A stretch of 64,000 nt of DNA from Pseudomonadota bacterium (GTDB taxonomy: Bacteria > Desulfobacterota > Binatia > Binatales > Binataceae). The position numbers and the translations under genes are program-made. Location of the stretch: NCBI GenBank assembly GCA_021325355.1, contig JAJPHI010000018.1, forward strand, positions 62,001 through 126,000. The letters run 5' to 3'. Below, in pieces: positions 1 to 64,000 of the stretch (position 1 is the stretch's first letter; every line of letters begins with the position of its first letter). The notes beneath the pieces are model-generated. The model was not told the DNA's origin and did no database searches. It saw only the letters and a list, made by a program, of their open reading frames with translations.

Positions 1-95
1 CCCGCGACCACTCCCATCAGGAAGACCACGCCGGACAGCGCGGCGAGGGTGAGCAGAATCGCGATGAATCCTCCAGAGCCTACATCAAAGCGCAT
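1..95 (-). CDS. N-terminus of a membrane-anchored protein, probably SPOR-domain type (partial)
   Basis: Only the first 31 codons lie in the window; the gene runs off the left edge. It reads from ATG at 93-95 as MRFDVGSGGFIAILLTL and continues as one hydrophobic segment (about residues 10-31), which looks like a signal anchor. It follows the argS stop by 9 bases on the same strand, so the two are probably cotranscribed. In many delta-proteobacteria argS is followed by a SPOR-domain (peptidoglycan-binding) protein with this topology, which is the basis of the guess; no SPOR domain itself is visible here. Confidence 0.5.
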   Translation of the reverse strand, partial: MRFDVGSGGFIAILLTLAALSGVVFLMGVVA

Positions 96-104
96 CGTTG
101 CCAC

Positions 105-1769
105 CTACATCCGCTCTGGCGCGGTCACCCCCAGCAGGTCGAGTCCCGACGCGATAACCTGCCGGAGGACGTGAGCCAGCAGCATCCTGGCTCGGGTTTG
201 CGCAGGTTCCTGCGGGTTGATTATACGGTTCGCCGGTTTGTTGTAATAGCGATGGAAATCGCCGGCGAGATCGAACAGGGCGAAGGGCAGGCGATGGGGT
301 TCGAGCGCGGTGACAGCGGCCTCGACAATTTCGGGCATCGCGACGATTTTGCGCACGAGGGCCATCTCTTCGTCGTTGAGGCAGGCCAGGTCGACGGCGG
401 CGGGAGTGGGCAGGGCGACGCCGGCGCGATCGGCCTCGCGGAAGACGCCGGTCAGCCGCGCGTGCGCATACTGGACGTAGAAGACCGGATTTTCTGGGGC
501 CTGGCGGCGGGCGAGGTCGAGATCGAAATCGAGGTGGCTGTCGTGTTTGCGGAAGAGGAAGAAGAAGCGGACGACGTCGCTGCCGACCTCATCGATGAGC
601 TCGTCGAGGGTGATGTAGGTGGCTTTGCGGGTGGACATTTTGACCTTTTCACCGCCGCGGGTGAGGGTCACGAACTGATAGATGATGGCGCGGATCGCCG
701 CGGTGTCGTAACCGAGGGCGCGTAGCGCGGCGAGCACGCCCTGATGCTCGGCGATATGGTCGGCGCCGAAGACGTCGATGATGAGATCGAAGCCGCGCTC
801 AAGCTTATCGATATGGTAGGCGATATCGGGGGTGCGATAGGTCGGTTCGCCGGTCGAGCGCACCAGGACCTGGTCCTTGGCGTTGGGGAGATCGAGGCGC
901 TCGGCGTCGAGCCAGAGCGCGCCGTCGCGCTCGCGGACGAGGTCGCGGGCGCGCAAGGCCTCGAGCACGCGGCTGACGCGGCCGTCCTGCATGAGATCGA
1001 GTTCGTTGGTGTAAACGTCGAAGGTGATACCGAGGCGTTCGCAGCTCCGGCGGATATCGGCGAAGATCGCTTCGACGGCTGCGGTGCGAAAGACGTCGGC
1101 GTCGGGCGGGAGCGCGGCGAGGGCGTCGTGGTGACGGTCGCGGAGGGCGGCGGCGATGGCGGCGATGTATTCGCCCTGGTAGCCGTCGGCAGGGAGATCG
1201 GCGGGGCGGCCGAGGGCCTGGAGATAGCGGGCGCGGACCGATTCGCCGAGCAGGCGCATCTGGCGGCCGCCGTCATTGAAGTAGTATTCGCGGGTGACGG
1301 CGTGGCCGGTGGCGGTAAAGAGGCGGGCGAGGGTATCGCCGATGACGGCATTGCGGCCGTGGCCGATGGTGAGCGGACCGGTGGGATTGGCGGACAGAAA
1401 TTCGATTTGCACCTTGCGGCCGCGTCCGAGGGGTGGATGGAGGAAGGCGGGGCCCTCGGCGGCGGCGCGGCGCAACTCGGCGTGCCAGTATGCGGGGGCC
1501 ATCCGGAAGTTGATAAAGCCGGGTCCGGCGACCTCGGCGGTGGCGATTTCCGGCGGCAGTTCGAGATGATCGCAGAGGAGGGCGGCGAGGACGCGCGGTG
1601 GCTTTCCTTCGGCACGGGCCAGGGTGAGGGCGAGATTGGTCGCCATATCGCCGTGGGACGGATCGTTGGGCGCGGTGAGGGTGATGGTGGGCGTCGCGGT
1701 GCGGAGCCGGCCCTGTTGATGGGCTCGGGCGACGGCGGCGCTTAGGGCGGCGGTGATCAATTGCTTCAT
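105..1769 (-). CDS. argS: arginyl-tRNA synthetase
   Basis: Charges tRNA-Arg with arginine in the cytoplasm (class I aminoacyl-tRNA synthetase, 554 aa, normal length). The N-terminal Add-s domain is followed by the HIGH-type motif in SANPTGPLTIGHGRNA, a Rossmann catalytic core, the KMSKS-type loop as KMSTRK, and a C-terminal DALR anticodon-binding domain starting near FYVQYAHARL. I chose the ATG at 1767-1769 (MKQLITAAL) because it matches the usual family start; the open frame continues upstream with low-complexity Pro/Arg sequence that is not part of the enzyme. The gene diverges from the NUDIX gene and is followed closely by a membrane protein gene. Confidence 0.96.
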   Translation of the reverse strand: MKQLITAALSAAVARAHQQGRLRTATPTITLTAPNDPSHGDMATNLALTLARAEGKPPRVLAALLCDHLELPPEIATAEVAGPGFINFRMAPAYWHAELRRAAAEGPAFLHPPLGRGRKVQIEFLSANPTGPLTIGHGRNAVIGDTLARLFTATGHAVTREYYFNDGGRQMRLLGESVRARYLQALGRPADLPADGYQGEYIAAIAAALRDRHHDALAALPPDADVFRTAAVEAIFADIRRSCERLGITFDVYTNELDLMQDGRVSRVLEALRARDLVRERDGALWLDAERLDLPNAKDQVLVRSTGEPTYRTPDIAYHIDKLERGFDLIIDVFGADHIAEHQGVLAALRALGYDTAAIRAIIYQFVTLTRGGEKVKMSTRKATYITLDELIDEVGSDVVRFFFLFRKHDSHLDFDLDLARRQAPENPVFYVQYAHARLTGVFREADRAGVALPTPAAVDLACLNDEEMALVRKIVAMPEIVEAAVTALEPHRLPFALFDLAGDFHRYYNKPANRIINPQEPAQTRARMLLAHVLRQVIASGLDLLGVTAPERM

Positions 1770-1849
1770 GAGCGATTCGGTTCGGCGGATTACGCACGCG
1801 GGCGCAGGTGTTTGGCCGCGGCGATCCGCTGGGTTATTGTAGCGGACGG

Positions 1850-2497
1850 ATGGTGCCCCTGCCGACTGAGCCGGTCGTTTTAGCGGCGCGCAGCATGGAA
1901 TTTCTCGCGCGCCTGCGGCGCACGCTGAGCGATGCGCAGGCGGTCGCGGTGCCGGCGGTGACGGCACGGCCGGCGGCGGTGCTGATACCGCTCGTCGCGC
2001 GGGACGGCGAGCTGCGGGTGATCTATACCCGGCGATCGGAGCGGCTGGCGAGCCATCGCGGGCAGGTGGCCTTTCCGGGCGGGCGTTATGATCGGCGCGA
2101 CGGTCATCTGCTGGCGGCGGCGCTGCGCGAGACGGAGGAGGAGATCGGGATCGCGGCGGAAGCGGTCGAGGTGCTGGGCAGCTTCGAGGGCCGGGCGACG
2201 CGCGCGACCAATATTTTCGTGACGCCGTTCGTCGGGATCGTGCGGGGCGACGCGGCAATGCGGGCCGATCCGAAAGAGGTGGCGGAGATTTTCGAGGTGC
2301 CGCTGAGCGCCTTGCAAGCGCCGCGCTATCGGGGCCATTTCGCGTGGCAGAACGGCTGCACGACGACGCCGCAACCGGCGATTCAGTACGCCGGGCAAAC
2401 CATCTGGGGGCTGACCTACCATTTCACCCTGCGCCTGCTCGAGTTGGGCGCGGATGGGCTCGGCGCGCCGGCGCGTTCGGCGAGCATCTCGAAGTAG
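1850..2497 (+). CDS. NUDIX hydrolase, probable CoA pyrophosphatase (NudL type)
   Basis: Predicted to hydrolyse coenzyme A or its derivatives at the pyrophosphate bond. The NUDIX box is present around residues 80-105 as GGRYDRRDGHLL followed by RETEEEIGI. The first glutamate of the generic box is replaced, as is usual in the CoA-pyrophosphatase group, and the preceding SHRGQVAFPGG is also typical of that group. Start assigned to ATG 1850; an ATG at 1895 is a possible alternative and neither has a strong ribosome binding site. Its 3' end overlaps the convergent CYTH gene by 82 bases, so the C-terminal dozen residues are constrained by two frames. Confidence 0.85.
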   Translation: MVPLPTEPVVLAARSMEFLARLRRTLSDAQAVAVPAVTARPAAVLIPLVARDGELRVIYTRRSERLASHRGQVAFPGGRYDRRDGHLLAAALRETEEEIGIAAEAVEVLGSFEGRATRATNIFVTPFVGIVRGDAAMRADPKEVAEIFEVPLSALQAPRYRGHFAWQNGCTTTPQPAIQYAGQTIWGLTYHFTLRLLELGADGLGAPARSASISK

Positions 2498-2970
2498 GAT
2501 TTTTCGATCAGCGCGACGACCCCGAGCGTCGCGAGGATGCCGCGAACTTCGGCCGCGGCGTCGTCGGGGGAGCTGTCGGGCGCGAGCACGGCTTCGAGCT
2601 CACCGAAGGCGCCGAGGCGCTCGACCTGGTCGAGATGGAGGCGGATGTTGCGGCGTAGCAGGAGGGTGCGATGCTTGCGGACCTCGGCGAGGCGGCCGAG
2701 GGCGGCGGTGAGGAGGGCACGCAGCGGCGGGGCGTCGGCGACGCTCACGATGTCGTAGTCGCTCAGTTGCAGGGGGCCCTGGGCGCGGCGGCGGTAATGG
2801 ATCAGGGCGGCGCGACCCGGTTCCTCGCGCAGCTTCAGGCGGCCGTGGGGCACGGCGAAGAAGGTATCGACCTGGGTGAAGGCGGAGTGGCGGAGGAAGC
2901 CGATTGCGGTTGCCGCGGCAGCGGCGGCGGCGAGACTCGGGAGCGCGAACTTGGCTTCGACGTTGCGCAT
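2416..2970 (-). CDS. CYTH-domain protein (class IV adenylate cyclase/thiamine-triphosphatase-like)
   Basis: 184-residue CYTH domain. The N-terminal metal/triphosphate motif appears as RNVEAKF, the NxExK variant common in the class IV adenylate-cyclase-like branch rather than strict ExExK. Charged strands that line the tunnel follow (GRLKLREEPG, ALIHYRR, RKHRTLLLRRN, IRLHLDQVERLGAFGELEAVL), and the usual end SYFEML is present. It therefore probably binds a triphosphate, but cyclase, triphosphatase or another phosphohydrolase activity cannot be told apart from sequence. About 20 residues after SYFEML are Ser/Pro/Arg-rich and lie in the region overlapping the NUDIX gene; they may be non-essential. 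Confidence 0.8.
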   Translation of the reverse strand: MRNVEAKFALPSLAAAAAAATAIGFLRHSAFTQVDTFFAVPHGRLKLREEPGRAALIHYRRRAQGPLQLSDYDIVSVADAPPLRALLTAALGRLAEVRKHRTLLLRRNIRLHLDQVERLGAFGELEAVLAPDSSPDDAAAEVRGILATLGVVALIEKSYFEMLAERAGAPSPSAPNSSRRRVKW

Positions 2971-3022
2971 CGGGGTGAGCTTGCGCGGCGGTGATCGGGC
3001 CTTTTAACGATGGACGGAGCCG

Positions 3023-3373
3023 ATGAATATCTATCACGTATGGTGCGATCTGAAAGCGGGCGTGAGCGATGTCGACTTCAGCGAGCGGGTGGCGAGTTAT
3101 CTCGCGCGGCTGAAGTCGAGCGGCGTGATCGGCGGCTGGCGGCTTATGCGGCGCAAGCTCGGGCTGGGACCGGCGGAGCTGGGTGAGTTTCATATCATGA
3201 TCGAGGTGGCGGATCTGGCGCAGCTCGACGCGGCGTTCGCGGCGGTGGCGAGCCGCACGGAGCCGATCGAGAGTCTGCACTTTGCGGTGAATTCGCTGGT
3301 GCGCAACGCGCGCTTCGCGCTGTATCGGGATTTTCCGGACGCGGTGCGGCATCGCGGCGAGGAAAAGTTCTAG
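3023..3373 (+). CDS. DUF6614-like conserved protein
   Basis: 116 residues beginning MNIYHVWCDLKAGVSD, with the conserved-looking core KLGLGPAELGEFHIMIE and the C-terminal NSLVRNARFALYRDFPD. I recognise this as a small uncharacterised family (I believe DUF6614) of a ferredoxin-like alpha/beta type reminiscent of dimeric barrel proteins. There is no signal peptide or membrane segment, so it is probably cytoplasmic. Function unknown. ATG 3023 is preceded by a purine-rich stretch. It starts a plus-strand run with the following two genes, but the 69-base gap leaves cotranscription uncertain. Confidence 0.7.
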   Translation: MNIYHVWCDLKAGVSDVDFSERVASYLARLKSSGVIGGWRLMRRKLGLGPAELGEFHIMIEVADLAQLDAAFAAVASRTEPIESLHFAVNSLVRNARFALYRDFPDAVRHRGEEKF

Positions 3374-3442
3374 GACGCGAGTAGGCGCGCCGCGGCCAAA
3401 TCCGTTACAGTAGGCGCTTTGATTTTTAACAGGACCTCGACG

Positions 3443-4615
3443 ATGCCGAAGGAACGCTTCGAGACGGATGAGCGCCTGCGCGAGGCAGGTTTTGACGCGG
3501 CCCGACCCGCGGCGGAGGCGATCGCGCGACTGCGCGAGCTGCGCGCGACTCGACGGGTGGAGGACGGTGCGATCGCGCGTGCGCTTGGCAATATCGCGAC
3601 GGTCGAGGCGGCGGCGCTGCTGGAGGAGATGGAGCGGGGGGCCAGCGGGGCGGCGCGGCGCGAGATTCGCCGCGCGCTGTTCAAGCTCCGCCAGCGCGGG
3701 ATCGCGCGCGCGACGGCGGCGGTCGCGAGCGGGCGGACGGTGGTAATCGCCGAGACGGGTCTCAGCGGGCTCTTGTCGCCGCCGGACGCGGTCGGGGCGC
3801 GGATCGTGTGGCTGGTCAAAACCGGGACGGGGGTGCGGCGGCTGTGGGGCGTGGTGAGCGATAGCGCGGGGCTCGTCGCCGCGACGCTGGAGAATCTGAG
3901 CCGCAAGGAGTATCGCGAGCAGCGGCGCCAGCTCGAGGAGCGGGCGGGCGCGGTTCTGGCGGAAGTGGAATGGCGGCTCGCCGATTTTATCCTCTGCGAG
4001 GCATGGCGGGCGACGCCGGCGGAAGGGCGCGGCAAGGTCGGCGATTTTCTGACGCTGCGGACGGAGCTGATCGAGGAGCCGCCGGCTGCGACTTTCACCC
4101 ATCCGCTGTACGCGGAGTTTGCCGACGCGCTCGACCAGGAGGTTTCGGCCGAGCTGCTGCAGGAGCCGGAGATCGGCGCGTTCAAGCTGCCGGAGGCGGC
4201 GGTCCACCCGTATGCCGAAGAGATCGCGAGTCTGCGGCAGAGCGTCATCGTGCTCAATCGGCTGCAGCAGGAAGAGCGGATCCGTGGGGTAATCGAGCGC
4301 GCGCTCGAGCATCTGCTGGTGGGCGCGAACGCCGAGCGTCTAAGGCGGCGGCTCGAGGATACGGGCTATTATTTCGCGCGGACCGGGCGCCGGAGCGAAG
4401 CGGCGCGGGCGGCGGCGGCCGCGGCCGCGCTGCGCGACGGGCGGGACTTGAAGCGCAGCGGGTTTTTCGAGGCCTTCATGCGCGCGCAGCTCGGCGCCGT
4501 GCTGGCGGAGGAGACGGCCAAGGAACGCGACGAGCCGCGGCTTATCATGACGCCGGCGGAAATGATGCGGGCGCGCCAGCAGGCGCAGGCGCGGATGGGG
4601 CGGAACCCGCGATGA
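3443..4615 (+). CDS. conserved hypothetical protein, helical, HEAT-like N-terminus
   Basis: 390 residues from ATG 3443, preceded by AGGA with good spacing; an upstream in-frame start at 3419 lacks this. The protein is predicted almost entirely helical. Residues 10-90 look like HEAT/PBS-type repeats (IARALGNIATVEAAALLEEM, REIRRALFKLRQRGIARA). A more conserved-looking middle section follows (VKTGTGVRRLWGVVSDSAG), and the C-terminus is Ala/Arg-rich and coiled. No signal peptide. The stop overlaps the CaiB start as ATGA, implying translational coupling. I do not recognise a functional family. Confidence 0.65.
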   Translation: MPKERFETDERLREAGFDAARPAAEAIARLRELRATRRVEDGAIARALGNIATVEAAALLEEMERGASGAARREIRRALFKLRQRGIARATAAVASGRTVVIAETGLSGLLSPPDAVGARIVWLVKTGTGVRRLWGVVSDSAGLVAATLENLSRKEYREQRRQLEERAGAVLAEVEWRLADFILCEAWRATPAEGRGKVGDFLTLRTELIEEPPAATFTHPLYAEFADALDQEVSAELLQEPEIGAFKLPEAAVHPYAEEIASLRQSVIVLNRLQQEERIRGVIERALEHLLVGANAERLRRRLEDTGYYFARTGRRSEAARAAAAAAALRDGRDLKRSGFFEAFMRAQLGAVLAEETAKERDEPRLIMTPAEMMRARQQAQARMGRNPR

Positions 4616-5811
4616 TGACACCGCGACCGTTGAGCGGGGTCCGCGTAATCGATCTGACGCGGGTGCTGGCCGGGCCGTTCTGCACCATGAATCTGGCGGA
4701 TCTGGGGGCCGAGGTTATCAAGGTCGAGCTGCCGGAGCGGGGCGATGACGCGCGCGGCTATGCGCCGCGGATCCCGCATTCGGACGATTCGGGCTATTTC
4801 TACAGCGTCAATCGGGGCAAGCGGAGTCTCACGCTGGACCTCCATCAGCGGGCAGGCGCGGCGGTGTTGAGCGATCTGGTCCGGGTGAGCGACGTGGTGG
4901 TGGAGAATTTTTCGCCGGGGACGCTTGCGCGTTTCGGGCTCGGGTATGAAGCGCTGCAGGCGACCAATCCGGGGATCATCCTGTGTTCGATTTCGGGTTT
5001 CGGGCAGACCGGGCCGATGGCGGCGGCGCCGGCGTATGACATCGTGGCGCAGGCGCTCGGCGGGACGATGAGTATCACCGGGGCGGCGGGGGGCGAGCCG
5101 ACGCGCTGCGGGGTTTCGATTGGCGATCTGACGGCGGCGCTGTACGCGGTTATCGCGATCCTCGGCGCGTTGCGGGTGCGCGAGCAGACCGGCCTCGGGC
5201 AGCATCTGGATATCGCGCTGCTCGATTGCCAGGTGGCGCTGCTGGAGGATGCGCTGGCGCGTTATTCGACGACGGGGGTGATCCCGGGTCCGATCGGGTC
5301 GCGGCATCCGTCGATCACGCCGTTTCAGCAGTTTCGGGCGGCGGACGGGTATTTCGTGGCGGGATGCGGCAACGAAGCGATTTGGGGACGGTTCTGCGAC
5401 GCGATTGGGATGAGCGAATTGAAGGCGGACCCGCGCTTCGTGCGCAATGCGGAGCGCACCGCCAATCAGAGCGCGCTCGAAGCGGTGCTGAACGCGCGGT
5501 TTGCCGACGCGCCGCGGGCTTACTGGCTCGAACGGCTCGCGGCGGCCAACGTGCCCTGTGCGGCGATCGCCAACGTGGCCGAGGTGGCCGCCAATGACCA
5601 TCTGGCGGCGCGGCGGATGATCGTGCGCGCCAGCCATCCGAGCTTCGCCGAGCTGATCGTTCCGGGGTCGCCGCTGAAGACGGTGGGGGACGATTCGCTG
5701 CCGGAGACGCGAGCGCCCGGCCTGGGGGAGCATACCGAGGCGATCCTCGGCGAGCTGCTGGGCTATGAACCCGGGCGGATCGCGGAGCTGCGGCGGCAGC
5801 GGGTGATCTGA
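4612..5811 (+). CDS. CaiB/BaiF (class III) CoA-transferase
   Basis: Transfers CoA between carboxylic acids, or acts as a racemase in related members. 399 residues, normal length. Family signatures: LSGVRVIDLTRVLAGPFCTM at the N-terminus, LGAEVIKVE, NRGKRSLTLDL, VVENFSPG, ISGFGQTGP, and the catalytic Asp expected in SIGDLTAALYA (Asp172, aligned to Asp169 of formyl-CoA transferase). The start ATG at 4612 overlaps the previous stop; a second ATG follows directly at 4615. The acyl donor and acceptor cannot be deduced. Its only coupled neighbour is the unknown helical protein upstream. Confidence 0.9.
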   Translation: MMTPRPLSGVRVIDLTRVLAGPFCTMNLADLGAEVIKVELPERGDDARGYAPRIPHSDDSGYFYSVNRGKRSLTLDLHQRAGAAVLSDLVRVSDVVVENFSPGTLARFGLGYEALQATNPGIILCSISGFGQTGPMAAAPAYDIVAQALGGTMSITGAAGGEPTRCGVSIGDLTAALYAVIAILGALRVREQTGLGQHLDIALLDCQVALLEDALARYSTTGVIPGPIGSRHPSITPFQQFRAADGYFVAGCGNEAIWGRFCDAIGMSELKADPRFVRNAERTANQSALEAVLNARFADAPRAYWLERLAAANVPCAAIANVAEVAANDHLAARRMIVRASHPSFAELIVPGSPLKTVGDDSLPETRAPGLGEHTEAILGELLGYEPGRIAELRRQRVI

Positions 5812-5855
5812 GGCGGGCGTCGCGCGGGCGGCGCTCGAGCGCGTTTCGGCAGCGG

Positions 5856-6920
5856 CTAGACGATACGCTTCTGGCCGTGGCGGAAGCCGCCCTGCTGGCC
5901 GACAGGCGGGCGATCGGAATCGCCGCGCTGGGTGTTGCCGCGTCCACGGCGGCGCGGCCCACCGCCCTGGTTCGAGGAGCCTTCGCGACGCTGATCGAGG
6001 GGCACGATTTCGACCGCGCGCATGAAGCCGTCGCCGGCGGAGCGGGTGGTGACGAGGGGATCATCCTTGAGGGCGAGGTGGATGATGCGGCGATCGCGCG
6101 GGACCATCGGTTCGAGGGTCACCGGCTGATGTTCGCGCTTGGCCTCTTCGCCCTTGGCGAGGGCCATCCGATGCAACTGGGCGCGGCGGCGGGCGCGATA
6201 GGATTCGGTATCGATAGAGATGGGCGCGGCGTCGCGGATACGCCGGGTGATAATCCGGTTGACCATGTATTCGAGGGCGTCGAGGGTCTGCCCGTGACGG
6301 CCGATAAGTAAGCCGGAGCCGTCGCCCTTGATGTTGAGTTCGAGCATGTCGGGGTCGTTGTCGCAGACGACCTCGATGGTCGCCTGTTCACCCATCAGGG
6401 CAAGGATTTCCTTCAGTACCGCGGCGGCCTCGGCGACCTGTGCGGCGAGGTCGGCAGTGGGGCGGGTGTCGGTTTCGTCGTCGTCGGTGAGGGCTTCGAC
6501 GAGGGCCTCCTCTTCGGCCGGCATCGGGCGGGCGGCGGGCTGTTCGGCGGCGGGGAGGGAGGCGGGGGTCGGATCGGGCCGGGCGGCTGCGGGCTCGCGG
6601 GCCGGCGGGGCCGGGTCGGGCTTGAAGGCCGGCGCAGGGGGCGGCGGTGGCGGTGCGGTCGGGCGGGGTGGTGGAGGCGGGGTCACGGGGCGCGGTCGCG
6701 GCGGCGGCGCCGGCGGCGGGGACATCACGCCGCTGGTGGCGGCTTCGGGCGCGCGGCGGGTCACGCGCACGCGGGCCTGACGGGCGCCGAGGCCGAGCAC
6801 GCCGGCGCGCGGGGTGGTCAGGACCTCGATGGCGACGTCGTCGGCTTCGGCGCCGAGCTGCTCGAGCGCCTGGCGGATGGCCTCATCGACGGTAGCTGCG
6901 GTGATTTCGATAGAATCCAT
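5856..6920 (-). CDS. jag: RNA-binding protein Jag/KhpB (KH-R3H)
   Basis: 354 residues: Jag N-terminal domain (about 1-55, DSIEITAATVDEAIRQALEQLG), a long Pro/Ala-rich linker (about 65-165) with runs of four to six prolines, a KH domain with the GxxG loop in LLIGRHGQTLDALEYMVN, and a C-terminal R3H domain (VPRDRRIIHLAL). The last 40 residues are basic and Gly/Gln-rich. It is the last gene of the rpmH-rnpA-yidD-yidC-jag group, starting 3 bases after the yidC stop. Jag/KhpB binds RNA and has been linked to cell division and envelope synthesis in other bacteria. The linker is longer than in most homologues. Confidence 0.93.
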   Translation of the reverse strand: MDSIEITAATVDEAIRQALEQLGAEADDVAIEVLTTPRAGVLGLGARQARVRVTRRAPEAATSGVMSPPPAPPPRPRPVTPPPPPRPTAPPPPPPAPAFKPDPAPPAREPAAARPDPTPASLPAAEQPAARPMPAEEEALVEALTDDDETDTRPTADLAAQVAEAAAVLKEILALMGEQATIEVVCDNDPDMLELNIKGDGSGLLIGRHGQTLDALEYMVNRIITRRIRDAAPISIDTESYRARRRAQLHRMALAKGEEAKREHQPVTLEPMVPRDRRIIHLALKDDPLVTTRSAGDGFMRAVEIVPLDQRREGSSNQGGGPRRRGRGNTQRGDSDRPPVGQQGGFRHGQKRIV

Positions 6921-6923
6921 GGG

Positions 6924-8582
6924 TCACTTGGCTTCTGGAACGGGCTGTTTGAATTCCTGGTTGAGCACAATCTGCTGGGCGATGCCGAGGAGGTTCGATG
7001 CCAGATAGTAGAGCGTGAGACCTGCGGGAAGCTGCAGAAAGATTACGCTGAAGACCAGAGGCATGAACATCATCATCCGCTGCTGGCTCGGATCGGGCTG
7101 CCGCGGCATCAACCATTGTTGCACAAATGTCGATAGAGTCATCAGGCCTACGAGGACGGGAAGGCCGGCGCAGGTGGTCCAGGGGATGGTGGGGAAACCG
7201 GCGATATGGAGGCATTCGGGGGCGGAAAGGTCGTTGATCCAGCCGAAGAAGGGGGCGTGGCGGAGGTCAACGGCGTTGAGCAGCGCCTGATAGAGTCCGA
7301 TAAAGACCGGCAGTTGGACGATCATCGGAAGGCATCCGCCGAGCGGATTGACGTGGTTACGCTTGTAAAGTTCAACCATCTCGCGGTTGAGCTTTTCGGA
7401 ATCGTCCTTGAGTTTTTCACGGAGCCGCTCGATCTGGGGCTGGAGCCGCTGCATCCGCATCATGGAGCGCTGGCCGCGAATTGACATGGGCAGGGTCAGC
7501 AGGCGGACGAGGACGGTCAGCAGGATGATGGCGACGCCATAGTTGGGAACGACGCGATAGAAGAGTTTCAGGAGGCGGATAAAGGGGAGGGCGATAATCC
7601 CCCACCATCCGAGGTCGAGAGCGTTGCGCAACTGCGGATCGGCGGCCTCGAGGACCTGCAGGGCTTTGGGACCGACGAAGACGCGGGTGCGGATCTGCGT
7701 GGTCGCGGGGAAGCTTAGCTGGGTTTCGCCTTCGCCGTCGGCATAGGTCATGGCGAGGGTGCCGGCGGCGGGTTGTTGCGGCAGGAGAGCCATCAGGAAG
7801 TAGCGATCGCCGAAACCGGCGAAACTGATCGGGCCGGAGAGCGGCGCGACGCCCTTTTTGAGGGCGGACTCCTGCGCGGTGACGACCTTATTGGCGACCT
7901 CGGCCTGAATTTCGGGATAGTCGCGATAGCCGGGCAGGGCGGTCAGCGGTTGGACGATAGTGAGGGCAAGGGCCGTCGGGGGAGCGCCGCGGGGCGGCAG
8001 CGCGCGGGCCTCGAGGTCGAAGAGGTAGGTTGCAGGGGCGAAGCTGAAGACTTTTTGCAGCCGGGTACCGTCGGGGGCGACGCCGTTGAAGGTCACCTGG
8101 GCGGCGCCGCTGCGCAAATCTATAGTGGGCGGGGCGTCGGTGGTGTAGGCCACGTCGGCATCGCTGAACGAAGCGGTATCCTGGGTGACGACGAGGCCGA
8201 GCGGCAGGCGATCGGAATAACGGATGACCTGGTAGGGCGGACTGTTGGGGGCGGCGGTCTCGCGATACTTTTTCAATTGAAAGCTGACGAGGCGCGCGCC
8301 GCGGCTGCTGAGGACGGCCTCGAAGAGATCGGTATCGATGCGCACCGTGCGTTCGGGCGTTGCGGATGGGGGGGCCGACGGGTTGGTGGTCGCAAGGGGC
8401 GGCGCGGTGGGCTTGCCGAAGGGACTCGTCGCCGGCGAGGGCTGACCCGGGCCGGGGGCGGCCGGCGTGTGATGGGCATGCGGGCCGTAGAGGTTCGGAT
8501 AGCGCCATTGCAGAAAACGCTGATAGGCGTACAGCACGGCGACCATGATGACGATCGCGACAATTAGACGGTTGCTCTCCAC
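6924..8582 (-). CDS. yidC: membrane protein insertase YidC
   Basis: Inserts and folds inner-membrane proteins, alone or with SecYEG. 552 residues in the Gram-negative layout: N-terminal membrane segment (about 5-20), a Pro-rich linker, a large periplasmic beta domain (about 70-340), then the conserved core beginning VAIILLTVLVRLLTLPMS with its intramembrane arginine, the charged hairpin RMQRLQPQIERLREKLKDD, and the remaining transmembrane helices (NPLGGCLPMIVQLPVFIGLY, ending LTLYYLASNLLGIAQQ). The start is GTG at 8580-8582, immediately abutting the yidD stop. Operon position is classical. Confidence 0.96.
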   Translation of the reverse strand: MESNRLIVAIVIMVAVLYAYQRFLQWRYPNLYGPHAHHTPAAPGPGQPSPATSPFGKPTAPPLATTNPSAPPSATPERTVRIDTDLFEAVLSSRGARLVSFQLKKYRETAAPNSPPYQVIRYSDRLPLGLVVTQDTASFSDADVAYTTDAPPTIDLRSGAAQVTFNGVAPDGTRLQKVFSFAPATYLFDLEARALPPRGAPPTALALTIVQPLTALPGYRDYPEIQAEVANKVVTAQESALKKGVAPLSGPISFAGFGDRYFLMALLPQQPAAGTLAMTYADGEGETQLSFPATTQIRTRVFVGPKALQVLEAADPQLRNALDLGWWGIIALPFIRLLKLFYRVVPNYGVAIILLTVLVRLLTLPMSIRGQRSMMRMQRLQPQIERLREKLKDDSEKLNREMVELYKRNHVNPLGGCLPMIVQLPVFIGLYQALLNAVDLRHAPFFGWINDLSAPECLHIAGFPTIPWTTCAGLPVLVGLMTLSTFVQQWLMPRQPDPSQQRMMMFMPLVFSVIFLQLPAGLTLYYLASNLLGIAQQIVLNQEFKQPVPEAK

Positions 8583-8921
8583 TTATTCGGTACCTTGGGT
8601 TGAGGAAATCGGGAGGTCGGCGCGCCAAGTGTTCGCGGGGGGAACCGGATCGTAGCCGAAAGGGCCGCCGGGACGGCATCGCACGAGCCGCCGCAGTGCG
8701 AGCCCGGTGCCCTTCAGCAGGCCGTGCGCCGTCAGCGCGTCGAGGGCATAGCGGGAGCAGGTCGGCTCGAAGCGGCAGGCGGGGCCATAAAGTCCGAGCA
8801 TCAGGGGCGAGACGCCGGCGCGATAAAGGTTAAGCAGGAGACGCGCGGTCGCGCGGGCGGCCCGGGCCGGCAGCCCTGCGCGGCGCGCGGAGCGCGAGGT
8901 AATCAGGTGGCGCCGCAACAT
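8583..8921 (-). CDS. yidD: membrane protein insertion efficiency factor YidD
   Basis: 112 residues with the YidD signature YGPACRFEPTCSRYALDAL, then HGLLKGTGLALRRLVRCRP and GPFGYDPVP. YidD is a small membrane-associated protein that assists YidC-dependent insertion. Start ATG 8919-8921 is chosen for family length; this gives a 19-base overlap with the rnpA 3' end, so the two are probably translationally coupled. The N-terminal 20 residues are basic, as expected for a peripheral membrane protein. It sits directly before yidC with no spacer. Confidence 0.93.
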   Translation of the reverse strand: MLRRHLITSRSARRAGLPARAARATARLLLNLYRAGVSPLMLGLYGPACRFEPTCSRYALDALTAHGLLKGTGLALRRLVRCRPGGPFGYDPVPPANTWRADLPISSTQGTE

Positions 8922-9469
8922 GCTTTGACTGCCGCAGTCAGTTCGGCGCAGAGGGCCGCTGAAGGGAGATCGGCGGCGCCGCGGCGAGCGATCACGACGA
9001 GGTCGGTATCGCGCGGGAGCAGAGGGCGCAGGGTTAACCGGAAGCATTCGCGCAGGCGGCGTTTGAGGCGATTGCGCAGGACGGCGCCGGCGACCCGGCG
9101 GGAGACGGTCAAGCCGAGGCGCGGGGCGGCGGGGAGCGCCGCCGCGGCGGGTCGCCCGGGGCAGGCGTCGCGGCGGGCGAGATAGATCACGAAGTGCGGC
9201 GTCTGCCGGCGTTTCCCGCGTCGTTGAACGTCGAGAAATTCGGCGCGGCGATGGAGCCGATCGGCGCGAGTGAAGCCAAGATAGGGCGCGGCGTGGTCTA
9301 ACCCGGCTGTTTGGGCGGAATCGAGATAGCGAGACGGGCGCGACCTTTGGCGCGGCGGCGTTTGAGGACGTTGCGGCCGCCCGGGGTCGCCATCCGCGCA
9401 AGGAAACCGTGGGTTCTGAGGCGCCGCCGATTGTGCGGTTGATAAGTCCTTTTCATACGGTTCGGACAA
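8903..9469 (-). CDS. rnpA: ribonuclease P protein component with N-terminal extension overlapping rpmH
   Basis: Protein subunit of RNase P, which matures tRNA 5' ends. The conserved domain begins at [14 protein letters not shown] and contains the RNR motif ([14 protein letters not shown]). In this frame I find no ATG, GTG, TTG or CTG between the rpmH stop (9298) and the conserved domain. The first such codon downstream is a GTG inside the domain. The only in-frame start upstream is TTG at 9467-9469, and an in-frame TAA precedes it at 9482-9484. The predicted 188-residue protein therefore carries an extension of about 65 residues, rich in Pro, Arg and Gln, that is encoded across the whole of rpmH in another frame. 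A start at a rarer codon cannot be excluded. Confidence 0.85.
9298..9456 (-). CDS. rpmH: 50S ribosomal protein L34
   Basis: 52-residue L34, absent from longer ORF lists because of its size. It reads [20 protein letters not shown], then [20 protein letters not shown] and [12 protein letters not shown], matching the family closely apart from a slightly longer, less basic C-terminus. ATG at 9454-9456, stop TAG at 9298-9300. It lies completely inside the rnpA reading frame, which starts 13 bases upstream. L34 is a component of the large ribosomal subunit; rpmH as first gene of the rnpA-yidD-yidC-jag cluster is standard. Confidence 0.95.
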
Positions 9470-9654
9470 TGTGCTGAGCTCTTAAGTCGAGCCGTCGATA
9501 ATTGCGCATCCTATGGTTTGGCGGAACCGTCTCGGACCCTAACCTCGGTCCCGGGGGGCTCCGCTCGCAGACGGTGCCGCCGGACAGGCAGTCCCGCTGA
9601 TCGAAGGCATAATGGAACCATACGGCGGGGTTCGTGGCAAGTCGGCCGGGCCGG
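9470..9654. promoter_or_regulatory. upstream region of the rpmH-rnpA cluster
   Basis: The 185 bases between thpR and rpmH must carry the promoter for the ribosomal protein/RNase P/insertase cluster, since thpR ends here on the same strand. I see no convincing Shine-Dalgarno sequence just upstream of the rnpA TTG or rpmH ATG, no DnaA-box cluster and no clear sigma70 hexamer pair. dnaA is not adjacent, so this is not evidently the replication origin. Confidence 0.35.
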
Positions 9655-10236
9655 CTAGGGGCGACCGCTCAGGGGATGGCGCGCGAGCTCGCGGTAGGTC
9701 GGGGAATCGGCGCCGAGGATACTTTGGTAGAGCACGAGGGAATCAACGAGGCAGGCGCCGAACTCGCGATCGGCGCTGCCCGCGATGAGCTCGGCGAGAC
9801 CGGGTGGCGGCTGCGGAGCGCGGAGCCGTCCGATGGTCAGGTGGGGGGCGAAGGGGTGATCGGCGGGGGTGAAGCCGCAATCAAGGGCGGCGCGCTCGAC
9901 GAGCGTGGCGAGCGCGAGCAGGGAAGCAGAGCGGAGGCCGATCCAGAGGATGCGTGGACGGCGGGGGTTCGGGAAGGCGCCGGTGCCGCGCACGGCGAGG
10001 GTGAAGGCGGGTATCGCGGGAAGGCGGTCGCGCAGGGCGGCGTCGAGCCGCGCGACCTGGGCGCGCGGGACGGCGGCGCCGAGAAAGCGCAGGGTGACGT
10101 GCAACTGCGACCGCCGGACCCAGCGGATGCCGTAGTCGGTCGCGCGGAGCTGATCAATAAAGGCGCTGACGGCGGCTTCGACCGCGGCGTCGAGGCGCAG
10201 CGCGACGAAGGCGCGCAGGCGCTCCCGGTCGGCCAT
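9655..10236 (-). CDS. thpR: RNA 2',3'-cyclic phosphodiesterase (2'-5' RNA ligase family)
   Basis: 193-residue 2H-phosphoesterase. The two catalytic HxT motifs are visible: HVTLRFLG at His46 and HLTIGRL at His132, at the expected spacing. The N-terminus RLRAFVALRLDAAV is typical of the LigT/ThpR family. These enzymes hydrolyse RNA 2',3'-cyclic phosphates and can ligate tRNA halves in vitro; the physiological role is unclear. Cytoplasmic. It lies 17 bases after the DsbA-like gene on the same strand and may be cotranscribed with it. Confidence 0.93.
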   Translation of the reverse strand: MADRERLRAFVALRLDAAVEAAVSAFIDQLRATDYGIRWVRRSQLHVTLRFLGAAVPRAQVARLDAALRDRLPAIPAFTLAVRGTGAFPNPRRPRILWIGLRSASLLALATLVERAALDCGFTPADHPFAPHLTIGRLRAPQPPPGLAELIAGSADREFGACLVDSLVLYQSILGADSPTYRELARHPLSGRP

Positions 10237-10253
10237 CGCGCGGCGCCCTCCGC

Positions 10254-10859
10254 TTAGTGCTGATGCTGAAGGGCGTGCTCGACGAGGACGAGGCGATCGT
10301 TGCCGAAGAACATCTCGCCATCGACGAAGATGGTGGGTGAGCCGAAGCCGCCGCGCTGAATCAGCTCGTCGGTATTGGCCTTGAGCTTATCCTTGTAGGG
10401 TTGCTGGGCGATTTTGGCGAAGAACTCGTCGACGTCGAGGCCGACCTCACGGACGATGGGGCGCAGGACGTCGTCCTGGCTGATATCGCGGTCGTCGCCC
10501 CAGTAGACCTCGAAGACGCGGCGGGAGTAGGGGGAGATTTTACCGTGCTCCATGGCGACGAACGCCCCGCGCATCGCCTTGACCGAGTTGACCGGAAAGA
10601 CCGTGGGTTGGCCGATTTTGAGTTTGTACAGATGCGCCCAATCCTGCAGGTCCTTGGCGTAGTAGCGGGCCTTGGCCTTGACCGGGCGTTCGCGGCTTTC
10701 ATAGACCGAGGGATTGACCGCGTTGAAGACGCCGCCGACGAGGATCGGGCGCCAGACGAGGTCGGCGTGATGGCGCGCGGCGACCTCCTCGATTTTGGAA
10801 AAGGCCAGATAGGTCCAGGGACTGGAGCAGTCGTAGAAGAATTCGAGTTTCTTTGCCAT
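10254..10859 (-). CDS. DsbA-family oxidoreductase, 2-hydroxychromene-2-carboxylate isomerase type
   Basis: 201 residues with a thioredoxin fold: KLEFFYDCSSPWTYLAFSKI at the N-terminus and GGFGSPTIFVDGEMFFGNDRL at the C-terminus. The second active-site cysteine of DsbA is absent and the SSPWTYL motif fits kappa-GST/HCCA isomerases, which use glutathione-like thiols to isomerise aromatic catabolites. It has no signal peptide, so it is cytoplasmic and not a periplasmic disulfide catalyst. Start ATG 10857-10859; the frame extends upstream without family similarity. The substrate is unknown. Confidence 0.85.
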   Translation of the reverse strand: MAKKLEFFYDCSSPWTYLAFSKIEEVAARHHADLVWRPILVGGVFNAVNPSVYESRERPVKAKARYYAKDLQDWAHLYKLKIGQPTVFPVNSVKAMRGAFVAMEHGKISPYSRRVFEVYWGDDRDISQDDVLRPIVREVGLDVDEFFAKIAQQPYKDKLKANTDELIQRGGFGSPTIFVDGEMFFGNDRLVLVEHALQHQH

Positions 10860-10984
10860 CGCGGACTCCGCCGGATTGAAATTGGTCGCCGAGCAATGAT
10901 TTTCGCAAAGTAGCATAAGCGGCGCGGCGCTGTGCAAGCGGGGCTTTGACAAAGAGGAGGGGCGGGAGTTAAGCGGATGGACAG

Positions 10985-11725
10985 ATGAACGGCATGCACG
11001 ATATCGGCGGGATGGACGGCTTCGGCCGCGTGCCGTATCGCGATCGCGAACCGGTGTTTCACGAGCCGTGGGAGGGTCGCGTGTTCGGCATGATGATGAC
11101 GCGGGCGGGCGAAGTGACGCCGCCGACGCTCGACGCCAGTCGTCATCGGATCGAGCGGCTCGAGCCGCGTGAGTATCTCGCGCTCAGTTATTACGAACGG
11201 TGGCTCGCGGCGAAGGAGCGCGGTCTGCTTGAAGCGGGCGTGCTGACGGCGGCGGCGATCGCGGCGAAGATGGCGGCGATCGCCGCGGATCCGGCGGCAG
11301 CGGCAGTGCGGCATGAGGATGCGGTGTTTGCGGGCAAGATTCCGCGAATCGTCGCTGAGGGCAGTCCAGCGGCGCGACCGACGCGGGGGCGGCCGCGCTT
11401 TGCCGTCGGTGAGCGGGTGATCACCCGCAACCTCCATCCGCACGGGCATACGCGGCTGCCGCGCTATGCGCGGGGCAAGCGCGGGGTGATCACGGGCTAT
11501 CATGGGGCGCACGTGTTTCCGGATACGAACGCGCACGGGCGCGGGGAGCATCCGCAGCATCTCTATACGGTCAGGTTCGCGGCGCGGGAGCTGTGGGGCG
11601 CGGCGGCCGAAGCCAAGACGTATGTCGCGCTCGACCTGTGGCAGAGCTATCTCGAGCCCGATGCCACGCCGCGGCGCAGGCGCGCGGCGGCGAGCGGGAA
11701 GGCGCAGAGGAAGAGGGTTCGATGA
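10985..11725 (+). CDS. nitrile hydratase beta subunit
   Basis: 246 residues beginning [20 protein letters not shown], the diagnostic N-terminus of nitrile hydratase beta. The C-terminal SH3-like half contains [20 protein letters not shown] and the [14 protein letters not shown] strand. With alpha it hydrates nitriles to amides. Beta before alpha is the order typical of cobalt-type enzymes. Its stop overlaps the alpha start as ATGA, so translation is coupled. The C-terminal tail ([19 protein letters not shown]) is unusually basic. Confidence 0.95.
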
Positions 11726-12345
11726 GCGAACACGACGACGGTTCGTCCCATCATCATCCGCGACCGTTGTCGGCGGCGGCGCTGCGTGCGCAGGCGATCG
11801 AAGCCCTGCTGGCCGAGAAGGGGCTTTTGGCGAGCGATGCGATCGACAAAATCGTCGAGATCTACACGCGGGATATCGGTCCGCTGAACGGCGCGCGGGT
11901 GGTGGCGCGGGCCTGGAGCGACGCCGGCTACAAGCAGCGGCTGTTGCGCGACGGGACCGCGGCTATCGCCGAACTGGGGTTTGGCGGGCTCCAGGGCGAG
12001 CATATGGTGGTGGTGGAGAACACGCCGCGGGTGCATAACGTGGTCTGCTGCACGCTGTGTTCGTGTTATCCGTGGCCGGTGCTGGGGCTGCCGCCGAGCT
12101 GGTACAAATCGTTCGAGTATCGGGCGCGGATCGTGCGTGAGCCGCGCGCGGTGCTGCGTGAGCTCGGGCTTGAGCTGCCGGCGACGGTCGAGGTGCGGGT
12201 GTGGGACAGCAGCGCCGAGGTGCGCTACATGGTGCTGCCCGAGCGGCCGCCGGGGAGTGAAGGGCTGAGCGAAGCGGAGCTGAGCGCGCTGGTGACGCGT
12301 GACGCGATGATCGGGGTCGCACGGGCGCTCAGTCCGAAACGGTGA
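11722..12345 (+). CDS. nitrile hydratase alpha subunit, cobalt type
   Basis: Catalytic metal subunit, 207 residues. The metal claw is in [15 protein letters not shown]: Cys110, Cys113, Ser114 and Cys115 with Thr at the second motif position (CTLCSC). By family knowledge that marks the Co(III) rather than Fe(III) class; in known enzymes the second and third cysteines are oxidised after translation. Further family blocks are [13 protein letters not shown] and [20 protein letters not shown]. The N-terminus has a short His run (SSHHHPRP). It lies between beta and the accessory gene in one operon. Confidence 0.96.
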
Positions 12346-12352
12346 GGCGGCG

Positions 12353-12679
12353 ATGAGCACGCTGGCGGAGCAGATCGCGGCAGACCGCGAGAGTATCGCG
12401 GCGATTCCGCGGCGCAACGGCGAACCGGTCTTCGACGAGCCGTGGGAGAGCCGGGTCTTCGGGATGGCGGTGGGGCTCTGCGAGCGCGGCCGCTTCGCGT
12501 GGGAGGAATTCCGCGCGCGGCTGATTGCGGAGATCACCGCGGCGGAGGCGCGCGGCGAGGCTTCGACCTATTACGAGCGTTTCCTGCGCGCGCTCCAGGG
12601 ACTGCTGATCGCCAAAGGGATCTGCAGCGCGCAGGAGGTCGAGAGCTATCTCGCGCGCGGCGTCGACCCCGGTCACTGA
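12353..12679 (+). CDS. nitrile hydratase accessory protein
   Basis: 108 residues resembling the N-terminal half of the beta subunit: GEPVFDEPWESRVFGMAV here corresponds to [18 protein letters not shown] in beta, and TYYERFLRALQ to [11 protein letters not shown]. Small proteins of this kind (P14K/activator type) escort cobalt into the alpha subunit by subunit swapping in characterised cobalt nitrile hydratases. The gene starts 7 bases after the alpha stop and overlaps the convergent DUF3108 gene by 7 bases at its 3' end. Activator function is inferred from homology to beta and position. Confidence 0.85.
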   Translation: MSTLAEQIAADRESIAAIPRRNGEPVFDEPWESRVFGMAVGLCERGRFAWEEFRARLIAEITAAEARGEASTYYERFLRALQGLLIAKGICSAQEVESYLARGVDPGH

Positions 12680-13626
12680 ACCAGCGGCGTTGTGGCGATG
12701 GCGGCGCGGCCCGCGGTGTTGGATCGGGGCGCGTCGCTGACCTGCGTCAGGTCCACCTCGACGGTGCCGAAAAAGACCGCGGCGGTGGCGCGCAGCGGCA
12801 GATGGCGGGGATCGTCGGAGACCCAGAGGGTCATCCCGGTGGCCTCGTTGCGATAGCTGTTTTCGCTGATCCAGACGATCGCGGGCTGGATGCGCAGGGC
12901 GTTGAAGGTGCCGAGCGGCGTGGTCAGGCGATCGCGTCCCTCGACGGTGAAGGCGAAGACGTAGCGGGTGCCGCCGGCGAAGACGTCGAAGGTATAGGTT
13001 GAATCGGGCGCGAGCGGCTGCGAGAGGGCCATCATGGCGCCCGAGAAGGGGCCCCATGGCGCGCCGCCGGTGAAGAGGCGGACCCAGGTGCGGCCCTGGC
13101 GATTGGTGCGGGTGGCGCGGACGATCTGCCGGGGGCGGTCGAAGACGGCGAGCCAGCGATCGAGGCGGGCGTTTTCGTGCTGCAGGATGTTGATGTGGTC
13201 GGGGCACCAGGTGGCGTAATCGAAGTCCTCGTGAAAATAGTCGCGCATCCGGTAGAGCACGTCGACCACGCGGCTGGTATTGAGCCACATCTCGCCGTTC
13301 CATCGGGGGTGCGCGGAGCGGGTGCGGCGCAGGGTGACGCGGGCGCGGGCGGCGGGGATGCCTTCCCAACTGGCCTCATAGACGAGTATCTCGCCGTCGT
13401 GGAACGGTTCGGGTCCCTGGGAATAGCGGGGGATGTTGAGGTTGGCGGGAAGCGCGATCGGTTTCGGCGGGCGCGGGGGCCGCGGACCGCTGCGGGGATG
13501 CGGGTCGGGGCCGCTTGCGCGAACCCGCGCGGACTGGAGAATCAGACTGAGCGCGACGAGGCTCAGCCATAAGCAGATCATGAGCGGGGCGGGGCGCGGC
13601 GGACGGTCGCTTGACATCAGGGGCAT
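12673..13626 (-). CDS. DUF3108 domain protein, secreted or lipoprotein-like
   Basis: 317 residues. An N-terminal hydrophobic segment (about 15-37, LMICLWLSLVALSLIL) acts as signal peptide or anchor and is followed by a Pro-rich spacer. The DUF3108 domain begins at EILVYEASWEGIPAARARVTL and ends with the typical ISENSYRNEATGMTLWVSDD. Members are periplasmic, beta-rich and of unknown function, possibly envelope-related. The gene diverges from the HEAT gene and converges on the nitrile hydratase accessory gene. An internal ATG four codons in is an alternative start. Confidence 0.82.
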   Translation of the reverse strand: MPLMSSDRPPRPAPLMICLWLSLVALSLILQSARVRASGPDPHPRSGPRPPRPPKPIALPANLNIPRYSQGPEPFHDGEILVYEASWEGIPAARARVTLRRTRSAHPRWNGEMWLNTSRVVDVLYRMRDYFHEDFDYATWCPDHINILQHENARLDRWLAVFDRPRQIVRATRTNRQGRTWVRLFTGGAPWGPFSGAMMALSQPLAPDSTYTFDVFAGGTRYVFAFTVEGRDRLTTPLGTFNALRIQPAIVWISENSYRNEATGMTLWVSDDPRHLPLRATAAVFFGTVEVDLTQVSDAPRSNTAGRAAIATTPLVQ

Positions 13627-13663
13627 ACTACCGAAAGATTTTGTCGCAATCGCGGAGGCTTTG

Positions 13664-14464
13664 ATGCTTCGACGGGGACAGTTGATGGCCGCATTGATCG
13701 CCGCCGCGGTGCCATTGTCGGCGGGGTGGGCGCACGCGCAGGCGGGACCGGGGAACCTGCCGCCGGGGGCCTACAGTCCGCAGGCCACGCTGCAGAATTT
13801 CGAGGACATGGAGAGTTCGGGGCCGAGCGCGCGCAAGCCGAAGGACGATGCCGAGCTGCTGAAGGAAGCGAAGCGCAAGGTGGCGGATGCGGATCCGCGG
13901 GTGCGGGTCGACGGGCTCGAAAAGCTGCGCTATGTCGGCGACAGTGCGGAGGCCAACGAGATTCTGTTCCGCGGTCTGGATGATCTTGACGTGCGGGTGC
14001 GGATCAAGGCGATCGACGTGCTCGGCGCGCGGAGCAATCATGATGCGGTGCCGCTGATGGCGCAGGATCTGTTCCTGCGCGAGACGCCGCCGATCGAGAA
14101 GCTGCATCTGGTGGCGGCGCTCGGACGGATCGGCGATGCGCGCGGCACCTTGCCGGTGATCGAATATCTCGATCAGACCGACGACACGGACAGTCGCGGC
14201 ACGGCGGTATTTGCGCTGGGCGAGATCGGCGATCCGCGAGCGAACGACAAACTGGTCGAAGTGGTGCGCAATGATCAGTCGCCGATGGTGCGCAAGCTGG
14301 CACAGGAGGCGCTCGAAAAGATCGACGGGGAGTTGCCGAACCGTCATTCGGAAGAGGTGGCGCAGGAAAAGACGCGGGAACTGCAGACGGCGGATCAGCG
14401 GCTGGAGAAGCTCAGGCTGTACGATCAGCAGGTCCACGCCGAGGAGTACGGAGAAGCGCATTGA
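13664..14464 (+). CDS. secreted HEAT-repeat protein
   Basis: 266 residues from ATG 13664, preceded by GGAGG at good distance. Signal peptide MLRRGQLMAALIAAAVPLSA ends near AHAQA. From about residue 70 there are PBS/HEAT repeats of about 30 residues: DPRVRVDGLEKLRYVGDSAE, DLDVRVRIKAIDVLGARSN, and GTAVFALGEIGDPRANDKLV. The C-terminus is charged and coiled. HEAT repeats mediate protein contacts; the partner is unknown. The stop overlaps the TTG start of the next gene (TTGA), giving a coupled trio with the two genes that follow. Confidence 0.78.
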   Translation: MLRRGQLMAALIAAAVPLSAGWAHAQAGPGNLPPGAYSPQATLQNFEDMESSGPSARKPKDDAELLKEAKRKVADADPRVRVDGLEKLRYVGDSAEANEILFRGLDDLDVRVRIKAIDVLGARSNHDAVPLMAQDLFLRETPPIEKLHLVAALGRIGDARGTLPVIEYLDQTDDTDSRGTAVFALGEIGDPRANDKLVEVVRNDQSPMVRKLAQEALEKIDGELPNRHSEEVAQEKTRELQTADQRLEKLRLYDQQVHAEEYGEAH

Positions 14465-15300
14465 GCAGCACTTGTCGCCGACTGCGTGAACTGCTCGCGG
14501 CGCCATCGATGCTGGTGGCGCCGTTTGTTTATGACTGTATCCAGGCGAAGATTGCGCAGCGGCTGGATTTCGCCGCGGTGTACATGACAGGATTCGGCAC
14601 GGCGGCGGCGCGGGGTTTTCCTGATCTCGGGCTGCTGACGATGGCCGAGATGGTCGAGAACGTCCGCGCGATCGCGCACGCGGTCGAGATTCCGGTGATC
14701 TGCGACGCCGATACAGGTTATGGCAATCCGCTGAACGTCTGGCGCACGGTGCGCGAGTACGAAGAGGCGGGGGCGGCGGCGCTGCATCTCGAGGACCAGG
14801 TGTGGCCGAAGAAATGCGGTTTTCTGGCGGGCAAGCAGGTGATCGCGCTGGAAGAGATGGTGCCGAAGGTGCGGGCGGCCTGCGACGCACGCCGCGACCC
14901 GGACTTCGTGATAATTGCGCGGTCCGATGCGCTGGCGGTCAACGGCTGGGACGATGTCGAACGGCGCTGTCGGGCCTATCGCGAAGCGGGGGCGGATCTG
15001 ATCTTCGTCGATGGGATCCGCACGCTGGCGGATTTGAAGGACTACGTGGCGCGGCTGGGGGACCTGCCGCTGCTGTATAACGGCGCGCTGCTGCCGGTGG
15101 CGGAGCTGGCCAAGTACGGGTTCAAGGTCACGATCCATATCAGCAGCCTGATGGCGGCCTATGTGAATTTTCGCGACACGCTGCGCGAGCTCAAGGAAAC
15201 GGGCCAGGTGAGCGTGCCGGCGCTCGGCCGCACGTTCGAGGAGCTGACCGAGTTGATGGGGGTGCCGGCGGCGGAAGCGCTGGCGAAGAAATACGACTGA
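14461..15300 (+). CDS. isocitrate lyase/PEP mutase superfamily enzyme
   Basis: 279 residues, TIM-barrel lyase or mutase of the ICL/PEPM superfamily. Metal-binding ICDADTGYGNP and the catalytic-loop KKCGF motif (LEDQVWPKKCGF) are present, as is VIIARSDALAVNGWDDVERR. The overall pattern resembles 2-methylisocitrate lyase or carboxyphosphonoenolpyruvate mutase relatives, including oxaloacetate decarboxylases; the exact substrate cannot be set. The TTG start at 14461 overlaps the upstream stop, and the stop shares one base with the next ATG. Cytoplasmic. Confidence 0.87.
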   Translation: MSSTCRRLRELLAAPSMLVAPFVYDCIQAKIAQRLDFAAVYMTGFGTAAARGFPDLGLLTMAEMVENVRAIAHAVEIPVICDADTGYGNPLNVWRTVREYEEAGAAALHLEDQVWPKKCGFLAGKQVIALEEMVPKVRAACDARRDPDFVIIARSDALAVNGWDDVERRCRAYREAGADLIFVDGIRTLADLKDYVARLGDLPLLYNGALLPVAELAKYGFKVTIHISSLMAAYVNFRDTLRELKETGQVSVPALGRTFEELTELMGVPAAEALAKKYD

Positions 15301-15917
15301 TGGCCGCCGAGCTCGAGATCAAGTTTTACTTCGCCTATACGAGTCCGTTCACCTATCTGGCGATGGAGCCGGCGTATGCGCTCGAGCGCGACTATCGGGT
15401 GCGGCTGCGCTTTATTCCCTTCGGCGTGAATATCCGCAAGGTTTACGGCGGCGAGGTCGACCAGCGCGATGAGCGGAATCGGCGCAAGCTGCGGTATCTC
15501 TATCTCGACGCGCGGCGGATGGCGGCCGAGCGCGGTCTGACGATCTATCCGCCGAAGCAGATCTACAGCGCGCGGCTGGCGTTTTACGGCGGGATGTGCG
15601 CCGAGGACCAGGGATTGTTCCGGCCCTACGCGGAGCGCGTGTTCGAGCGTTTCTGGCGGCGCGAACTCGCGGTCGAGAACGCCGACGAGCTGGCGGCGAT
15701 ACTCGAGGAAATCGGCGCCGACAGCGCGCCGTTTCGCGCCTATGTCGCCGACGAGGAGGCCGCCGCCAAGCCGCGGCTGAAGGCGTGTTTTGCCGAGGCG
15801 GACCGCGACCAGGTGTTCGGCGTGCCGACGCTGGTAATCGACGGCGAGCGCTTCTGGGGCGTCGATCGCATGGAGTGGGTCAGGCGGAAGCTCGACGCGA
15901 TGCGCTTGCGGCGTTAG
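15300..15917 (+). CDS. DsbA-family protein, HCCA-isomerase-like
   Basis: 205 residues, thioredoxin fold: LEIKFYFAYTSPFTYLAMEP at the N-terminus and QVFGVPTLVIDGERFWGVDR at the C-terminus. As in the protein at 10.3-10.9 kb, the CxxC motif is replaced (TSPF), pointing to kappa-GST or 2-hydroxychromene-2-carboxylate isomerase chemistry rather than disulfide formation. Start ATG 15300 shares a base with the preceding stop, so it is translationally coupled to the ICL-like enzyme; the pair may act in one catabolic route. It overlaps the convergent PIN-like gene by 4 bases. Confidence 0.82.
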   Translation: MAAELEIKFYFAYTSPFTYLAMEPAYALERDYRVRLRFIPFGVNIRKVYGGEVDQRDERNRRKLRYLYLDARRMAAERGLTIYPPKQIYSARLAFYGGMCAEDQGLFRPYAERVFERFWRRELAVENADELAAILEEIGADSAPFRAYVADEEAAAKPRLKACFAEADRDQVFGVPTLVIDGERFWGVDRMEWVRRKLDAMRLRR

Positions 15918-16759
15918 ACGACGCGCCGCAGGAAGGTCGGGAGGTCGAGCACTTCGAGGCCGTCGAGCGGCACGCGGCTCAGGAGCCGGCGCAGGCGGCT
16001 ATCCGGGGTGACGATCGTATCGGTGGCGGCGGCGCCGGCGACGGCGTGAAAGAGATCGAGCGGGGCGGCGGCGCGCGGCGCGTCGGGTTCGCAGAGACGC
16101 TCATAGTCAAACGACAGGATCAAGCCGACCATCATGCGGACGCTGCGCAGGCCGAACAGGGCTTCGAGGCCGCGTGCGGCGCAGGCCTGCAAAAGACCCT
16201 GCTGTTCGAGGAACGCGGTTAACCAGACCGTCAGGCCGGCGGCATAGAATTCGGCGAAGGCGACGGGAGTGGACGGGTTGGCGGCGGACGCGCGGGCGGG
16301 CGCGGCGGCGAGCGGGGCGAGGAGCGCGGCGTGGAAGCGCTGTTTGCGCGCGCGCGTCTGCTCGAGCGCGGCGATGAGGTCCTCGTCGAGCTCTTCGCCG
16401 TCGGTTTCGATGAGTTCGCTCAGGCCGTCGCTGAGGACGTTCTGCAGGTCGGCGTCGATGAACGGGCGCGCGGGCTCGCCGGTGGCGGCGTAGGAGCGGA
16501 GGTCGTCGAGCAGGAGTTGATCGCCCGCCTTGACCATCCGGCGGAAATTGGCGAGAGAGAGGGTAAGCTTGATGCGCGCGACGCGCTCTTCGGGGCGGGC
16601 GCGGCGGTCGAGGAGGATCTCTTCGAGGGTGTGGATGCTGAGGAGCAGAGAGAGATCGCGGCCGTAGATTTTGCGGCGCAAGTTGGCGATATCGGCGGCG
16701 GTGCAGCCGAGCTTGCGATAGATGTGATCGAAGGCGCTGGTATCGAGATAGACGGCCAC
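15914..16759 (-). CDS. PIN-like domain protein
   Basis: 281 residues. The N-terminus MAVYLDTSAFDHIYRK has the first acidic residue of PIN folds, and the C-terminus has LDLFHAVAGAAATDTIVTPDSRLRRLL, resembling the late PIN acidic cluster and strand. The middle is a long helical insertion, making it about twice the length of toxin-type PIN proteins. No antitoxin partner is visible next to it. The GTG start at 16757-16759 is backed by AAGGAG just upstream. A ribonuclease role is possible, but the acidic triad is only partly recognisable. Confidence 0.6.
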   Translation of the reverse strand: MAVYLDTSAFDHIYRKLGCTAADIANLRRKIYGRDLSLLLSIHTLEEILLDRRARPEERVARIKLTLSLANFRRMVKAGDQLLLDDLRSYAATGEPARPFIDADLQNVLSDGLSELIETDGEELDEDLIAALEQTRARKQRFHAALLAPLAAAPARASAANPSTPVAFAEFYAAGLTVWLTAFLEQQGLLQACAARGLEALFGLRSVRMMVGLILSFDYERLCEPDAPRAAAPLDLFHAVAGAAATDTIVTPDSRLRRLLSRVPLDGLEVLDLPTFLRRVV

Positions 16760-16774
16760 AGCGACTCCTTGAGG

Positions 16775-16798
16775 CCCCGCGCGCGGATGAGCGCGGGG
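16775..16798 (-). terminator. GC-rich hairpin after gltD
   Basis: CCCCGCGC at 16775-16782 pairs perfectly with GCGCGGGG at 16791-16798 across an 8-base loop, 20 bases beyond the gltD stop. There is no following T run, and the AAGGAG of the PIN-like gene lies just after it, so it may attenuate rather than end transcription. Confidence 0.5.
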
Positions 16799-16818
16799 CG
16801 GCGCTGACGGTTAGGGCA

Positions 16819-18264
16819 CTAAAGTTCCGGGCTGGCGGGGAGGAACGTCTCGCCCATCAGGTAGGTATCGACGGCGCGGGCGCACTCGCGGCCTTCCCAG
16901 ATGGCCCACACTACCAGAGATTGGCCGCGGCGCGCATCGCCGGCGGCGAAGACCCCGGGGACGCTCGACTGATAGTTGACGCAGGCGATGTTGCCGCGGG
17001 GATCGAGATTGAGGCCAAGCTCGGCGACGATGGTATCGGGTTCGGGGCCGAGGAAGCCGAGGGCGAGCAGGACGAGGTCGCAATCGAGGGTGAATTCGCT
17101 GCCGGGGATCTCCTCCATGGTCATGCGGCCGTTTTCGTTCTTCCAGTTGAGGCGAACGCCGTGGAGTTTTTTGACGACGCCGTTTTCGCCTTCGAAGAAC
17201 TTGGTATTGATGCTCCAGTCGCGGATGACGCCTTCCTCGTGGGAGGTCGAGGTGCGCAGGATCATCGGCCAGTCCGGCCAGGGCATCGCGGGGGTGCGCT
17301 TTTCGGGCGGTACGGGCAGAAGCTCGAATTGATGAACGCTGAGCGCGCCCTGGCGATTCGAGGTGCCGAGACAGTCGGAGCCGGTGTCGCCGCCGCCGAG
17401 GATGACGACGCGTTTGCCGGTGGCGGTGATGGCGATTTCGGGCGGGATAGTGTCGCCGGCATTGCGCTTGTTCTGCTGGGGCAGGAACTCCATCGCAAAG
17501 TGGATGCCCTTCAGATCGCGGCCGGGGACCGGGAGATCGCGCGGTTTGGTGGAGCCGATGGTGAGGACGATGGCGTCGAACTCGCGCTGGAGCTGATCGG
17601 CATGGAGGTCGGTGCCGACGCGGCAGTTGGTGACAATCTCGACGCCTTCGGCCTTCATCTGTTCGACGCGGCGCTCGACCTGCCATTTTTCGAGCTTGAA
17701 GTCGGGGATGCCGTAGCGGAGGAGGCCGCCGATGCGATCGGCGCGTTCGTAGAGGGTGACGCTATGGCCGGCGCGGGCCAACTGTTGGGCGCAGGCCATC
17801 CCGGAGGGTCCGGAGCCGACGACGGCGACCTTTTTGCCGGTGCGGCGGGGGTTCGGCTGGGGGGCGATCCAGCCTTCGGCCCAGGCGTGATCGACGATAT
17901 GTTTTTCGAGCTGTTTGATGGTGACGGGATCGTTGTTGATATTGAGGACGCAGGCCTCTTCGCAGGGCGCGGGGCAGACGCGGCCGGTGAATTCAGGGAA
18001 GTTGTTGGTCCAGTGGAGGCGTTCGATGGCTTCGCGCCAGCGGCCGCGATAAACCAGGTCGTTCCAGTCGGGGATGATGTTGCCGAGGGGGCATCCGCGA
18101 TGGCAGAAGGGGATGCCGCAGTCCATGCATCGCGCGCCCTGCTGGCGGAGTTTTTCTTCGGGCATCTTGAGTTCGTATTCGCGATAGTCGCGGATGCGCT
18201 CGGCCACGGGGCGGCGCGGATTGGACTCGCGTTTGATCTCCATGAAGCCCGTAATTTTGCCCAT
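16819..18264 (-). CDS. gltD: glutamate synthase small subunit
   Basis: NADPH-oxidising beta subunit of GOGAT, 481 residues from ATG 18262-18264 ([13 protein letters not shown]). N-terminal iron-sulfur cysteines: [17 protein letters not shown] and [18 protein letters not shown]-binding [22 protein letters not shown]-binding [15 protein letters not shown] and the closing [19 protein letters not shown] are all present. It passes electrons from NADPH to the large subunit for glutamate synthesis from glutamine and 2-oxoglutarate. Downstream of gltB in the lrp-gltB-gltD operon, 50 bases after its stop. Confidence 0.96.
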
Positions 18265-18314
18265 CGCGTTCTCAGTCTCCCGACTTGCTTGGCATGCGGT
18301 TTTGCGCGCCGGCT

Positions 18315-22870
<4,556 letters not shown>

Positions 22871-22874
<4 letters not shown>

Positions 22875-23422
22875 GCCCTTCTCGACTCCGCCGCGCTGCG
22901 ATTGGCGCCATGACGGCGGCGGCCGTTGGATTCGAATGGTGAATCATCGACGCTGACGAAGATATGGGTGCGCTCGGTATGGGTGGACAGGACGACCATC
23001 GTCTCCGTGCGGGTGACGCCGTCGATCAGGCGGATGGTGCGGATGAGCTGTTCGAGGGTCGCCGTGCTATGGGTCTTAATCTTGAGGAGGACGGTGTGCT
23101 CGCCGGTGACGTGATGGCATTCGAGGACGTCGGGCATGAGATCGACGGTTTCCTCGAAGAGCCCGATGGTCTGGGGATGGCCGATGGAGACGCCGATGAA
23201 GGCGGTAACGTCGCGGCCGACGCGGCGGGCGTCAACGACGGCGTGGTAGCCGGTGATGATGCCGCCGTCCTCGAGTTTCTTGACGCGCTCGATGACCGCG
23301 GGGGCGGAGAGTCCGACCTGCTCGGCGAGTTTGGCGTGGGGGATACGGCCGTGTTCTTGCAAGGCGTCGAGAATCTGCAAATCTATAGCGTCGGGCTCGA
23401 AAGCCTCGATTCCTGACTTCAT
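22871..23422 (-). CDS. Lrp/AsnC family transcriptional regulator
   Basis: 183 residues: winged HTH ([40 protein letters not shown]) followed by a RAM/AsnC ligand-binding domain ([48 protein letters not shown]). The C-terminal 25 residues are Arg/Ser-rich and beyond the usual domain end. Its stop overlaps the gltB start as GTGA, so the regulator is cotranslated with glutamate synthase. Lrp-type proteins sense amino acids, and E. coli Lrp controls gltBD, so an autoregulated nitrogen switch is a reasonable inference. Confidence 0.92.
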
Positions 23423-23448
23423 AAGGCAAAACCCTCAGGCGAACCGCC

Positions 23449-23477
23449 AAGATAACGGCGGTCAAAAAGGCTGTCAA
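23449..23477 (-). promoter_or_regulatory. sigma70-type promoter of lrp-gltBD
   Basis: On the minus strand TTGACA (forward 23472-23477) is followed after 16 bases by TTATCT (23450-23455), or after 17 bases by TATCTT (23449-23454). This is a near-consensus housekeeping promoter, giving a short leader of roughly 20 bases before the lrp ATG at 23422. Confidence 0.75.
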
Positions 23478-23592
23478 GGGAATCGAAGGCAGATCACGAG
23501 GAAAATTGATGTTTCATACAAATCGCGAATTTCCGTCCGAGGCGCGGCGCATCGGGCGTGGCGGGGAGCGCGGTTAGCCGCGTATCGCCAAG

Positions 23593-24495
23593 GTGATTGC
23601 GGTCGTCACCGGCGCCCTGAGCTACAGCGGGAAGTACATCACGCGCGAGCTGATCGCGCGCGGCTACACGGTCAGGACCCTGACCGGCCATCCGGGGCGA
23701 CCGAATCCGTTCGGCGCGGCGGTCGAGGTGCTGCCGTTCAACTTCGAGCGGCCGGAGGCACTGGTCGAGTCGCTCAGCGGCGCGAGCGTCATCTTCAATA
23801 CCTACTGGATTCGCTTCGAGCGCGGCGCGATGACCTTCGGGCGCGCGATCAACAATCTCAAGCTCCTCATCGATGCGGCCAGGCGGGCCGGCGTGGCGCG
23901 CTTTGTTCATACGAGTATCACGGGGGCCGACGCGCGGTCGCCGCTGCCGTATTTTCGCGGCAAGGGTGTGATCGAGGAGTATCTGCGCGGCGCGGGGATC
24001 GGGTACGCGATTGTGCGTCCGGCGCTCATCTTCGGGCCGGAGGACGTGCTTATCAATAATATCGCCTGGCTGCTGCGCCGATCGCGCCTCTTCGGCGTGC
24101 CGGGGGACGGCGCGTATCGGGTGCAGCCGGTCTTTGTCGAGGATCTGGCGCGGCTCGAGGTGGAGGCGGCGGCGCCGGGGGCGAATCTCGAAATCGACGC
24201 GGCAGGGCCCGAGAGCTATCGCTTTACGGATTTGGTGCGGGCGGTGGGGGGGACGATCGGCCGGCCGCCGCTGATTGTCCATCTGAGCCCGCAGACGATG
24301 CTGCTGACGGCGCGGCTCGTCGGCTGGATGACCGGCGATATCGTGCTCACGCGCGATGAGATCCGGGGTCTCATGAGCGACCTGCTGGTGGCGTCGGGCG
24401 CACCGACGGCGCCGACGCGGCTGAGCGAATGGATGGCGCGCAATGCGGCGACGCTCGGTCTCGCCTACGCCTCGGAGACGGCGCGGCGCGCGTGA
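23593..24495 (+). CDS. NmrA/atypical SDR NAD(P)-binding protein
   Basis: 300 residues with an N-terminal Rossmann motif that departs from canonical GxxGxxG (VTGALSYSGKYITRELIARG). Then VRTLTGHPGRPNPFG, VIFNTYWIRFERG, ARFVHTSITGAD and YAIVRPALIFGPEDVLINN match NAD(P)H-binding NmrA-like/complex I intermediate-associated-type proteins. Probably a redox sensor or a sugar/quinone-type reductase. Start GTG 23593 with a weak upstream site. It diverges from lrp and converges on the thiolase gene. Confidence 0.78.
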   Translation: MIAVVTGALSYSGKYITRELIARGYTVRTLTGHPGRPNPFGAAVEVLPFNFERPEALVESLSGASVIFNTYWIRFERGAMTFGRAINNLKLLIDAARRAGVARFVHTSITGADARSPLPYFRGKGVIEEYLRGAGIGYAIVRPALIFGPEDVLINNIAWLLRRSRLFGVPGDGAYRVQPVFVEDLARLEVEAAAPGANLEIDAAGPESYRFTDLVRAVGGTIGRPPLIVHLSPQTMLLTARLVGWMTGDIVLTRDEIRGLMSDLLVASGAPTAPTRLSEWMARNAATLGLAYASETARRA

Positions 24496-24510
24496 GCGCG
24501 GGCGCGCGGC

Positions 24511-25686
24511 TCAGCGATGGTAGATGAGTGAATCGCCGTAGGCGTTGGCCCACTGGATGAGCTCGACGTCCTTGAGCTGGCGCGCGCCGCATTCGCCCCG
24601 CAACTGGCGCACGATCTCGACCTGATGGTTCCAGCCCATGATATGGGCTTCGGAGAGCAGGCCGCCGTTGGTGTTTACCGGGAGGGCGCCGCCGAGCTCG
24701 ATGCGGCCGTCGGCGGTGAAAGCGGGGGCCTCGCCGGGCGGGCAGAAGCCGAAGCGTTCGAGGGCAATCCAGACGAGGATCGAGAAGGCGTCGTAGGTGA
24801 AGAGGGCGTCGATGTCGGCGGGGGTGACGCCGGCCATCCGATAGACCGGCTGCGTCCCGGCGGCGTAGGTGAAGACCGGCTGTTGGGCAACGCCGAGACC
24901 GGGGTAGGCCCAGATGAATTCATCGGGACCGCCGGGCAGCGGCTGCATCCCGCTGATATAGACCGGGGGTTTGCGGCAATCGCGGGCGCGCTCGGCAGTG
25001 GTGACGATGACGCAGGCGGCGCCGTCGTTGATGAGGCAGTAGTCGAGCAGATGGAGGGGTTCGCAGACGAAGCGCGAGGCCTGGTGGTCGGCGATGGTGA
25101 AGGGCTCGCGCATGATGGCCGCGGGGTTCATCGCGGCGTGTTTGCGGAAGGCGACGGGGACGGCGGCGAGGGCGCGGCTGTCGGTTCCATAACGTTCGAA
25201 ATAGCGGCGGGCGACGAGGGCGGCGCCGGCGCCGGGCGAAGTCATGCCGTAGACGGGGTCCTCGCCGTGACCGCCGCCGGCCTCGCGCGCGCCTTCGCGA
25301 TCGTTGCTGCCGCCCATCATGGGGCGACGCATCGCGGAGAAGCTGACGCTGGCGAGGCAGGCGACAAAATCGGCCATCCCGGCATTGACCAGCATCGCGG
25401 CCCATTGGATGCAGCTTGCGGTGAAGCGGCCGTGGGCCCAGGTCTGATTGGCGGCGCGGAGTTTGAGTCCGAGGACCTGCGCCAGCGTGTCGCCGTCGGC
25501 GCCGATGGGCGAGCCGAAGCTGACGATCATGCCGTCGAGCTGATCCTTGCCGAGCCCGGCGTCATCGAGGGCGCCGGCGATGGCCTCGGCGGCGAGGTCG
25601 ATCGGACTGCGCATCAGGCGGCGGCCGTAGGGCGAATGGCCGACGCCGACCAGCGCCGCGCGGTCTTTCAAATCGAAGTTCGCCAT
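24511..25686 (-). CDS. thiolase-superfamily protein (lipid-transfer/SCP-2 thiolase type)
   Basis: 391 residues from ATG 25684-25686 (MANFDLKDRAALVGVGHSPY). Family blocks: IDLAAEAIAGALDDAGL at the N-terminus, FTASCIQWAAMLVNAGMADF at the position of the nucleophile, YCLINDGAACVIVTT, DIDALFTYDAFSILVWIALE, and the C-terminal VNTNGGLLSEAHIMGWNHQ. These non-decarboxylating thiolase-like proteins cleave or bind acyl-CoA and usually pair with a DUF35 OB-fold partner; none is adjacent here. The substrate is probably a sterol, aromatic or branched acyl-CoA, which is inference. Confidence 0.85.
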   Translation of the reverse strand: MANFDLKDRAALVGVGHSPYGRRLMRSPIDLAAEAIAGALDDAGLGKDQLDGMIVSFGSPIGADGDTLAQVLGLKLRAANQTWAHGRFTASCIQWAAMLVNAGMADFVACLASVSFSAMRRPMMGGSNDREGAREAGGGHGEDPVYGMTSPGAGAALVARRYFERYGTDSRALAAVPVAFRKHAAMNPAAIMREPFTIADHQASRFVCEPLHLLDYCLINDGAACVIVTTAERARDCRKPPVYISGMQPLPGGPDEFIWAYPGLGVAQQPVFTYAAGTQPVYRMAGVTPADIDALFTYDAFSILVWIALERFGFCPPGEAPAFTADGRIELGGALPVNTNGGLLSEAHIMGWNHQVEIVRQLRGECGARQLKDVELIQWANAYGDSLIYHR

Positions 25687-25780
25687 GGGGGTGACCGTAG
25701 CAAAGGAGCGGTTACGGCTACCAGTCGGCCGGGGTGGGGCGGCCCTTGCGCGAAATGGGGCGCCCGCATAATTTGCAGGC

Positions 25781-26167
25781 GTGCGCGTCCGATCGGAACT
25801 CCTTACCGCGATCCTGGCATTCCTGATTGCGGCGATTCTGGTCCCGGCGATGGCGGGCTCGGCGCTGCCGCGTCTGCCGGGCGACGGGGGAGTATCGTGC
25901 GGCGCGAAGGCGCTTACCATCGCGTGTTGCGCGAGCGACTGTCCTGCGCTGGCCGCAGAGAGCGGTCCCGGCTGCTGCCGGCTGTCCGAGGATCGGGCAG
26001 AGCCGAGTGCGGCGCCAGCCGGTAACGCGGCGGCCTCGGCGATCGGCGGCCCGCTGGTCGAATCCGCGTATGTGCCGGGGACGCGCGGCGGCGGGGGACG
26101 TTGCGCACGGCGCGCGCCGCGGCCGCGATCCGATCCATTAGCGCTGCTCTGTTCGCGACAAATCTGA
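25781..26167 (+). CDS. small cysteine-rich secreted protein upstream of the copper efflux operon
   Basis: 128 residues from GTG 25781. A hydrophobic signal peptide (LLTAILAFLIAAILVPAMA, ending near AGSA) is followed by a cysteine-rich stretch: SCGAKALTIACCASDCPALA and GPGCCRLS. The C-terminal half is low-complexity Gly/Arg and may not be conserved. The paired cysteines and the position ahead of a Cu/Ag-type TolC-adaptor-RND operon suggest a periplasmic metal-binding protein, but I do not recognise a named family. The 133-base gap that follows shows no terminator. Confidence 0.55.
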   Translation: MRVRSELLTAILAFLIAAILVPAMAGSALPRLPGDGGVSCGAKALTIACCASDCPALAAESGPGCCRLSEDRAEPSAAPAGNAAASAIGGPLVESAYVPGTRGGGGRCARRAPRPRSDPLALLCSRQI

Positions 26168-26300
26168 TCATCAGCCGATTCGCTCGCTGACTCTGGAGCG
26201 GGCGCCGCGCGCCAACTGCGGTTGTGGAGGCGCGGCGTTCGGGGTCGATGCGGTCACGGCTCGTGCGGCGAGTCCGCGGCCCACAAGTAAAGCGCGATCG

Positions 26301-27608
26301 GTGGTGCAGATGGGAAAGATGGCTGGGCGTGTGTCGAAGCGGCGCACGCTGCTGATGCTCGCGGTCGGAGCGGCGCTGGCGGCGGCGCCGCGGGCGATGG
26401 CTCAGGCGGACCGTTCAGGGAATCAATCGGCGACCCTGAACAGGCTTATCGAGGAAGGGCTGGCGCACAATCCCCGCGTGGTTGCCGCGCGGGCGCATTG
26501 GGAGGCGCTGCGGCGCGGACCGCTGCAGGAGCGGACGCTTCCGGACCCGCAGGTACAGTTGCAGGAATTCACGGTCGGCAGTCCCAAGCCGTCGGCCGGC
26601 TACGAGACGAGCAATTTCTATTACACGGGGGTTGGCGTCGAGCAGGATATCCCCGGTCCGGGCAAGCTGCGGCTGCGAGGCGCGATCGCCGCGCAGGATG
26701 CCGAAGTCGCGCGGCATCAGTGGGAGGCGGCGCAGCGGGCGGCGGCGGAGAAGATTCGCGAGAGTTACTGCGAGCTGTTTTACCTGACGAGGACGATGGG
26801 GCTCTTGCAGAGCGAACGGCGCGAGCTCGAGGGTATCGCGGCGATCGCTGAGGCGCGGTACCGGGTCGGCGAGGGGCAGGCCGCGGATGTCCTGAAGGCG
26901 CAGTTGCAGGCGACGGCGATGCTCAATGAGATCGCGCACCATCGGCGCGAGATGGCGCAGCGGCAGGCCGAGCTCAAGGCGGCGCTGGGGCGCGACGTTG
27001 ACGGGCCGGACGTCGCTATCGGCGAGCTCGAACCGACGCGCGTCGCACTGGTCGAGGGCGACCTCGGCGCGGCGGTGAGCGAACGTTCAACCGCGGTGCA
27101 GATGGAGCGCGCGGCCGAAGCGCGCAGCGAAACGGCGCTCCGCCTCGCGCGGCGCGGCTATCTGCCGGACTTCACGCTGGGCTACGCCTATCAGAAGACC
27201 GGGGTCGGCCAGCCGGATTATTTCATGCTCACGGTGGGGGCGCGGATCCCGCTCTATTTCTGGCGCCGGCAGACGCCGGCGGTCGAGCAGGCCGCGCTCG
27301 AGCTTGAGGCGGCGCGGGCCGAGGTACGCGCGGACGAGCTCGACGAAGGGGCGGCGGCGGCCGACGAACTGGTGGCGATCCGCGCCGCCGATCGCATCCT
27401 GCGCATCTATGAGCAGGGGTTGCTGCCGCAGGCGGAGAGCGCTCTGCAGACGGCGCTGGCGGCGTATCGGGCGTCGCGGGTGGATTTCCAGACGCTGCTG
27501 GCGGCGTTCAACGAGCGTCTGAATCTGCGCGAAGAGGACTACCGCGAGTTGGCCGATCGTGAAATCGCGGTGGCGCGCCTCGAACAGACTATCGGGGAAC
27601 TGCCATGA
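26301..27608 (+). CDS. TolC-family outer membrane efflux protein (CusC/CzcC type)
   Basis: 435 residues. Signal peptide RTLLMLAVGAALAAAPRAMAQ, then two OEP repeats of long alpha-helical barrel segments separated by YLPDFTLGYAYQK, with QVQLQEFTVGSPKPS at the beta-barrel entry. It forms the outer-membrane channel for the RND pump encoded after it. The start may be GTG 26301 or ATG 26310. Its stop overlaps the adaptor start as ATGA. There is no lipobox cysteine, unlike E. coli CusC. Confidence 0.88.
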   Translation: MVQMGKMAGRVSKRRTLLMLAVGAALAAAPRAMAQADRSGNQSATLNRLIEEGLAHNPRVVAARAHWEALRRGPLQERTLPDPQVQLQEFTVGSPKPSAGYETSNFYYTGVGVEQDIPGPGKLRLRGAIAAQDAEVARHQWEAAQRAAAEKIRESYCELFYLTRTMGLLQSERRELEGIAAIAEARYRVGEGQAADVLKAQLQATAMLNEIAHHRREMAQRQAELKAALGRDVDGPDVAIGELEPTRVALVEGDLGAAVSERSTAVQMERAAEARSETALRLARRGYLPDFTLGYAYQKTGVGQPDYFMLTVGARIPLYFWRRQTPAVEQAALELEAARAEVRADELDEGAAAADELVAIRAADRILRIYEQGLLPQAESALQTALAAYRASRVDFQTLLAAFNERLNLREEDYRELADREIAVARLEQTIGELP

Positions 27609-29065
27609 GAACGGCCATGAGCGGTCGCGCCTTGAAGTTCGGGGTTATCGTCGCGCTGGCGCTCGGGGCGGCGCCGCCGACGAGCCGCGGCGCCGCCGAG
27701 CGGGCGCCGATTGAGCTCACGCCGGCGCGCCGGCAGTTGATCGGCGTGACCTTCGCCACGGTCGAACGTCGCGCGGTCAGCCGGCGGATCACGACCACCG
27801 GCAACGTGGAGCCCGACGAGCAACTGCAAGCGGTCGTGGAGCCGCGCTTCAGCGGATGGATTCAGCAGGTATACGCGAATCAGACCTTCCAGCGCGTGCG
27901 TCGAGGCGAGCCGCTGTTCACCGTCTATAGTCCTGACCTGGCCAGCACGGAGCGGGAGTTCGCGCTGCTGCGGCGGGCAGAGGAAGGCGTGGCGAACAGT
28001 TCCGTCGAGGGGGTCGCGGCGGGCGCGGATTCGCTGACGCGGGCGGCGGCGGCGCGGCTCACGCTGATGGGCGTGCCGGCGGCGGAAGTGGCGCGGCTCG
28101 AGCGCGGCGGACCGCCGCGCGACGTGCTGACGATCGTGGCGCCGGCCTCGGGCTACGTGGTCGAGCGCAACGCGCTGCCGAACCTGTACGTGCAGCCCGG
28201 TACGAGGCTCTACACGATCACGGATTTTTCGACGGTCTGGGTCTACGCGGCGGTTTTCCAGAACGATCTGGGGGTGATCCGGCCGGGCGATCGCGCTGAG
28301 TTCGCGGTCGATGCCTATCCCGGGACGAGTTTTCGGGGCCGCGTCGATTTCATCGGGCCCGCGATCGACACGGCGACGCGGACGGCGCGGGTGCGGATCG
28401 CCTTGAATAATTCGGCGGGACGGCTCAAGCCCGGGATGTACGGGCGTGTGACGCTGCATGCGCCGCTGGGCGAGCAGACCGTGATTCCCGCCGGCGGCGT
28501 GCTGCGCACCGGGACCCGGGAGGTCGCATTCGTCGATCGCGGCGGCGGCTACCTGGTGCCGACGGACGTGGTGATCGGCCCGCGCGTCGGCGCCGACCTG
28601 GTGGTGCTGAGGGGTCTCCGTCCGGGGCAACGAATCGTCGCGTCGGCCAACTTCCTGATCGATTCGGAGAGCCAACTGCAGGCGGCGACGGGCAGTTTCG
28701 CGCCGGCGCCCGCGGGGGTGAGCGCCGCGGCGCCGCCGGCGCCATCGGCCGGCCTCGAAGTGGTCACGACGCCGAATCCGCCGGCGCGGGGCCGGAACCG
28801 GCTGCGCGTCATTCTGAAGGACGCCGCCGGTCGCGGGATTACCGGCGCGACGGTGACGGTTACGTTCGCCATGGCGGCGATGCCGGCGATGGGCATGGCG
28901 GCGATGCGCGAGGCGGCGCGGCTCAACGATCAGGGGGCGGGCGTTTATGAAGGCGAGGTGACGCTGGCGAGCGGCGGCACCTGGCAGGTGACGGCGGTGG
29001 CCGCCCGGGATGGCAGGATTCTCGCGAGCCGGCAGTTCAATCTGTCGGCGACGGGCGGGATGTGA
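27605..29065 (+). CDS. RND periplasmic adaptor, CusB type, with C-terminal YtkA/FixH-like domain
   Basis: 486 residues. A signal peptide of about 30 residues precedes the barrel-sandwich and beta-barrel core: GNVEPDEQLQAVVEPRFSGW, YSPDLASTEREFALLRRAEE, TIVAPASGYVVERNALPN and GGGYLVPTDVVIGPRVGADL. After a Pro/Ala linker (about 355-375) a C-terminal beta domain begins with VTTPNPPARGRNRLRVILKD and contains a Met-rich segment, FAMAAMPAMGMAAM. That resembles YtkA-like metal-binding domains fused to some copper adaptors. It bridges the TolC channel and RND pump and probably delivers the metal. Coupled to its neighbours by short overlaps. Confidence 0.88.
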   Translation: MRTAMSGRALKFGVIVALALGAAPPTSRGAAERAPIELTPARRQLIGVTFATVERRAVSRRITTTGNVEPDEQLQAVVEPRFSGWIQQVYANQTFQRVRRGEPLFTVYSPDLASTEREFALLRRAEEGVANSSVEGVAAGADSLTRAAAARLTLMGVPAAEVARLERGGPPRDVLTIVAPASGYVVERNALPNLYVQPGTRLYTITDFSTVWVYAAVFQNDLGVIRPGDRAEFAVDAYPGTSFRGRVDFIGPAIDTATRTARVRIALNNSAGRLKPGMYGRVTLHAPLGEQTVIPAGGVLRTGTREVAFVDRGGGYLVPTDVVIGPRVGADLVVLRGLRPGQRIVASANFLIDSESQLQAATGSFAPAPAGVSAAAPPAPSAGLEVVTTPNPPARGRNRLRVILKDAAGRGITGATVTVTFAMAAMPAMGMAAMREAARLNDQGAGVYEGEVTLASGGTWQVTAVAARDGRILASRQFNLSATGGM

Positions 29066-29076
29066 GGAGGCGCGCC

Positions 29077-32000
29077 GTGATCGAACGCACTATCGACTGG
29101 TGCAACGAAAAGCGCTTCCTCGTGCTGCTCGGGGTGATGGCGCTCGTGCTCGCCGGCATCTGGTCGCTGGCGCGCATCCCGCTCGACGCGCTGCCGGATC
29201 TGTCGGATGTTCAGGTGATAATCCATACGCAGTGGATGGGGCAGCCGCCGAACCTGATCGAAGATCAGGTGACCTACCCGATCGTGACGACGATGCTGGC
29301 GGCGCCGCGGGTCAAGGCCGTGCGGGCCGAGACCATGCCCAACGATTCCTACGTCTTCGTGGTGTTCGAGGACGGCACCGATCTCTACTGGGCGCGCAGC
29401 CGCGTGCTCGAGTATCTGCAGCAGCTCGGCGGCGAGCTGCCCGCGGGCGTGACCCCGGTACTCGGTCCGGATGCGACCGGCGCGGGCTGGGTCTTCGAGT
29501 ACGTGGTGGTCGATCGCAGTCACCGCCACGACCTCAGCGAGTTGCGAAGCCTGCAGGACTGGCGCATCCGCTACGCGCTCGAGACCGTGCCCGGGGTGGC
29601 GGAGGTCGCCACGATCGGCGGTTTCGTCAGGCAGTACCAGGTCAGGCTCGATCCCAATCGGCTGCTCGCGCTGGGGATCCCGCTGCGGACGGTGATCGAG
29701 CGGATCCAGGCGGGCAACCGCGAAGTCGGCGGGCGGGTGATCGAAATGTCGGCGGCGTCCTACAACGTGATCGGACTTGGCTACATCAAGTCGGTAACCG
29801 ACCTGGAGAATATCCCGGTCGCCGACCACGACGGCGTGCCGGTGCTGATACGCGACCTCGGCGTGGTGAGCCTCGGGCCGGACCTGCGCGAGGGGGTGGC
29901 GGAGTGGAACGGTGTCGGGGAGGCGGTCGGCGGGATCGTGGTGATGCGCTACGGGCAGAACGCGCTCACGGTGATCGACGGGGTGAAGCGCCGGATCGCG
30001 GAATTGCGCAAGAGCCTGCCGCCGGGGGTCGAAATTATCCCCGGCTACGACCGCGCGGGCCTCATCCGGGGGTCGATTCATACGCTGCAGCGGGATCTGC
30101 TCGAGGAGGCGATCATCGTGAGTCTCGTGATAATCGTCTTCCTGTTTCATTTCCGCTCCGCCCTGATTCCGATCCTGGTGCTGCCGCTGGCGGTGCTGGC
30201 GACCTTTATCCCGATGTACTTCCTGCGGGTGAGCTCGAATATCATGTCGCTTGGCGGGCTCGCGCTTGCGATCGGCGTGCTGGTTGACGCGTCGATCGTG
30301 ATGGTCGAGAACGGCTATCGTCGGCTGGCGGCGGCGCAGGAGCTGGCGGCGCAGCGCGGCGCGCCGGTGCCGGAGGCGGCGCGGCGGCGGATCCTGCTCG
30401 ACGCGGCCAAACAGGTCGGGCGGCCGCTCTTCTTCTCGCTGGTGATCATCGTGGTGTCGTTTCTGCCGGTGTTCCTGCTGGAGGCGCAGGAGGGGCGGAT
30501 GTTCCGGCCGCTGGCGGCGACCAAGACCTTCGCGATCACGCTGTCGTCGATCCTGGCGATTACGGTGGTTCCGGTGCTGATGCTGCTGTTAATCCGCGGA
30601 CGGCTCGGCGGCGAGGAACGCAATCCCCTCAATCGGCTGTTTCAGGCGGCGTATCTGCCGGTGCTCGGCTGGTGCCTGCGGCATCGGCGAAGCACGATCG
30701 CGATCAATGTGCTGTTCCTGCTGATCACTCTACCTGTGGCGTCGCGGCTGGGGAGCCAGTTCATGCCGCCGCTGTACGAGGGGGCGGCGCTGTATATGCC
30801 GACGGCGCTGCCGGGAATCTCGATCACCGCGGCGCGCGATCTGCTGCAGAAGCAGGATCGGATAATCCGGACGTTTCCCGAGGTGGCGAGCGTCTTCGGC
30901 ACGGTCGGGCGCTCGAACAGCGCGACCGACAATGCGCCGCTCGACATGTATGACACGACGATCATGCTCAAGCCGCGCCGCGCCTGGCGGCGCGGGCTGA
31001 GCTACGCGCAGTTGATCGCGGAGATGGACGCGAAGCTCGCCTTCCCGGGCCTCGCCAATTCGTGGACGATGCCGGTCGCGAACCGGCTCGACATGGAGCT
31101 GACCGGTATCAAGACGCCGGTGGGGTTGAAAATCCAGGGGCCGTCACTGACCGGGATCGAGCGTCTCGGCAGCCGGATCGAGAAAATCCTCGCGGCGGTT
31201 CCGGGCACGCGGGGCGTGTTTGCGGAAAGAGTGGCAGAGGGTTTTTACCTCGATATCGACGTCAGGCGCGCGGTCGCGGCGCAGTACGGTCTCGGCGTGG
31301 GGGACGTGCAGGATGCCGTCAGTTTCGCAATCGGCGGCGAGAATATCGGGACCGCGATCGCGGGTCGCGCGCGCTATCCGATAAATGTGCGCTACCTGCA
31401 GGACTATCGCGACGATCTCGACGCGCTCAGGCGGGTGCTCGTCGCGACGCCGTCGGGCGCGCAGGTTCCCCTGGGCGAGGTCGCGCGGCTCGCGATCGCT
31501 TCGGGGCCCGCGATGATCCGCGACGAAGACGCGCAGTTGACGGGCTACGTGTACGTGGATCTGACGGGGTCGGACTATGGCGGCTATGTGCGGCGGGCGC
31601 AGGCGGCGCTGGATCGGCAATTGCGCCTGCCGCCCGGCTATGCGCTCAGGTGGTCCGGCGAGTACGCCTCGCAACTGCGGGCGCGCCAGCGTCTGACCAT
31701 CATACTGCCGGTGGTCTTCCTCGCGATCTTCGTGCTCCTCTACATTTTGTTTCAATCGCTAGCCGAGGCGGCCGTGCTGATTTTCCCGACGCTCTATGCG
31801 CTGACGGGCGGCGTGATCGCACAGGCTCTGCTGGGGTTCAATTTCAGCGTCGCGGTCTGGGTGGGTTATATCGCTTTGTTCGGCATCGCGGTCGAAACCG
31901 GGGTGGTGATGGTGATCTATCTGCACGAGGCGCTCGAACGGCGGCAGGCCGGCGGACCCTTAAGCGCCGCCGCGATCGAAGCGGCGACGCTCGAGGGCGC

Positions 32001-32217
32001 GGTGCAGCGGCTGCGGCCCAAGCTGATGACGGTGGCGGTGGTGATGCTGAGCCTCGCGCCGATTCTGTGGGAATCCGGGATCGGCGCGGACGTGATGCAG
32101 CCGATCGCGGCGCCGATCGTCGGCGGCATGATAACGTCGACCGTCCATGTGCTGATCCTGGTGCCGGTGTTCTTCGCGATGCTGAAGGAGCGGGCGCTGC
32201 GCGCCGCCTCCGCCTGA
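29077..32217 (+). CDS. cusA: heavy-metal RND efflux pump, CusA-like (Cu/Ag)
   Basis: 1046 residues from GTG 29077, chosen because AGGAGG lies 6 bases upstream (29065-29070) and the protein then begins VIERTIDWCNEKRFLVLL, as in CusA. Inner-membrane proton-driven pump with 12 expected membrane helices. The three CusA metal-relay methionines are present in ALYMPTALPGIS, APLDMYDTTIMLKP and NRLDMELTGIKTPVG, which supports monovalent Cu/Ag specificity over Zn/Co. Other blocks are PNLIEDQVTYPIVTTMLAAP and GVLVDASIVMVENGYRR. The last 65 coding bases before the stop recur at 34.5 kb. Confidence 0.94.
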   Translation: MIERTIDWCNEKRFLVLLGVMALVLAGIWSLARIPLDALPDLSDVQVIIHTQWMGQPPNLIEDQVTYPIVTTMLAAPRVKAVRAETMPNDSYVFVVFEDGTDLYWARSRVLEYLQQLGGELPAGVTPVLGPDATGAGWVFEYVVVDRSHRHDLSELRSLQDWRIRYALETVPGVAEVATIGGFVRQYQVRLDPNRLLALGIPLRTVIERIQAGNREVGGRVIEMSAASYNVIGLGYIKSVTDLENIPVADHDGVPVLIRDLGVVSLGPDLREGVAEWNGVGEAVGGIVVMRYGQNALTVIDGVKRRIAELRKSLPPGVEIIPGYDRAGLIRGSIHTLQRDLLEEAIIVSLVIIVFLFHFRSALIPILVLPLAVLATFIPMYFLRVSSNIMSLGGLALAIGVLVDASIVMVENGYRRLAAAQELAAQRGAPVPEAARRRILLDAAKQVGRPLFFSLVIIVVSFLPVFLLEAQEGRMFRPLAATKTFAITLSSILAITVVPVLMLLLIRGRLGGEERNPLNRLFQAAYLPVLGWCLRHRRSTIAINVLFLLITLPVASRLGSQFMPPLYEGAALYMPTALPGISITAARDLLQKQDRIIRTFPEVASVFGTVGRSNSATDNAPLDMYDTTIMLKPRRAWRRGLSYAQLIAEMDAKLAFPGLANSWTMPVANRLDMELTGIKTPVGLKIQGPSLTGIERLGSRIEKILAAVPGTRGVFAERVAEGFYLDIDVRRAVAAQYGLGVGDVQDAVSFAIGGENIGTAIAGRARYPINVRYLQDYRDDLDALRRVLVATPSGAQVPLGEVARLAIASGPAMIRDEDAQLTGYVYVDLTGSDYGGYVRRAQAALDRQLRLPPGYALRWSGEYASQLRARQRLTIILPVVFLAIFVLLYILFQSLAEAAVLIFPTLYALTGGVIAQALLGFNFSVAVWVGYIALFGIAVETGVVMVIYLHEALERRQAGGPLSAAAIEAATLEGAVQRLRPKLMTVAVVMLSLAPILWESGIGADVMQPIAAPIVGGMITSTVHVLILVPVFFAMLKERALRAASA

Positions 32218-32393
32218 GGCGGGGCGCAGTCGGGAAGGCGTAAGTGGCGTTGGCAGGCGGAGGGCGCGGCGCGCGGAGGCAAAATCAAAGCGCCTCTGGC
32301 GAGGTCGCCGGTTCGGCGGATTGGAAAAATGGGGCGGCGGTGGCGCCTTCAAGGCATGATCCGCTGGCGGCTCATCGGCCGCGCCGCGCGCCG

Positions 32394-33191
32394 CTACCAG
32401 GTACGAGCGGCGACGGCGGCGCCAGCGAGGATGAGGGCGACGCCCGCCCCGCGCGCGAGCCAAAGCCCGCCCGGCAGAATCCTTTCGGCCAGGACGAGCG
32501 CGGCGAGCCCGGCGCACCACGCGGCGTTCATCGCGCCGACGCCCAACAAAACCAGCATCAGAAGCCAGCAGCATGCGACGCAATAGAGCCCGTGACGACC
32601 GCCCATCACGAGCGCGCCGCGGGTTCCTTCGCGCCATTCCGCGAGCAGAAAACCTACCGGGGTACGGCAATGCCTGAGGCAGGCCGCTTTCAGCGGTGAA
32701 AACTGAAAGGCGCCGGCAGTGAGCATCAGCACTGCGGCCAGGGCAGGGCGCGGCAGCGTTCCGCTCGCGCTGCGCATCGTTGCGGCATGAAGGCCCCACT
32801 CGGCGAGCGCCGCCAGCAAGCTGAAGCCGATCCAGACCATCAGATAGCCGCTGAGGAAGGCGCCGGTCGTCGCCCAGGGCGCGCGGGTGCCGCCGTAACG
32901 GTGGCGCTCGAGGCCGGCGAAGGCCAGCACCATCGGCGATGCGGTCGGTGTCATCATCGCGATCATCATCACGCTCCACATCAGCGCGATCATGGTGAGA
33001 TCGGCGGGTCCCCAGCGGGCCACGGAGGCGCCGCACCATCCCGCGCCGGCACCCATCAGCGTATCGTCGAGCCGGCGGCACTCGGCGGCGGTGAACAATG
33101 TCAACGCGGCCGAGGCGCCGAGGACGATCCAGCGATCGCGGCGCAGAAGGGCGATGATCGGATCGTTCGCCTGGCGGGACGCCTCAATCAT
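32394..33191 (-). CDS. DUF2182 multi-spanning membrane protein
   Basis: 265 residues with about six membrane segments. Family features: MWSVMMIAMMTPTASPMVLA in the first helix pair, KAACLRHCRTPVGFL, and GLYCVACCWLLMLVL, that is, Met- and Cys/His-rich membrane positions expected to bind a metal. DUF2182 proteins are annotated as predicted metal-binding integral membrane proteins and often accompany DUF1326. It overlaps the DUF1326 gene by 8 bases and is the last gene of the tetR-DUF1326-DUF2182 operon. Function unknown; metal handling is inferred. Confidence 0.82.
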   Translation of the reverse strand: MIEASRQANDPIIALLRRDRWIVLGASAALTLFTAAECRRLDDTLMGAGAGWCGASVARWGPADLTMIALMWSVMMIAMMTPTASPMVLAFAGLERHRYGGTRAPWATTGAFLSGYLMVWIGFSLLAALAEWGLHAATMRSASGTLPRPALAAVLMLTAGAFQFSPLKAACLRHCRTPVGFLLAEWREGTRGALVMGGRHGLYCVACCWLLMLVLLGVGAMNAAWCAGLAALVLAERILPGGLWLARGAGVALILAGAAVAARTW

Positions 33192-33786
33192 TGCGGTAGT
33201 GGAAGGCCGAATAGAAGCCGTTCTTTTTCGAGATTTCCCAACTATAGCCGTGATCCTGGTAGCGAAGCCCTTCTGAGCGGGCGGCGGTCGCGGGAAAGCC
33301 GGGCGCGATAGCCAGCGGATGACCGCTGACGGTTACCTCGCCCGCCGGCGTCGCGATCGCCTGGATGGTGGCGTCGGCCACCTTGCCGACGCGAACCGCG
33401 CGTCGCTTACCCTCGGCCCGATACTCGATGGGCACGTTGGCGACGCCGAGCAGTTCACCGATATGTTGGGCGATTCGGCCCGGATGACCGCCCGCCTGTC
33501 CAGTGAAGATTTGCGTCAGGGCTTCCCGCTGCGGCGCCGCGGCGGACTCGTCAAGGTACAGCGCCGCCCGCCACTTGACTTCCGCCATGTGGCCGGGACT
33601 GTGAACCGCGAGGACGACGTTGAGGCCGTCGAGGGAGATTTGAGCAAAGCGGCCTTCGTCAATGTGCCAGGCGACCAGCACGGTGCATTCGCCCGCCGTG
33701 GGTGGACTCAGGAAGACGCAGGGGCAGGCGGTCTCGCAGTTGCAGGTTTCGAAGTACGAGCCTTTGACACTCCAGGGTTCAGACAT
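33184..33786 (-). CDS. DUF1326 domain protein
   Basis: 200 residues, no signal peptide. The conserved N-terminal cysteine motif is FETCNCETACPCVFLSPP, followed by TVLVAWHIDEGRF and the VPIEYRAEGKRRAVRVGKVA strand. DUF1326 proteins are uncharacterised and commonly lie beside DUF2182 genes. The CNC and CPC motifs suggest metal or thiol chemistry. It overlaps tetR and DUF2182 by 8 bases each, so the three are made together. Confidence 0.82.
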   Translation of the reverse strand: MSEPWSVKGSYFETCNCETACPCVFLSPPTAGECTVLVAWHIDEGRFAQISLDGLNVVLAVHSPGHMAEVKWRAALYLDESAAAPQREALTQIFTGQAGGHPGRIAQHIGELLGVANVPIEYRAEGKRRAVRVGKVADATIQAIATPAGEVTVSGHPLAIAPGFPATAARSEGLRYQDHGYSWEISKKNGFYSAFHYRND

Positions 33787-34432
33787 GGCTACCCTCCTTG
33801 ATTGACTTGCGCGGTGAAGCGGTTCGCTGCCGGTCTCGGTTCTTCCTGATGGTTAGCGATTTCGTGATGCGCGCCTCGATGAGGCCGCGCAGGCAGCGGA
33901 GACCGGCGGCGATGCGCGGCGGGTCGTCGTAGGCGCGCGCCATAATCACGGCACCCTCGATCGCTATGAGCGTTTGCATCGCGAGCTCGTCGGCTTCCTG
34001 ATGGTCGCGCGCGATGGGCTTGAAGATCGGCGACAGCGTGCTCACCAGCTCGGTGAACATCGCGGCGACCCGCCGCCGGATGGTCTGACTCGACTCAGCG
34101 AACTCGCAGGCGAAGTTTCCCATCAGGCAGCCGTCGCGCCAGAGCTCGGGTCCAATCATCTCGAGATGATCAAAAAAGCCGCGCAGGCGCCGGTGCGGGT
34201 CGGCGATCTCGAGGTAGGCGCCGTCGGCGAGGCGCGCGCGGCCACGCTCGTAGAAGCCGTTCAGGACCGCGAGCGCAACCTCCTCCTTGGTTTTAAAAAA
34301 GTGGTAGAAGCTCCCCTTGGTAACTCTCGCCCTGGAACAAATGTCGTCGATCGACGTGGCCGCGTAGCCGTGCCGGAGCATCAGCTCGCCGGCCGTCTCC
34401 AGGATGCGCGTTCGTGATCGACCCGCTGCCAT
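33779..34432 (-). CDS. TetR/AcrR family regulator
   Basis: 217 residues. The N-terminal HTH is clear: RTRILETAGELMLRHGYAAT, SIDDICSRARVTKGSFYHFF, KTKEEVALAVL. The C-terminal domain is of the type with a conserved DGCLMGNFACEFAE block, seen in TetR_C regulators related to AcuR/NemR-like proteins. Start ATG 34430-34432; a GTG three codons upstream is possible. The 26-base operator in its own promoter implies negative autoregulation of the whole operon. The inducer is unknown. Confidence 0.9.
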   Translation of the reverse strand: MAAGRSRTRILETAGELMLRHGYAATSIDDICSRARVTKGSFYHFFKTKEEVALAVLNGFYERGRARLADGAYLEIADPHRRLRGFFDHLEMIGPELWRDGCLMGNFACEFAESSQTIRRRVAAMFTELVSTLSPIFKPIARDHQEADELAMQTLIAIEGAVIMARAYDDPPRIAAGLRCLRGLIEARITKSLTIRKNRDRQRTASPRKSIKEGSHV

Positions 34433-34442
34433 ATCGCCCACC

Positions 34443-34470
34443 GACTATACCAACCGGTCAGTTTAGTCAA
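34443..34470 (-). promoter_or_regulatory. TetR operator inside the tetR promoter
   Basis: The half-sites GACTATACCAACC and GGTCAGTTTAGTC (34443-34468) form an imperfect palindrome centred on ACCGGT; 20 of 26 positions are symmetric. On the minus strand it spans from the -35 TTGACT (forward 34465-34470) through the -10 TATAGT (34444-34449, 15-base spacer). Repressor binding would therefore block its own promoter. Confidence 0.75.
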
Positions 34471-34489
34471 CCGCGTGACTAGCGTCCTG

Positions 34490-34575
34490 CCGTCGATCGT
34501 CGTCGTGCTGATCCTGGTGCCGGTGTTCTTCGCGATGCTGAAGGAGCGGGCGCTGCGCGCCGCCTCCGCATAAGG
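34490..34575 (+). pseudogene. cusA 3'-end fragment (direct repeat of 32.15 kb)
   Basis: Bases 34505-34569 are identical over 65 positions to 32149-32213, the end of cusA, and encode the same C-terminus VLILVPVFFAMLKERALRAA followed by SA and a stop (TAA here, TGA in cusA). Weaker similarity extends about 15 bases upstream and about 25 bases beyond the stop. There is no start or upstream RND sequence, so this is a remnant. The two copies are in the same orientation and flank the tetR-DUF1326-DUF2182 operon. Confidence 0.85.
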
Positions 34576-34876
34576 CGGGGCGCGCTCGCGACGCGTAAGG
34601 GGTCCGCAACGGCGAGGGGAGGGGCTTCGTTGCGGACGCGGGGGCGCGGCTGGGGACCGGGCGCCGAGGCGCGTGGAGGGGCAGCGGCGCTTGGAGACGC
34701 GAGTCGCGCGCGGGCGCGGGCTCGCCATCTGAGCGTCTGCGCAAGCGCGGCGTCGATGCCGATGCTAAGTACATTTGGGCGATGCGGATTGCCAGCTTCA
34801 GGACGGAGGCGCGGAAGCGCGCCCCGTTTCGGGGTGGCATGGGTGTTGCCCGCACGGTTCGACGAGGTGGTGAGCG
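34576..34876. other. non-coding stretch before the MFS gene
   Basis: About 300 bases with no supported gene on either strand. It begins with the fading similarity to sequence downstream of cusA and ends with GAGGTGGTGAG, the likely ribosome binding site of the MFS gene. The MFS promoter should lie here; I could not identify convincing hexamers. Confidence 0.5.
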
Positions 34877-36142
34877 ATGGCGCAAGCAGGGGCGATCGAA
34901 GCGTCGGCAGGGAGCGGCGCGGCGCAACGCAGCGTGTCCGCGCAGAGCCGCCGCGCGCTCGACTGGCTCAATTTTTTCAAGGCCGACGCGCAGACCACGG
35001 TCGGGCCGTATCTGGCGATTTTTCTGCTCGCCGCGCGCCATTGGAACGTCGCGCGAATCGGTATGGTGATGGCATTGCCGGGTCTGGTCGCGGTGCTGAC
35101 ACAGACGCCGGCCGGCGCGCTGGTCGATTGGCTGGCGCAAAAGCGCGCGCTCGTGGCCGGCGCCGCGGTGGGGCTCGGCGCGGGATGCCTGCTGCTGATC
35201 GGGTGCACCAGCGTGGCGGCGGTGGCGATGGCGCAGGGGTTAATCGCGCTCGCGACCGTCGTGATGCCGCCGGCGATCGCGGCTATCAGCGTCGGCCTGG
35301 TGGGTCCGGCCGCCTTCGCCCGGCGGATGGGGCGCAATGAAGCGTACAGTCACGCCGGCGCCGTCTTTGCGGCGCTCCTGGCCGGCGCTATCGCCTACTC
35401 GTTCGCGACGGTCGGACTGTTCTATTTCGCCGCGGCGATGAGCGTGGCCGGCGCGATCGCGGCCTGGTGTATCCGCCCTGAGGAGATCGACCCGGCGCTC
35501 GCGCGCGAGGCGGCGCTGGGGCGCGGGGGCCGGCCGGAGATTGTCGCGATCGGCGGTCTGCTGCGCGACTCGCGAATCGCGATTTTTGCCGCCGCCGTGA
35601 CGCTTTTTCATCTGGCGAACGCGGCGATGCTGCCGCTGGTCGGCGAGATGCTGTCGGCCGGCCGCCCGACCCTGGCAGCGCCGTACATGTCCGCCTGTAT
35701 TGTCATCGCGCAGCTCGTGATGGCGCCGGTCGCGGTGGTCGCGGGACGGCTCGCCGATGTCTGGGGACGAAAGCCGGTTTTCCTGCTGGCGCTCGCGGCT
35801 CTCGCGATGCGCGGAGTGCTGTTCGCGATCACGCGGAAGCCCTATCTGGTGGTGCCGATCCAGATCCTCGACGGCGTCGGCGCGGGTATCTTCGGCGTGG
35901 TTGCGGTGATAATCGTCGCCGATCTGGCGCGCCATACGGGGCGCTTCAATCTGCTGCAGGGCGCGATGAACACCTGCGTTGCGGTGGGGGCGGCGCTGAG
36001 TAATCTTGGCGCCGGCGTCGTCGCCAACCGCTACGGCTATGACCGCGGCTTCCTGCTGCTGAGCGCGTGCGCGCTGGGCGCGCTCGGGTTCTTTTGGCTG
36101 GCGATGCCCGAGACCGCGGAGAGGCGGCCGCCGCCGGCTTGA
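34877..36142 (+). CDS. MFS transporter
   Basis: 421 residues, 12 predicted membrane helices. The N-terminal block LDWLNFFKADAQTTVGPYLA resembles a subgroup of uncharacterised MFS exporters found near metal genes. The central loop is short, and RLADVWGRKPVFLLALAALA matches the MFS loop motif (GRLADxxGRKP) in the second half. The substrate is unknown. It precedes the candidate leader RNA and TonB receptor on the same strand, with a 360-base gap, so it is probably transcribed separately. Confidence 0.8.
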   Translation: MAQAGAIEASAGSGAAQRSVSAQSRRALDWLNFFKADAQTTVGPYLAIFLLAARHWNVARIGMVMALPGLVAVLTQTPAGALVDWLAQKRALVAGAAVGLGAGCLLLIGCTSVAAVAMAQGLIALATVVMPPAIAAISVGLVGPAAFARRMGRNEAYSHAGAVFAALLAGAIAYSFATVGLFYFAAAMSVAGAIAAWCIRPEEIDPALAREAALGRGGRPEIVAIGGLLRDSRIAIFAAAVTLFHLANAAMLPLVGEMLSAGRPTLAAPYMSACIVIAQLVMAPVAVVAGRLADVWGRKPVFLLALAALAMRGVLFAITRKPYLVVPIQILDGVGAGIFGVVAVIIVADLARHTGRFNLLQGAMNTCVAVGAALSNLGAGVVANRYGYDRGFLLLSACALGALGFFWLAMPETAERRPPPA

Positions 36143-36271
36143 AACCGCCGGGCGTCGCCCGGGGCGGATCGCGCGACCATCACGGCGCCATCGGGTTCGT
36201 GAAAATTCGCTGACAGGAAAATTCGCCGATCCTGATGGATCGCGCGCGCGCTTTGAGCTATACGGTGTGAG
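36143..36271. other. intergenic region after the MFS gene
   Basis: Directly after the MFS stop CCGGG at 36149-36153 and CCCGG at 36159-36163 could form a short hairpin with a 5-base loop; no T run follows. The rest is unremarkable up to the structured leader. A promoter for the TonB receptor operon is expected here but not identified with confidence. Confidence 0.3.
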
Positions 36272-36387
36272 CGAAAGCCACCGGCGTATCCGATGGCGGC
36301 GTGCCTTGTCCGGCAGGCCGTAGGACGCTCCCGCTGCAATGGCGGCGGGATTTTGAATCTCGCTTAGGAGCGGAGCGATGGCTTTCG
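36272..36387 (+). ncRNA. candidate structured leader RNA (four-way junction) upstream of the TonB receptor
   Basis: A closing stem pairs CGAAAGCCA (36272-36280) with TGGCTTTCG (36379-36387), 9 perfect pairs. Three hairpins lie inside. CGGC-G-TGCC (36297-36305) pairs with GGCA-G-GCCG (36312-36320), with one G-G mismatch. TCCCGCTGC (36329-36337) pairs with GCGGCGGGA (36342-36350), with one wobble and loop AATG. CGCT (36361-36364) pairs with AGCG (36369-36372), loop TAGG. The start codon is 115 bases downstream. I could not match it to cobalamin, TPP, SAM, Moco, fluoride or c-di-GMP riboswitch consensus from memory. Confidence 0.5.
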
Positions 36388-36502
36388 GATAGCGCTGACC
36401 AACGGTCGATTCTCAGCACAAGTCGTTTCTGTTGATCCCAGCTTGAGCGGTTGCGGGCGCCGGCGTCAGGGCGCGCCGAACCGCAGGAGGTGAGATGGAT
36501 CC

Positions 36503-38665
36503 ATGGTCAAGCGAACCGGCTGGTTCTGCCTGGTCGTGGCGGTGTGTCTCGATGCGCTCGCGGTCGGCGCCGAACCGCCGCAACCAGCGACCTCGGCGAC
36601 GGCCGCGGCGGTGCCGTCGCAACCCGCGAAGAGGCGCTCCGCCCGCCGCAAACGGCCCCTTCGGTTAAAGGAACTGGTGATTTACGGCGCGGCGCCGGAG
36701 CCCGACAAGGCGGAGCTCTCGGCGAAGCGGTCGGCGAATCCGGCATCGGTGACGGTCGCCAGCTATCCGGCCGAGGTGAAGCGCAGCACGACGACGTACG
36801 GCGAGCTGCTGCGGCCGCTGACCGGCGTCACGGTGGACAACTACGGGCAGGGCGGCGTCGGCTACGGCGTGGCGCTGCGCGGCTTCGATGAGCTCGAACA
36901 CGGACGCGACGTGGCGACCTTCGTCGATGGCGTGCCGCAGAACCAGACCTCGTCGATCCAGGTGAACGGCTACACCGATCTGAACGATTTGAATCCGGAA
37001 CTGGTGCGGCAGGTCACGCTGACGCGCGGGCCGTTCGATGTGCGCGCGGGCGACTTCAATATCGGGGGTTCGGTCAATTTCGACACGCTCGCCGCGCCGC
37101 CGTCGGGGCTGACGCTGAGCGGCGGTCAGTTCGGGACGGTGCACGGCGACGCCGTCTATGCCGGGGGTATCGGGCCGGCGCACGGGTTTCTGTCACTGCT
37201 CGCCGACGACACGCAGGGCTATCGTCACAACGAGAATCTGCTGCGTCTCAACACCTTCGACAAGGTGACGGTGCCGTTGTTCGAGGGCGTGGGCGCGTTC
37301 CGCTTCCAGTTCTTCAACGACACCTTCGGCGCGCCGGGATATATCAATCGCGCGCTGGTCGAGGCGGGCGCGCTCAGTCCGACGGCGGCGGTGAATCCGA
37401 CGGACGGCGGCAATCGCACGGAGGAAAACGTGGTGTTCAACTATCGCGAACCCGCCGCCGAGGAGCCGCTGGCGGTGAATCTGTACGCGATCCACAACGT
37501 GTTCGATCGCTATGCGACCTTCAGCACGATCCCGATAAATCCGCTGGCGCCGGGACAGGCGCTGAGCGCGGATCGGCGCTATACGCTCGGCGGCAACGGG
37601 GAGAAGTTCTGGCGGCTGCGGCTGCCGGCGGGGATCGCGGCGGACCTGCTGGCGGGGGGCGGGCTGCGTTCGGATATCGCCAACGCCAAGCAGTACGACA
37701 CGATCGCGCGGGTCCCGACGCAGCAGACGGTCAACGTCAATTTCAATATCCACAATCCGTTTGTTTATCTGCAGACGGACCTCAAGCCGTTTGCGTGGCT
37801 GAAACTGACAGGCGGAGTTCGCTACGATGAGTTTTTCTTCGATATCCACGATTTCATCACGCCGGCGCGGGTCGCTCCGGACACCGGCGCAGCCGAGCCG
37901 AAGGGAGGTATCGTGGTGACGCCGCTCGCCGGCGCGGATCTGTTCGCCAATATCGGCGAGGGGATCCGTTCGCCGAGCGCGGTGTTCGATTTGCCGCTGA
38001 ATCCGGCGCTGGGGGTGACGACCGTGACCAGCGAAGAGGCCGGCGTGCAGTACAATTCGCCGGCGGGGCCGTGGCATTTCCTGGGCTCGGTATACACCAC
38101 GCGGCTGACCAACGAGATCCAGGAAAACCCGCCGCCCGAGCCGCCGACCAATCTGGGGCCGTCGCGCCGCGAAGGCTTCGACAGCGAGGGCGGCTACCGC
38201 GTTTGGGAAACGCCCGGCGGTGTCACCTGCGCGGTGCTGGCCAGCTACAGCGCGCTGCGCGCGCGGCTGGTCGGGAATCAGCACGGGCAGGGGTCGGACG
38301 TGCCGAACACGCCGAAGTGGTCGGCGAAATACGGCGGCGAACTGCGCTGGCCACTGTTCGGCGCGCAGGCGAGCCGGACCATCTTCCTCTATGTCAATCA
38401 GCAGTTCGTCGGCGAAAGCGAACTCGATCCGGCGGCTCATCAGCGCGCCGGCTCCTATTCGCGCTTCAATCTCGACGCCTGGTACAGCGACGCGCACTGG
38501 GCGGGGGCGAGCGCGTTCGTGGAAATAACCGCCTATCCGTTCGGCCGCTTCAACGAGACCGCGGTCGAGTTCAACAGCACGACGGTCGGGATCGCGCCGA
38601 AGTCGCCGGTGACGCTGCTCGGCGGGGTCCATCTGCCGCTCAACTTTCTGCCCGGACGATTCTGA
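36503..38665 (+). CDS. TonB-dependent outer membrane receptor
   Basis: 720 residues. The signal peptide ends near AVGAEP, then a basic Pro/Ala spacer, a plug domain (VTVASYPAEVKRSTTTYGEL, GVALRGFDELEHGRDVATFV, DGVPQNQTSSIQVNGYTDLN) and a 22-strand-type barrel ending in the terminal phenylalanine (NFLPGRF), as needed for outer-membrane assembly. It imports a ligand using energy from the TonB encoded two genes later. AGGAGG at 36485-36490 precedes ATG 36503 by 12 bases, slightly long. The ligand is unknown; the DUF4198 neighbour suggests a metal or metal chelate. Confidence 0.9.
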   Translation: MVKRTGWFCLVVAVCLDALAVGAEPPQPATSATAAAVPSQPAKRRSARRKRPLRLKELVIYGAAPEPDKAELSAKRSANPASVTVASYPAEVKRSTTTYGELLRPLTGVTVDNYGQGGVGYGVALRGFDELEHGRDVATFVDGVPQNQTSSIQVNGYTDLNDLNPELVRQVTLTRGPFDVRAGDFNIGGSVNFDTLAAPPSGLTLSGGQFGTVHGDAVYAGGIGPAHGFLSLLADDTQGYRHNENLLRLNTFDKVTVPLFEGVGAFRFQFFNDTFGAPGYINRALVEAGALSPTAAVNPTDGGNRTEENVVFNYREPAAEEPLAVNLYAIHNVFDRYATFSTIPINPLAPGQALSADRRYTLGGNGEKFWRLRLPAGIAADLLAGGGLRSDIANAKQYDTIARVPTQQTVNVNFNIHNPFVYLQTDLKPFAWLKLTGGVRYDEFFFDIHDFITPARVAPDTGAAEPKGGIVVTPLAGADLFANIGEGIRSPSAVFDLPLNPALGVTTVTSEEAGVQYNSPAGPWHFLGSVYTTRLTNEIQENPPPEPPTNLGPSRREGFDSEGGYRVWETPGGVTCAVLASYSALRARLVGNQHGQGSDVPNTPKWSAKYGGELRWPLFGAQASRTIFLYVNQQFVGESELDPAAHQRAGSYSRFNLDAWYSDAHWAGASAFVEITAYPFGRFNETAVEFNSTTVGIAPKSPVTLLGGVHLPLNFLPGRF

Positions 38666-38679
38666 AAGGAGCCGCTGCG

Positions 38680-39450
38680 ATGAAGGTGCTTGCCGCCGTT
38701 ATGGCGATGCTGACGCTCGGCGCGGGAGCGGCGCGCGCGCACGATCTGGTGCTGCTTCCCGAGGGTCGTGAGCGCGTGACGGTGAAGTTCGGCCATCCGC
38801 AGGAATATGCCGCACCCGATGCGGAAAAACTGATCGAACTCATGGGCTACTTCGCCGGCGGCGGTGCGCCGGTGTCGCTGCTGAGCGCCGTCGGCGGGGC
38901 GACGGCGGATCACGTGACCGTCGACACGGGTCGCTATGGCAAGGGGCATGAGCTGCTGCTCGTCTGGGGCGAATACGACAACGGCTACTTCGCCAGCGAC
39001 GCCGCCGGGCGGTACTTCAACACCAGCAAGCTCCATCTGCCGGCGGCGCGGGACAGCGGGGCTTTTTTCAAATTCGCGAAGGCGATTTTTCCCGCGGCGG
39101 AGGCGGGCGGCGAGTTTTCCCGTGTGCTCGGCGAGGAGCTCGAGATAATTCCGCAGAGCGATCCGTTCAAGACCGCGCCGGGCGCGGAACTGCCGGTGAA
39201 AGTGCTCTATCGCGGCAAGCCGCTCGCGGGAGTGGGCGTCGAGATCGGCGACGGGCAGATTAGAATCGCGGAGGCGGCGATCCCGCGCTACCAGACGAAC
39301 CCGGCGGGGATCGCGCGCGTGCCGATCGGCAAGGCGGGACTGAAGATAATCGCCGTCGATTATCGCACGCCGCCGCGGTTTCCCCAGTTATCCGACCACG
39401 ATGATTACGGCGCGACCCTGAGTTTTGTGTTGAGTCCGGCGCGTCAATGA
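38680..39450 (+). CDS. DUF4198 periplasmic protein
   Basis: 256 residues with a signal peptide (MKVLAAVMAMLTLGAGAARA) and mature start HDLVLLPEGRERVTVKFGHP, the usual beginning of DUF4198/NikK-like proteins, where the N-terminal His can bind metal. The C-terminal half has the second beta domain (PVKVLYRGKPLAGVGVEIG) and ends in DHDDYGATLSFVL. Family members accompany Ni/Co uptake systems and TonB receptors. It lies 14 bases after the receptor gene, with AAAGGA as ribosome binding site, and overlaps tonB as ATGA. Confidence 0.83.
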   Translation: MKVLAAVMAMLTLGAGAARAHDLVLLPEGRERVTVKFGHPQEYAAPDAEKLIELMGYFAGGGAPVSLLSAVGGATADHVTVDTGRYGKGHELLLVWGEYDNGYFASDAAGRYFNTSKLHLPAARDSGAFFKFAKAIFPAAEAGGEFSRVLGEELEIIPQSDPFKTAPGAELPVKVLYRGKPLAGVGVEIGDGQIRIAEAAIPRYQTNPAGIARVPIGKAGLKIIAVDYRTPPRFPQLSDHDDYGATLSFVLSPARQ

Positions 39451-40262
39451 GCGCCGGCCCCCGGGCGTTGTCGTCGCGCGCGCACAAAGCCGGGGCAGAT
39501 GCGGGCGAGCGGTCGGGCGCGTCGTGGGGTCGGATGGGCGTGGCGATGCTGGCCGCGTTGGGCTTCCATCTGATCGGTCTGGGCTGTTTGAGGGAGTTCG
39601 GTGGGGGCCGGCATGGCCTGCGGCCGCGCGCGGAGCAGTACGTCTATGTGACGCTCGCAAGCTCCGGCGACGCCGGTAAATCGCGTCCCGCGCTGCCGCG
39701 CACGTCGCCGGTCTCGAGCGCGGCTCTGCGACATGCGGCGAAAGCGCTGCGCCGAATGATCACGCGGAAGGCGGCGGTCGCGACAGGATCGAGGTTGGCG
39801 GCGCCGTCGCCGGCGCTCGCCACGCGCGAAGCCGCGGCGAGATCGGCGCCGCGAGCCGCGACTGATCGTCCTGCGGGCGAATCCGGGCCGGCGACGGCGC
39901 GGGTGGGCGCGGGCGGCGATAGCGAAAGCGGCGGTAGCCGGAGCAGCGCGGCAGAGCAGGGTCCCTTCGCGGCGGATCAGGTGGATGAGCCACCGGTGCC
40001 GATCGCCACGCCCTTGCCGCAGTACCCGGCGCGCGCCCGGGAGCTCGGGATCGAGGGTCGCGTGGTGCTGCGAATAATCGTGGACCGTCGCGGCGCGGTC
40101 GAGCCCGACGTGAAGGTCGTCGAGAGTATCCCGCTGCTGGAGGCGGCGGCGGTGGCAGCGGTGCGAGGATGGCGCTTCCGGCCGGGCCGGGGGCGCGACG
40201 GCGCGCCGGTGCGCGTGTGGCTCGAAGTCCCGCTGCGCTTCGCGCTGACCCCTGGCGAGTAA
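39447..40262 (+). CDS. tonB: TonB energy transducer
   Basis: 271 residues: one N-terminal membrane helix (about 30-48, RMGVAMLAALGFHLIGLGCL), a long Ala/Arg/Ser-rich periplasmic linker (about 65-175), and a C-terminal TonB domain from PLPQYPARARELGIEGRVVL to FRPGRGRDGAPVRVWLEVPL. It transmits proton-motive-force energy to the TonB receptor. exbB and exbD are not in the window. The linker has few Pro-Lys repeats, unlike classical TonB. It is a dedicated copy, coupled to its receptor operon by an ATGA overlap. Confidence 0.88.
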   Translation: MSAGPRALSSRAHKAGADAGERSGASWGRMGVAMLAALGFHLIGLGCLREFGGGRHGLRPRAEQYVYVTLASSGDAGKSRPALPRTSPVSSAALRHAAKALRRMITRKAAVATGSRLAAPSPALATREAAARSAPRAATDRPAGESGPATARVGAGGDSESGGSRSSAAEQGPFAADQVDEPPVPIATPLPQYPARARELGIEGRVVLRIIVDRRGAVEPDVKVVESIPLLEAAAVAAVRGWRFRPGRGRDGAPVRVWLEVPLRFALTPGE

Positions 40263-40351
40263 ACGGCCGCGCGCGGCGCCGCCTCGGACCGCCGGCGGCC
40301 TTTGCGAGCGCGCGCCGTTCGGTGCTAGGATGCGAGCGCGTTGCTCTTATA

Positions 40352-41482
40352 ATGGAACGACCGAAGTTCAGCGAGCGTATCCGGGCGATCCGCGCCGGGC
40401 GCGGCCTGACGCAGGCCGAACTGGCGGCGGAGGCCGGTATCTCACGACAGGCGCTGGCCGCGATCGAGCGCGGCGCGTATCTGCCGAACGTCGCGGTGGG
40501 GATGCGGCTCGCGCGGGTCGTCGGGCTCACGGTCGAGGAGCTGTTCGGCGCGGACGAAGACGACGACGCGCAGGAAATTGCGGCGCGCTGGAAGAACACG
40601 CTCGGCGGCGGCGTGGATCCGAAGCGGGTGGCGCTGGCGCGGGTGGGCGGCCGGATGGTGGCGCTGGCCCTGCCGCGCGCCCATCTGACGCTGCCGGTCT
40701 CGAGCGGGCTCTGCGCGCATCCGGCGCGGACGGCGGCGCGGGTGGCGACGCGGCTGCGGGGCCAGGAAATCGCCGCCACGCTGCTCATCGCGGGATGCGA
40801 TCCGGCGGTGGCGATCGTGATCGGGTGGCTCGCGCGGACCGGATCGAAGGTGAATGCCGTCGCCCTGCCGTGTTCGAGCGGCCGGGCGCTGGCGGCGGTG
40901 GCGGCGGAGTCGGTGCACGTCGCCGGGGTCCATCTGCGTGATCCGCAAAGCGGCGATTACAACCTGGCGCCGGTGCGCAAGGCGGTCGGCCGGAGCCGGA
41001 TCCGCTTAATCAATTTCGCCTGTTGGGAAGTGGGTTTTGCGGTGGCGCCGGGGAATCCGCGCAGTATCCGGAGCTTTTGCGATCTGGGTCGGTCGAACGT
41101 GCGGATTATCAATCGGGAGCCGGGCGCCGGCGCGCGGCAGGTGCTGGACGAGGAGCTGGCCGCGGCGGGTCTGCGGGCGCGGCAGATTCGCGGTTATGAG
41201 CAGGAAGCCGCGGGCCATCTCGAGGTGGCGGCGGCGATTTGCGCCGGTGAGGCCGATACGGGCGTGACGATTCGGCTGGCGGCCGAGGCCTATGGACTCG
41301 ACTTCGTGCCGTGGCGCGAAGAGCGCTACGACCTCGCCATCCTGGAAACCGAGCTCGAATCGGCGCCGGTCAGCCGGCTGATGGATGCGCTGACGTCGCA
41401 GCGTCTGGCGCGCGAAGTATCGCAGCTCTGCGGCTATGACACGACGCAGATGGGCACGGAGCTCGCCCGCATCAACTGCTAG
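40352..41482 (+). CDS. XRE-type regulator with periplasmic-binding-protein-like domain
   Basis: 376 residues. N-terminal XRE HTH (FSERIRAIRAGRGLTQAELA, AEAGISRQALAAIERGAYLP), then a PBP-like domain similar to the substrate-binding module of molybdopterin-related regulators: TLLIAGCDPAVAIVIGWLAR, RLINFACWEVGFAVAPGNPR, INREPGAGARQVLDEELAAA and YDLAILETELESAPV. It is probably a ligand-sensing cytoplasmic repressor or activator; molybdate or tungstate is one possibility by family. No good Shine-Dalgarno sequence precedes ATG 40352. It lies between the TonB operon and the aldehyde dehydrogenases, which it may control. Confidence 0.82.
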   Translation: MERPKFSERIRAIRAGRGLTQAELAAEAGISRQALAAIERGAYLPNVAVGMRLARVVGLTVEELFGADEDDDAQEIAARWKNTLGGGVDPKRVALARVGGRMVALALPRAHLTLPVSSGLCAHPARTAARVATRLRGQEIAATLLIAGCDPAVAIVIGWLARTGSKVNAVALPCSSGRALAAVAAESVHVAGVHLRDPQSGDYNLAPVRKAVGRSRIRLINFACWEVGFAVAPGNPRSIRSFCDLGRSNVRIINREPGAGARQVLDEELAAAGLRARQIRGYEQEAAGHLEVAAAICAGEADTGVTIRLAAEAYGLDFVPWREERYDLAILETELESAPVSRLMDALTSQRLAREVSQLCGYDTTQMGTELARINC

Positions 41483-41513
41483 GGCCGCAGGGCGAAGAGG
41501 AGAGAAGGAAGCC

Positions 41514-43013
41514 ATGGCAGCAGCAGTTCCCTCGGTTGAACCAGCGACGGAGGCCGCGGCGGCGCGGCGGTTTTTGCAGGGGCCGCCCAAGCAGTTGCTG
41601 ATCGGCGGCAAATGGGTGCCGGCCAAATCGGGCAAGACCTTCGAAACGATCAATCCGGCCAACGAAGAGGTGCTGGCGCTGGTAGCCGAAGGCGACCGCG
41701 CCGATATCGACGAGGCGGTGGCGGCGGCGCGGCGGGCCTTCGAGGCGGGGCGATGGCCGTCGCTCGGACCGCATCAGCGGGCGCGCTACCTGCTTCGGAT
41801 CGCCGATCTTATCGAGCAGCACGCCGACGAGTTGGCGCAGCTCATCACGCTCGACAACGGCAAGCCGATCAGCGAGGCGACCGTGGAGGTCGGGCGGACG
41901 GTTGATACGTTTCGTTATTACGCTGGATGGGCGACCAAATTTTATGGCGAGACGAATCCGTCGGCGCCGGACTTTTTCAACTACACGCTACGGGAGCCGG
42001 TCGGCGTGTGCGGTCAGATCATTCCGTGGAACGGCCCGCTCTCGACGATTAGCTGGAAGGTGGCGCCGGCGCTCGCCTTCGGCAATACGCTGGTGTTGAA
42101 GCCGGCCGAACAGACGCCGCTGCCGGCGGTGCGGATGGGCGAGCTTATCTGCGAGGCGGGTCTGCCCGACGGCGTGGTCAATATCGTGACCGGCTTCGGA
42201 CCAACGGCGGGGGCCGCGCTGGCGGGTCATCCGGACGTGGACAAGGTCGCCTTCACCGGATCGACGGAGGTCGGGAAGCTCATTTTGCAGGCGTCTGCGG
42301 GCAATCTGAAGCGGGTCTCGCTCGAGTTGGGCGGCAAGTCGCCCAACGTGATTTTTGCCGACGCGCCGCTCGAGACCGCCGTGGCGTTGTCGGCGACGGG
42401 AGTCTTTCGCAACCAGGGCCAGGTCTGCTGCGCGGCGACCCGGATGTTCGTGCAGGAGAGCCTCTACGACGAGTTTGCCGAGCGGATTGCGGCGAAGGCC
42501 GAGGCGATTCGGCTCGGCGAGCCGCTCGATCAGACGACGACGATGGGGCCGCTGGTCTCGAGCGAGCAGTATGAGCGGGTGCTGGGCTATCTGAAGCTCG
42601 CGCGGGACGAGGGCGCGCAGGCGAAAGCCGGCGGCGAGCGCGGTCCGCAGGAGCGCGGCTATTTCGTGAAGCCGACGATTTACACGGCGGTGCGCAACGA
42701 TATGCGGATTGCGCGCGAGGAGATCTTCGGGCCGGTCGCGGTGCTGATTCCGTTCAAGGACGAGAACGACGCCGTGCTGCAGGGCAACGACACGACCTAC
42801 GGCCTCGGCGCGGGGGTGTGGACGCGCGACCTCAGCCGGGCCCATCGCGTGGCGCGGGCGCTCAGGGCGGGGTCGGTGTGGGTCAACTGTTACGGGCTTA
42901 TCGATCCGATCTCGGCGTTCGGCGGCTACAAACAGTCGGGGTTTGGGCGCGAGCTCGGCCCCCAGTCGATCGATCTCTACACGCAGATCAAGTCGGTTTA
43001 CGTGAAGCTCTGA
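41514..43013 (+). CDS. aldehyde dehydrogenase, first of three tandem copies
   Basis: NAD(P)-dependent oxidation of an aldehyde to the acid; 499 residues. Catalytic Cys305 in GQVCCAATR, general base Glu271 in SLELGGKSPN, NAD-binding GSTEVGKLI, and EIFGPV near the C-terminus. The motif usually reading PWNFP is PWNGP here (171-175), which enlarges the substrate funnel if the fold is unchanged. AGAAGGAAG precedes ATG 41514. It resembles copy 2 most, including a 44-base identical stretch (42252-42295 and 43815-43858). The substrate is unknown. Confidence 0.93.
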   Translation: MAAAVPSVEPATEAAAARRFLQGPPKQLLIGGKWVPAKSGKTFETINPANEEVLALVAEGDRADIDEAVAAARRAFEAGRWPSLGPHQRARYLLRIADLIEQHADELAQLITLDNGKPISEATVEVGRTVDTFRYYAGWATKFYGETNPSAPDFFNYTLREPVGVCGQIIPWNGPLSTISWKVAPALAFGNTLVLKPAEQTPLPAVRMGELICEAGLPDGVVNIVTGFGPTAGAALAGHPDVDKVAFTGSTEVGKLILQASAGNLKRVSLELGGKSPNVIFADAPLETAVALSATGVFRNQGQVCCAATRMFVQESLYDEFAERIAAKAEAIRLGEPLDQTTTMGPLVSSEQYERVLGYLKLARDEGAQAKAGGERGPQERGYFVKPTIYTAVRNDMRIAREEIFGPVAVLIPFKDENDAVLQGNDTTYGLGAGVWTRDLSRAHRVARALRAGSVWVNCYGLIDPISAFGGYKQSGFGRELGPQSIDLYTQIKSVYVKL

Positions 43014-43070
43014 AGCGGCTTCGGCCGCCCCACGGCTTCGAGTCTTTGATAATTCTGGAGGAAAAGAAAC

Positions 43071-44573
43071 ATGGCGGCAGCAGTTCCATCGATTGAGAAG
43101 GCGGCGAGCGGCATCACCTCGACGCCGGTGCTGGATTTTCTGAGGAAACCCAAGCAGTTGCTGATTGGCGGCAAGTGGGTGCCGGCAAAATCGGGCAAGA
43201 CCTTCGAAACCGTCAATCCGGCGAATGAAGAGGTGCTTGCGCTGGTTGCGGAAGGCGACAAGGCGGACGTCGAAGAGGCGGTGAAGGTTGCGCGCAAGGC
43301 CTTCGAGGAGAGCAAGTGGGCGAGTATCGGGCCGCATCAGCGGGCCCGCTATCTGTTCAAGATCGCGGATCTGATTGAGGCGCACGCCGACGAGCTGGCG
43401 ACGCTGGAGACGCTCAACAACGGCATGGCGATCTCGCTGGCGCGCGGGATGGTGGCCGGGGCCGCCGAGGTGTTCCGCTACTACGGCGGGTGGAGCACCA
43501 AGATCTACGGCGAGACCAATCCGTCGGACCCCTCGCTGTTCAACTATACGCTGCGCGAGCCGGTCGGGGTCTGCGGTCAGATCATTCCGTGGAACGGACC
43601 GATTGCGATGTTCGCCTGGAAAATCGCGCCGGCGCTCGCCTGCGGCAACGTCTCGGTGCTGAAGCCGGCCGAGCAGACGCCGCTGACCGCGCTGCGGCTC
43701 GGCGAGCTGATCCTCGAGGCAGGGGTGCCGGACGGAGTCGTGAACATTATCACGGGTTTCGGTGAGACCGCGGGCGCGGCGATCGCGAGCCATCCGGATA
43801 TCGACAAGGTGGCGTTCACCGGATCGACGGAGGTCGGGAAGCTCATTTTGCAGGCGTCGGCGGGCAATCTGAAGCGGGTGTCGCTCGAGCTGGGCGGCAA
43901 GTCGCCGAACGTGATTTTCGCCGATGCCGACCTCGAATCGGCGGTGTCGACGGCGATGTTCGGGTTCTGCATGCTGTCGGGGCAGGTGTGCTGCGCCGGT
44001 ACGCGGATTTTCGTGCAGCAGGACTTCCAGGACACCTTTATCGACGCGTTGACGCGCTACACGTCGAAGGTCAAGGCGGGCGATCCGCTGGATCCGAAGA
44101 CCACCGTGGGACCGCTGGTGTCGAAGGAGCAGTTCAACCGCGTCAAGTCGTATCTCGAGCTGGGCAAGCAGGAAGGCGCGAAGCCGGCACTGGGCGGCGA
44201 GGTCGCGAGCGGCAAGGGTTATTTCGTTGATCCGGCGATCTTCACCGGTGTCAAAAACAACATGCGGATAGCCCAGGAGGAGATCTTCGGGCCGGTGGCC
44301 GCGGTGATTCCCTTCAAGGACGAGAACGACGCGGTGCTGCAGGGCAACGACACCACCTACGGACTGGCGGCGGCGGTGTGGACCACCGACGTCAGCCGCG
44401 CGCACAAGGTGGCGCGGGCGCTCAAGGCGGGCACGGTGTGGGTCAACTGCTACAACAACATCGATCCGATTTCGCCGTTCGGCGGCTACAAGCAGTCGGG
44501 GATCGGGCGTGAGCTCGGCCGGTATGCGGTCGACCTCTATACGCAGATCAAGTCGGTGTACGTGAAGCTCTAG
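43071..44573 (+). CDS. aldehyde dehydrogenase, second tandem copy
   Basis: 500 residues, about the same architecture as copy 1. Catalytic Cys in GQVCCAGTR, Glu in SLELGGKSPN, and again PWNGP instead of PWNFP. A difference is TLNNGMAISLARG where copies 1 and 3 keep LDNGKP, so the usual Gly-Lys-Pro after the NAD-pocket region is lost. GGAGG lies before ATG 43071. It is separated from copy 1 by 57 bases with no terminator and followed by a strong terminator, so copies 1 and 2 form one unit. Confidence 0.93.
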   Translation: MAAAVPSIEKAASGITSTPVLDFLRKPKQLLIGGKWVPAKSGKTFETVNPANEEVLALVAEGDKADVEEAVKVARKAFEESKWASIGPHQRARYLFKIADLIEAHADELATLETLNNGMAISLARGMVAGAAEVFRYYGGWSTKIYGETNPSDPSLFNYTLREPVGVCGQIIPWNGPIAMFAWKIAPALACGNVSVLKPAEQTPLTALRLGELILEAGVPDGVVNIITGFGETAGAAIASHPDIDKVAFTGSTEVGKLILQASAGNLKRVSLELGGKSPNVIFADADLESAVSTAMFGFCMLSGQVCCAGTRIFVQQDFQDTFIDALTRYTSKVKAGDPLDPKTTVGPLVSKEQFNRVKSYLELGKQEGAKPALGGEVASGKGYFVDPAIFTGVKNNMRIAQEEIFGPVAAVIPFKDENDAVLQGNDTTYGLAAAVWTTDVSRAHKVARALKAGTVWVNCYNNIDPISPFGGYKQSGIGRELGRYAVDLYTQIKSVYVKL

Positions 44574-44584
44574 TCGAGGGGCGG

Positions 44585-44621
44585 GGCGGCGGCCGGGAGA
44601 AACGGCCGCCGCCGCTTTTTT
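44585..44621 (+). terminator. Rho-independent terminator between aldehyde dehydrogenases 2 and 3
   Basis: GGCGGCGGCCG (44585-44595) pairs perfectly with CGGCCGCCGCC (44603-44613) around loop GGAGAAA, followed by GC and six T residues (44616-44621). It is the clearest intrinsic terminator in the window. Confidence 0.92.
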
Positions 44622-44653
44622 CCAATTATCGTGAAAGTTTGAGGATTATCGAA

Positions 44654-46162
44654 ATGGCGGCAGCACTTCCCGCACTCGAGCGCGCGGCGCAGGGCGCCAA
44701 AGTCGGCGCCGTACTGGATTTCCTGCGACGATCGCCGACCAAACTGCTGATCGACGGCAAATGGACGGCGGCGAAATCGGGCAAAACCTTCGAAACGATC
44801 AATCCGGCCAACGAAGAGGTTCTGGCGCTGGTGGCCGAAGGCGACAAGGCCGACGTCGACGAGGCGGTGGTGGCGGCGCGGCGCGCGTTTGAAGAGGGCA
44901 GGTGGCGCACCATCACGCCGCATCAGCGCGGCCGCTACCTGCTGCGAATTGCCGAGCTTATCGATAAGTATGCGGACGAACTGGCCGAGCTCGAAAGCCT
45001 CGATAACGGGAAGCCGGTGGCGCAGGCGCGCACGATCGATATCGCCGGGGCGGCGGGGATTTTCCGCTACTTCGCGGGATGGCCGTCGAAGATCTACGGC
45101 GAGACCAATCCCTCGGACCCCGGGATGTTCAACTACACGCTGCGCGAGCCGATCGGCGTCTGCGGGCTCATCATTCCGTGGAATTTTCCGCTGATGATGG
45201 CGGTGACGAAGATCGCGCCGGCGCTGGCGTGTGGCAACACCATGATTCTGAAGCCCGCCGAGCAGACGCCGCTGACCGCGATTCGGCTGGGGGAGCTTCT
45301 CCAGGAGGCCGGAATTCCTGACGGCGTGGTCAACATCATCACCGGTTTCGGGCCCGGCGCGGGCAGCGCTATCGCGGAGCATCCGGGGATCGACAAGGTG
45401 GCGTTCACCGGATCGACCGAAGTCGGCAAGCTTATCCTGCAGGCGTCGGCGGGCAATCTGAAGCGCGTGTCGCTCGAGCTCGGCGGCAAATCGCCGAACA
45501 TCGTGTTTCCCGACGCGGACCTCGCGAGCGCGGTGAAAAATGCGATGACCGGGGTCTTTTACAATTCGGGGCAGGTGTGCGCTGCGGGCACGCGAATTTT
45601 CGTGCAGCGCGACATCTACGACAATTTCGTGGCCGACCTGACGGCCGCCAGCGAACGGATGACGCCGGGGAATCCGCTGGATCCGCAGACGCGGCTGGGG
45701 CCGGTGGTTTCGCGCGAGCAGTTCGATCGCGTGCTCGGCTATGTGACGGCCGGCCGTCATGAAGGGGCGCGCGTGACGATTGGCGGCGAGGCGGTGGGCG
45801 GCAAAGGCTATTACGTCAAGCCGACGATTTTCGCCGACGTGCGCAACGACATGAAGATCGCGCAGGAGGAGATCTTCGGGCCGGTCGCGGCGGCGATTCC
45901 GTTCAAGGACGAAGACGATGCGGTGCTGCAGGGCAACGCGACGACTTACGGTCTGGCGGCCGCGGTCTGGAGCCGGGATATCCGTCGGGCGCATCGCGTG
46001 GCGCGGGCGCTCAAGGCGGGCACGGTGTGGGTCAACTGCTACGGCGTAACCGACACGGCGATGCCCTTCGGCGGCTACAAGCAGTCGGGCTTTGGGCGCG
46101 AAGGCAGCCGGCACGTGATCGATCTGTTCACGCAGATCAAGTCGGTTTATGTGAAGCTGTGA
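44654..46162 (+). CDS. aldehyde dehydrogenase, third tandem copy
   Basis: 502 residues from ATG 44654, with AGGA 8 bases upstream; the TTG at 44639 is in frame but less likely. Unlike copies 1 and 2 it keeps canonical PWNFP, has a single catalytic Cys context GQVCAAGTR, and has Glu in SLELGGKSPN. It shares the C-terminal QIKSVYVKL with both others, so the three arose by local duplication. It follows a strong terminator and so needs its own promoter or readthrough; the gap of 32 bases after the T run is very short. Confidence 0.93.
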   Translation: MAAALPALERAAQGAKVGAVLDFLRRSPTKLLIDGKWTAAKSGKTFETINPANEEVLALVAEGDKADVDEAVVAARRAFEEGRWRTITPHQRGRYLLRIAELIDKYADELAELESLDNGKPVAQARTIDIAGAAGIFRYFAGWPSKIYGETNPSDPGMFNYTLREPIGVCGLIIPWNFPLMMAVTKIAPALACGNTMILKPAEQTPLTAIRLGELLQEAGIPDGVVNIITGFGPGAGSAIAEHPGIDKVAFTGSTEVGKLILQASAGNLKRVSLELGGKSPNIVFPDADLASAVKNAMTGVFYNSGQVCAAGTRIFVQRDIYDNFVADLTAASERMTPGNPLDPQTRLGPVVSREQFDRVLGYVTAGRHEGARVTIGGEAVGGKGYYVKPTIFADVRNDMKIAQEEIFGPVAAAIPFKDEDDAVLQGNATTYGLAAAVWSRDIRRAHRVARALKAGTVWVNCYGVTDTAMPFGGYKQSGFGREGSRHVIDLFTQIKSVYVKL

Positions 46163-46199
46163 GCGGCGCGCGGCGCTGAGCGGACGGCAGAGAGCAGGC

Positions 46200-46700
46200 A
46201 TGCGACGTTTTGCATTCGAGGCGGAGATTTACGAAACGCTGTCGTGCATCCCGATGGCGGTGCGCGCCAAGCTTGATCGGGCCGCCGTCAAGATCGCGCT
46301 CGAGCAGTGGCTGGCGTTAGGGATGGCGGAACGGCGATGGCTCTGCGAGCATCCGACCGCGACCGCGCAGGAAGTCGAGAGCTTTGCCGAGAGCGTCTGC
46401 CGGCTGGTCGCCCAGCATAGCGGCGCGGCCCCGCCGCGGCTCTCGTCGGAGCAGCAGCAGAGCGCGTTTGCCAATGCGCAACTGCCGGAACGGGTCGCGG
46501 CCAATGCGCGCCTCTGCGGTTTCGAACTGGATGCGGCGGCGTGGGCGCGGCTCGACGACGATGAGCGGTATGCGCTCGCCAAGCTGGGGGGCGGTCAGCG
46601 GGTGCGGCGCAATTTCGCGGCCGCGCTGAAGGAGTTTCTGGGCGCGGACGCGGAGCGGCGCGAGGATCAGCCGCAAGATCAGCATTCAGATCAGGGTTAG
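46200..46700 (+). CDS. nitrate-reductase-associated-protein family
   Basis: 166 residues. The N-terminus FAFEAEIYETLSCIPMAVRA followed by KLDRAAVKIALEQWLAL matches the small family annotated as nitrate reductase associated protein, named from gene context in cyanobacteria. The conserved CIPM-VR-KLD and the ATAQEVESF block are visible. The C-terminus (DQPQDQHSDQG) is unstructured. No nitrate reductase is in the window, so the name should not be read as function. It lies 37 bases after the third aldehyde dehydrogenase. Confidence 0.75.
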   Translation: MRRFAFEAEIYETLSCIPMAVRAKLDRAAVKIALEQWLALGMAERRWLCEHPTATAQEVESFAESVCRLVAQHSGAAPPRLSSEQQQSAFANAQLPERVAANARLCGFELDAAAWARLDDDERYALAKLGGGQRVRRNFAAALKEFLGADAERREDQPQDQHSDQG

Positions 46701-46860
46701 GATCAACGCGACGATCAAGGATCGATCGTGTGGTCCTGACCGCGTCCGACGGCACAGGCGGCGGCGCGTCGTGGCGGCGCTTTGGCGCTGCCGGGGCGGC
46801 GCGCGCACGGGGGAGCAGCCGCAATCGGCGGCACGGCGCGCCCGGCTCAGGCCGGCGCTC

Positions 46861-46905
46861 GCGCCCGCCCCGCGGAGCATCAGGAGTGCTCGTCGGGGCG
46901 GGCGC
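46861..46905. terminator. long perfect hairpin between convergent genes
   Basis: GCGCCCGCCCCG (46861-46872) pairs over 12 bases with CGGGGCGGGCGC (46894-46905), and inside it GAGCA (46875-46879) pairs with TGCTC (46887-46891). It lies between the plus-strand gene ending at 46700 and the minus-strand multicopper oxidase ending at 46942, where a bidirectional terminator is expected. There is no T run on either side. Confidence 0.65.
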
Positions 46906-46941
46906 GATTACGCGGCGCTACGGCGGGCCGCTAACTCGGCG

Positions 46942-48831
46942 CTACTCGGAAGCGATGGTCCAGCGATCGGCGGGGCCGGCACTCGAGGTCCGCGTCGGCG
47001 CCGTCTGAGCGCCGTCGGCCACGGTGCGCGCGCGTACCAGCTTGCCTCTGACACACCAGGCATAGGCGGGTTGGGGATTCGGCCGGGGCAGCAGGCCGAG
47101 CGTCTGGCCCATCGCGGCGAAATCCAGCCGCAGCGATTCGAGGGCGGCGGCCATCGCGGAGGGCTCGACGCGAATGATCGCCATCATGCCGGCGTCCTCA
47201 TGCTCGGCGATATGGCAGTGATAGACAAAGTCGCCGATGTCGGCGCCGCGAAAATCCATCCGCAGTGTGACCGACGGGAAGGGATCGCTCGGACTGCCGT
47301 CCCAGAAGGGGATCTGAATCGTATCGACGACCTGGTTGGTAATCGCGAGGTTGGGCTGGCTGCCGTTGAGCTCGAAATTGTTCTGCGCTTCGACCAGGAA
47401 ATGGATCTGATGCATGTGGAACTCGTGATTTTCGAGCGTGCGATTCTCGATGGTCCATTCCTCGACGGTGCCCTGGGTGGTGACGATGGCGGGCGGGTTG
47501 TTGGGATCGAAGAGCGTCGGCGTGGCGCCGTCAACGGTGATGTAGAACTGGGATTCGGGATTGTCTTCGGAGAAGTAGAGCCGGCGTGAAGTGGTCGGCG
47601 TGGCGGTGGCAAGACCCTCGAAGCGCTGTTGCCATCGGCCGCCCGCCGTCGTGCTGGGAGTGGTCTCGGCCTGGGCAACGGCGGCCGCGCCGGTGAGTTG
47701 AATCGTCGCCAGGGTGCGTTGGGGGTCATTATCGCCGTCGGGTCCGGTATTGATGCCGAGCGTCACCAGGCTTGCGTTGTTCACCGTGGCGGGCGGCGCG
47801 TTGACGACGAATTCCGCGCGTCCGGCGGTCGGCAGCAGGATATCGGTGGTGTTGACGACCTTGCCCGGCTTGTTGCCGTCCTGCGAGCCGACCGGCACGC
47901 CGTCTAGCGCGACGACGTGCAGGGTTTGCGGGACGCCATCGAACTGGAGCTGCAGATCGATGATGGTGTCGGCCGAGGAGTTCGAGACGCGCCAGAATTG
48001 GCGCTGTCCGGGGCGCATCCGGATGACCGCGGGAATTTCCGCCGGATAGGCGATCGGAACGTTGTTCAGGGTCACGTCCCAGGATGGAATCGGGCCGCCG
48101 GGGGTGGGATTGCCGGCGACATTCTGGTCGCGGATGAGCAGGATCTGCTGCGGCAGACCGGTGACGACGGGCTGAAATTTCTCGATGCCTTCGACGATGA
48201 TCGCGCCGGAGGCGCCGCCCTGCAGGGCCGCCTCGGTGAGCATGTGGGCATGCGGATGGTACCAGTAGAGGCCCGGCGGTTCGTTGGGCGGAAAGCGCAC
48301 ATCGTAGCGGAAGGTCTGGCCGGAATTGACCAGGGTGCGAATCACGTTGTCCTGATGGCAGGCGGGCGCGGTGTTGGTGCCATGAAAATGCATGTTGACC
48401 GAGGAGCCGGTGAGCTCGGTCGCGCCGCAATTGGGGGCCTTGATCGCCATCACGGGCGGCGTTGCGGGAGTGTTGTTGGTGAGGGTGATGACGAGGTGAT
48501 CGCCCGGATGGACATGGAGGGTGGGGTTCTCAAGCCCGCTCGGCGTCATGAAACAAAAGAGCGTTCGACCTTCGGCGTCGGTGGTTGTCTGATAGGAAAA
48601 GTTCACCGCCAGCACGCCGTCGCGGCTGAAGAGATCGGCGGGGTTGGCGACGATACTGCCGGCGGTCGGGCGCGAGCAGGGGTTCGGCACGGGCGGGATC
48701 GGAGTCAGCGCAGGCGATGCAGCGCTCGGCGCCGCTACCGCAGTGATGGTCGGCACGGCGAGCGTCGAGGCGAGCAGGAGCAAGAGAAGTCTCAGGATGC
48801 GCAGGTTGGTCAGTTCCGTCTGTTTCCGCAT
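46942..48831 (-). CDS. multicopper oxidase
   Basis: 629 residues with a signal peptide (RLLLLLLASTLAVPTITAVA). All four copper clusters are present: NMHFHGTN, YWYHPHAHMLTEA, HEFHMHQIHFL and YHCHIAEHEDAGMM, so type 1, 2 and 3 coppers should form, with Met as probable axial ligand. It oxidises a substrate (Cu(I), Fe(II), Mn(II) or phenolics) with O2 in the periplasm. A C-terminal tail of about 50 residues follows the copper domain. The upstream Fur box favours an iron-linked role such as ferroxidase, but this is inference. Confidence 0.92.
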   Translation of the reverse strand: MRKQTELTNLRILRLLLLLLASTLAVPTITAVAAPSAASPALTPIPPVPNPCSRPTAGSIVANPADLFSRDGVLAVNFSYQTTTDAEGRTLFCFMTPSGLENPTLHVHPGDHLVITLTNNTPATPPVMAIKAPNCGATELTGSSVNMHFHGTNTAPACHQDNVIRTLVNSGQTFRYDVRFPPNEPPGLYWYHPHAHMLTEAALQGGASGAIIVEGIEKFQPVVTGLPQQILLIRDQNVAGNPTPGGPIPSWDVTLNNVPIAYPAEIPAVIRMRPGQRQFWRVSNSSADTIIDLQLQFDGVPQTLHVVALDGVPVGSQDGNKPGKVVNTTDILLPTAGRAEFVVNAPPATVNNASLVTLGINTGPDGDNDPQRTLATIQLTGAAAVAQAETTPSTTAGGRWQQRFEGLATATPTTSRRLYFSEDNPESQFYITVDGATPTLFDPNNPPAIVTTQGTVEEWTIENRTLENHEFHMHQIHFLVEAQNNFELNGSQPNLAITNQVVDTIQIPFWDGSPSDPFPSVTLRMDFRGADIGDFVYHCHIAEHEDAGMMAIIRVEPSAMAAALESLRLDFAAMGQTLGLLPRPNPQPAYAWCVRGKLVRARTVADGAQTAPTRTSSAGPADRWTIASE

Positions 48832-48865
48832 AGTGTGGCACCTTAAACATGAAACGAGTTTGTGA

Positions 48866-49081
48866 CTAGTTAAATAGTTGCGGAAGCTGGTCGGGGGTCC
48901 GCAAAATCGTGAGCGCTTCGCCGATCGCCTCGGCCATTTCCGCGTAGGCGGCGCGTTCGAGCCGGATCGTCAGGTATCCGATCGTCAGATGAACGGCGCC
49001 GCAGGCGCAGTCGTCGACCAGAAACGATCCGCGCTGGGCGAGGCGTCGTTTACGACAGGGACTTTTATTAGTGCCGGTCAT
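48866..49081 (-). CDS. small conserved-looking cysteine protein upstream of the multicopper oxidase
   Basis: 71 residues: a basic N-terminus with one Cys (TNKSPCRKRRLAQRGSF), then DDCACGAVHLTIGYLTIRLE and a helical C-terminus (MAEAIGEALTILRTPD). No signal peptide. The CACGxxH motif looks like a metal or cluster site. It starts at ATG 49079-49081, 99 bases downstream of the Fur box, and ends 35 bases before the oxidase start, so the two form an operon. I do not recognise a named family. Confidence 0.6.
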   Translation of the reverse strand: MTGTNKSPCRKRRLAQRGSFLVDDCACGAVHLTIGYLTIRLERAAYAEMAEAIGEALTILRTPDQLPQLFN

Positions 49082-49179
49082 GTCGAGTCCACCTTCGAAT
49101 TGTGGCAGCGAGGTTAAAGAACAATTGCGGCCGCAGCCGGAGCGTGGGATGAGCGGGGGCGAGGTGGGCCATGGCTTCA

Positions 49180-49226
49180 GATATTGAGAATCATTCTCAC
49201 TATCGCGAGAGCAGCCACGCTGTCAA
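49180..49226 (-). promoter_or_regulatory. Fur box overlapping the -10 of the multicopper oxidase operon promoter
   Basis: TGAGAATCATTCTCA (49185-49199) is a perfect 7-1-7 inverted repeat close to the Fur consensus TGATAATNATTATCA, and the flanks GATA (49180-49183) and TATC (49201-49204) extend the symmetry to 25 bases. On the minus strand TTGACA (forward 49221-49226) is followed after 16 bases by GATAGT (49199-49204), so the Fur box covers the -10 and start point. Iron-bound Fur would repress. Confidence 0.8.
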
Positions 49227-49268
49227 GCGCGGCGGCGGGTCGGGGTCGTCGGGAAGCTCTGCGGGGCG

Positions 49269-49802
49269 TTAAGGGGAAGACGCTCTGGCCTGCTCGAGGT
49301 CCAGGGCGGTGACTTCGCGCACCCAGCGCGCGTGCCGTCGCTCGCCGGGAATTACCAGCCGCAGCGGCCCTTCAGGAGGCGCGATCGGATGGCCGTCACG
49401 GCGGTCGGCGACGATGGCGACGCGGCTGGTGAAGTCCGGATCGAACTCGGGGAGGGCGAAGACGGCAGCATAGCCGTCGGCCGCCTCGACCAGCAGGTAG
49501 AGCTTCATGGCCGGTCCGCGGAGGTCAGCGCCGAGCGGCGCGCCGGCCCGTCGAAGGATGGCGGCGACAGGCACGCCCTCGTAGCTGACCGGGTGGCCCT
49601 TCTCGTCGGTGACGGCGAGGCGGCGGCGCGGCAGGGACTGCAGGTCGGCTTCCTGGAGGATCAGCGGATGCTTTACGAGGCCGCCGACACGCAGGAGCGC
49701 CGAATGGGCGCTCGCGCCTTGCGCGCGGCCGGGCTGCAGACTGAGGAGCGCGAGCAGAAGGGCCGGCGCGAGCCGTTGGCGGAGATGGTTGCGGATCGTC
49801 AC
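49269..49802 (-). CDS. secreted small molybdopterin-domain (sulfite-oxidase fold) protein without cysteine
   Basis: 177 residues with a signal peptide (LAPALLLALLSLQPGRAQ). The rest matches the short oxidoreductase molybdopterin-binding fold: LLRVGGLVKHPLILQEADLQ, VSYEGVPVAAILRRAG, VVADGY-type EAADGYAAVFALPEFD and ARWVREVTALDLEQ. The whole protein has no cysteine, so the molybdenum-ligating Cys of sulfite oxidase is missing; it may not bind molybdenum. It lies 12 bases after the molbindin gene on the same strand. Confidence 0.78.
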   Translation of the reverse strand: MTIRNHLRQRLAPALLLALLSLQPGRAQGASAHSALLRVGGLVKHPLILQEADLQSLPRRRLAVTDEKGHPVSYEGVPVAAILRRAGAPLGADLRGPAMKLYLLVEAADGYAAVFALPEFDPDFTSRVAIVADRRDGHPIAPPEGPLRLVIPGERRHARWVREVTALDLEQARASSP

Positions 49803-49814
49803 GCGCGTCCTGAA

Positions 49815-50021
49815 CTAGTCCTTCTGGATCATGACCTCGGTCGCCTTGATCACGGCGGTCACCCGGTCGCCTTTCCGGAGGCCCATCTCTTCGGCGCTGC
49901 GCCGGGTGATCACGGACTCGACGAGGTTGTCGCCCACTTTGACAGTGATGAGGGCGGTAACAGTGCCGAGCAGAATCTCGGTGATTTCGCCTTGCAGATG
50001 ATTGCGTGCGCTCAGTGGCAT
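49815..50021 (-). CDS. molbindin (single TOBE/Mop domain)
   Basis: 68 residues, one Mop domain: SARNHLQGEITEILLGTVTA, ITRRSAEEMGLRKGDRVTAV and IKATEVMI. Such proteins form hexamers that store or buffer molybdate or tungstate in the cytoplasm. Start ATG 50019-50021 with AAGGAA upstream; the longer frame has no family support. It is the first gene of a two-gene unit with the molybdopterin-fold protein, which links that protein to molybdate despite its missing cysteine. Confidence 0.9.
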   Translation of the reverse strand: MPLSARNHLQGEITEILLGTVTALITVKVGDNLVESVITRRSAEEMGLRKGDRVTAVIKATEVMIQKD

Positions 50022-50173
50022 GACAGGGTCGTTCCTTTCCGCGGGGCCGCCGCACGGCGTCCCGCCTCTGCAGTATGACGGCTTGCGCGGCGCCGACGAA
50101 AGCGGCGCGGTGGTCATTCTGCACTGCGGGATCGCTCGCGCGGCGCCCGGGTTTACGACAGACTGCTCAGGCG

Positions 50174-51352
50174 ATGGGACTTCTCGAGGGCGAGCTTGCG
50201 GAGGCGCTGCACGAGCTTGAACGGCGATCGCTGAGGCGCGCGCTGCGCGTGGTGGAGAGCGCGCAGGACACAACGGTGGTGGTCGAGGGGCGGCGTCTGC
50301 TGATGCTTTCGTCGAACAATTACCTTGGCCTCGCGACCCATCCGGCGGTCAAGGAAGCGGCTCGGCGCGCGCTCGCCGAATATGGCAGCGGCACGGGCGC
50401 GTCGCGTCTGGTGGCGGGGAATCTCATGCCGCTCACGCGGCTCGAGCAGCATCTGGCGGCGTTCAAAGGGGTCGAAGCGGCGCTGGTTTTCGGTTCGGGT
50501 TATCTGGCCAATATCGGCGTGCTGGGGGCGCTCGCCGGTCCCGGCGACGCGGTGCTGAGCGACGAACTCAATCACGCGAGTTTGATCGACGGCTGCCGTC
50601 TGAGTCGGGCGCGGGTGGCCGTCTATCGCCATCGCGACATGGCGCATCTGCGGGAGCTGCTCAAGGATGCGGGGGCGGCGCGCCGGCGCTTTATCGTGAC
50701 CGATGCGGTCTTCAGCATGGACGGCGATGCGGCGCCACTGGCGGAAATCGTCGAACTGGCGCGCGCGTATCGCGCGGCGATCATCCTCGATGAGGCCCAC
50801 GGCGTCGGGGTGCTGGGGCCGGGCGGCCGCGGACTTGCCGCGGCGTGCGGTCTGGCGCAGGAAGTTGACGTGCATATCGGGACGCTGAGCAAGGCGCTGG
50901 GCGCGTATGGCGCCTATGTGGCGGGGTCGTCGATCCTGCGCGATTACCTGGTGAACCGGGCGCGCAGTTTCATTTATTCAACCGGCTTGCCGCCGGCGGT
51001 AGCGGCGGCCGCCGAGGCGGCTTTGGCGGTGCTCGAAGCGGAACCGGCGCTGGTCGAGCGTTTGCACGACAACGCGCGATATCTGCGCGCGGGCCTCGAG
51101 GGCCTGGGGTTCCGAATCGGTCCGACGGAATCGCCGATCCTGCCGGTAATCGTCGGGGAAGCCGAGGCGGCGCTGCGACTATCGCGCGCGCTTTTGGCAC
51201 GGGGCGTGTACGTGACGGCGATTCGGCCGCCGACGGTGCCGGCGGGCACGGCGCGGCTGCGCGTCACCCCGATCGCCACGCATACCCGCGATCAACTCGA
51301 CGTGGCGATCGCGGCGTTCGCCGAGGCGGCGCGCGAAGTTGCGCTTATCTGA
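50174..51352 (+). CDS. bioF: 8-amino-7-oxononanoate synthase
   Basis: PLP enzyme condensing pimeloyl-ACP or pimeloyl-CoA with alanine in biotin synthesis; 392 residues from ATG 50174 (MGLLEGELAEALHELERRSL). Signatures: LMLSSNNYLGLATHPAVKEA, YGSGTGASRLVAGN, IILDEAHGVGVLGPGGRG, and the PLP lysine in HIGTLSKALGAYGAYVAGS. First gene of bioF-bioA-bioD. The upstream 152 bases, shared with molbindin, hold no recognisable BirA operator. Related AONS-family enzymes (KBL, ALAS) are ruled out by the operon. Confidence 0.95.
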   Translation: MGLLEGELAEALHELERRSLRRALRVVESAQDTTVVVEGRRLLMLSSNNYLGLATHPAVKEAARRALAEYGSGTGASRLVAGNLMPLTRLEQHLAAFKGVEAALVFGSGYLANIGVLGALAGPGDAVLSDELNHASLIDGCRLSRARVAVYRHRDMAHLRELLKDAGAARRRFIVTDAVFSMDGDAAPLAEIVELARAYRAAIILDEAHGVGVLGPGGRGLAAACGLAQEVDVHIGTLSKALGAYGAYVAGSSILRDYLVNRARSFIYSTGLPPAVAAAAEAALAVLEAEPALVERLHDNARYLRAGLEGLGFRIGPTESPILPVIVGEAEAALRLSRALLARGVYVTAIRPPTVPAGTARLRVTPIATHTRDQLDVAIAAFAEAAREVALI

Positions 51353-51375
51353 AGCAGCACTTTCTCGGAAGAATC

Positions 51376-52740
51376 ATGACTGAGCAGGAAGGTTACGCAA
51401 GACTGGTCGAACTTGATCATCGCCACGTGTGGCATCCGTTCACCCAGATGAAAACCTGGATGAAGGAGGAGCCGCTGATCATTGCGCGGGGCGAAGGCAA
51501 TTATCTCATCGATGTGCGGGGGAAGCGCTATCTGGACGGCGTGTCCTCGCTATGGTGCAACGTCCACGGCCATCGTAAGCGCGAGCTCGACGAGGCGCTG
51601 GCGATGCAGGCCGGGCGTATTGCGCATTCGACGATGCTCGGCCTGGCCAACGTTCCGGCGACCGAGCTGGCCGAGGGGCTGGTTGCGGTGGCGCCGCGCG
51701 GCCTGACGCGGGTGTTTTATGCCGATTCGGGGGCCGAGGCGGTCGAGGTGGCGCTGCGGGTTGCGGCGCAGTACTGGCAGCTCATCGGCGAGCCGCGCAG
51801 AACGCGGTTTCTCGCGCTGGGCGGCTCTTATCATGGCGATACGGTGGGCGCGGTAAGTCTGGGCTACAGCGAACAGTTCCATCGCCACCTGCGCCCGCTG
51901 CTGTTCAACGTGCAGCGCACCGATCCGCCCCACGTGTTTCGCTTTTATCACGGGCTTGCGCGCGGCGCGGCGCTCGAACGAGCGCTCGCCGAAGCAGAAA
52001 GGCTCATTGGCGAAGCGCCCGGCGAACTGGCCGCGCTGGTCATCGAGCCGATCATGCAGGGGGCGGCCGGGATGTGGGACCATCCGCCGGAGTATCTGCG
52101 CGAGATGGCGCGGCTTGTGCGCGCGGCCGGCGCGCTGGTGATCGCCGACGAGGTGGCGACCGGTTTCGGCCGCACCGGGCGGATGTTTGCCTCCGAACAT
52201 GCGGACCTCAGGCCGGATCTGATGTGCCTCGGCAAGGGTCTCACCGGCGGCTATCTGCCGCTGGCCGCGACGCTGGCGACCGAAGAGGTCTTCGGCGCGT
52301 TTCTTGGCGAGCCGGAGGAATATCGCGCCTTCTACTACGGTCACACCTATACCGGGAACCCGCTGGCGGCGGCGGTCGGGTGCGCCAATCTGGCCATCTT
52401 CCGGAACGAGGCAGTGATCGATCGGCTCGCGGGGCGTATCGAGCGGATGCGTCAGGCGCTCGGGGAACGGATCGCGCCACTGGCCCACGTGGCCGACGTG
52501 CGGCAGGCCGGCCTGATGGTGGGAATCGAGCTGATGCGCGATCGGGATCGGCGGGAGCCGTACCAGGTCGCCGAGCAGACCGGCGTCCGCGTGATCAAGG
52601 CGGCGCGCCGGCGCGGGGTCGTGATTCGGCCGCTCGGCGACGTTATCGTGCTGATGCCGCCGCTGGCGATCAGTGACGACGAACTCGATACGCTGGTGGG
52701 CGTCACCAGCGAGGCGATCCGCGAGGTGACCGAGGCATGA
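51376..52740 (+). CDS. bioA: adenosylmethionine-8-amino-7-oxononanoate aminotransferase
   Basis: 454 residues, class III PLP aminotransferase using SAM as amino donor. HVWHPFTQMKTW is the hallmark N-terminus, VSSLWCNVHGHRKRELDEAL follows, IADEVATGFGRTG carries the PLP-contacting Asp, and the Schiff-base lysine is in MCLGKGLTGGYLPLAATL. HTYTGNPLAAAVG and GVVIRPLGDVIVLMPP close the protein. It begins 24 bases after bioF and overlaps bioD by ATGA. Confidence 0.96.
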   Translation: MTEQEGYARLVELDHRHVWHPFTQMKTWMKEEPLIIARGEGNYLIDVRGKRYLDGVSSLWCNVHGHRKRELDEALAMQAGRIAHSTMLGLANVPATELAEGLVAVAPRGLTRVFYADSGAEAVEVALRVAAQYWQLIGEPRRTRFLALGGSYHGDTVGAVSLGYSEQFHRHLRPLLFNVQRTDPPHVFRFYHGLARGAALERALAEAERLIGEAPGELAALVIEPIMQGAAGMWDHPPEYLREMARLVRAAGALVIADEVATGFGRTGRMFASEHADLRPDLMCLGKGLTGGYLPLAATLATEEVFGAFLGEPEEYRAFYYGHTYTGNPLAAAVGCANLAIFRNEAVIDRLAGRIERMRQALGERIAPLAHVADVRQAGLMVGIELMRDRDRREPYQVAEQTGVRVIKAARRRGVVIRPLGDVIVLMPPLAISDDELDTLVGVTSEAIREVTEA

Positions 52741-53408
52741 CGGCGCGCGCGCTGCTGATCACCGGAACCGATACCGGCGTCGGCAAAACCCTGGTCGGAT
52801 GCGCGCTCGCCTTCGCGGCCAAGGCGCGCGGGCTGCGGGTGGGAGTGATGAAGCCGGCGGAGACCGGCTGCGCCGAGCTGAACGGCGAACTGGCGCCGGC
52901 CGACGCGCAGGCGCTCCTGTGCGCCGCCTCGTCAGCGCTCGCGCTCGACCTGGTGTGTCCGTATCGCTATCCGTCGCCGCTCGCTCCGGCGCGCGCCGCC
53001 GAAGCCGACGGGCTCGAGCCGCCCGACCCGGAACGGATCGAGCGATGCTTTCGGGCGATCGCGTCCGAGAGCGACCTGGTGATCGTCGAAGGCGCGGGTG
53101 GCATCGCCGTGCCGCTGACGTGGCGCTGCAACTATGCCGACCTGGCGCTGCGGCTCGGGCTCGAAGCGGTGCTGGTGGTCGGCAACCGCCTTGGCTGTCT
53201 GAACGCGGCGTTCCTCAGCGTCAGTTACATGCGGGCGCGAAGCCTCCGGCTGCGCGGAGTGGTGCTGAGCGACCTCGAGCCGACGGCGACGCCGGCGACC
53301 GTGACCAACGCCGACGCGCTGGTGCGCATGATCGACGCGCCGTACGTCGGGCGGATTCGCCATAAGGAGCCGGTGAGCCGCGCGATTATCGAGGCGCTTC
53401 TGGGATAG
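52737..53408 (+). CDS. bioD: dethiobiotin synthetase
   Basis: 223 residues. ATP-dependent ureido-ring closure in biotin synthesis. P-loop GTDTGVGKTLVGCALAF at the N-terminus, VGVMKPAETGC substrate loop, and LVIVEGAGGIAVPLTWRCNY as the second family block. Starts within the bioA stop (ATGA). bioB is not in the window, so the last step is encoded elsewhere. Confidence 0.95.
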   Translation: MTARALLITGTDTGVGKTLVGCALAFAAKARGLRVGVMKPAETGCAELNGELAPADAQALLCAASSALALDLVCPYRYPSPLAPARAAEADGLEPPDPERIERCFRAIASESDLVIVEGAGGIAVPLTWRCNYADLALRLGLEAVLVVGNRLGCLNAAFLSVSYMRARSLRLRGVVLSDLEPTATPATVTNADALVRMIDAPYVGRIRHKEPVSRAIIEALLG

Positions 53409-53443
53409 CTGCGGCCGCTTCGCCCGGGCGACCCGCCGGGGGC

Positions 53444-53956
53444 TCATCCGGTGGTGGGCGTGGCGCTAGCGGGCGGCAGGCCGCGTTGCTCGGCGAGCCG
53501 GCCGCGGAGCGTCATGCAGGTGCTCGCGGCGCGCGCGACCAGCCGCTCGTGATCATCGAGGATATCGCATTCGACCAGGCCGACGATTTTACCGGCGCGC
53601 ACCACTTTGGCGGCGGCGCGCAGCCTGGCATTCCAGACGGGCCGCAGAAAATTGATTTTCAATTCGATGGTGGTGAAAGTCTCACCTTCGGCGAGCGTAC
53701 TGCGGTAAGCGGCGCCCATCGCGGCGTCGGCGATATCGCATAACACCCCGCCATGCAGGGTGCCCATCGGGTTCGCGTGTTTGGCGCCGGCCTGGAACTC
53801 GATCGTGGCATGGCCGGGCTCCGCCGATGTCAGGGTGAGCCCGAGGAGGGCGCCGATCGGCGCGGGAAACTTGCGGCGCCGCCCTCGCGGAGGCGCTTCT
53901 TTGGGGTCTGAAGATCCATTCGACTTGTTCATCTTGTGTTTTTCCGTCAACGCCAT
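53444..53956 (-). CDS. PaaI-family hotdog thioesterase
   Basis: 170 residues with the hotdog core: HANPMGTLHGGVLCDIADAA, the HGG and Asp pattern of PaaI/YigI thioesterases, then TTIELKINFLRPVWNARLRA and VECDILDDHERLVARAASTC. It hydrolyses acyl- or aryl-CoA thioesters. The N-terminal 30 residues are hydrophilic and basic; an internal ATG at 53930-53932 is an alternative start. It starts 16 bases after the emrB stop on the same strand and may be transcribed with the pump. Confidence 0.85.
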   Translation of the reverse strand: MALTEKHKMNKSNGSSDPKEAPPRGRRRKFPAPIGALLGLTLTSAEPGHATIEFQAGAKHANPMGTLHGGVLCDIADAAMGAAYRSTLAEGETFTTIELKINFLRPVWNARLRAAAKVVRAGKIVGLVECDILDDHERLVARAASTCMTLRGRLAEQRGLPPASATPTTG

Positions 53957-53971
53957 TCGTCAGAAGCTCCT

Positions 53972-55594
53972 TCAATGCGCGGGGCTGCCGCCGCCAATCC
54001 GGAACGGTCGAATCAGAAAGGCCAGCGGCAGGCCCAAAATCACCACGAGCGCAAGCAGATGAAAGCAGTCCATCGCGGCGAGCATCGTGGCCTGTCCGGT
54101 CATCAGGCTGGAGACCATGGCATATGACTGATGAACCGCATCCGGCGCGCTGGTGCCGCGGGTGAGCAGGTAATGGCTGGTGTCCGCGACGAAGTTCCTG
54201 AGGGCGCCATCGGCGGCGGACAGGTGGCTCACGAGCACGCTCTGATGATACTGGGTCCGCCGCTCGAGCATCGTGGTGACGAAGGCGACACCGAAGCTGC
54301 CGCCCCAGTTGCGGCAGAGGTTGGTCAGGCTCGAGCCCTTATTGTTCTTGGTTTTGGGCAGGTAGGAGTAGGCGAGCTGGGTGACCGGCACGAACATGAA
54401 GGCGTAGCCGAAGCCCTGAAGGGCGCGGGCCAGCGCGAAATGAAAATAGTCGGACTGCGGAGTGAGGCCGCTGTAGTAGAGCATCGAGAGCGCGGCGATG
54501 GTGAAACTGGCGCCAAGCAGGCGCCGGGCGCCCACGCGTGGCACGATCCGCACGACGAAGGGCGCCAGTACGGTGATGACGGCGGCGCCGGGGCCCAGTA
54601 CGAGACCGGCGTCGGTCGCGGTGTAGCCGAAGAGCGTCTGCAGAATTTCCGGAATCAGGACGGTGCTGCCGAACAGGCCGAAGGCGAAGATGAAATAATA
54701 GATGCAGGCCAGGGCGAAGTTGCGCTCGCGCAACAGCGTGAGCTCGACCACCGGATCGTCATGATGCCATTCCCACCAGACGGCAAGACTGATGGCGACG
54801 ATCGCGATCGCGAGAAAGGCGGCGATGAGATGGCTGCCGAGCCAGTCGTCGCGTTCGCCGCGGTCGAGCACGACCTCGAGGCAGGCAAAGCCCGTCGCGA
54901 TAAGCAGGATGCCGACGCGATCGATCCGCAGCCGGCGGCCGCGCCAGGCCTGCCGTCGTTCCTCGATGAACTCGGGCGGGTCATGCACGAGGCGGCTTGA
55001 CAGCAGCAACGAGAGGAGCCCTATCGGCACATTGATAAAGAAGACCCAGCGCCACGAAAAGCTGTCGGTGATCCATCCGCCGAGCGGCGGTCCCACTGCC
55101 GGCGCGGTGACGATCGCCATGCTGTAAAGGGCGAAGGCGCCGCCGAGCTTCTCCTTCGGGAAGGTATCGACGAGGATCGCCTGTTCGACTGGCGCGAGCC
55201 CGCCGCCGCCGATGCCCTGCAGCACCCGGAACCCGAGCAGCATCGCGAGGCTCGGCGCCATCCCGCACAGGAGCGAGGTGGCGGTGAACAGCGCGACGCT
55301 CATCATGTAGTAGCGTTTGCGGCCAAACACGCGGCTGAGCCACGCGCTCATCGGGAGGATGATCGCGTTGGCGACGAGGTAGCTGGTCAGGATCCAGGTG
55401 CTCTCGTCGTAGCTGGTGCCGAGGCCGCCGGCGATGTGCGGCAGGGAAACGTTGGCGATGCTCGTATCGAGCAGCTCCATGAACGTCGCCATCGTCACGG
55501 TGAGCGCGATCGCCCACGGATTATGCGCCGGGTGCCGATTCTTCAGCCGGAGCGGCGGCGCTGCGCGCGGCGTGGTCGGTGCTAACGCAGCCAT
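53972..55594 (-). CDS. emrB: DHA2-family multidrug MFS transporter, EmrB type
   Basis: 540 residues with 14 membrane helices. Motif ATFMELLDTSIANVSLPHIAG is the DHA2 TM1 signature; FGRKRYYMMSVALFTATSLL, LQGIGGGGLAPVEQAILVDT and FSWRWVFFINVPIGLLSLLL follow in the expected order. It exports hydrophobic compounds through EmrA to an outer membrane channel. It overlaps emrA by 13 bases. Drug specificity cannot be stated. Confidence 0.93.
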   Translation of the reverse strand: MAALAPTTPRAAPPLRLKNRHPAHNPWAIALTVTMATFMELLDTSIANVSLPHIAGGLGTSYDESTWILTSYLVANAIILPMSAWLSRVFGRKRYYMMSVALFTATSLLCGMAPSLAMLLGFRVLQGIGGGGLAPVEQAILVDTFPKEKLGGAFALYSMAIVTAPAVGPPLGGWITDSFSWRWVFFINVPIGLLSLLLSSRLVHDPPEFIEERRQAWRGRRLRIDRVGILLIATGFACLEVVLDRGERDDWLGSHLIAAFLAIAIVAISLAVWWEWHHDDPVVELTLLRERNFALACIYYFIFAFGLFGSTVLIPEILQTLFGYTATDAGLVLGPGAAVITVLAPFVVRIVPRVGARRLLGASFTIAALSMLYYSGLTPQSDYFHFALARALQGFGYAFMFVPVTQLAYSYLPKTKNNKGSSLTNLCRNWGGSFGVAFVTTMLERRTQYHQSVLVSHLSAADGALRNFVADTSHYLLTRGTSAPDAVHQSYAMVSSLMTGQATMLAAMDCFHLLALVVILGLPLAFLIRPFRIGGGSPAH

Positions 55595-56817
55595 ACGGTC
55601 GGCTCCACGGACATGCCGAGATGCAGCCGATGAAGGTCCTGGCCGGGGTCGAAGGCGATCCGCACGGGCAGGCGCTGGACCACCTTGACGTAATTGCCGG
55701 TGGCGTTTTCGGGCGGTAGCAGGCTGAAACGATCGCCGCTGGCGCCCGGCAGGTTGACCACGTGGCCCCGGTAATCACGGCCGAAGGTATCGACGTGAAT
55801 GGTGACGGGTTCGCCGCGATGGATGCGCGCGAGCTGGGTCTCCTTGAAGTTGGCCATGACCCAGAGATGGTCGGTCTCGGTCACGAACATCAGGGTCTCC
55901 GCGGGCTGGATGCGCGAGCCGAGCTGGACCGCGCGGTGGCCGACGATGCCGTCAGCGGGCGCGTAGATTTTCGTATAGCTCAGATTGAGCAGCGCCTGAT
56001 CGAGAGCGGCCCGGGCGGCGTCAACCTCGGCCTCGCGCGCGGCGATCGCCTTCAGCGCCGAGCCGGCGGCTTCGGCGGCCGAAGCGACTCTGGCGGCCTC
56101 GACGCCCGCCGCGGCGTGGTACTGGTCGTACTGCTCCTGCGGCACGACCTGCTGCTCGAGCAGGGCGGCGTAGCGGCGGGCGTCGCGCTGGGCGCGGAAG
56201 TTGGTGGCCGCGGCTTCGCGGACCTGAGCGAGCGCCGCGGCGTAATCCTGCCGGGCGGCCGCCACCTGCGCGAGCGCCAGCGCAAGGCGCGCCCGCGCCG
56301 CGGCGACCGCGACCTCATAATCGCGCGGATCGATCTCGACCAGCAGATCGCCGCGCCTGACGCGATCGTCGTCCTCGGCGTGGACGGCGATGACAGTGCC
56401 GTCGATGCGCGAGCTCAGCGGATCGATATGGCCGTCGATCTGCGCGTCGTCGGTGGTCTCGTAGGATTCGAGGTAGTTCCAGACCCACGGCGCGGCCGCG
56501 ATCACGGCGAGCGCGAGCAGGAGCGGCAGCAGGAGGCGACCGGCCGCCCGCCCGGGCCGCCGCCCGTCAGCCTTGGGCGGGGGAACCGGGTCGGGCGCCG
56601 GGTCCGTGAAGGCGCCGGCGCGATCGGGCGCGCGATCCGGCTGGTAAGCCTTCAGCGGAGTGCGATAAGCGAGGTCGCCGCGCAAAGCGTCATCGGCGGG
56701 GCCGGCGCCGGCTTCCTCGGCGGCGTGGTTGGTCAGCTTGCATCGATCGGGGTCAGTGGCGCGGAGCTCGCTGGTGGCGCCATGGTCGCTGGTCGAGTTT
56801 TCGCTCAGGTGCGTCAT
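55582..56817 (-). CDS. emrA: HlyD-family membrane fusion protein, EmrA type
   Basis: 411 residues: an unusually long hydrophilic N-terminus (about 1-92), one membrane helix (LLLPLLLALAVIAAAPWVW), the EmrA signature ESYETTDDAQIDGHIDPLSS, a coiled-coil hairpin rich in Ala (about 170-275), then APADGIVGHRAVQLGSRIQP and the final beta-barrel. It connects EmrB to an outer membrane channel. One MarR-type operator lies 13 bases upstream of its start and another about 110 bases upstream. Confidence 0.92.
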   Translation of the reverse strand: MTHLSENSTSDHGATSELRATDPDRCKLTNHAAEEAGAGPADDALRGDLAYRTPLKAYQPDRAPDRAGAFTDPAPDPVPPPKADGRRPGRAAGRLLLPLLLALAVIAAAPWVWNYLESYETTDDAQIDGHIDPLSSRIDGTVIAVHAEDDDRVRRGDLLVEIDPRDYEVAVAAARARLALALAQVAAARQDYAAALAQVREAAATNFRAQRDARRYAALLEQQVVPQEQYDQYHAAAGVEAARVASAAEAAGSALKAIAAREAEVDAARAALDQALLNLSYTKIYAPADGIVGHRAVQLGSRIQPAETLMFVTETDHLWVMANFKETQLARIHRGEPVTIHVDTFGRDYRGHVVNLPGASGDRFSLLPPENATGNYVKVVQRLPVRIAFDPGQDLHRLHLGMSVEPTVWLR

Positions 56818-56829
56818 CGTGGGGCAATC

Positions 56830-56843
56830 CTTGTATATACAAC
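56830..56843. promoter_or_regulatory. MarR-type operator 1 (before emrA)
   Basis: CTTGTATATACAAC; the inner TTGTATATACAA is a perfect palindrome. It matches operators 2 and 3 at 12 and 13 of 14 positions and lies 13 bases from the emrA start codon. Confidence 0.75.
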
Positions 56844-56929
56844 TATCAACCTGCGAACGGCCTTCGCGATCTGCGAGAGGCGATGGTCGTGAAAATCAGC
56901 GCTTGTCTCCCGGCGCGCGCGGCGCATTC

Positions 56930-56943
56930 GTTGTATAGGCAAC
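56930..56943. promoter_or_regulatory. MarR-type operator 2 (between marR and emrA)
   Basis: GTTGTATAGGCAAC, sharing GTTGTATA and GCAAC with operator 3. It lies just downstream of the marR gene on the transcribed side, in the expected emrAB promoter region. Confidence 0.7.
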
Positions 56944-56990
56944 TGTGATGCCATCCTGCCGTCGAAACGCGCCGTCCGCGTGGCCCTGAC

Positions 56991-57500
56991 TCAGCCGCTC
57001 CGGCGGGCGCGTCGGGGGAGCGACGCGACGGATTCGGGCGCGGCGGCGTCGAGCGCGCGCAGCCGTTTGACCAGGGTCGCCAGCGCGGCGACGCCCGCGC
57101 CGCCCATCCGGCGGGCCGCCTCGTCCTGCGCCTTCTGCCACAAGGGGAAAGCCTCGCGCAGGAGCCGCGTGCCGGTCGCCGTCAGGCGCAGGGTGTGGGT
57201 GCGTCGGTCGTCGTCGGCGTCGGTCGCGAGCCATCCGCGCCGGCGCATCCGCGCGACGTTGCGGCTGAGGGTTGATTTATCCATCCGCAGCACGGCGCAG
57301 AGCTCGGTTGGAGTGGAAGGTCCGCGGCGCGCCAGCGCGGACAATACGTTCAGTTGCGAACCTCGAAGATCGAGCGGGGCCAGAGCTTCGTCGTAAATCG
57401 CGCTGATGACGCGGCTCAGCATCCGCGTGCGGTAGGCGATGCAGGCGGGGCCGATCGCGCCGGCGGCGCTGGCGGCGGGGGTGTCGGTGCGGGCTTTCAT
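56991..57500 (-). CDS. MarR-family regulator of the EmrAB pump
   Basis: 169 residues from ATG 57498-57500 (MKARTDTPAAS). Winged HTH: LRGSQLNVLSALARRGPSTP, TELCAVLRMDKSTLSRNVAR, MRRRGWLATDADDDRRTHTL, with the D-RR wing typical of MarR. It sits directly before emrAB on the same strand, with three near-identical palindromes around it. The likely model is repression of its own gene and of emrAB, relieved by a pump substrate. Confidence 0.9.
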   Translation of the reverse strand: MKARTDTPAASAAGAIGPACIAYRTRMLSRVISAIYDEALAPLDLRGSQLNVLSALARRGPSTPTELCAVLRMDKSTLSRNVARMRRRGWLATDADDDRRTHTLRLTATGTRLLREAFPLWQKAQDEAARRMGGAGVAALATLVKRLRALDAAAPESVASLPRRARRSG

Positions 57501-57511
57501 TCGGTGCCTGC

Positions 57512-57544
57512 GTTGTATATGCAACATAATCAGCGCCCGGTCAA
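57512..57544 (-). promoter_or_regulatory. marR promoter with MarR-type operator 3
   Basis: The palindrome GTTGTATATGCAAC (57512-57525) overlaps a -10 CATATA (forward 57516-57521), which follows TTGACC (forward 57539-57544) by 17 bases on the minus strand. This places the operator on the -10 element, as expected for autorepression. It also lies about 110 bases upstream of the divergent SDR gene. Confidence 0.75.
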
Positions 57545-57633
57545 GCCGCCGCGCCGGCCGCTCTTGCCAAGCCGGGCGTCAAGCGCCAGAACTAGAGGCC
57601 ACGCAGTAATCCATTTTACGGAGAGCTTTGCCA

Positions 57634-58398
57634 ATGGCGGGAATTCTGGATCGGAAAGTGGCTTTGATAACCGGCGCCGGCTCCGGTATCGGACAGGCGA
57701 CCGCGCGCATCTTCGCGCGCGAAGGGGCGCGCCTGGTGCTGGCTGACGTGGTCGAAGAGGGCGGCAATCGCACGCTCAAGATGGTGCAGGACCTCGGCGC
57801 CGAAGGGATTTTCGTCAGGTGCGACGTGTCGCGCGGGAGCGACGTCGAGGGCGCCGTCGCCCAGGCGGTCGCCACCTTCGGCCGTCTCGACTGCGCCTTC
57901 AACAACGCCGGGATCGAGGGTCAGGGCGGCGACACCCATCTCTGCAGCGAAGAGAACTGGAACCGCGTCATCGCGATCAACCTGACCGGCGTGTGGTTGT
58001 GCATGAAGGCGGAAATCGCGCAGATGCTCAAGCAGGGCGGCGGCGGCGCGATCGTCAATACTTCGTCGGGCGCCGGTCTCGCCGGGGTGCCGCACATGCC
58101 GGCCTATGTCGCCTCGAAGCACGGCGTGGCCGGACTAACCCGCGCCGCGGCGATCGAGTACGGCAAGCACGGCATCCGCATCAACGCGGTCTGCCCGGGC
58201 CCGATCCGGACGCCGATGACCGGTCGGATGTTCGAGAAGCGGCCCGACATGGAGCAGAAGATGGCGCGGGCGGAGCCGTTGCGGCGGATGGGTGAGCCGG
58301 GTGAGATCGGCGAGGCCGTCGCGTGGCTGTGTTCCGACCACGCCTCTTACGTGACCGGGCTGCCGATGCCGGTGGACGGCGGCTTCATGGCGACCTGA
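57634..58398 (+). CDS. short-chain dehydrogenase/reductase
   Basis: 254 residues, classical SDR. Cofactor motif TGAGSGIGQATARIFAREGA, then CDVSRGSDVEGA, NNAGIEGQGG, catalytic Ser in IVNTSSGAGLAG, YxxxK as YVASKHG, and the C-terminal VTGLPMPVDGGFMAT. Asp in LADVVEEGG at the end of beta-2 suggests NAD(H) preference. Start ATG 57634 with GGAGAG upstream; TTG 57628 is also in frame. It diverges from marR and could share control by operator 3. Confidence 0.9.
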   Translation: MAGILDRKVALITGAGSGIGQATARIFAREGARLVLADVVEEGGNRTLKMVQDLGAEGIFVRCDVSRGSDVEGAVAQAVATFGRLDCAFNNAGIEGQGGDTHLCSEENWNRVIAINLTGVWLCMKAEIAQMLKQGGGGAIVNTSSGAGLAGVPHMPAYVASKHGVAGLTRAAAIEYGKHGIRINAVCPGPIRTPMTGRMFEKRPDMEQKMARAEPLRRMGEPGEIGEAVAWLCSDHASYVTGLPMPVDGGFMAT

Positions 58399-58502
58399 GG
58401 GCAGCTTCAAGCGGGTGGCGGGTGGCCGCCGCCCATCGCCCGCGGCTGCTGCGCGCCGTCGGTCACGCTGGGCGCTGGCCGTTATTGGCTGGACGACGGC
58501 CG

Positions 58503-58955
58503 CTATTGGAAGGTGCGCTGGCTCGGCGGCAGCGTACGCGCCCCGGACGCGGCCTGGCGTGCCGGCCGGCGGCCCTCGGCGGTCGCTTCGGGCGGTGAGC
58601 GCACGTAGTAGTTCGAGAGATTCAGGGGCGCCGGGTCGAACGTTCCCGGCGGCACGAAATCCGCATTATTGTTGTGACCGAAGTACTGCACGTAGCGATC
58701 GCCGCTGAGCACCGGCGCCAGCGCGCTCTGCGTCGCGACCCGATGCAGTGGCCGGGTCACGCCCCATTCGAGCCCCATCCCGATCGGGGTCAGGACGTAG
58801 GAGAAGAGTTGCAGCAGTTGCCCGTTTTCGACGTCGTCGTACTGATAGGGATTACGGACGTCCTCATCGTTAGGCCATTGCGCGCTCGCCGCAACGGGGA
58901 TACTCACCAGCAATAAGGACAGCAGAAGGGACGCCGTGCGCTTCATGAGCTCCAT
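58503..58955 (-). CDS. secreted hypothetical protein
   Basis: 150 residues with a clear signal peptide (MKRTASLLLSLLLVSIPVAASA, cleavage before QWPN). Mature part: DEDVRNPYQYDDVENGQLLQ, LFSYVLTPIGMGLEWGVTRP, LHRVATQSALAPVLSGDRYV. The C-terminal 40 residues are low-complexity. ATG 58953-58955 or the internal ATG 58944-58946 (giving MKRTASLL) are possible starts; the latter gives a more typical signal peptide. I do not recognise the family; it is probably periplasmic or outer-membrane-associated. Confidence 0.65.
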   Translation of the reverse strand: MELMKRTASLLLSLLLVSIPVAASAQWPNDEDVRNPYQYDDVENGQLLQLFSYVLTPIGMGLEWGVTRPLHRVATQSALAPVLSGDRYVQYFGHNNNADFVPPGTFDPAPLNLSNYYVRSPPEATAEGRRPARQAASGARTLPPSQRTFQ

Positions 58956-59013
58956 CCTTGGCGGCGGCGCTCGTCAAGTCAATTGTTATCGTGAGCCGGC
59001 GAGGTGATGGCGG

Positions 59014-59859
59014 GTGGGGCGGGGCTACACGGTGACGACCGCGCGACGGGCGCTGAATCCGACCGGCGGATTTCTGCGCGGCTTCACTTTCACGCTCAAT
59101 CCGTATATCGGATGCGCTTTTGGTGCCGCCGGCGGCTGTCCTTTCTGTTATGTGCGGACGCTGCCGGTGGCGCAGGCCGCGGCGGGTCCGTGGGGAAGCT
59201 GGGTGGTGGCGAAGGTGAATCTGCCCGAGGTGCTGGAGCGCGAACTGCGCGCGCTCGCGGGCAACGGGCGCCTGCGCACGGCGACGATCTTCATGTCGAG
59301 CGCGACCGATCCCTACCAGGGATGCGAGCGCACGCTCCGGCTGTCGCGCCGCGCGCTCGAGCTGTTCGCGCGCTTTCCGCCCCGCCGCGTGCTGCTGCAG
59401 ACGCGCAGTCCGCTGATTGAACGCGATCTCGATTTGCTGAAGGCGATGGGCGAACACGTGCGGGTATCGCTCACGATCGAGACCGACGATGAATCAGTGC
59501 GGCGCGCGCTGACCCCGACGTCGCCGGCGATCGCCCGTCGTTTCGCGACGATCGCCCGGCTCCGTCAGGCGGGGGTTCCCAGCCAGATCGCGGTGGCGCC
59601 GATGCTGCCGCATGATCCGGAACGCTTCGCGCGGCTGCTTGCGGCGGCGACCGACCGCGTTATCGTCGATACGTATTTCGACGGCGACGGCGCGCACGGG
59701 CGCCGCTCGCGCGCGTTGGGGATGGCGGAACTCTACGGACGGCTGGGCTATGGCGACTGGTTCGCGCCGGGGATGGAAACGCGACTGCTGGCGGCGCTGC
59801 GGACACGGATGGGCGCCGAACGCGTGCTCTTCAGCGCCGCGGGATTTGCGGCCGTCTGA
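59014..59859 (+). CDS. radical SAM protein of the spore-photoproduct-lyase-like family with Cx7CxxC motif
   Basis: 281 residues. FTFTLNPYIGCAFG matches the N-terminal block of SPL/Rv2578c-like radical SAM proteins, but the cluster cysteines are Cys34, Cys42 and Cys45 (GCAFGAAGGCPFCYVR), that is Cx7CxxC instead of the usual Cx3CxxC. The rest fits the family: TIFMSSATDPYQGCERTLRL, RRVLLQTRSPLIERDLDLL, VRVSLTIETDDESVRRALTP and IAVAPMLPHDPERFARLL. The start is GTG 59014; the substrate is unknown. The gene stands alone on the plus strand. Confidence 0.83.
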   Translation: MGRGYTVTTARRALNPTGGFLRGFTFTLNPYIGCAFGAAGGCPFCYVRTLPVAQAAAGPWGSWVVAKVNLPEVLERELRALAGNGRLRTATIFMSSATDPYQGCERTLRLSRRALELFARFPPRRVLLQTRSPLIERDLDLLKAMGEHVRVSLTIETDDESVRRALTPTSPAIARRFATIARLRQAGVPSQIAVAPMLPHDPERFARLLAAATDRVIVDTYFDGDGAHGRRSRALGMAELYGRLGYGDWFAPGMETRLLAALRTRMGAERVLFSAAGFAAV

Positions 59860-59865
59860 GTGCGC

Positions 59866-60102
59866 TCAGAGCTCGTGGATCAGATGGGCCGCGCCGACCA
59901 GGATAATCGCGCCAATCGTCGCCATCGCGAGAAACGGCAGGGTGCCGTGAACCGGCACGCCCAGGACGCCGAACAGCCAGCCGCCGATCACCGCACCGAT
60001 TAGCCCGAGGACGATATCGGCGATAACACCATAGCCCGCCCCGCGCATCAGCTTCCCGGCCAGCCATCCGGCGATAAGTCCGACGATAATGACTCCCAGC
60101 AT
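59866..60102 (-). CDS. GlsB/YeaQ/YmgE family small membrane protein
   Basis: 78 residues, three membrane helices: MLGVIIVGLIAGWLAGKLMR, GVIADIVLGLIGAVIGGWLF and LPFLAMATIGAIILVGAAHL. The Gly-rich helices and the GAGYGVIADIVLGLIGA motif are those of the transglycosylase-associated (GlsB) family, linked to stress responses. The family name does not imply enzyme activity. It converges on the radical SAM gene with only 6 bases between the stops. Confidence 0.92.
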   Translation of the reverse strand: MLGVIIVGLIAGWLAGKLMRGAGYGVIADIVLGLIGAVIGGWLFGVLGVPVHGTLPFLAMATIGAIILVGAAHLIHEL

Positions 60103-60148
60103 CTGATCCCCCCGGCTTAAACAAATGGTTATTGGGTGACGCGGTCAA

Positions 60149-60182
60149 GCGAAGCGCTCGCGCCTTGCGGCGAGCGCTTCGC
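60149..60182 (-). terminator. 13-bp perfect inverted repeat after the desulforedoxin gene
   Basis: GCGAAGCGCTCGC (60149-60161) pairs perfectly with GCGAGCGCTTCGC (60170-60182), loop of 8. It begins 9 bases beyond the desulforedoxin stop on the minus strand and is followed by only two T residues, so it is terminator-like but not classical. Confidence 0.6.
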
Positions 60183-60190
60183 GCTGCGGC

Positions 60191-60310
60191 CTACTTCTTC
60201 TGTTCGAGCGGGGCGCCGCAACACTTCATCGTGCCGGTGCCGCCCTTGGTCACGATCACCTGGGATCCGCACTTGCCGCAGATATAAACCTTGCCAAGTT
60301 GATTCGCCAT
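60191..60310 (-). CDS. desulforedoxin-like protein
   Basis: 39 residues, too short for most ORF calls: MANQLGKVYICGKCGSQVIV then TKGGTGTMKCCGAPLEQKK. Cys11, Cys14, Cys30 and Cys31 form the CxxC...CC pattern of desulforedoxin, which holds one Fe(SCys)4 centre and acts as a homodimeric electron carrier; the same fold is the N-terminal domain of desulfoferrodoxin. ATG at 60308-60310. No superoxide reductase domain is fused or adjacent. The acyl-CoA cluster lies upstream on the same strand, 48 bases away. Confidence 0.9.
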   Translation of the reverse strand: MANQLGKVYICGKCGSQVIVTKGGTGTMKCCGAPLEQKK

Positions 60311-60358
60311 CTCTGTCGTCTCGCTCCTCGCTGGTGCAGTTTAATTTTAGCACTCCGG

Positions 60359-61081
60359 TCAAGCGCCCTTAAAAAGCGGCTTGCGCTTCTCCAGAAAAGC
60401 GCGCACGCCTTCGGCGCGATCGGCGGTGGTTTGTAGCAAGGCATAGAGGTCTTCTTCAAGCCTGATGCCCTGTTCGAGCGTCATGTCGGAACCCTTGAGG
60501 ACGGCATCCTTGACCATCCGCACGCCGAGCATCCCGCGCGCGGCGAGGGTTGTCAGGAGGTCGGCGGTGAGGCGTTCGAGCTCGGCGCGGTCGTTCGCGA
60601 AATAGGTCACGAGGCCCAGGCGCATCGCGGTTTCCGCGTCGATCGGGTCGCCGGTCAGGAGCATCGGCAAGGCGTGGGTGGCGCCGATAAGCCGCGGCAG
60701 CCGCTGCGTGCCGCCGAAGTGCGGCAGGATACCCCGGGTAAGCTGCGTCAGCGCGAAGCGGGCACCGGCGAGACCGACGCGGAGGTCGAGCGCGAGGGCG
60801 AGTTCCAGCCCTTCGTCAAACGCATCGCCGTTAAGGATCGCCACGGTCGGCTTCGAGAGCGCGGCGAGGGTTTCAACGACCCGGGGATCGACATCATCGT
60901 CCATGCCGCGGCAGAAGACCGTTCCGGCGCCGCGCAGGGCAAGCGCATGGACCGTTTCATCGTCCTCGACCGCTTCGGCCAGCTCCATCAGAGTTTGACC
61001 CATCGTTCGGTCGAGACGGTTAGCGGCGTCGGGACGGTCGAGCGTGGCAATCACGCAGCGGTCAGCGCGCGCAATCTGCAC
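60359..61081 (-). CDS. divergent enoyl-CoA hydratase/isomerase family protein (crotonase fold)
   Basis: 240 residues from GTG 61081 (VQIARADRCVIATLDRP); the longer open frame upstream lies in fadD and has no family similarity. The crotonase fold is clear: LALRGAGTVFCRGMDDD, ILNGDAFDEGLELALALDLR, GILPHFGGTQRLPRLIG, LLTGDPIDAETAMRLGLV. Both hydratase glutamates appear replaced: Gln in FALTQLTRG and Pro in HALPMLLTGD. Dehydration/hydration is therefore unlikely; isomerase, thioesterase or hydrolase chemistry is possible. It lies 70 bases after fadD. Confidence 0.82.
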   Translation of the reverse strand: MQIARADRCVIATLDRPDAANRLDRTMGQTLMELAEAVEDDETVHALALRGAGTVFCRGMDDDVDPRVVETLAALSKPTVAILNGDAFDEGLELALALDLRVGLAGARFALTQLTRGILPHFGGTQRLPRLIGATHALPMLLTGDPIDAETAMRLGLVTYFANDRAELERLTADLLTTLAARGMLGVRMVKDAVLKGSDMTLEQGIRLEEDLYALLQTTADRAEGVRAFLEKRKPLFKGA

Positions 61082-61151
61082 CCGTCCGGGGGCCGTCCCG
61101 ATGGCTGATGCGCGACTGCTCCCGGGGCGAGCGTCGCGCGGCGCCGTCCGC

Positions 61152-62705
61152 TTAGGCGGCTTCGCCCTTTTCGCGGGCATGGAGCTCCTTGCGCAGGATC
61201 TTGCCGAGCGCGTTCTTGGGCAGGGCGTCGATAAACTCGATCTGCTCGGGGCGTTTGAAACTGGCCAGGCGGGTGCGGCAGAACTCCTGGATCTCGCGCG
61301 CATCGGCCTTCTGACCGGGGCGCAGGACGACGTAGGCCTTCACGGTCTGGCCCCATTCGACCGAGGGGACGCCGATAACCGCGGCCTCGTCGACGGCGGG
61401 ATGGGACATCAGGACGGTTTCAATCTCGGCGGGGGCGATATTTTCACCGCCGCGGATAATCATGTCGTCCTTGCGGCCGGCGAAGAACACGTAGCCGTCC
61501 TCGTCAACCCAGCCGAGGTCGCCGGTGGCGCGCCAGCCGTCGGGCAGCGCGGCGTCATCGGCGCGACCGGCGTAGCCCTTCATGATGCGCGGGGTGCGGA
61601 TAATGATTTCGCCGACTTCGCCGGGCGGCAGGAACTTGCCCTCTTCGTCGCGCACCTTGATCTCAACGTCCGGCAGGGGTTTGCCGATCGAGTTCAGGCG
61701 CTTCATCTTGAGCTCGATTTCGGCCTGCGTGCCCTCCATCCGATGGTCGTCGGGACCCAGCACGGTCAGCGACGAGGTGGTTTCGGTCTGCCCATAGGCG
61801 TTGACGAAGCCGACGTTTTTGGGAAAGGCCTCGATGGCGCGGCGAATGACCGCGAGCGGCATCGCGGCGCCGCCGTAGGCGAGGTTGGTCAACGACGAGA
61901 AGTCGGTTTTGGCGAAATCCGCATGGTCGAGCAACTGCTTCATCATGGTCGGCACGACGAAGGCGTGGGTGATCCGTTCCTGCGCCACGAGCTTCAGCCA
62001 GAGCGCCGGATCGAACTGCGGCATCACGACCATTTTGCGGCCGGTCCAGAGGTTGGTCATCATCGCCGTGGTGCCGGCGATATGGTAGAAGGGCGCGCAG
62101 ACCAGAAACGCGCCGCGCTCGGTGCCGTCGGCCATCTCGACATTGGCGGTGACGTAGGCGGTGAAGTCGCGAAAGCTGAGCATCACGCCCTTGGGCAGCG
62201 AAGTCGTGCCGCTGGTGTACATCAGGACCGAAACGTCCTCGTCCTCGACTTCGGCTTCGCCTTCGTCAACCTCGGCGCGGGCGAGCAGACCGGCGAGGCG
62301 TTCAAGCTTGCCGTTGCCGTCGGCGATGGCGATGAGACGCGTGTTCTTGAGTTTGGGCGCGATCTTTTCCGCGAGATCGATATAGCGATCGCCGACCAGC
62401 AGGACGCGCGCGCCGGCGGTATTGATCATGTACTCGAGTTCGGCTTCTTTGGCGCGGTAATTGAGCGGCAGGAAGGTCAGACCGGCCTTGGCGGCGCCGT
62501 AGTAGGAAGCCACGTACAGATGCGAGTTGACATCGAGGGTGGCAAGTACTTCGCGCTGTTTGAGTCCGAGGCCCTTGAAGACCGTGCTCAGGCGTCCGAC
62601 CAGTTCGTTAAGGGCGCTGTAGGTCAGGCGCTCCTGACCGAAGACCAGGGCCTCCTGATCGGGCACGATGGAAGCGGGAATCGAGACAAAGTTGACCGTG
62701 TTCAT
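61152..62705 (-). CDS. AMP-dependent acyl-CoA synthetase (FadD-like)
   Basis: 517 residues. Activates a carboxylic acid to its CoA thioester through an acyl-AMP. ANL-family motifs: VLMYTSGTTSLPKGVMLS, NAYGQTETTSSLTVLG, GWRATGDLGWVDEDGYVFF, AGRKDDMIIRGGENIAPAEI and the catalytic lysine in LPKNALGKILRKEL. No membrane segment. It lies between two crotonase genes, 8 bases after the upstream one, so the three form an acyl-CoA degradation operon. Chain-length preference cannot be set. Confidence 0.93.
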   Translation of the reverse strand: MNTVNFVSIPASIVPDQEALVFGQERLTYSALNELVGRLSTVFKGLGLKQREVLATLDVNSHLYVASYYGAAKAGLTFLPLNYRAKEAELEYMINTAGARVLLVGDRYIDLAEKIAPKLKNTRLIAIADGNGKLERLAGLLARAEVDEGEAEVEDEDVSVLMYTSGTTSLPKGVMLSFRDFTAYVTANVEMADGTERGAFLVCAPFYHIAGTTAMMTNLWTGRKMVVMPQFDPALWLKLVAQERITHAFVVPTMMKQLLDHADFAKTDFSSLTNLAYGGAAMPLAVIRRAIEAFPKNVGFVNAYGQTETTSSLTVLGPDDHRMEGTQAEIELKMKRLNSIGKPLPDVEIKVRDEEGKFLPPGEVGEIIIRTPRIMKGYAGRADDAALPDGWRATGDLGWVDEDGYVFFAGRKDDMIIRGGENIAPAEIETVLMSHPAVDEAAVIGVPSVEWGQTVKAYVVLRPGQKADAREIQEFCRTRLASFKRPEQIEFIDALPKNALGKILRKELHAREKGEAA

Positions 62706-62713
62706 CTTTGCGT

Positions 62714-63511
62714 TTATCTCCTGCGCGTAGTCGACCGGGTCTGCCGGGCGGAACGGCCTTGCAGAACCGCGAGTCGGCGCGCCAAACGTTCCTCCAATTC
62801 AAGGCCGGCGGCTAACGGACCGTTGAGACCTTCGGCGACCGCGCGCTTCGCCATCACGATGCATTCACGCGGTAGTCGGCTCAGCCGATCGGCCATTTGC
62901 CAGGCCGTCTCATCGAGCGTCTCGCGCGGCACGACCTTGGCGACCAAACCTACAAATAAAGCCTGACGGGCGTCAATCCAACGGCCGGTGATACAGAGGT
63001 CAAGCGCCCATCCGGGTTTCAGCCGGCGCGGCGCGGTTTGGGTGCCGGCGACCCCGGGAATCATCCCGAGTCCGGTCTCGGGCAGGCAAAAGCGCGCGTC
63101 CTCGGCCGCGATAGCAACGTCGCACAGCAGCGCCATCTCCATCCCGCCGCCGACGGTAAAGCCGTGGACGGCGGCGACGGTCGGGATGGTCAGGGCCCGG
63201 AGCCGTCCCCAGACGTCGCGCCGAAAGCGGATCCATCGCGCGGCCACGGGCGAGGGCGCCTGGCCGAATTCACTGACGTCGCCGCCGGTTGAAAACGCAT
63301 TGCCGGCGCCGCGCAGGACCAGCGCGCGAAGCTCCGGATCGTCATGCGCGGCGCTCAACACTTCATAGAGCGCATCGCGCATCGCGACGTTATAGGCGTT
63401 CAGTTTGTCGGGGCGGTTAAGCGTCACCCAGGCGATATCGTCGCGCTTATCGTAAAGGACCGCCGGCTGGGGATCCGGCGGCGATGGCGGTGAGTCGTGC
63501 AACGGCGGCAA
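62714..63511 (-). CDS. enoyl-CoA hydratase/isomerase
   Basis: 265 residues from TTG 63511; a second TTG at 63502 is equally possible and no ATG is available upstream of the domain. The N-terminal 17 residues are Pro-rich. Then VTLNRPDKLNAYNVAMRDAL, LVLRGAGNAFSTGGDVSEFG, AAVHGFTVGGGMEMALLCDV and FCLPETGLGMIPGVAGTQ. The first catalytic Glu is kept (LPETGLG); the second position is Asp (WALDLCITGR). It probably hydrates or isomerises an enoyl-CoA made downstream of the ligase in the same operon. Confidence 0.9.
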   Translation of the reverse strand: MPPLHDSPPSPPDPQPAVLYDKRDDIAWVTLNRPDKLNAYNVAMRDALYEVLSAAHDDPELRALVLRGAGNAFSTGGDVSEFGQAPSPVAARWIRFRRDVWGRLRALTIPTVAAVHGFTVGGGMEMALLCDVAIAAEDARFCLPETGLGMIPGVAGTQTAPRRLKPGWALDLCITGRWIDARQALFVGLVAKVVPRETLDETAWQMADRLSRLPRECIVMAKRAVAEGLNGPLAAGLELEERLARRLAVLQGRSARQTRSTTRRR

Positions 63512-63553
63512 GGATAGGCGAGGCCGGAATGTCTCAGCAGGCCATTCTTCGGG

Positions 63554-64000
63554 TTAATCGGCGCCGGGAGCGCCGGCACTCGAAGCTATCACCGGTCGGC
63601 CACGTTCATAAATCACCCGCCCGCCGATAAGCGTCAGATCGATCGGCAGATGCGGCAATTCATGCGGTGCGACGGTCGTCGGATCGGTGGGCATGACGAT
63701 TAAATCGGCGAGCAGGCCCGGTGCGATCGCCCCTGCTTCAAGGCGTGAGAGTTGCGCGGCGGCGCTGACGAACAGGGCGGTCGCCGAGGTCGGATCGAGC
63801 GCTTCGTCGAGGCCGAGCTCATAGCCTTCCATCGAGATGCGCGAGATGGCGGCGGCGATCGCGGCGAGCGGTTTGGCCGGGGTCACTGGGGCATCGGTGC
63901 CGGCTGCCATACGGACACCGGCACCGAGCAGACTGCGGGCGCGATAGAGGTAGGGCAGCAGGCCGGGATCGGCGGCGTATTTCATCCCACGGTAGTAAAG
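63554..64000 (-). CDS. amidohydrolase (Amidohydro_3/YtcJ-like), C-terminal part
   Basis: The last about 148 codons of a gene that continues beyond the right edge. The visible part contains the metal Asp in GVRMAAGTDAPVTPAKPLAA and the usual tail: TSATALFVSAAAQLSRLEAG, AIAPGLLADLIVMPTDPTTV and LIGGRVIYERGRPV. This is the composite-domain end of metal-dependent exo-amidohydrolases. The substrate is unknown. It ends 42 bases before the crotonase start region on the same strand. Confidence 0.85.
   Translation of the reverse strand, partial: LYYRGMKYAADPGLLPYLYRARSLLGAGVRMAAGTDAPVTPAKPLAAIAAAISRISMEGYELGLDEALDPTSATALFVSAAAQLSRLEAGAIAPGLLADLIVMPTDPTTVAPHELPHLPIDLTLIGGRVIYERGRPVIASSAGAPGAD

Follow-up and report, generated by a model that had tools for sequence, protein, structure and literature searches.

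The element at positions 36272-36387 of the window (the whole stretch of 64,000 nucleotides that was analysed) appears to be a member of a small conserved family of cis-acting 5′ leader RNAs that is apparently uncatalogued. The family may act as a translational two-state switch, riboswitch-like, that controls a TonB receptor gene, whereas the window would have lost that receptor and kept the RNA as a relic or in a new use; we give this reading a probability of about 0.5. A leader RNA candidate had been proposed here by a sequence-only reading, and comparison with relatives upheld it as a conserved structured leader linked to TonB receptors. If true, this would be an orphan riboswitch-like class whose core is compact and whose translational switch is simple, and its targets (TonB receptors, one His-rich protein and possibly the DUF4198 operon) would offer a route to the receptors' substrate.

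In the window, CGAAAGCCA (36272-36280) and TGGCTTTCG (36379-36387) pair perfectly over nine positions, and the predicted fold is this closing stem (P1) enclosing three stem-loops, at -59.4 kcal/mol. Stem and hairpins were thus present as first described, and none of 200 dinucleotide shuffles folded as well (mean -46.2, sd 3.6, z -3.65). When flanks were included (36230-36510), z was only -1.40, 14 of 200 shuffles were as good and the closing stem dropped out of the minimum fold. The fold by itself is weak evidence, and the case is carried by conservation. The low z with flanks would suit a chance fold without function; against this, sequence, position, promoter spacing and pairing are conserved in seven genera, which makes such an explanation hardly credible. 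The distances given earlier were also borne out: 360 bases separate the end of an MFS gene (36142) from the start of the receptor (36503), and 115 of them lie between element and receptor. The features are collected in Table 1.

Table 1. Features of the leader RNA and its surroundings. Positions are those of the window unless a locus (L) is named.
Feature	Position	Strand	Basis or remark
Weak promoter-like site TGGATC-N17-TATACG	36236..36264	+	near the TTGA-N19-TA position of relatives; fails the TTGA-N19-TA test
P1, 5′ strand of closing stem (CGAAAGCCA)	36272..36280	+	P1 pairs in 94.6% of cells, seven sequences
Core, first block (AAGCCACCGGCGTATCCGATGGCGGC)	36275..36300	+	mean identity 92%, 21/26 columns invariant
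P2	36284..36328	+	GCG/CGC, 36284-36286 with 36326-36328
P2 inner pairs	CC/GG 36290-36291 with 36323-36324; CGGC/GCCG 36297-36300 with 36317-36320	+	
P2 tip	inside CGGC/GCCG	+	hairpin of variable sequence
Core, second block (GCCGTAGGACGC)	36317..36328	+	11/12 columns invariant
P3 hairpin, 9 pairs, terminator-like, TTTT behind	36329..36350	+	by eye unrelated to the same place in relatives
Shine-Dalgarno-like AGGAG, loop of small third hairpin	36366..36370	+	sequence and fold
Start codon in P1, four-codon frame MAFG and stop	36378..36392	+	same ATG opens receptor or frameshifted remnant in five relatives
P1, 3′ strand (TGGCTTTCG)	36379..36387	+	pairing with CGAAAGCCA
Probable decayed remnant, signal-peptide coding start of lost receptor	36387..36484	+	alignment to five receptor starts
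TonB-dependent receptor now downstream, Plug and barrel	36503..38665	+	Pfam; NCBIfam gives heme/hemoglobin receptor models as best hits, below cut-offs
DUF4198 protein	38674..39450	+	Pfam; His predicted at the mature N-terminus (ARA|HDLV, inferred cleavage site)
TonB	39447..40262	+	Pfam
His-rich HWH reading frames	L103:8046-8453; L109:9448-9900	-	these two tested, neither with a Pfam or NCBIfam match
His-rich HWH reading frames, further	upstream parts of L115, L116, L117, L118, L120, L121		

Within the window's bacterial family, 7 of 41 genomes, each from a different genus, carry the RNA (G000, G008, G010, G011, G021, G032 and G039), with a common layout of AAGCCACYNGCGTNNCYGATGGCGGC, a variable hairpin and then GCCGTAGGRCGC. 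A DNA search of the 41 genomes recovered the element's 5′ half in G008, G011 and G021; G010 matched another part of the query, and this hit was set aside. Pattern search with up to three mismatches matched ten of the 41 genomes, seven being real after inspection, and G013, G017 and G028 (three mismatches each) were rejected on their surroundings. When the two-block pattern was loosened it hit 12 of 148 class genomes; besides the seven carriers these were G020, G026, G028, G088 and G128, none of which was accepted as a member. Covariance model R1 gave matches at E <= 1 in 28 of the 148 class genomes, the seven training loci first, then G004 at 7.8e-4 (30.2 bits), and the remainder at 0.017 or worse. 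The G004 match (L147:1501-1612) is intergenic, has ATGGC at its end and lies before a lipoprotein-like gene instead of a receptor; the locus is possibly an eighth, more diverged member. Model R2, run on 38 family genomes (a draw from which G004 was absent), gave matches at E <= 0.5 in 17: the same seven carriers, then G030 at 3.0e-4, with the remainder at 0.0175 or worse. The G030 match lies inside open reading frames and was not accepted.

No credible member outside the family was seen among the 148 class genomes. In the phylum, the exact pattern matched one of 395 genomes, that of the window, in a set holding only 7 family genomes and none of the other six carriers. One exact pattern, applied to a collection of 84,980 species (contigs of at least 3,000 bases), returned 59 stretches, and four were judged true on reading: L048, L058, L061 and L074, which correspond to G039, G021, G011 and G010 (contigs JAJZAG010000121.1 and JAKAVC010000089.1, labelled Deltaproteobacteria; JAJPIG010000022.1, Proteobacteria; JADBKU010000055.1, bacterium). 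This pattern found no further true member in the collection; most of the other 55 stretches looked, by eye, like codons of one protein (ATGVTDGG), presumably class II fructose-bisphosphatase. Viral contigs gave six matches, none with the second block, and the window's own genome gave no second copy, only short matches elsewhere (15 pieces of 14-24 bases, the best at E 0.06). Receptors 65-75% identical in G040, G024, G037, G036 and G001 stand without a recognisable RNA. In a fuzzy search of 24 other receptor loci, where contigs that end early (e.g. L122) were read partly inside the gene, the motif with at most four mismatches occurred only at that of G008; L124, with five mismatches, was not accepted. 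The family is small and, in the sets searched, restricted to one lineage, and diverged members may escape every search run (patterns, models and collection scan).

The conserved core consists of two blocks, AAGCCAC-YN-GCGT-NN-CY-GATGGCGGC and GCCGTAGG-R-CGC, and between them lies a short hairpin that varies in sequence and length and mostly keeps its pairing. Over the seven sequences 32 of 38 columns are invariant, 21 of 26 in the first block and 11 of 12 in the second (alignment A2, which was trimmed at the ATG and still gaps the 3′ end of G008; alignment A1 misplaces that end). Mean pairwise identity in the first block is 92%, versus 26% and 28% in two upstream 30-base blocks (ungapped), and only 28 of 198 fourfold-degenerate sites shared by five of the receptor genes are invariant. 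The core is thus under strong selection. It is not a conserved reading frame, since the spacing of the two blocks changes between loci by amounts not divisible by three, and a coding explanation was rejected on this ground.

Closing stem and first hairpin make up the conserved architecture; hairpins 2 and 3 are not common to the relatives, and by eye the sequence of hairpin 2 is unrelated to the corresponding stretch there. Because the stretch from the second block to the ATG varies in length and sequence, and the nine-pair hairpin of the window has no visible counterpart, the four-way junction of the sequence-only reading is a feature of the window and not of the family. The small hairpin around the Shine-Dalgarno (SD) sequence also belongs to the window copy and not to the relatives. 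A search for terminator-like hairpins found one, at 36329-36350, against a shuffle mean of 0.4. As in riboswitches generally, the leader is conserved ahead of a gene and some of its unpaired bases are invariant.

The core could also be a DNA operator, in which a repressor would bind GCCACCGGCGTATCCGATGGC, close behind the transcript start, and RNA folding would be secondary. This 21-base stretch is an imperfect palindrome (GCCACCGG / GCCATCGG; by eye 7/8 in the window and 5-6/8 in the others) and lies directly downstream of a promoter-like site. However, conservation is just as high in the second block, GCCGTAGGRCGC, beyond a loop of variable length and sequence that mostly keeps pairing, and the strand carrying the SD and start codon pairs with the core. 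An operator is quite improbable as the main explanation.

The promoter-like site is TTGA-N19-TA, found 32-38 bases upstream of the element in six of the seven loci, with the window as the exception. In 2000 shuffled sets it occurred at most once in register and at most twice anywhere in the 70 bases; the motif was chosen after viewing the sequences, so its significance is inflated, yet the difference is still large. From its sequence, the site would start the transcript near the first bases of the element. A consensus promoter scan of the window at 36100-36560 found no promoter. Upstream of the element in the window, a direct repeat GAAAATTCGC ... GAAAATTCGC is present at 36200-36227, possibly a regulator site.

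The 3′ strand of the closing stem contains a start codon, which had been missed in the earlier note. Across the loci this strand is ATGGCTTTC or a near variant, and in five of the seven its ATG opens a TonB receptor of the CarboxypepD type, one of them frameshifted. In G010, G011, G021 and G039 an intact receptor of about 790 residues begins there, 79-83% identical to that of G021, in which Pfam identified CarboxypepD_reg and the TonB barrel. In G032 the receptor is frameshifted, and the frame from the stem ATG stops after 40 residues. A receptor-like frame of 537 residues at the G032 locus (L107:7982-9595, minus strand) lies elsewhere than the ATG frame and has no barrel hit. In G008 the ATG opens a frame of 46 residues, with its stop and the start of a His-rich gene overlapping; after that gene comes a receptor that shares 59% identity with the one in G021. 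In the window the ATG opens MAFG and then a stop. P1 is retained through one- or two-sided changes in G039, G011, G032 and G008, with single-position breaks in G008 and G010, and 94.6% of cells pair over the seven sequences. Since the receptor begun by the stem ATG in five of seven loci is of another type than the one now downstream in the window, the window operon is probably not the original target.

The RNA could take up either of two folds, each of which excludes the other. Fold A would pair the 5′ strand AAAGCCAC-CCGCGU-nn-CC with the SD and AUG (GG-nn-GCGCGG-AUGGCUUU) and hide the ribosome site of the TonB receptor gene. Fold B would instead pair GCGU-nn-CC of that strand with the invariant UAGG-R-CGC, closing a hairpin with an internal loop (GAUG/A) and releasing the SD side. 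The balance would probably be shifted by a small ligand at the invariant internal loop, perhaps a metal, free or in a complex, that the receptor imports. RNAalifold on the seven sequences extended the closing stem, with columns 12-17 and 20-21 pairing with 103-112 and covering the SD. Two pairs with changes on both sides are columns 12-112 (C-G to U-A in G039) and columns 13-111 (C-G to G-C in the window, where a large part of the helix is gone). In the extended stem 92.0% of cells are paired, compared with 31-45% in slid controls, and 7 of 500 shuffles reach 92.0%. It has four double-changed pairs, a number equalled in 41 of 500 shuffles (seven sequences), so that the covariation is suggestive only. 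Conservation of the 3′ strand is also explicable by its constraint as SD and start codon. P1 together with fold B has two double-changed pairs (148 of 500 shuffles have as many). All cells of the fold-B pairs are paired, with one single one-sided change, and for want of variation fold B gives no covariation evidence.

Folding energies were compared locus by locus. Each of the four loci with an intact receptor has fold A as its minimum, 5.8-9.5 kcal/mol below forced fold B; in G008 the two are nearly balanced (1.9 kcal/mol), and G032 prefers a third fold, fold A not being its free fold. The window prefers fold B and keeps four of the eight extension pairs. When fold B was forced, the mean unpaired probability of the SD-AUG region rose from 0.30 to 0.50 in G010, 0.31 to 0.45 in G011, 0.20 to 0.34 in G039 and 0.38 to 0.40 in G021, only a modest opening in these intact-receptor loci, and P1 often stayed. 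In the window the order is reversed (0.58 with forced fold A versus 0.43 with fold B). Competition between the folds is plausible from the sequences, with a predicted release of the start site by fold B that is modest. In G010 and G011, GGCGCGG stands both upstream of and beside the ATG, with UCCGCGCC between, a further possible switch.

A protein or small RNA, not a metabolite or ion, might instead bind the leader and shift its folds, which would be translational control in trans. The strictly conserved internal-loop bases and an SD-hiding fold would suit any partner, and the narrow phylogenetic range in the sets searched fits this view. On the other hand, small-molecule riboswitches, those for cobalamin for instance, often control TonB receptors, and a partner in trans seems unlikely to us. 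The most specific form of the switch reading is a new riboswitch class in a little-known lineage, perhaps sensing nickel or another transition metal or a complex of one. In it the 5′ end of the message would cover the SD and AUG, GGRCGC would mimic the SD region, and the window copy would have been left behind or transplanted before the DUF4198 operon; put so specifically, the proposal seems to us unlikely.

The earlier remark that no familiar riboswitch consensus fitted the element held in a covariance search with Rfam 15, which gave no match over the whole window at the gathering threshold. At E up to 10, 418 bases gave two matches, of 14.4 and 16 bits against gathering scores of 49.5 and 49. 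The weaker, to anti-hemB RNA (RF02837; 36289-36358, E 0.88, gathering 49.5 bits), is at chance level. Three homologous loci gave no Rfam match on the element, and 20 loci gave none. The NiCo (czcD) riboswitch has a conserved four-way junction, and the window copy resembles it in being multi-branched and beside a metal-related operon; the element is, however, unmatched by its Rfam model, and the branched part is not conserved among homologues. The element is also like riboswitches that sequester the ribosome-binding site in being a TonB receptor 5′ leader with conserved unpaired bases and two predicted competing pairings, one of them over the SD and start codon. Cobalamin riboswitches of btuB-type TonB receptors are translational, with expression platforms of this sequestering type, but the element has no Rfam cobalamin match and the start codon itself lies here in the closing stem. 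Short strings like AAAGCC and ACCGAUGGC in the element also occur in the GEMM-I (c-di-GMP-I) riboswitch; their order and spacing differ, and no such Rfam hit was seen at E up to 10. The motif was not found described in the titles and abstract openings searched, which does not prove its absence from the literature.

In the window, the receptor originally under control of the RNA would have been lost, the RNA staying with a four-codon frame at its AUG before a different, DUF4198-containing TonB receptor operon, as a relic or in reuse. The 98 bases that follow the shared ATGGCTTTC are probably a decayed receptor start. Aligned to five receptor starts, 36387-36484 gave a summed score of 147, whereas 400 shuffles gave a mean of 99.8 and a maximum of 138.5, none as high; a control stretch was ordinary in the same test (325 of 400). 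The evidence is only moderate, since no single local alignment of the stretch to the receptor starts was significant and the shorter 36387-36450 was equalled by 19 of 400 shuffles.

The window copy could be dead, left with the decayed receptor start while the TonB operon downstream is controlled otherwise, a state compatible with a switch at the level of the family. The MAFG frame at the stem ATG, the alignment of the next 98 bases, the loss of half the pairs of the SD-covering extension and the lack of TTGA-N19-TA all point that way. So does the related operon of G034 (receptor 72% identical), at which the pattern search found no leader and none was seen in 701 bases around the start. Against it, the window retains P1 and almost all of the core, and since unconstrained sites in the family diverge fast, continued or recent selection on this copy is suggested. 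We hold a dead relic to be a serious possibility at somewhat less than even odds.

Pfam confirmed the operon proposed earlier, TonB receptor-DUF4198-TonB, and its receptor is of another type than the CarboxypepD-type receptors behind the RNA in the relatives. Of 18 receptor loci examined, eight have an upstream His-rich ORF of one family (HWH motif), seven of them with a CarboxypepD-type receptor (including G008) and one (G034) with the window type; the 18 left out the RNA-bearing loci other than G008, and the E-values, calculated without composition correction, are inflated. Both receptor types would thereby be linked to metals.

A 2025 paper (PMC12537917) reports that DUF4198 is secreted and binds nickel, that its N-terminal histidine is mostly conserved, and that TonB receptors and NikR_C regulators are among its neighbours. 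The DUF4198 protein of the window would have that histidine after signal cleavage at the inferred site (HDLVLLPEG...). Nickel is not certain, since the DUF4198 genes of Caulobacter are reported to be iron- and Fur-responsive (PMC3751524), and one such gene is tabulated in a zur mutant study (PMC4176598). The earlier idea of a metal-uptake operon as the target gains from the reported nickel binding (PMC12537917) and loses in that the operon is probably not the original target; it may for that reason say little directly about the ligand of the RNA.

Further genes lie around the element. Beside the MFS gene, window 29062-34441 holds PpoB2 (Pfam 'copper chaperone'), DUF1326, a TetR regulator and a large protein, by its look presumably an RND efflux pump. 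DUF1326 is also found near the RNA in G032 (L107:6723-7412). Downstream of the operon, window 40352-41482 encodes a protein with HTH and PBP-like domains, possibly a molybdate-type regulator.
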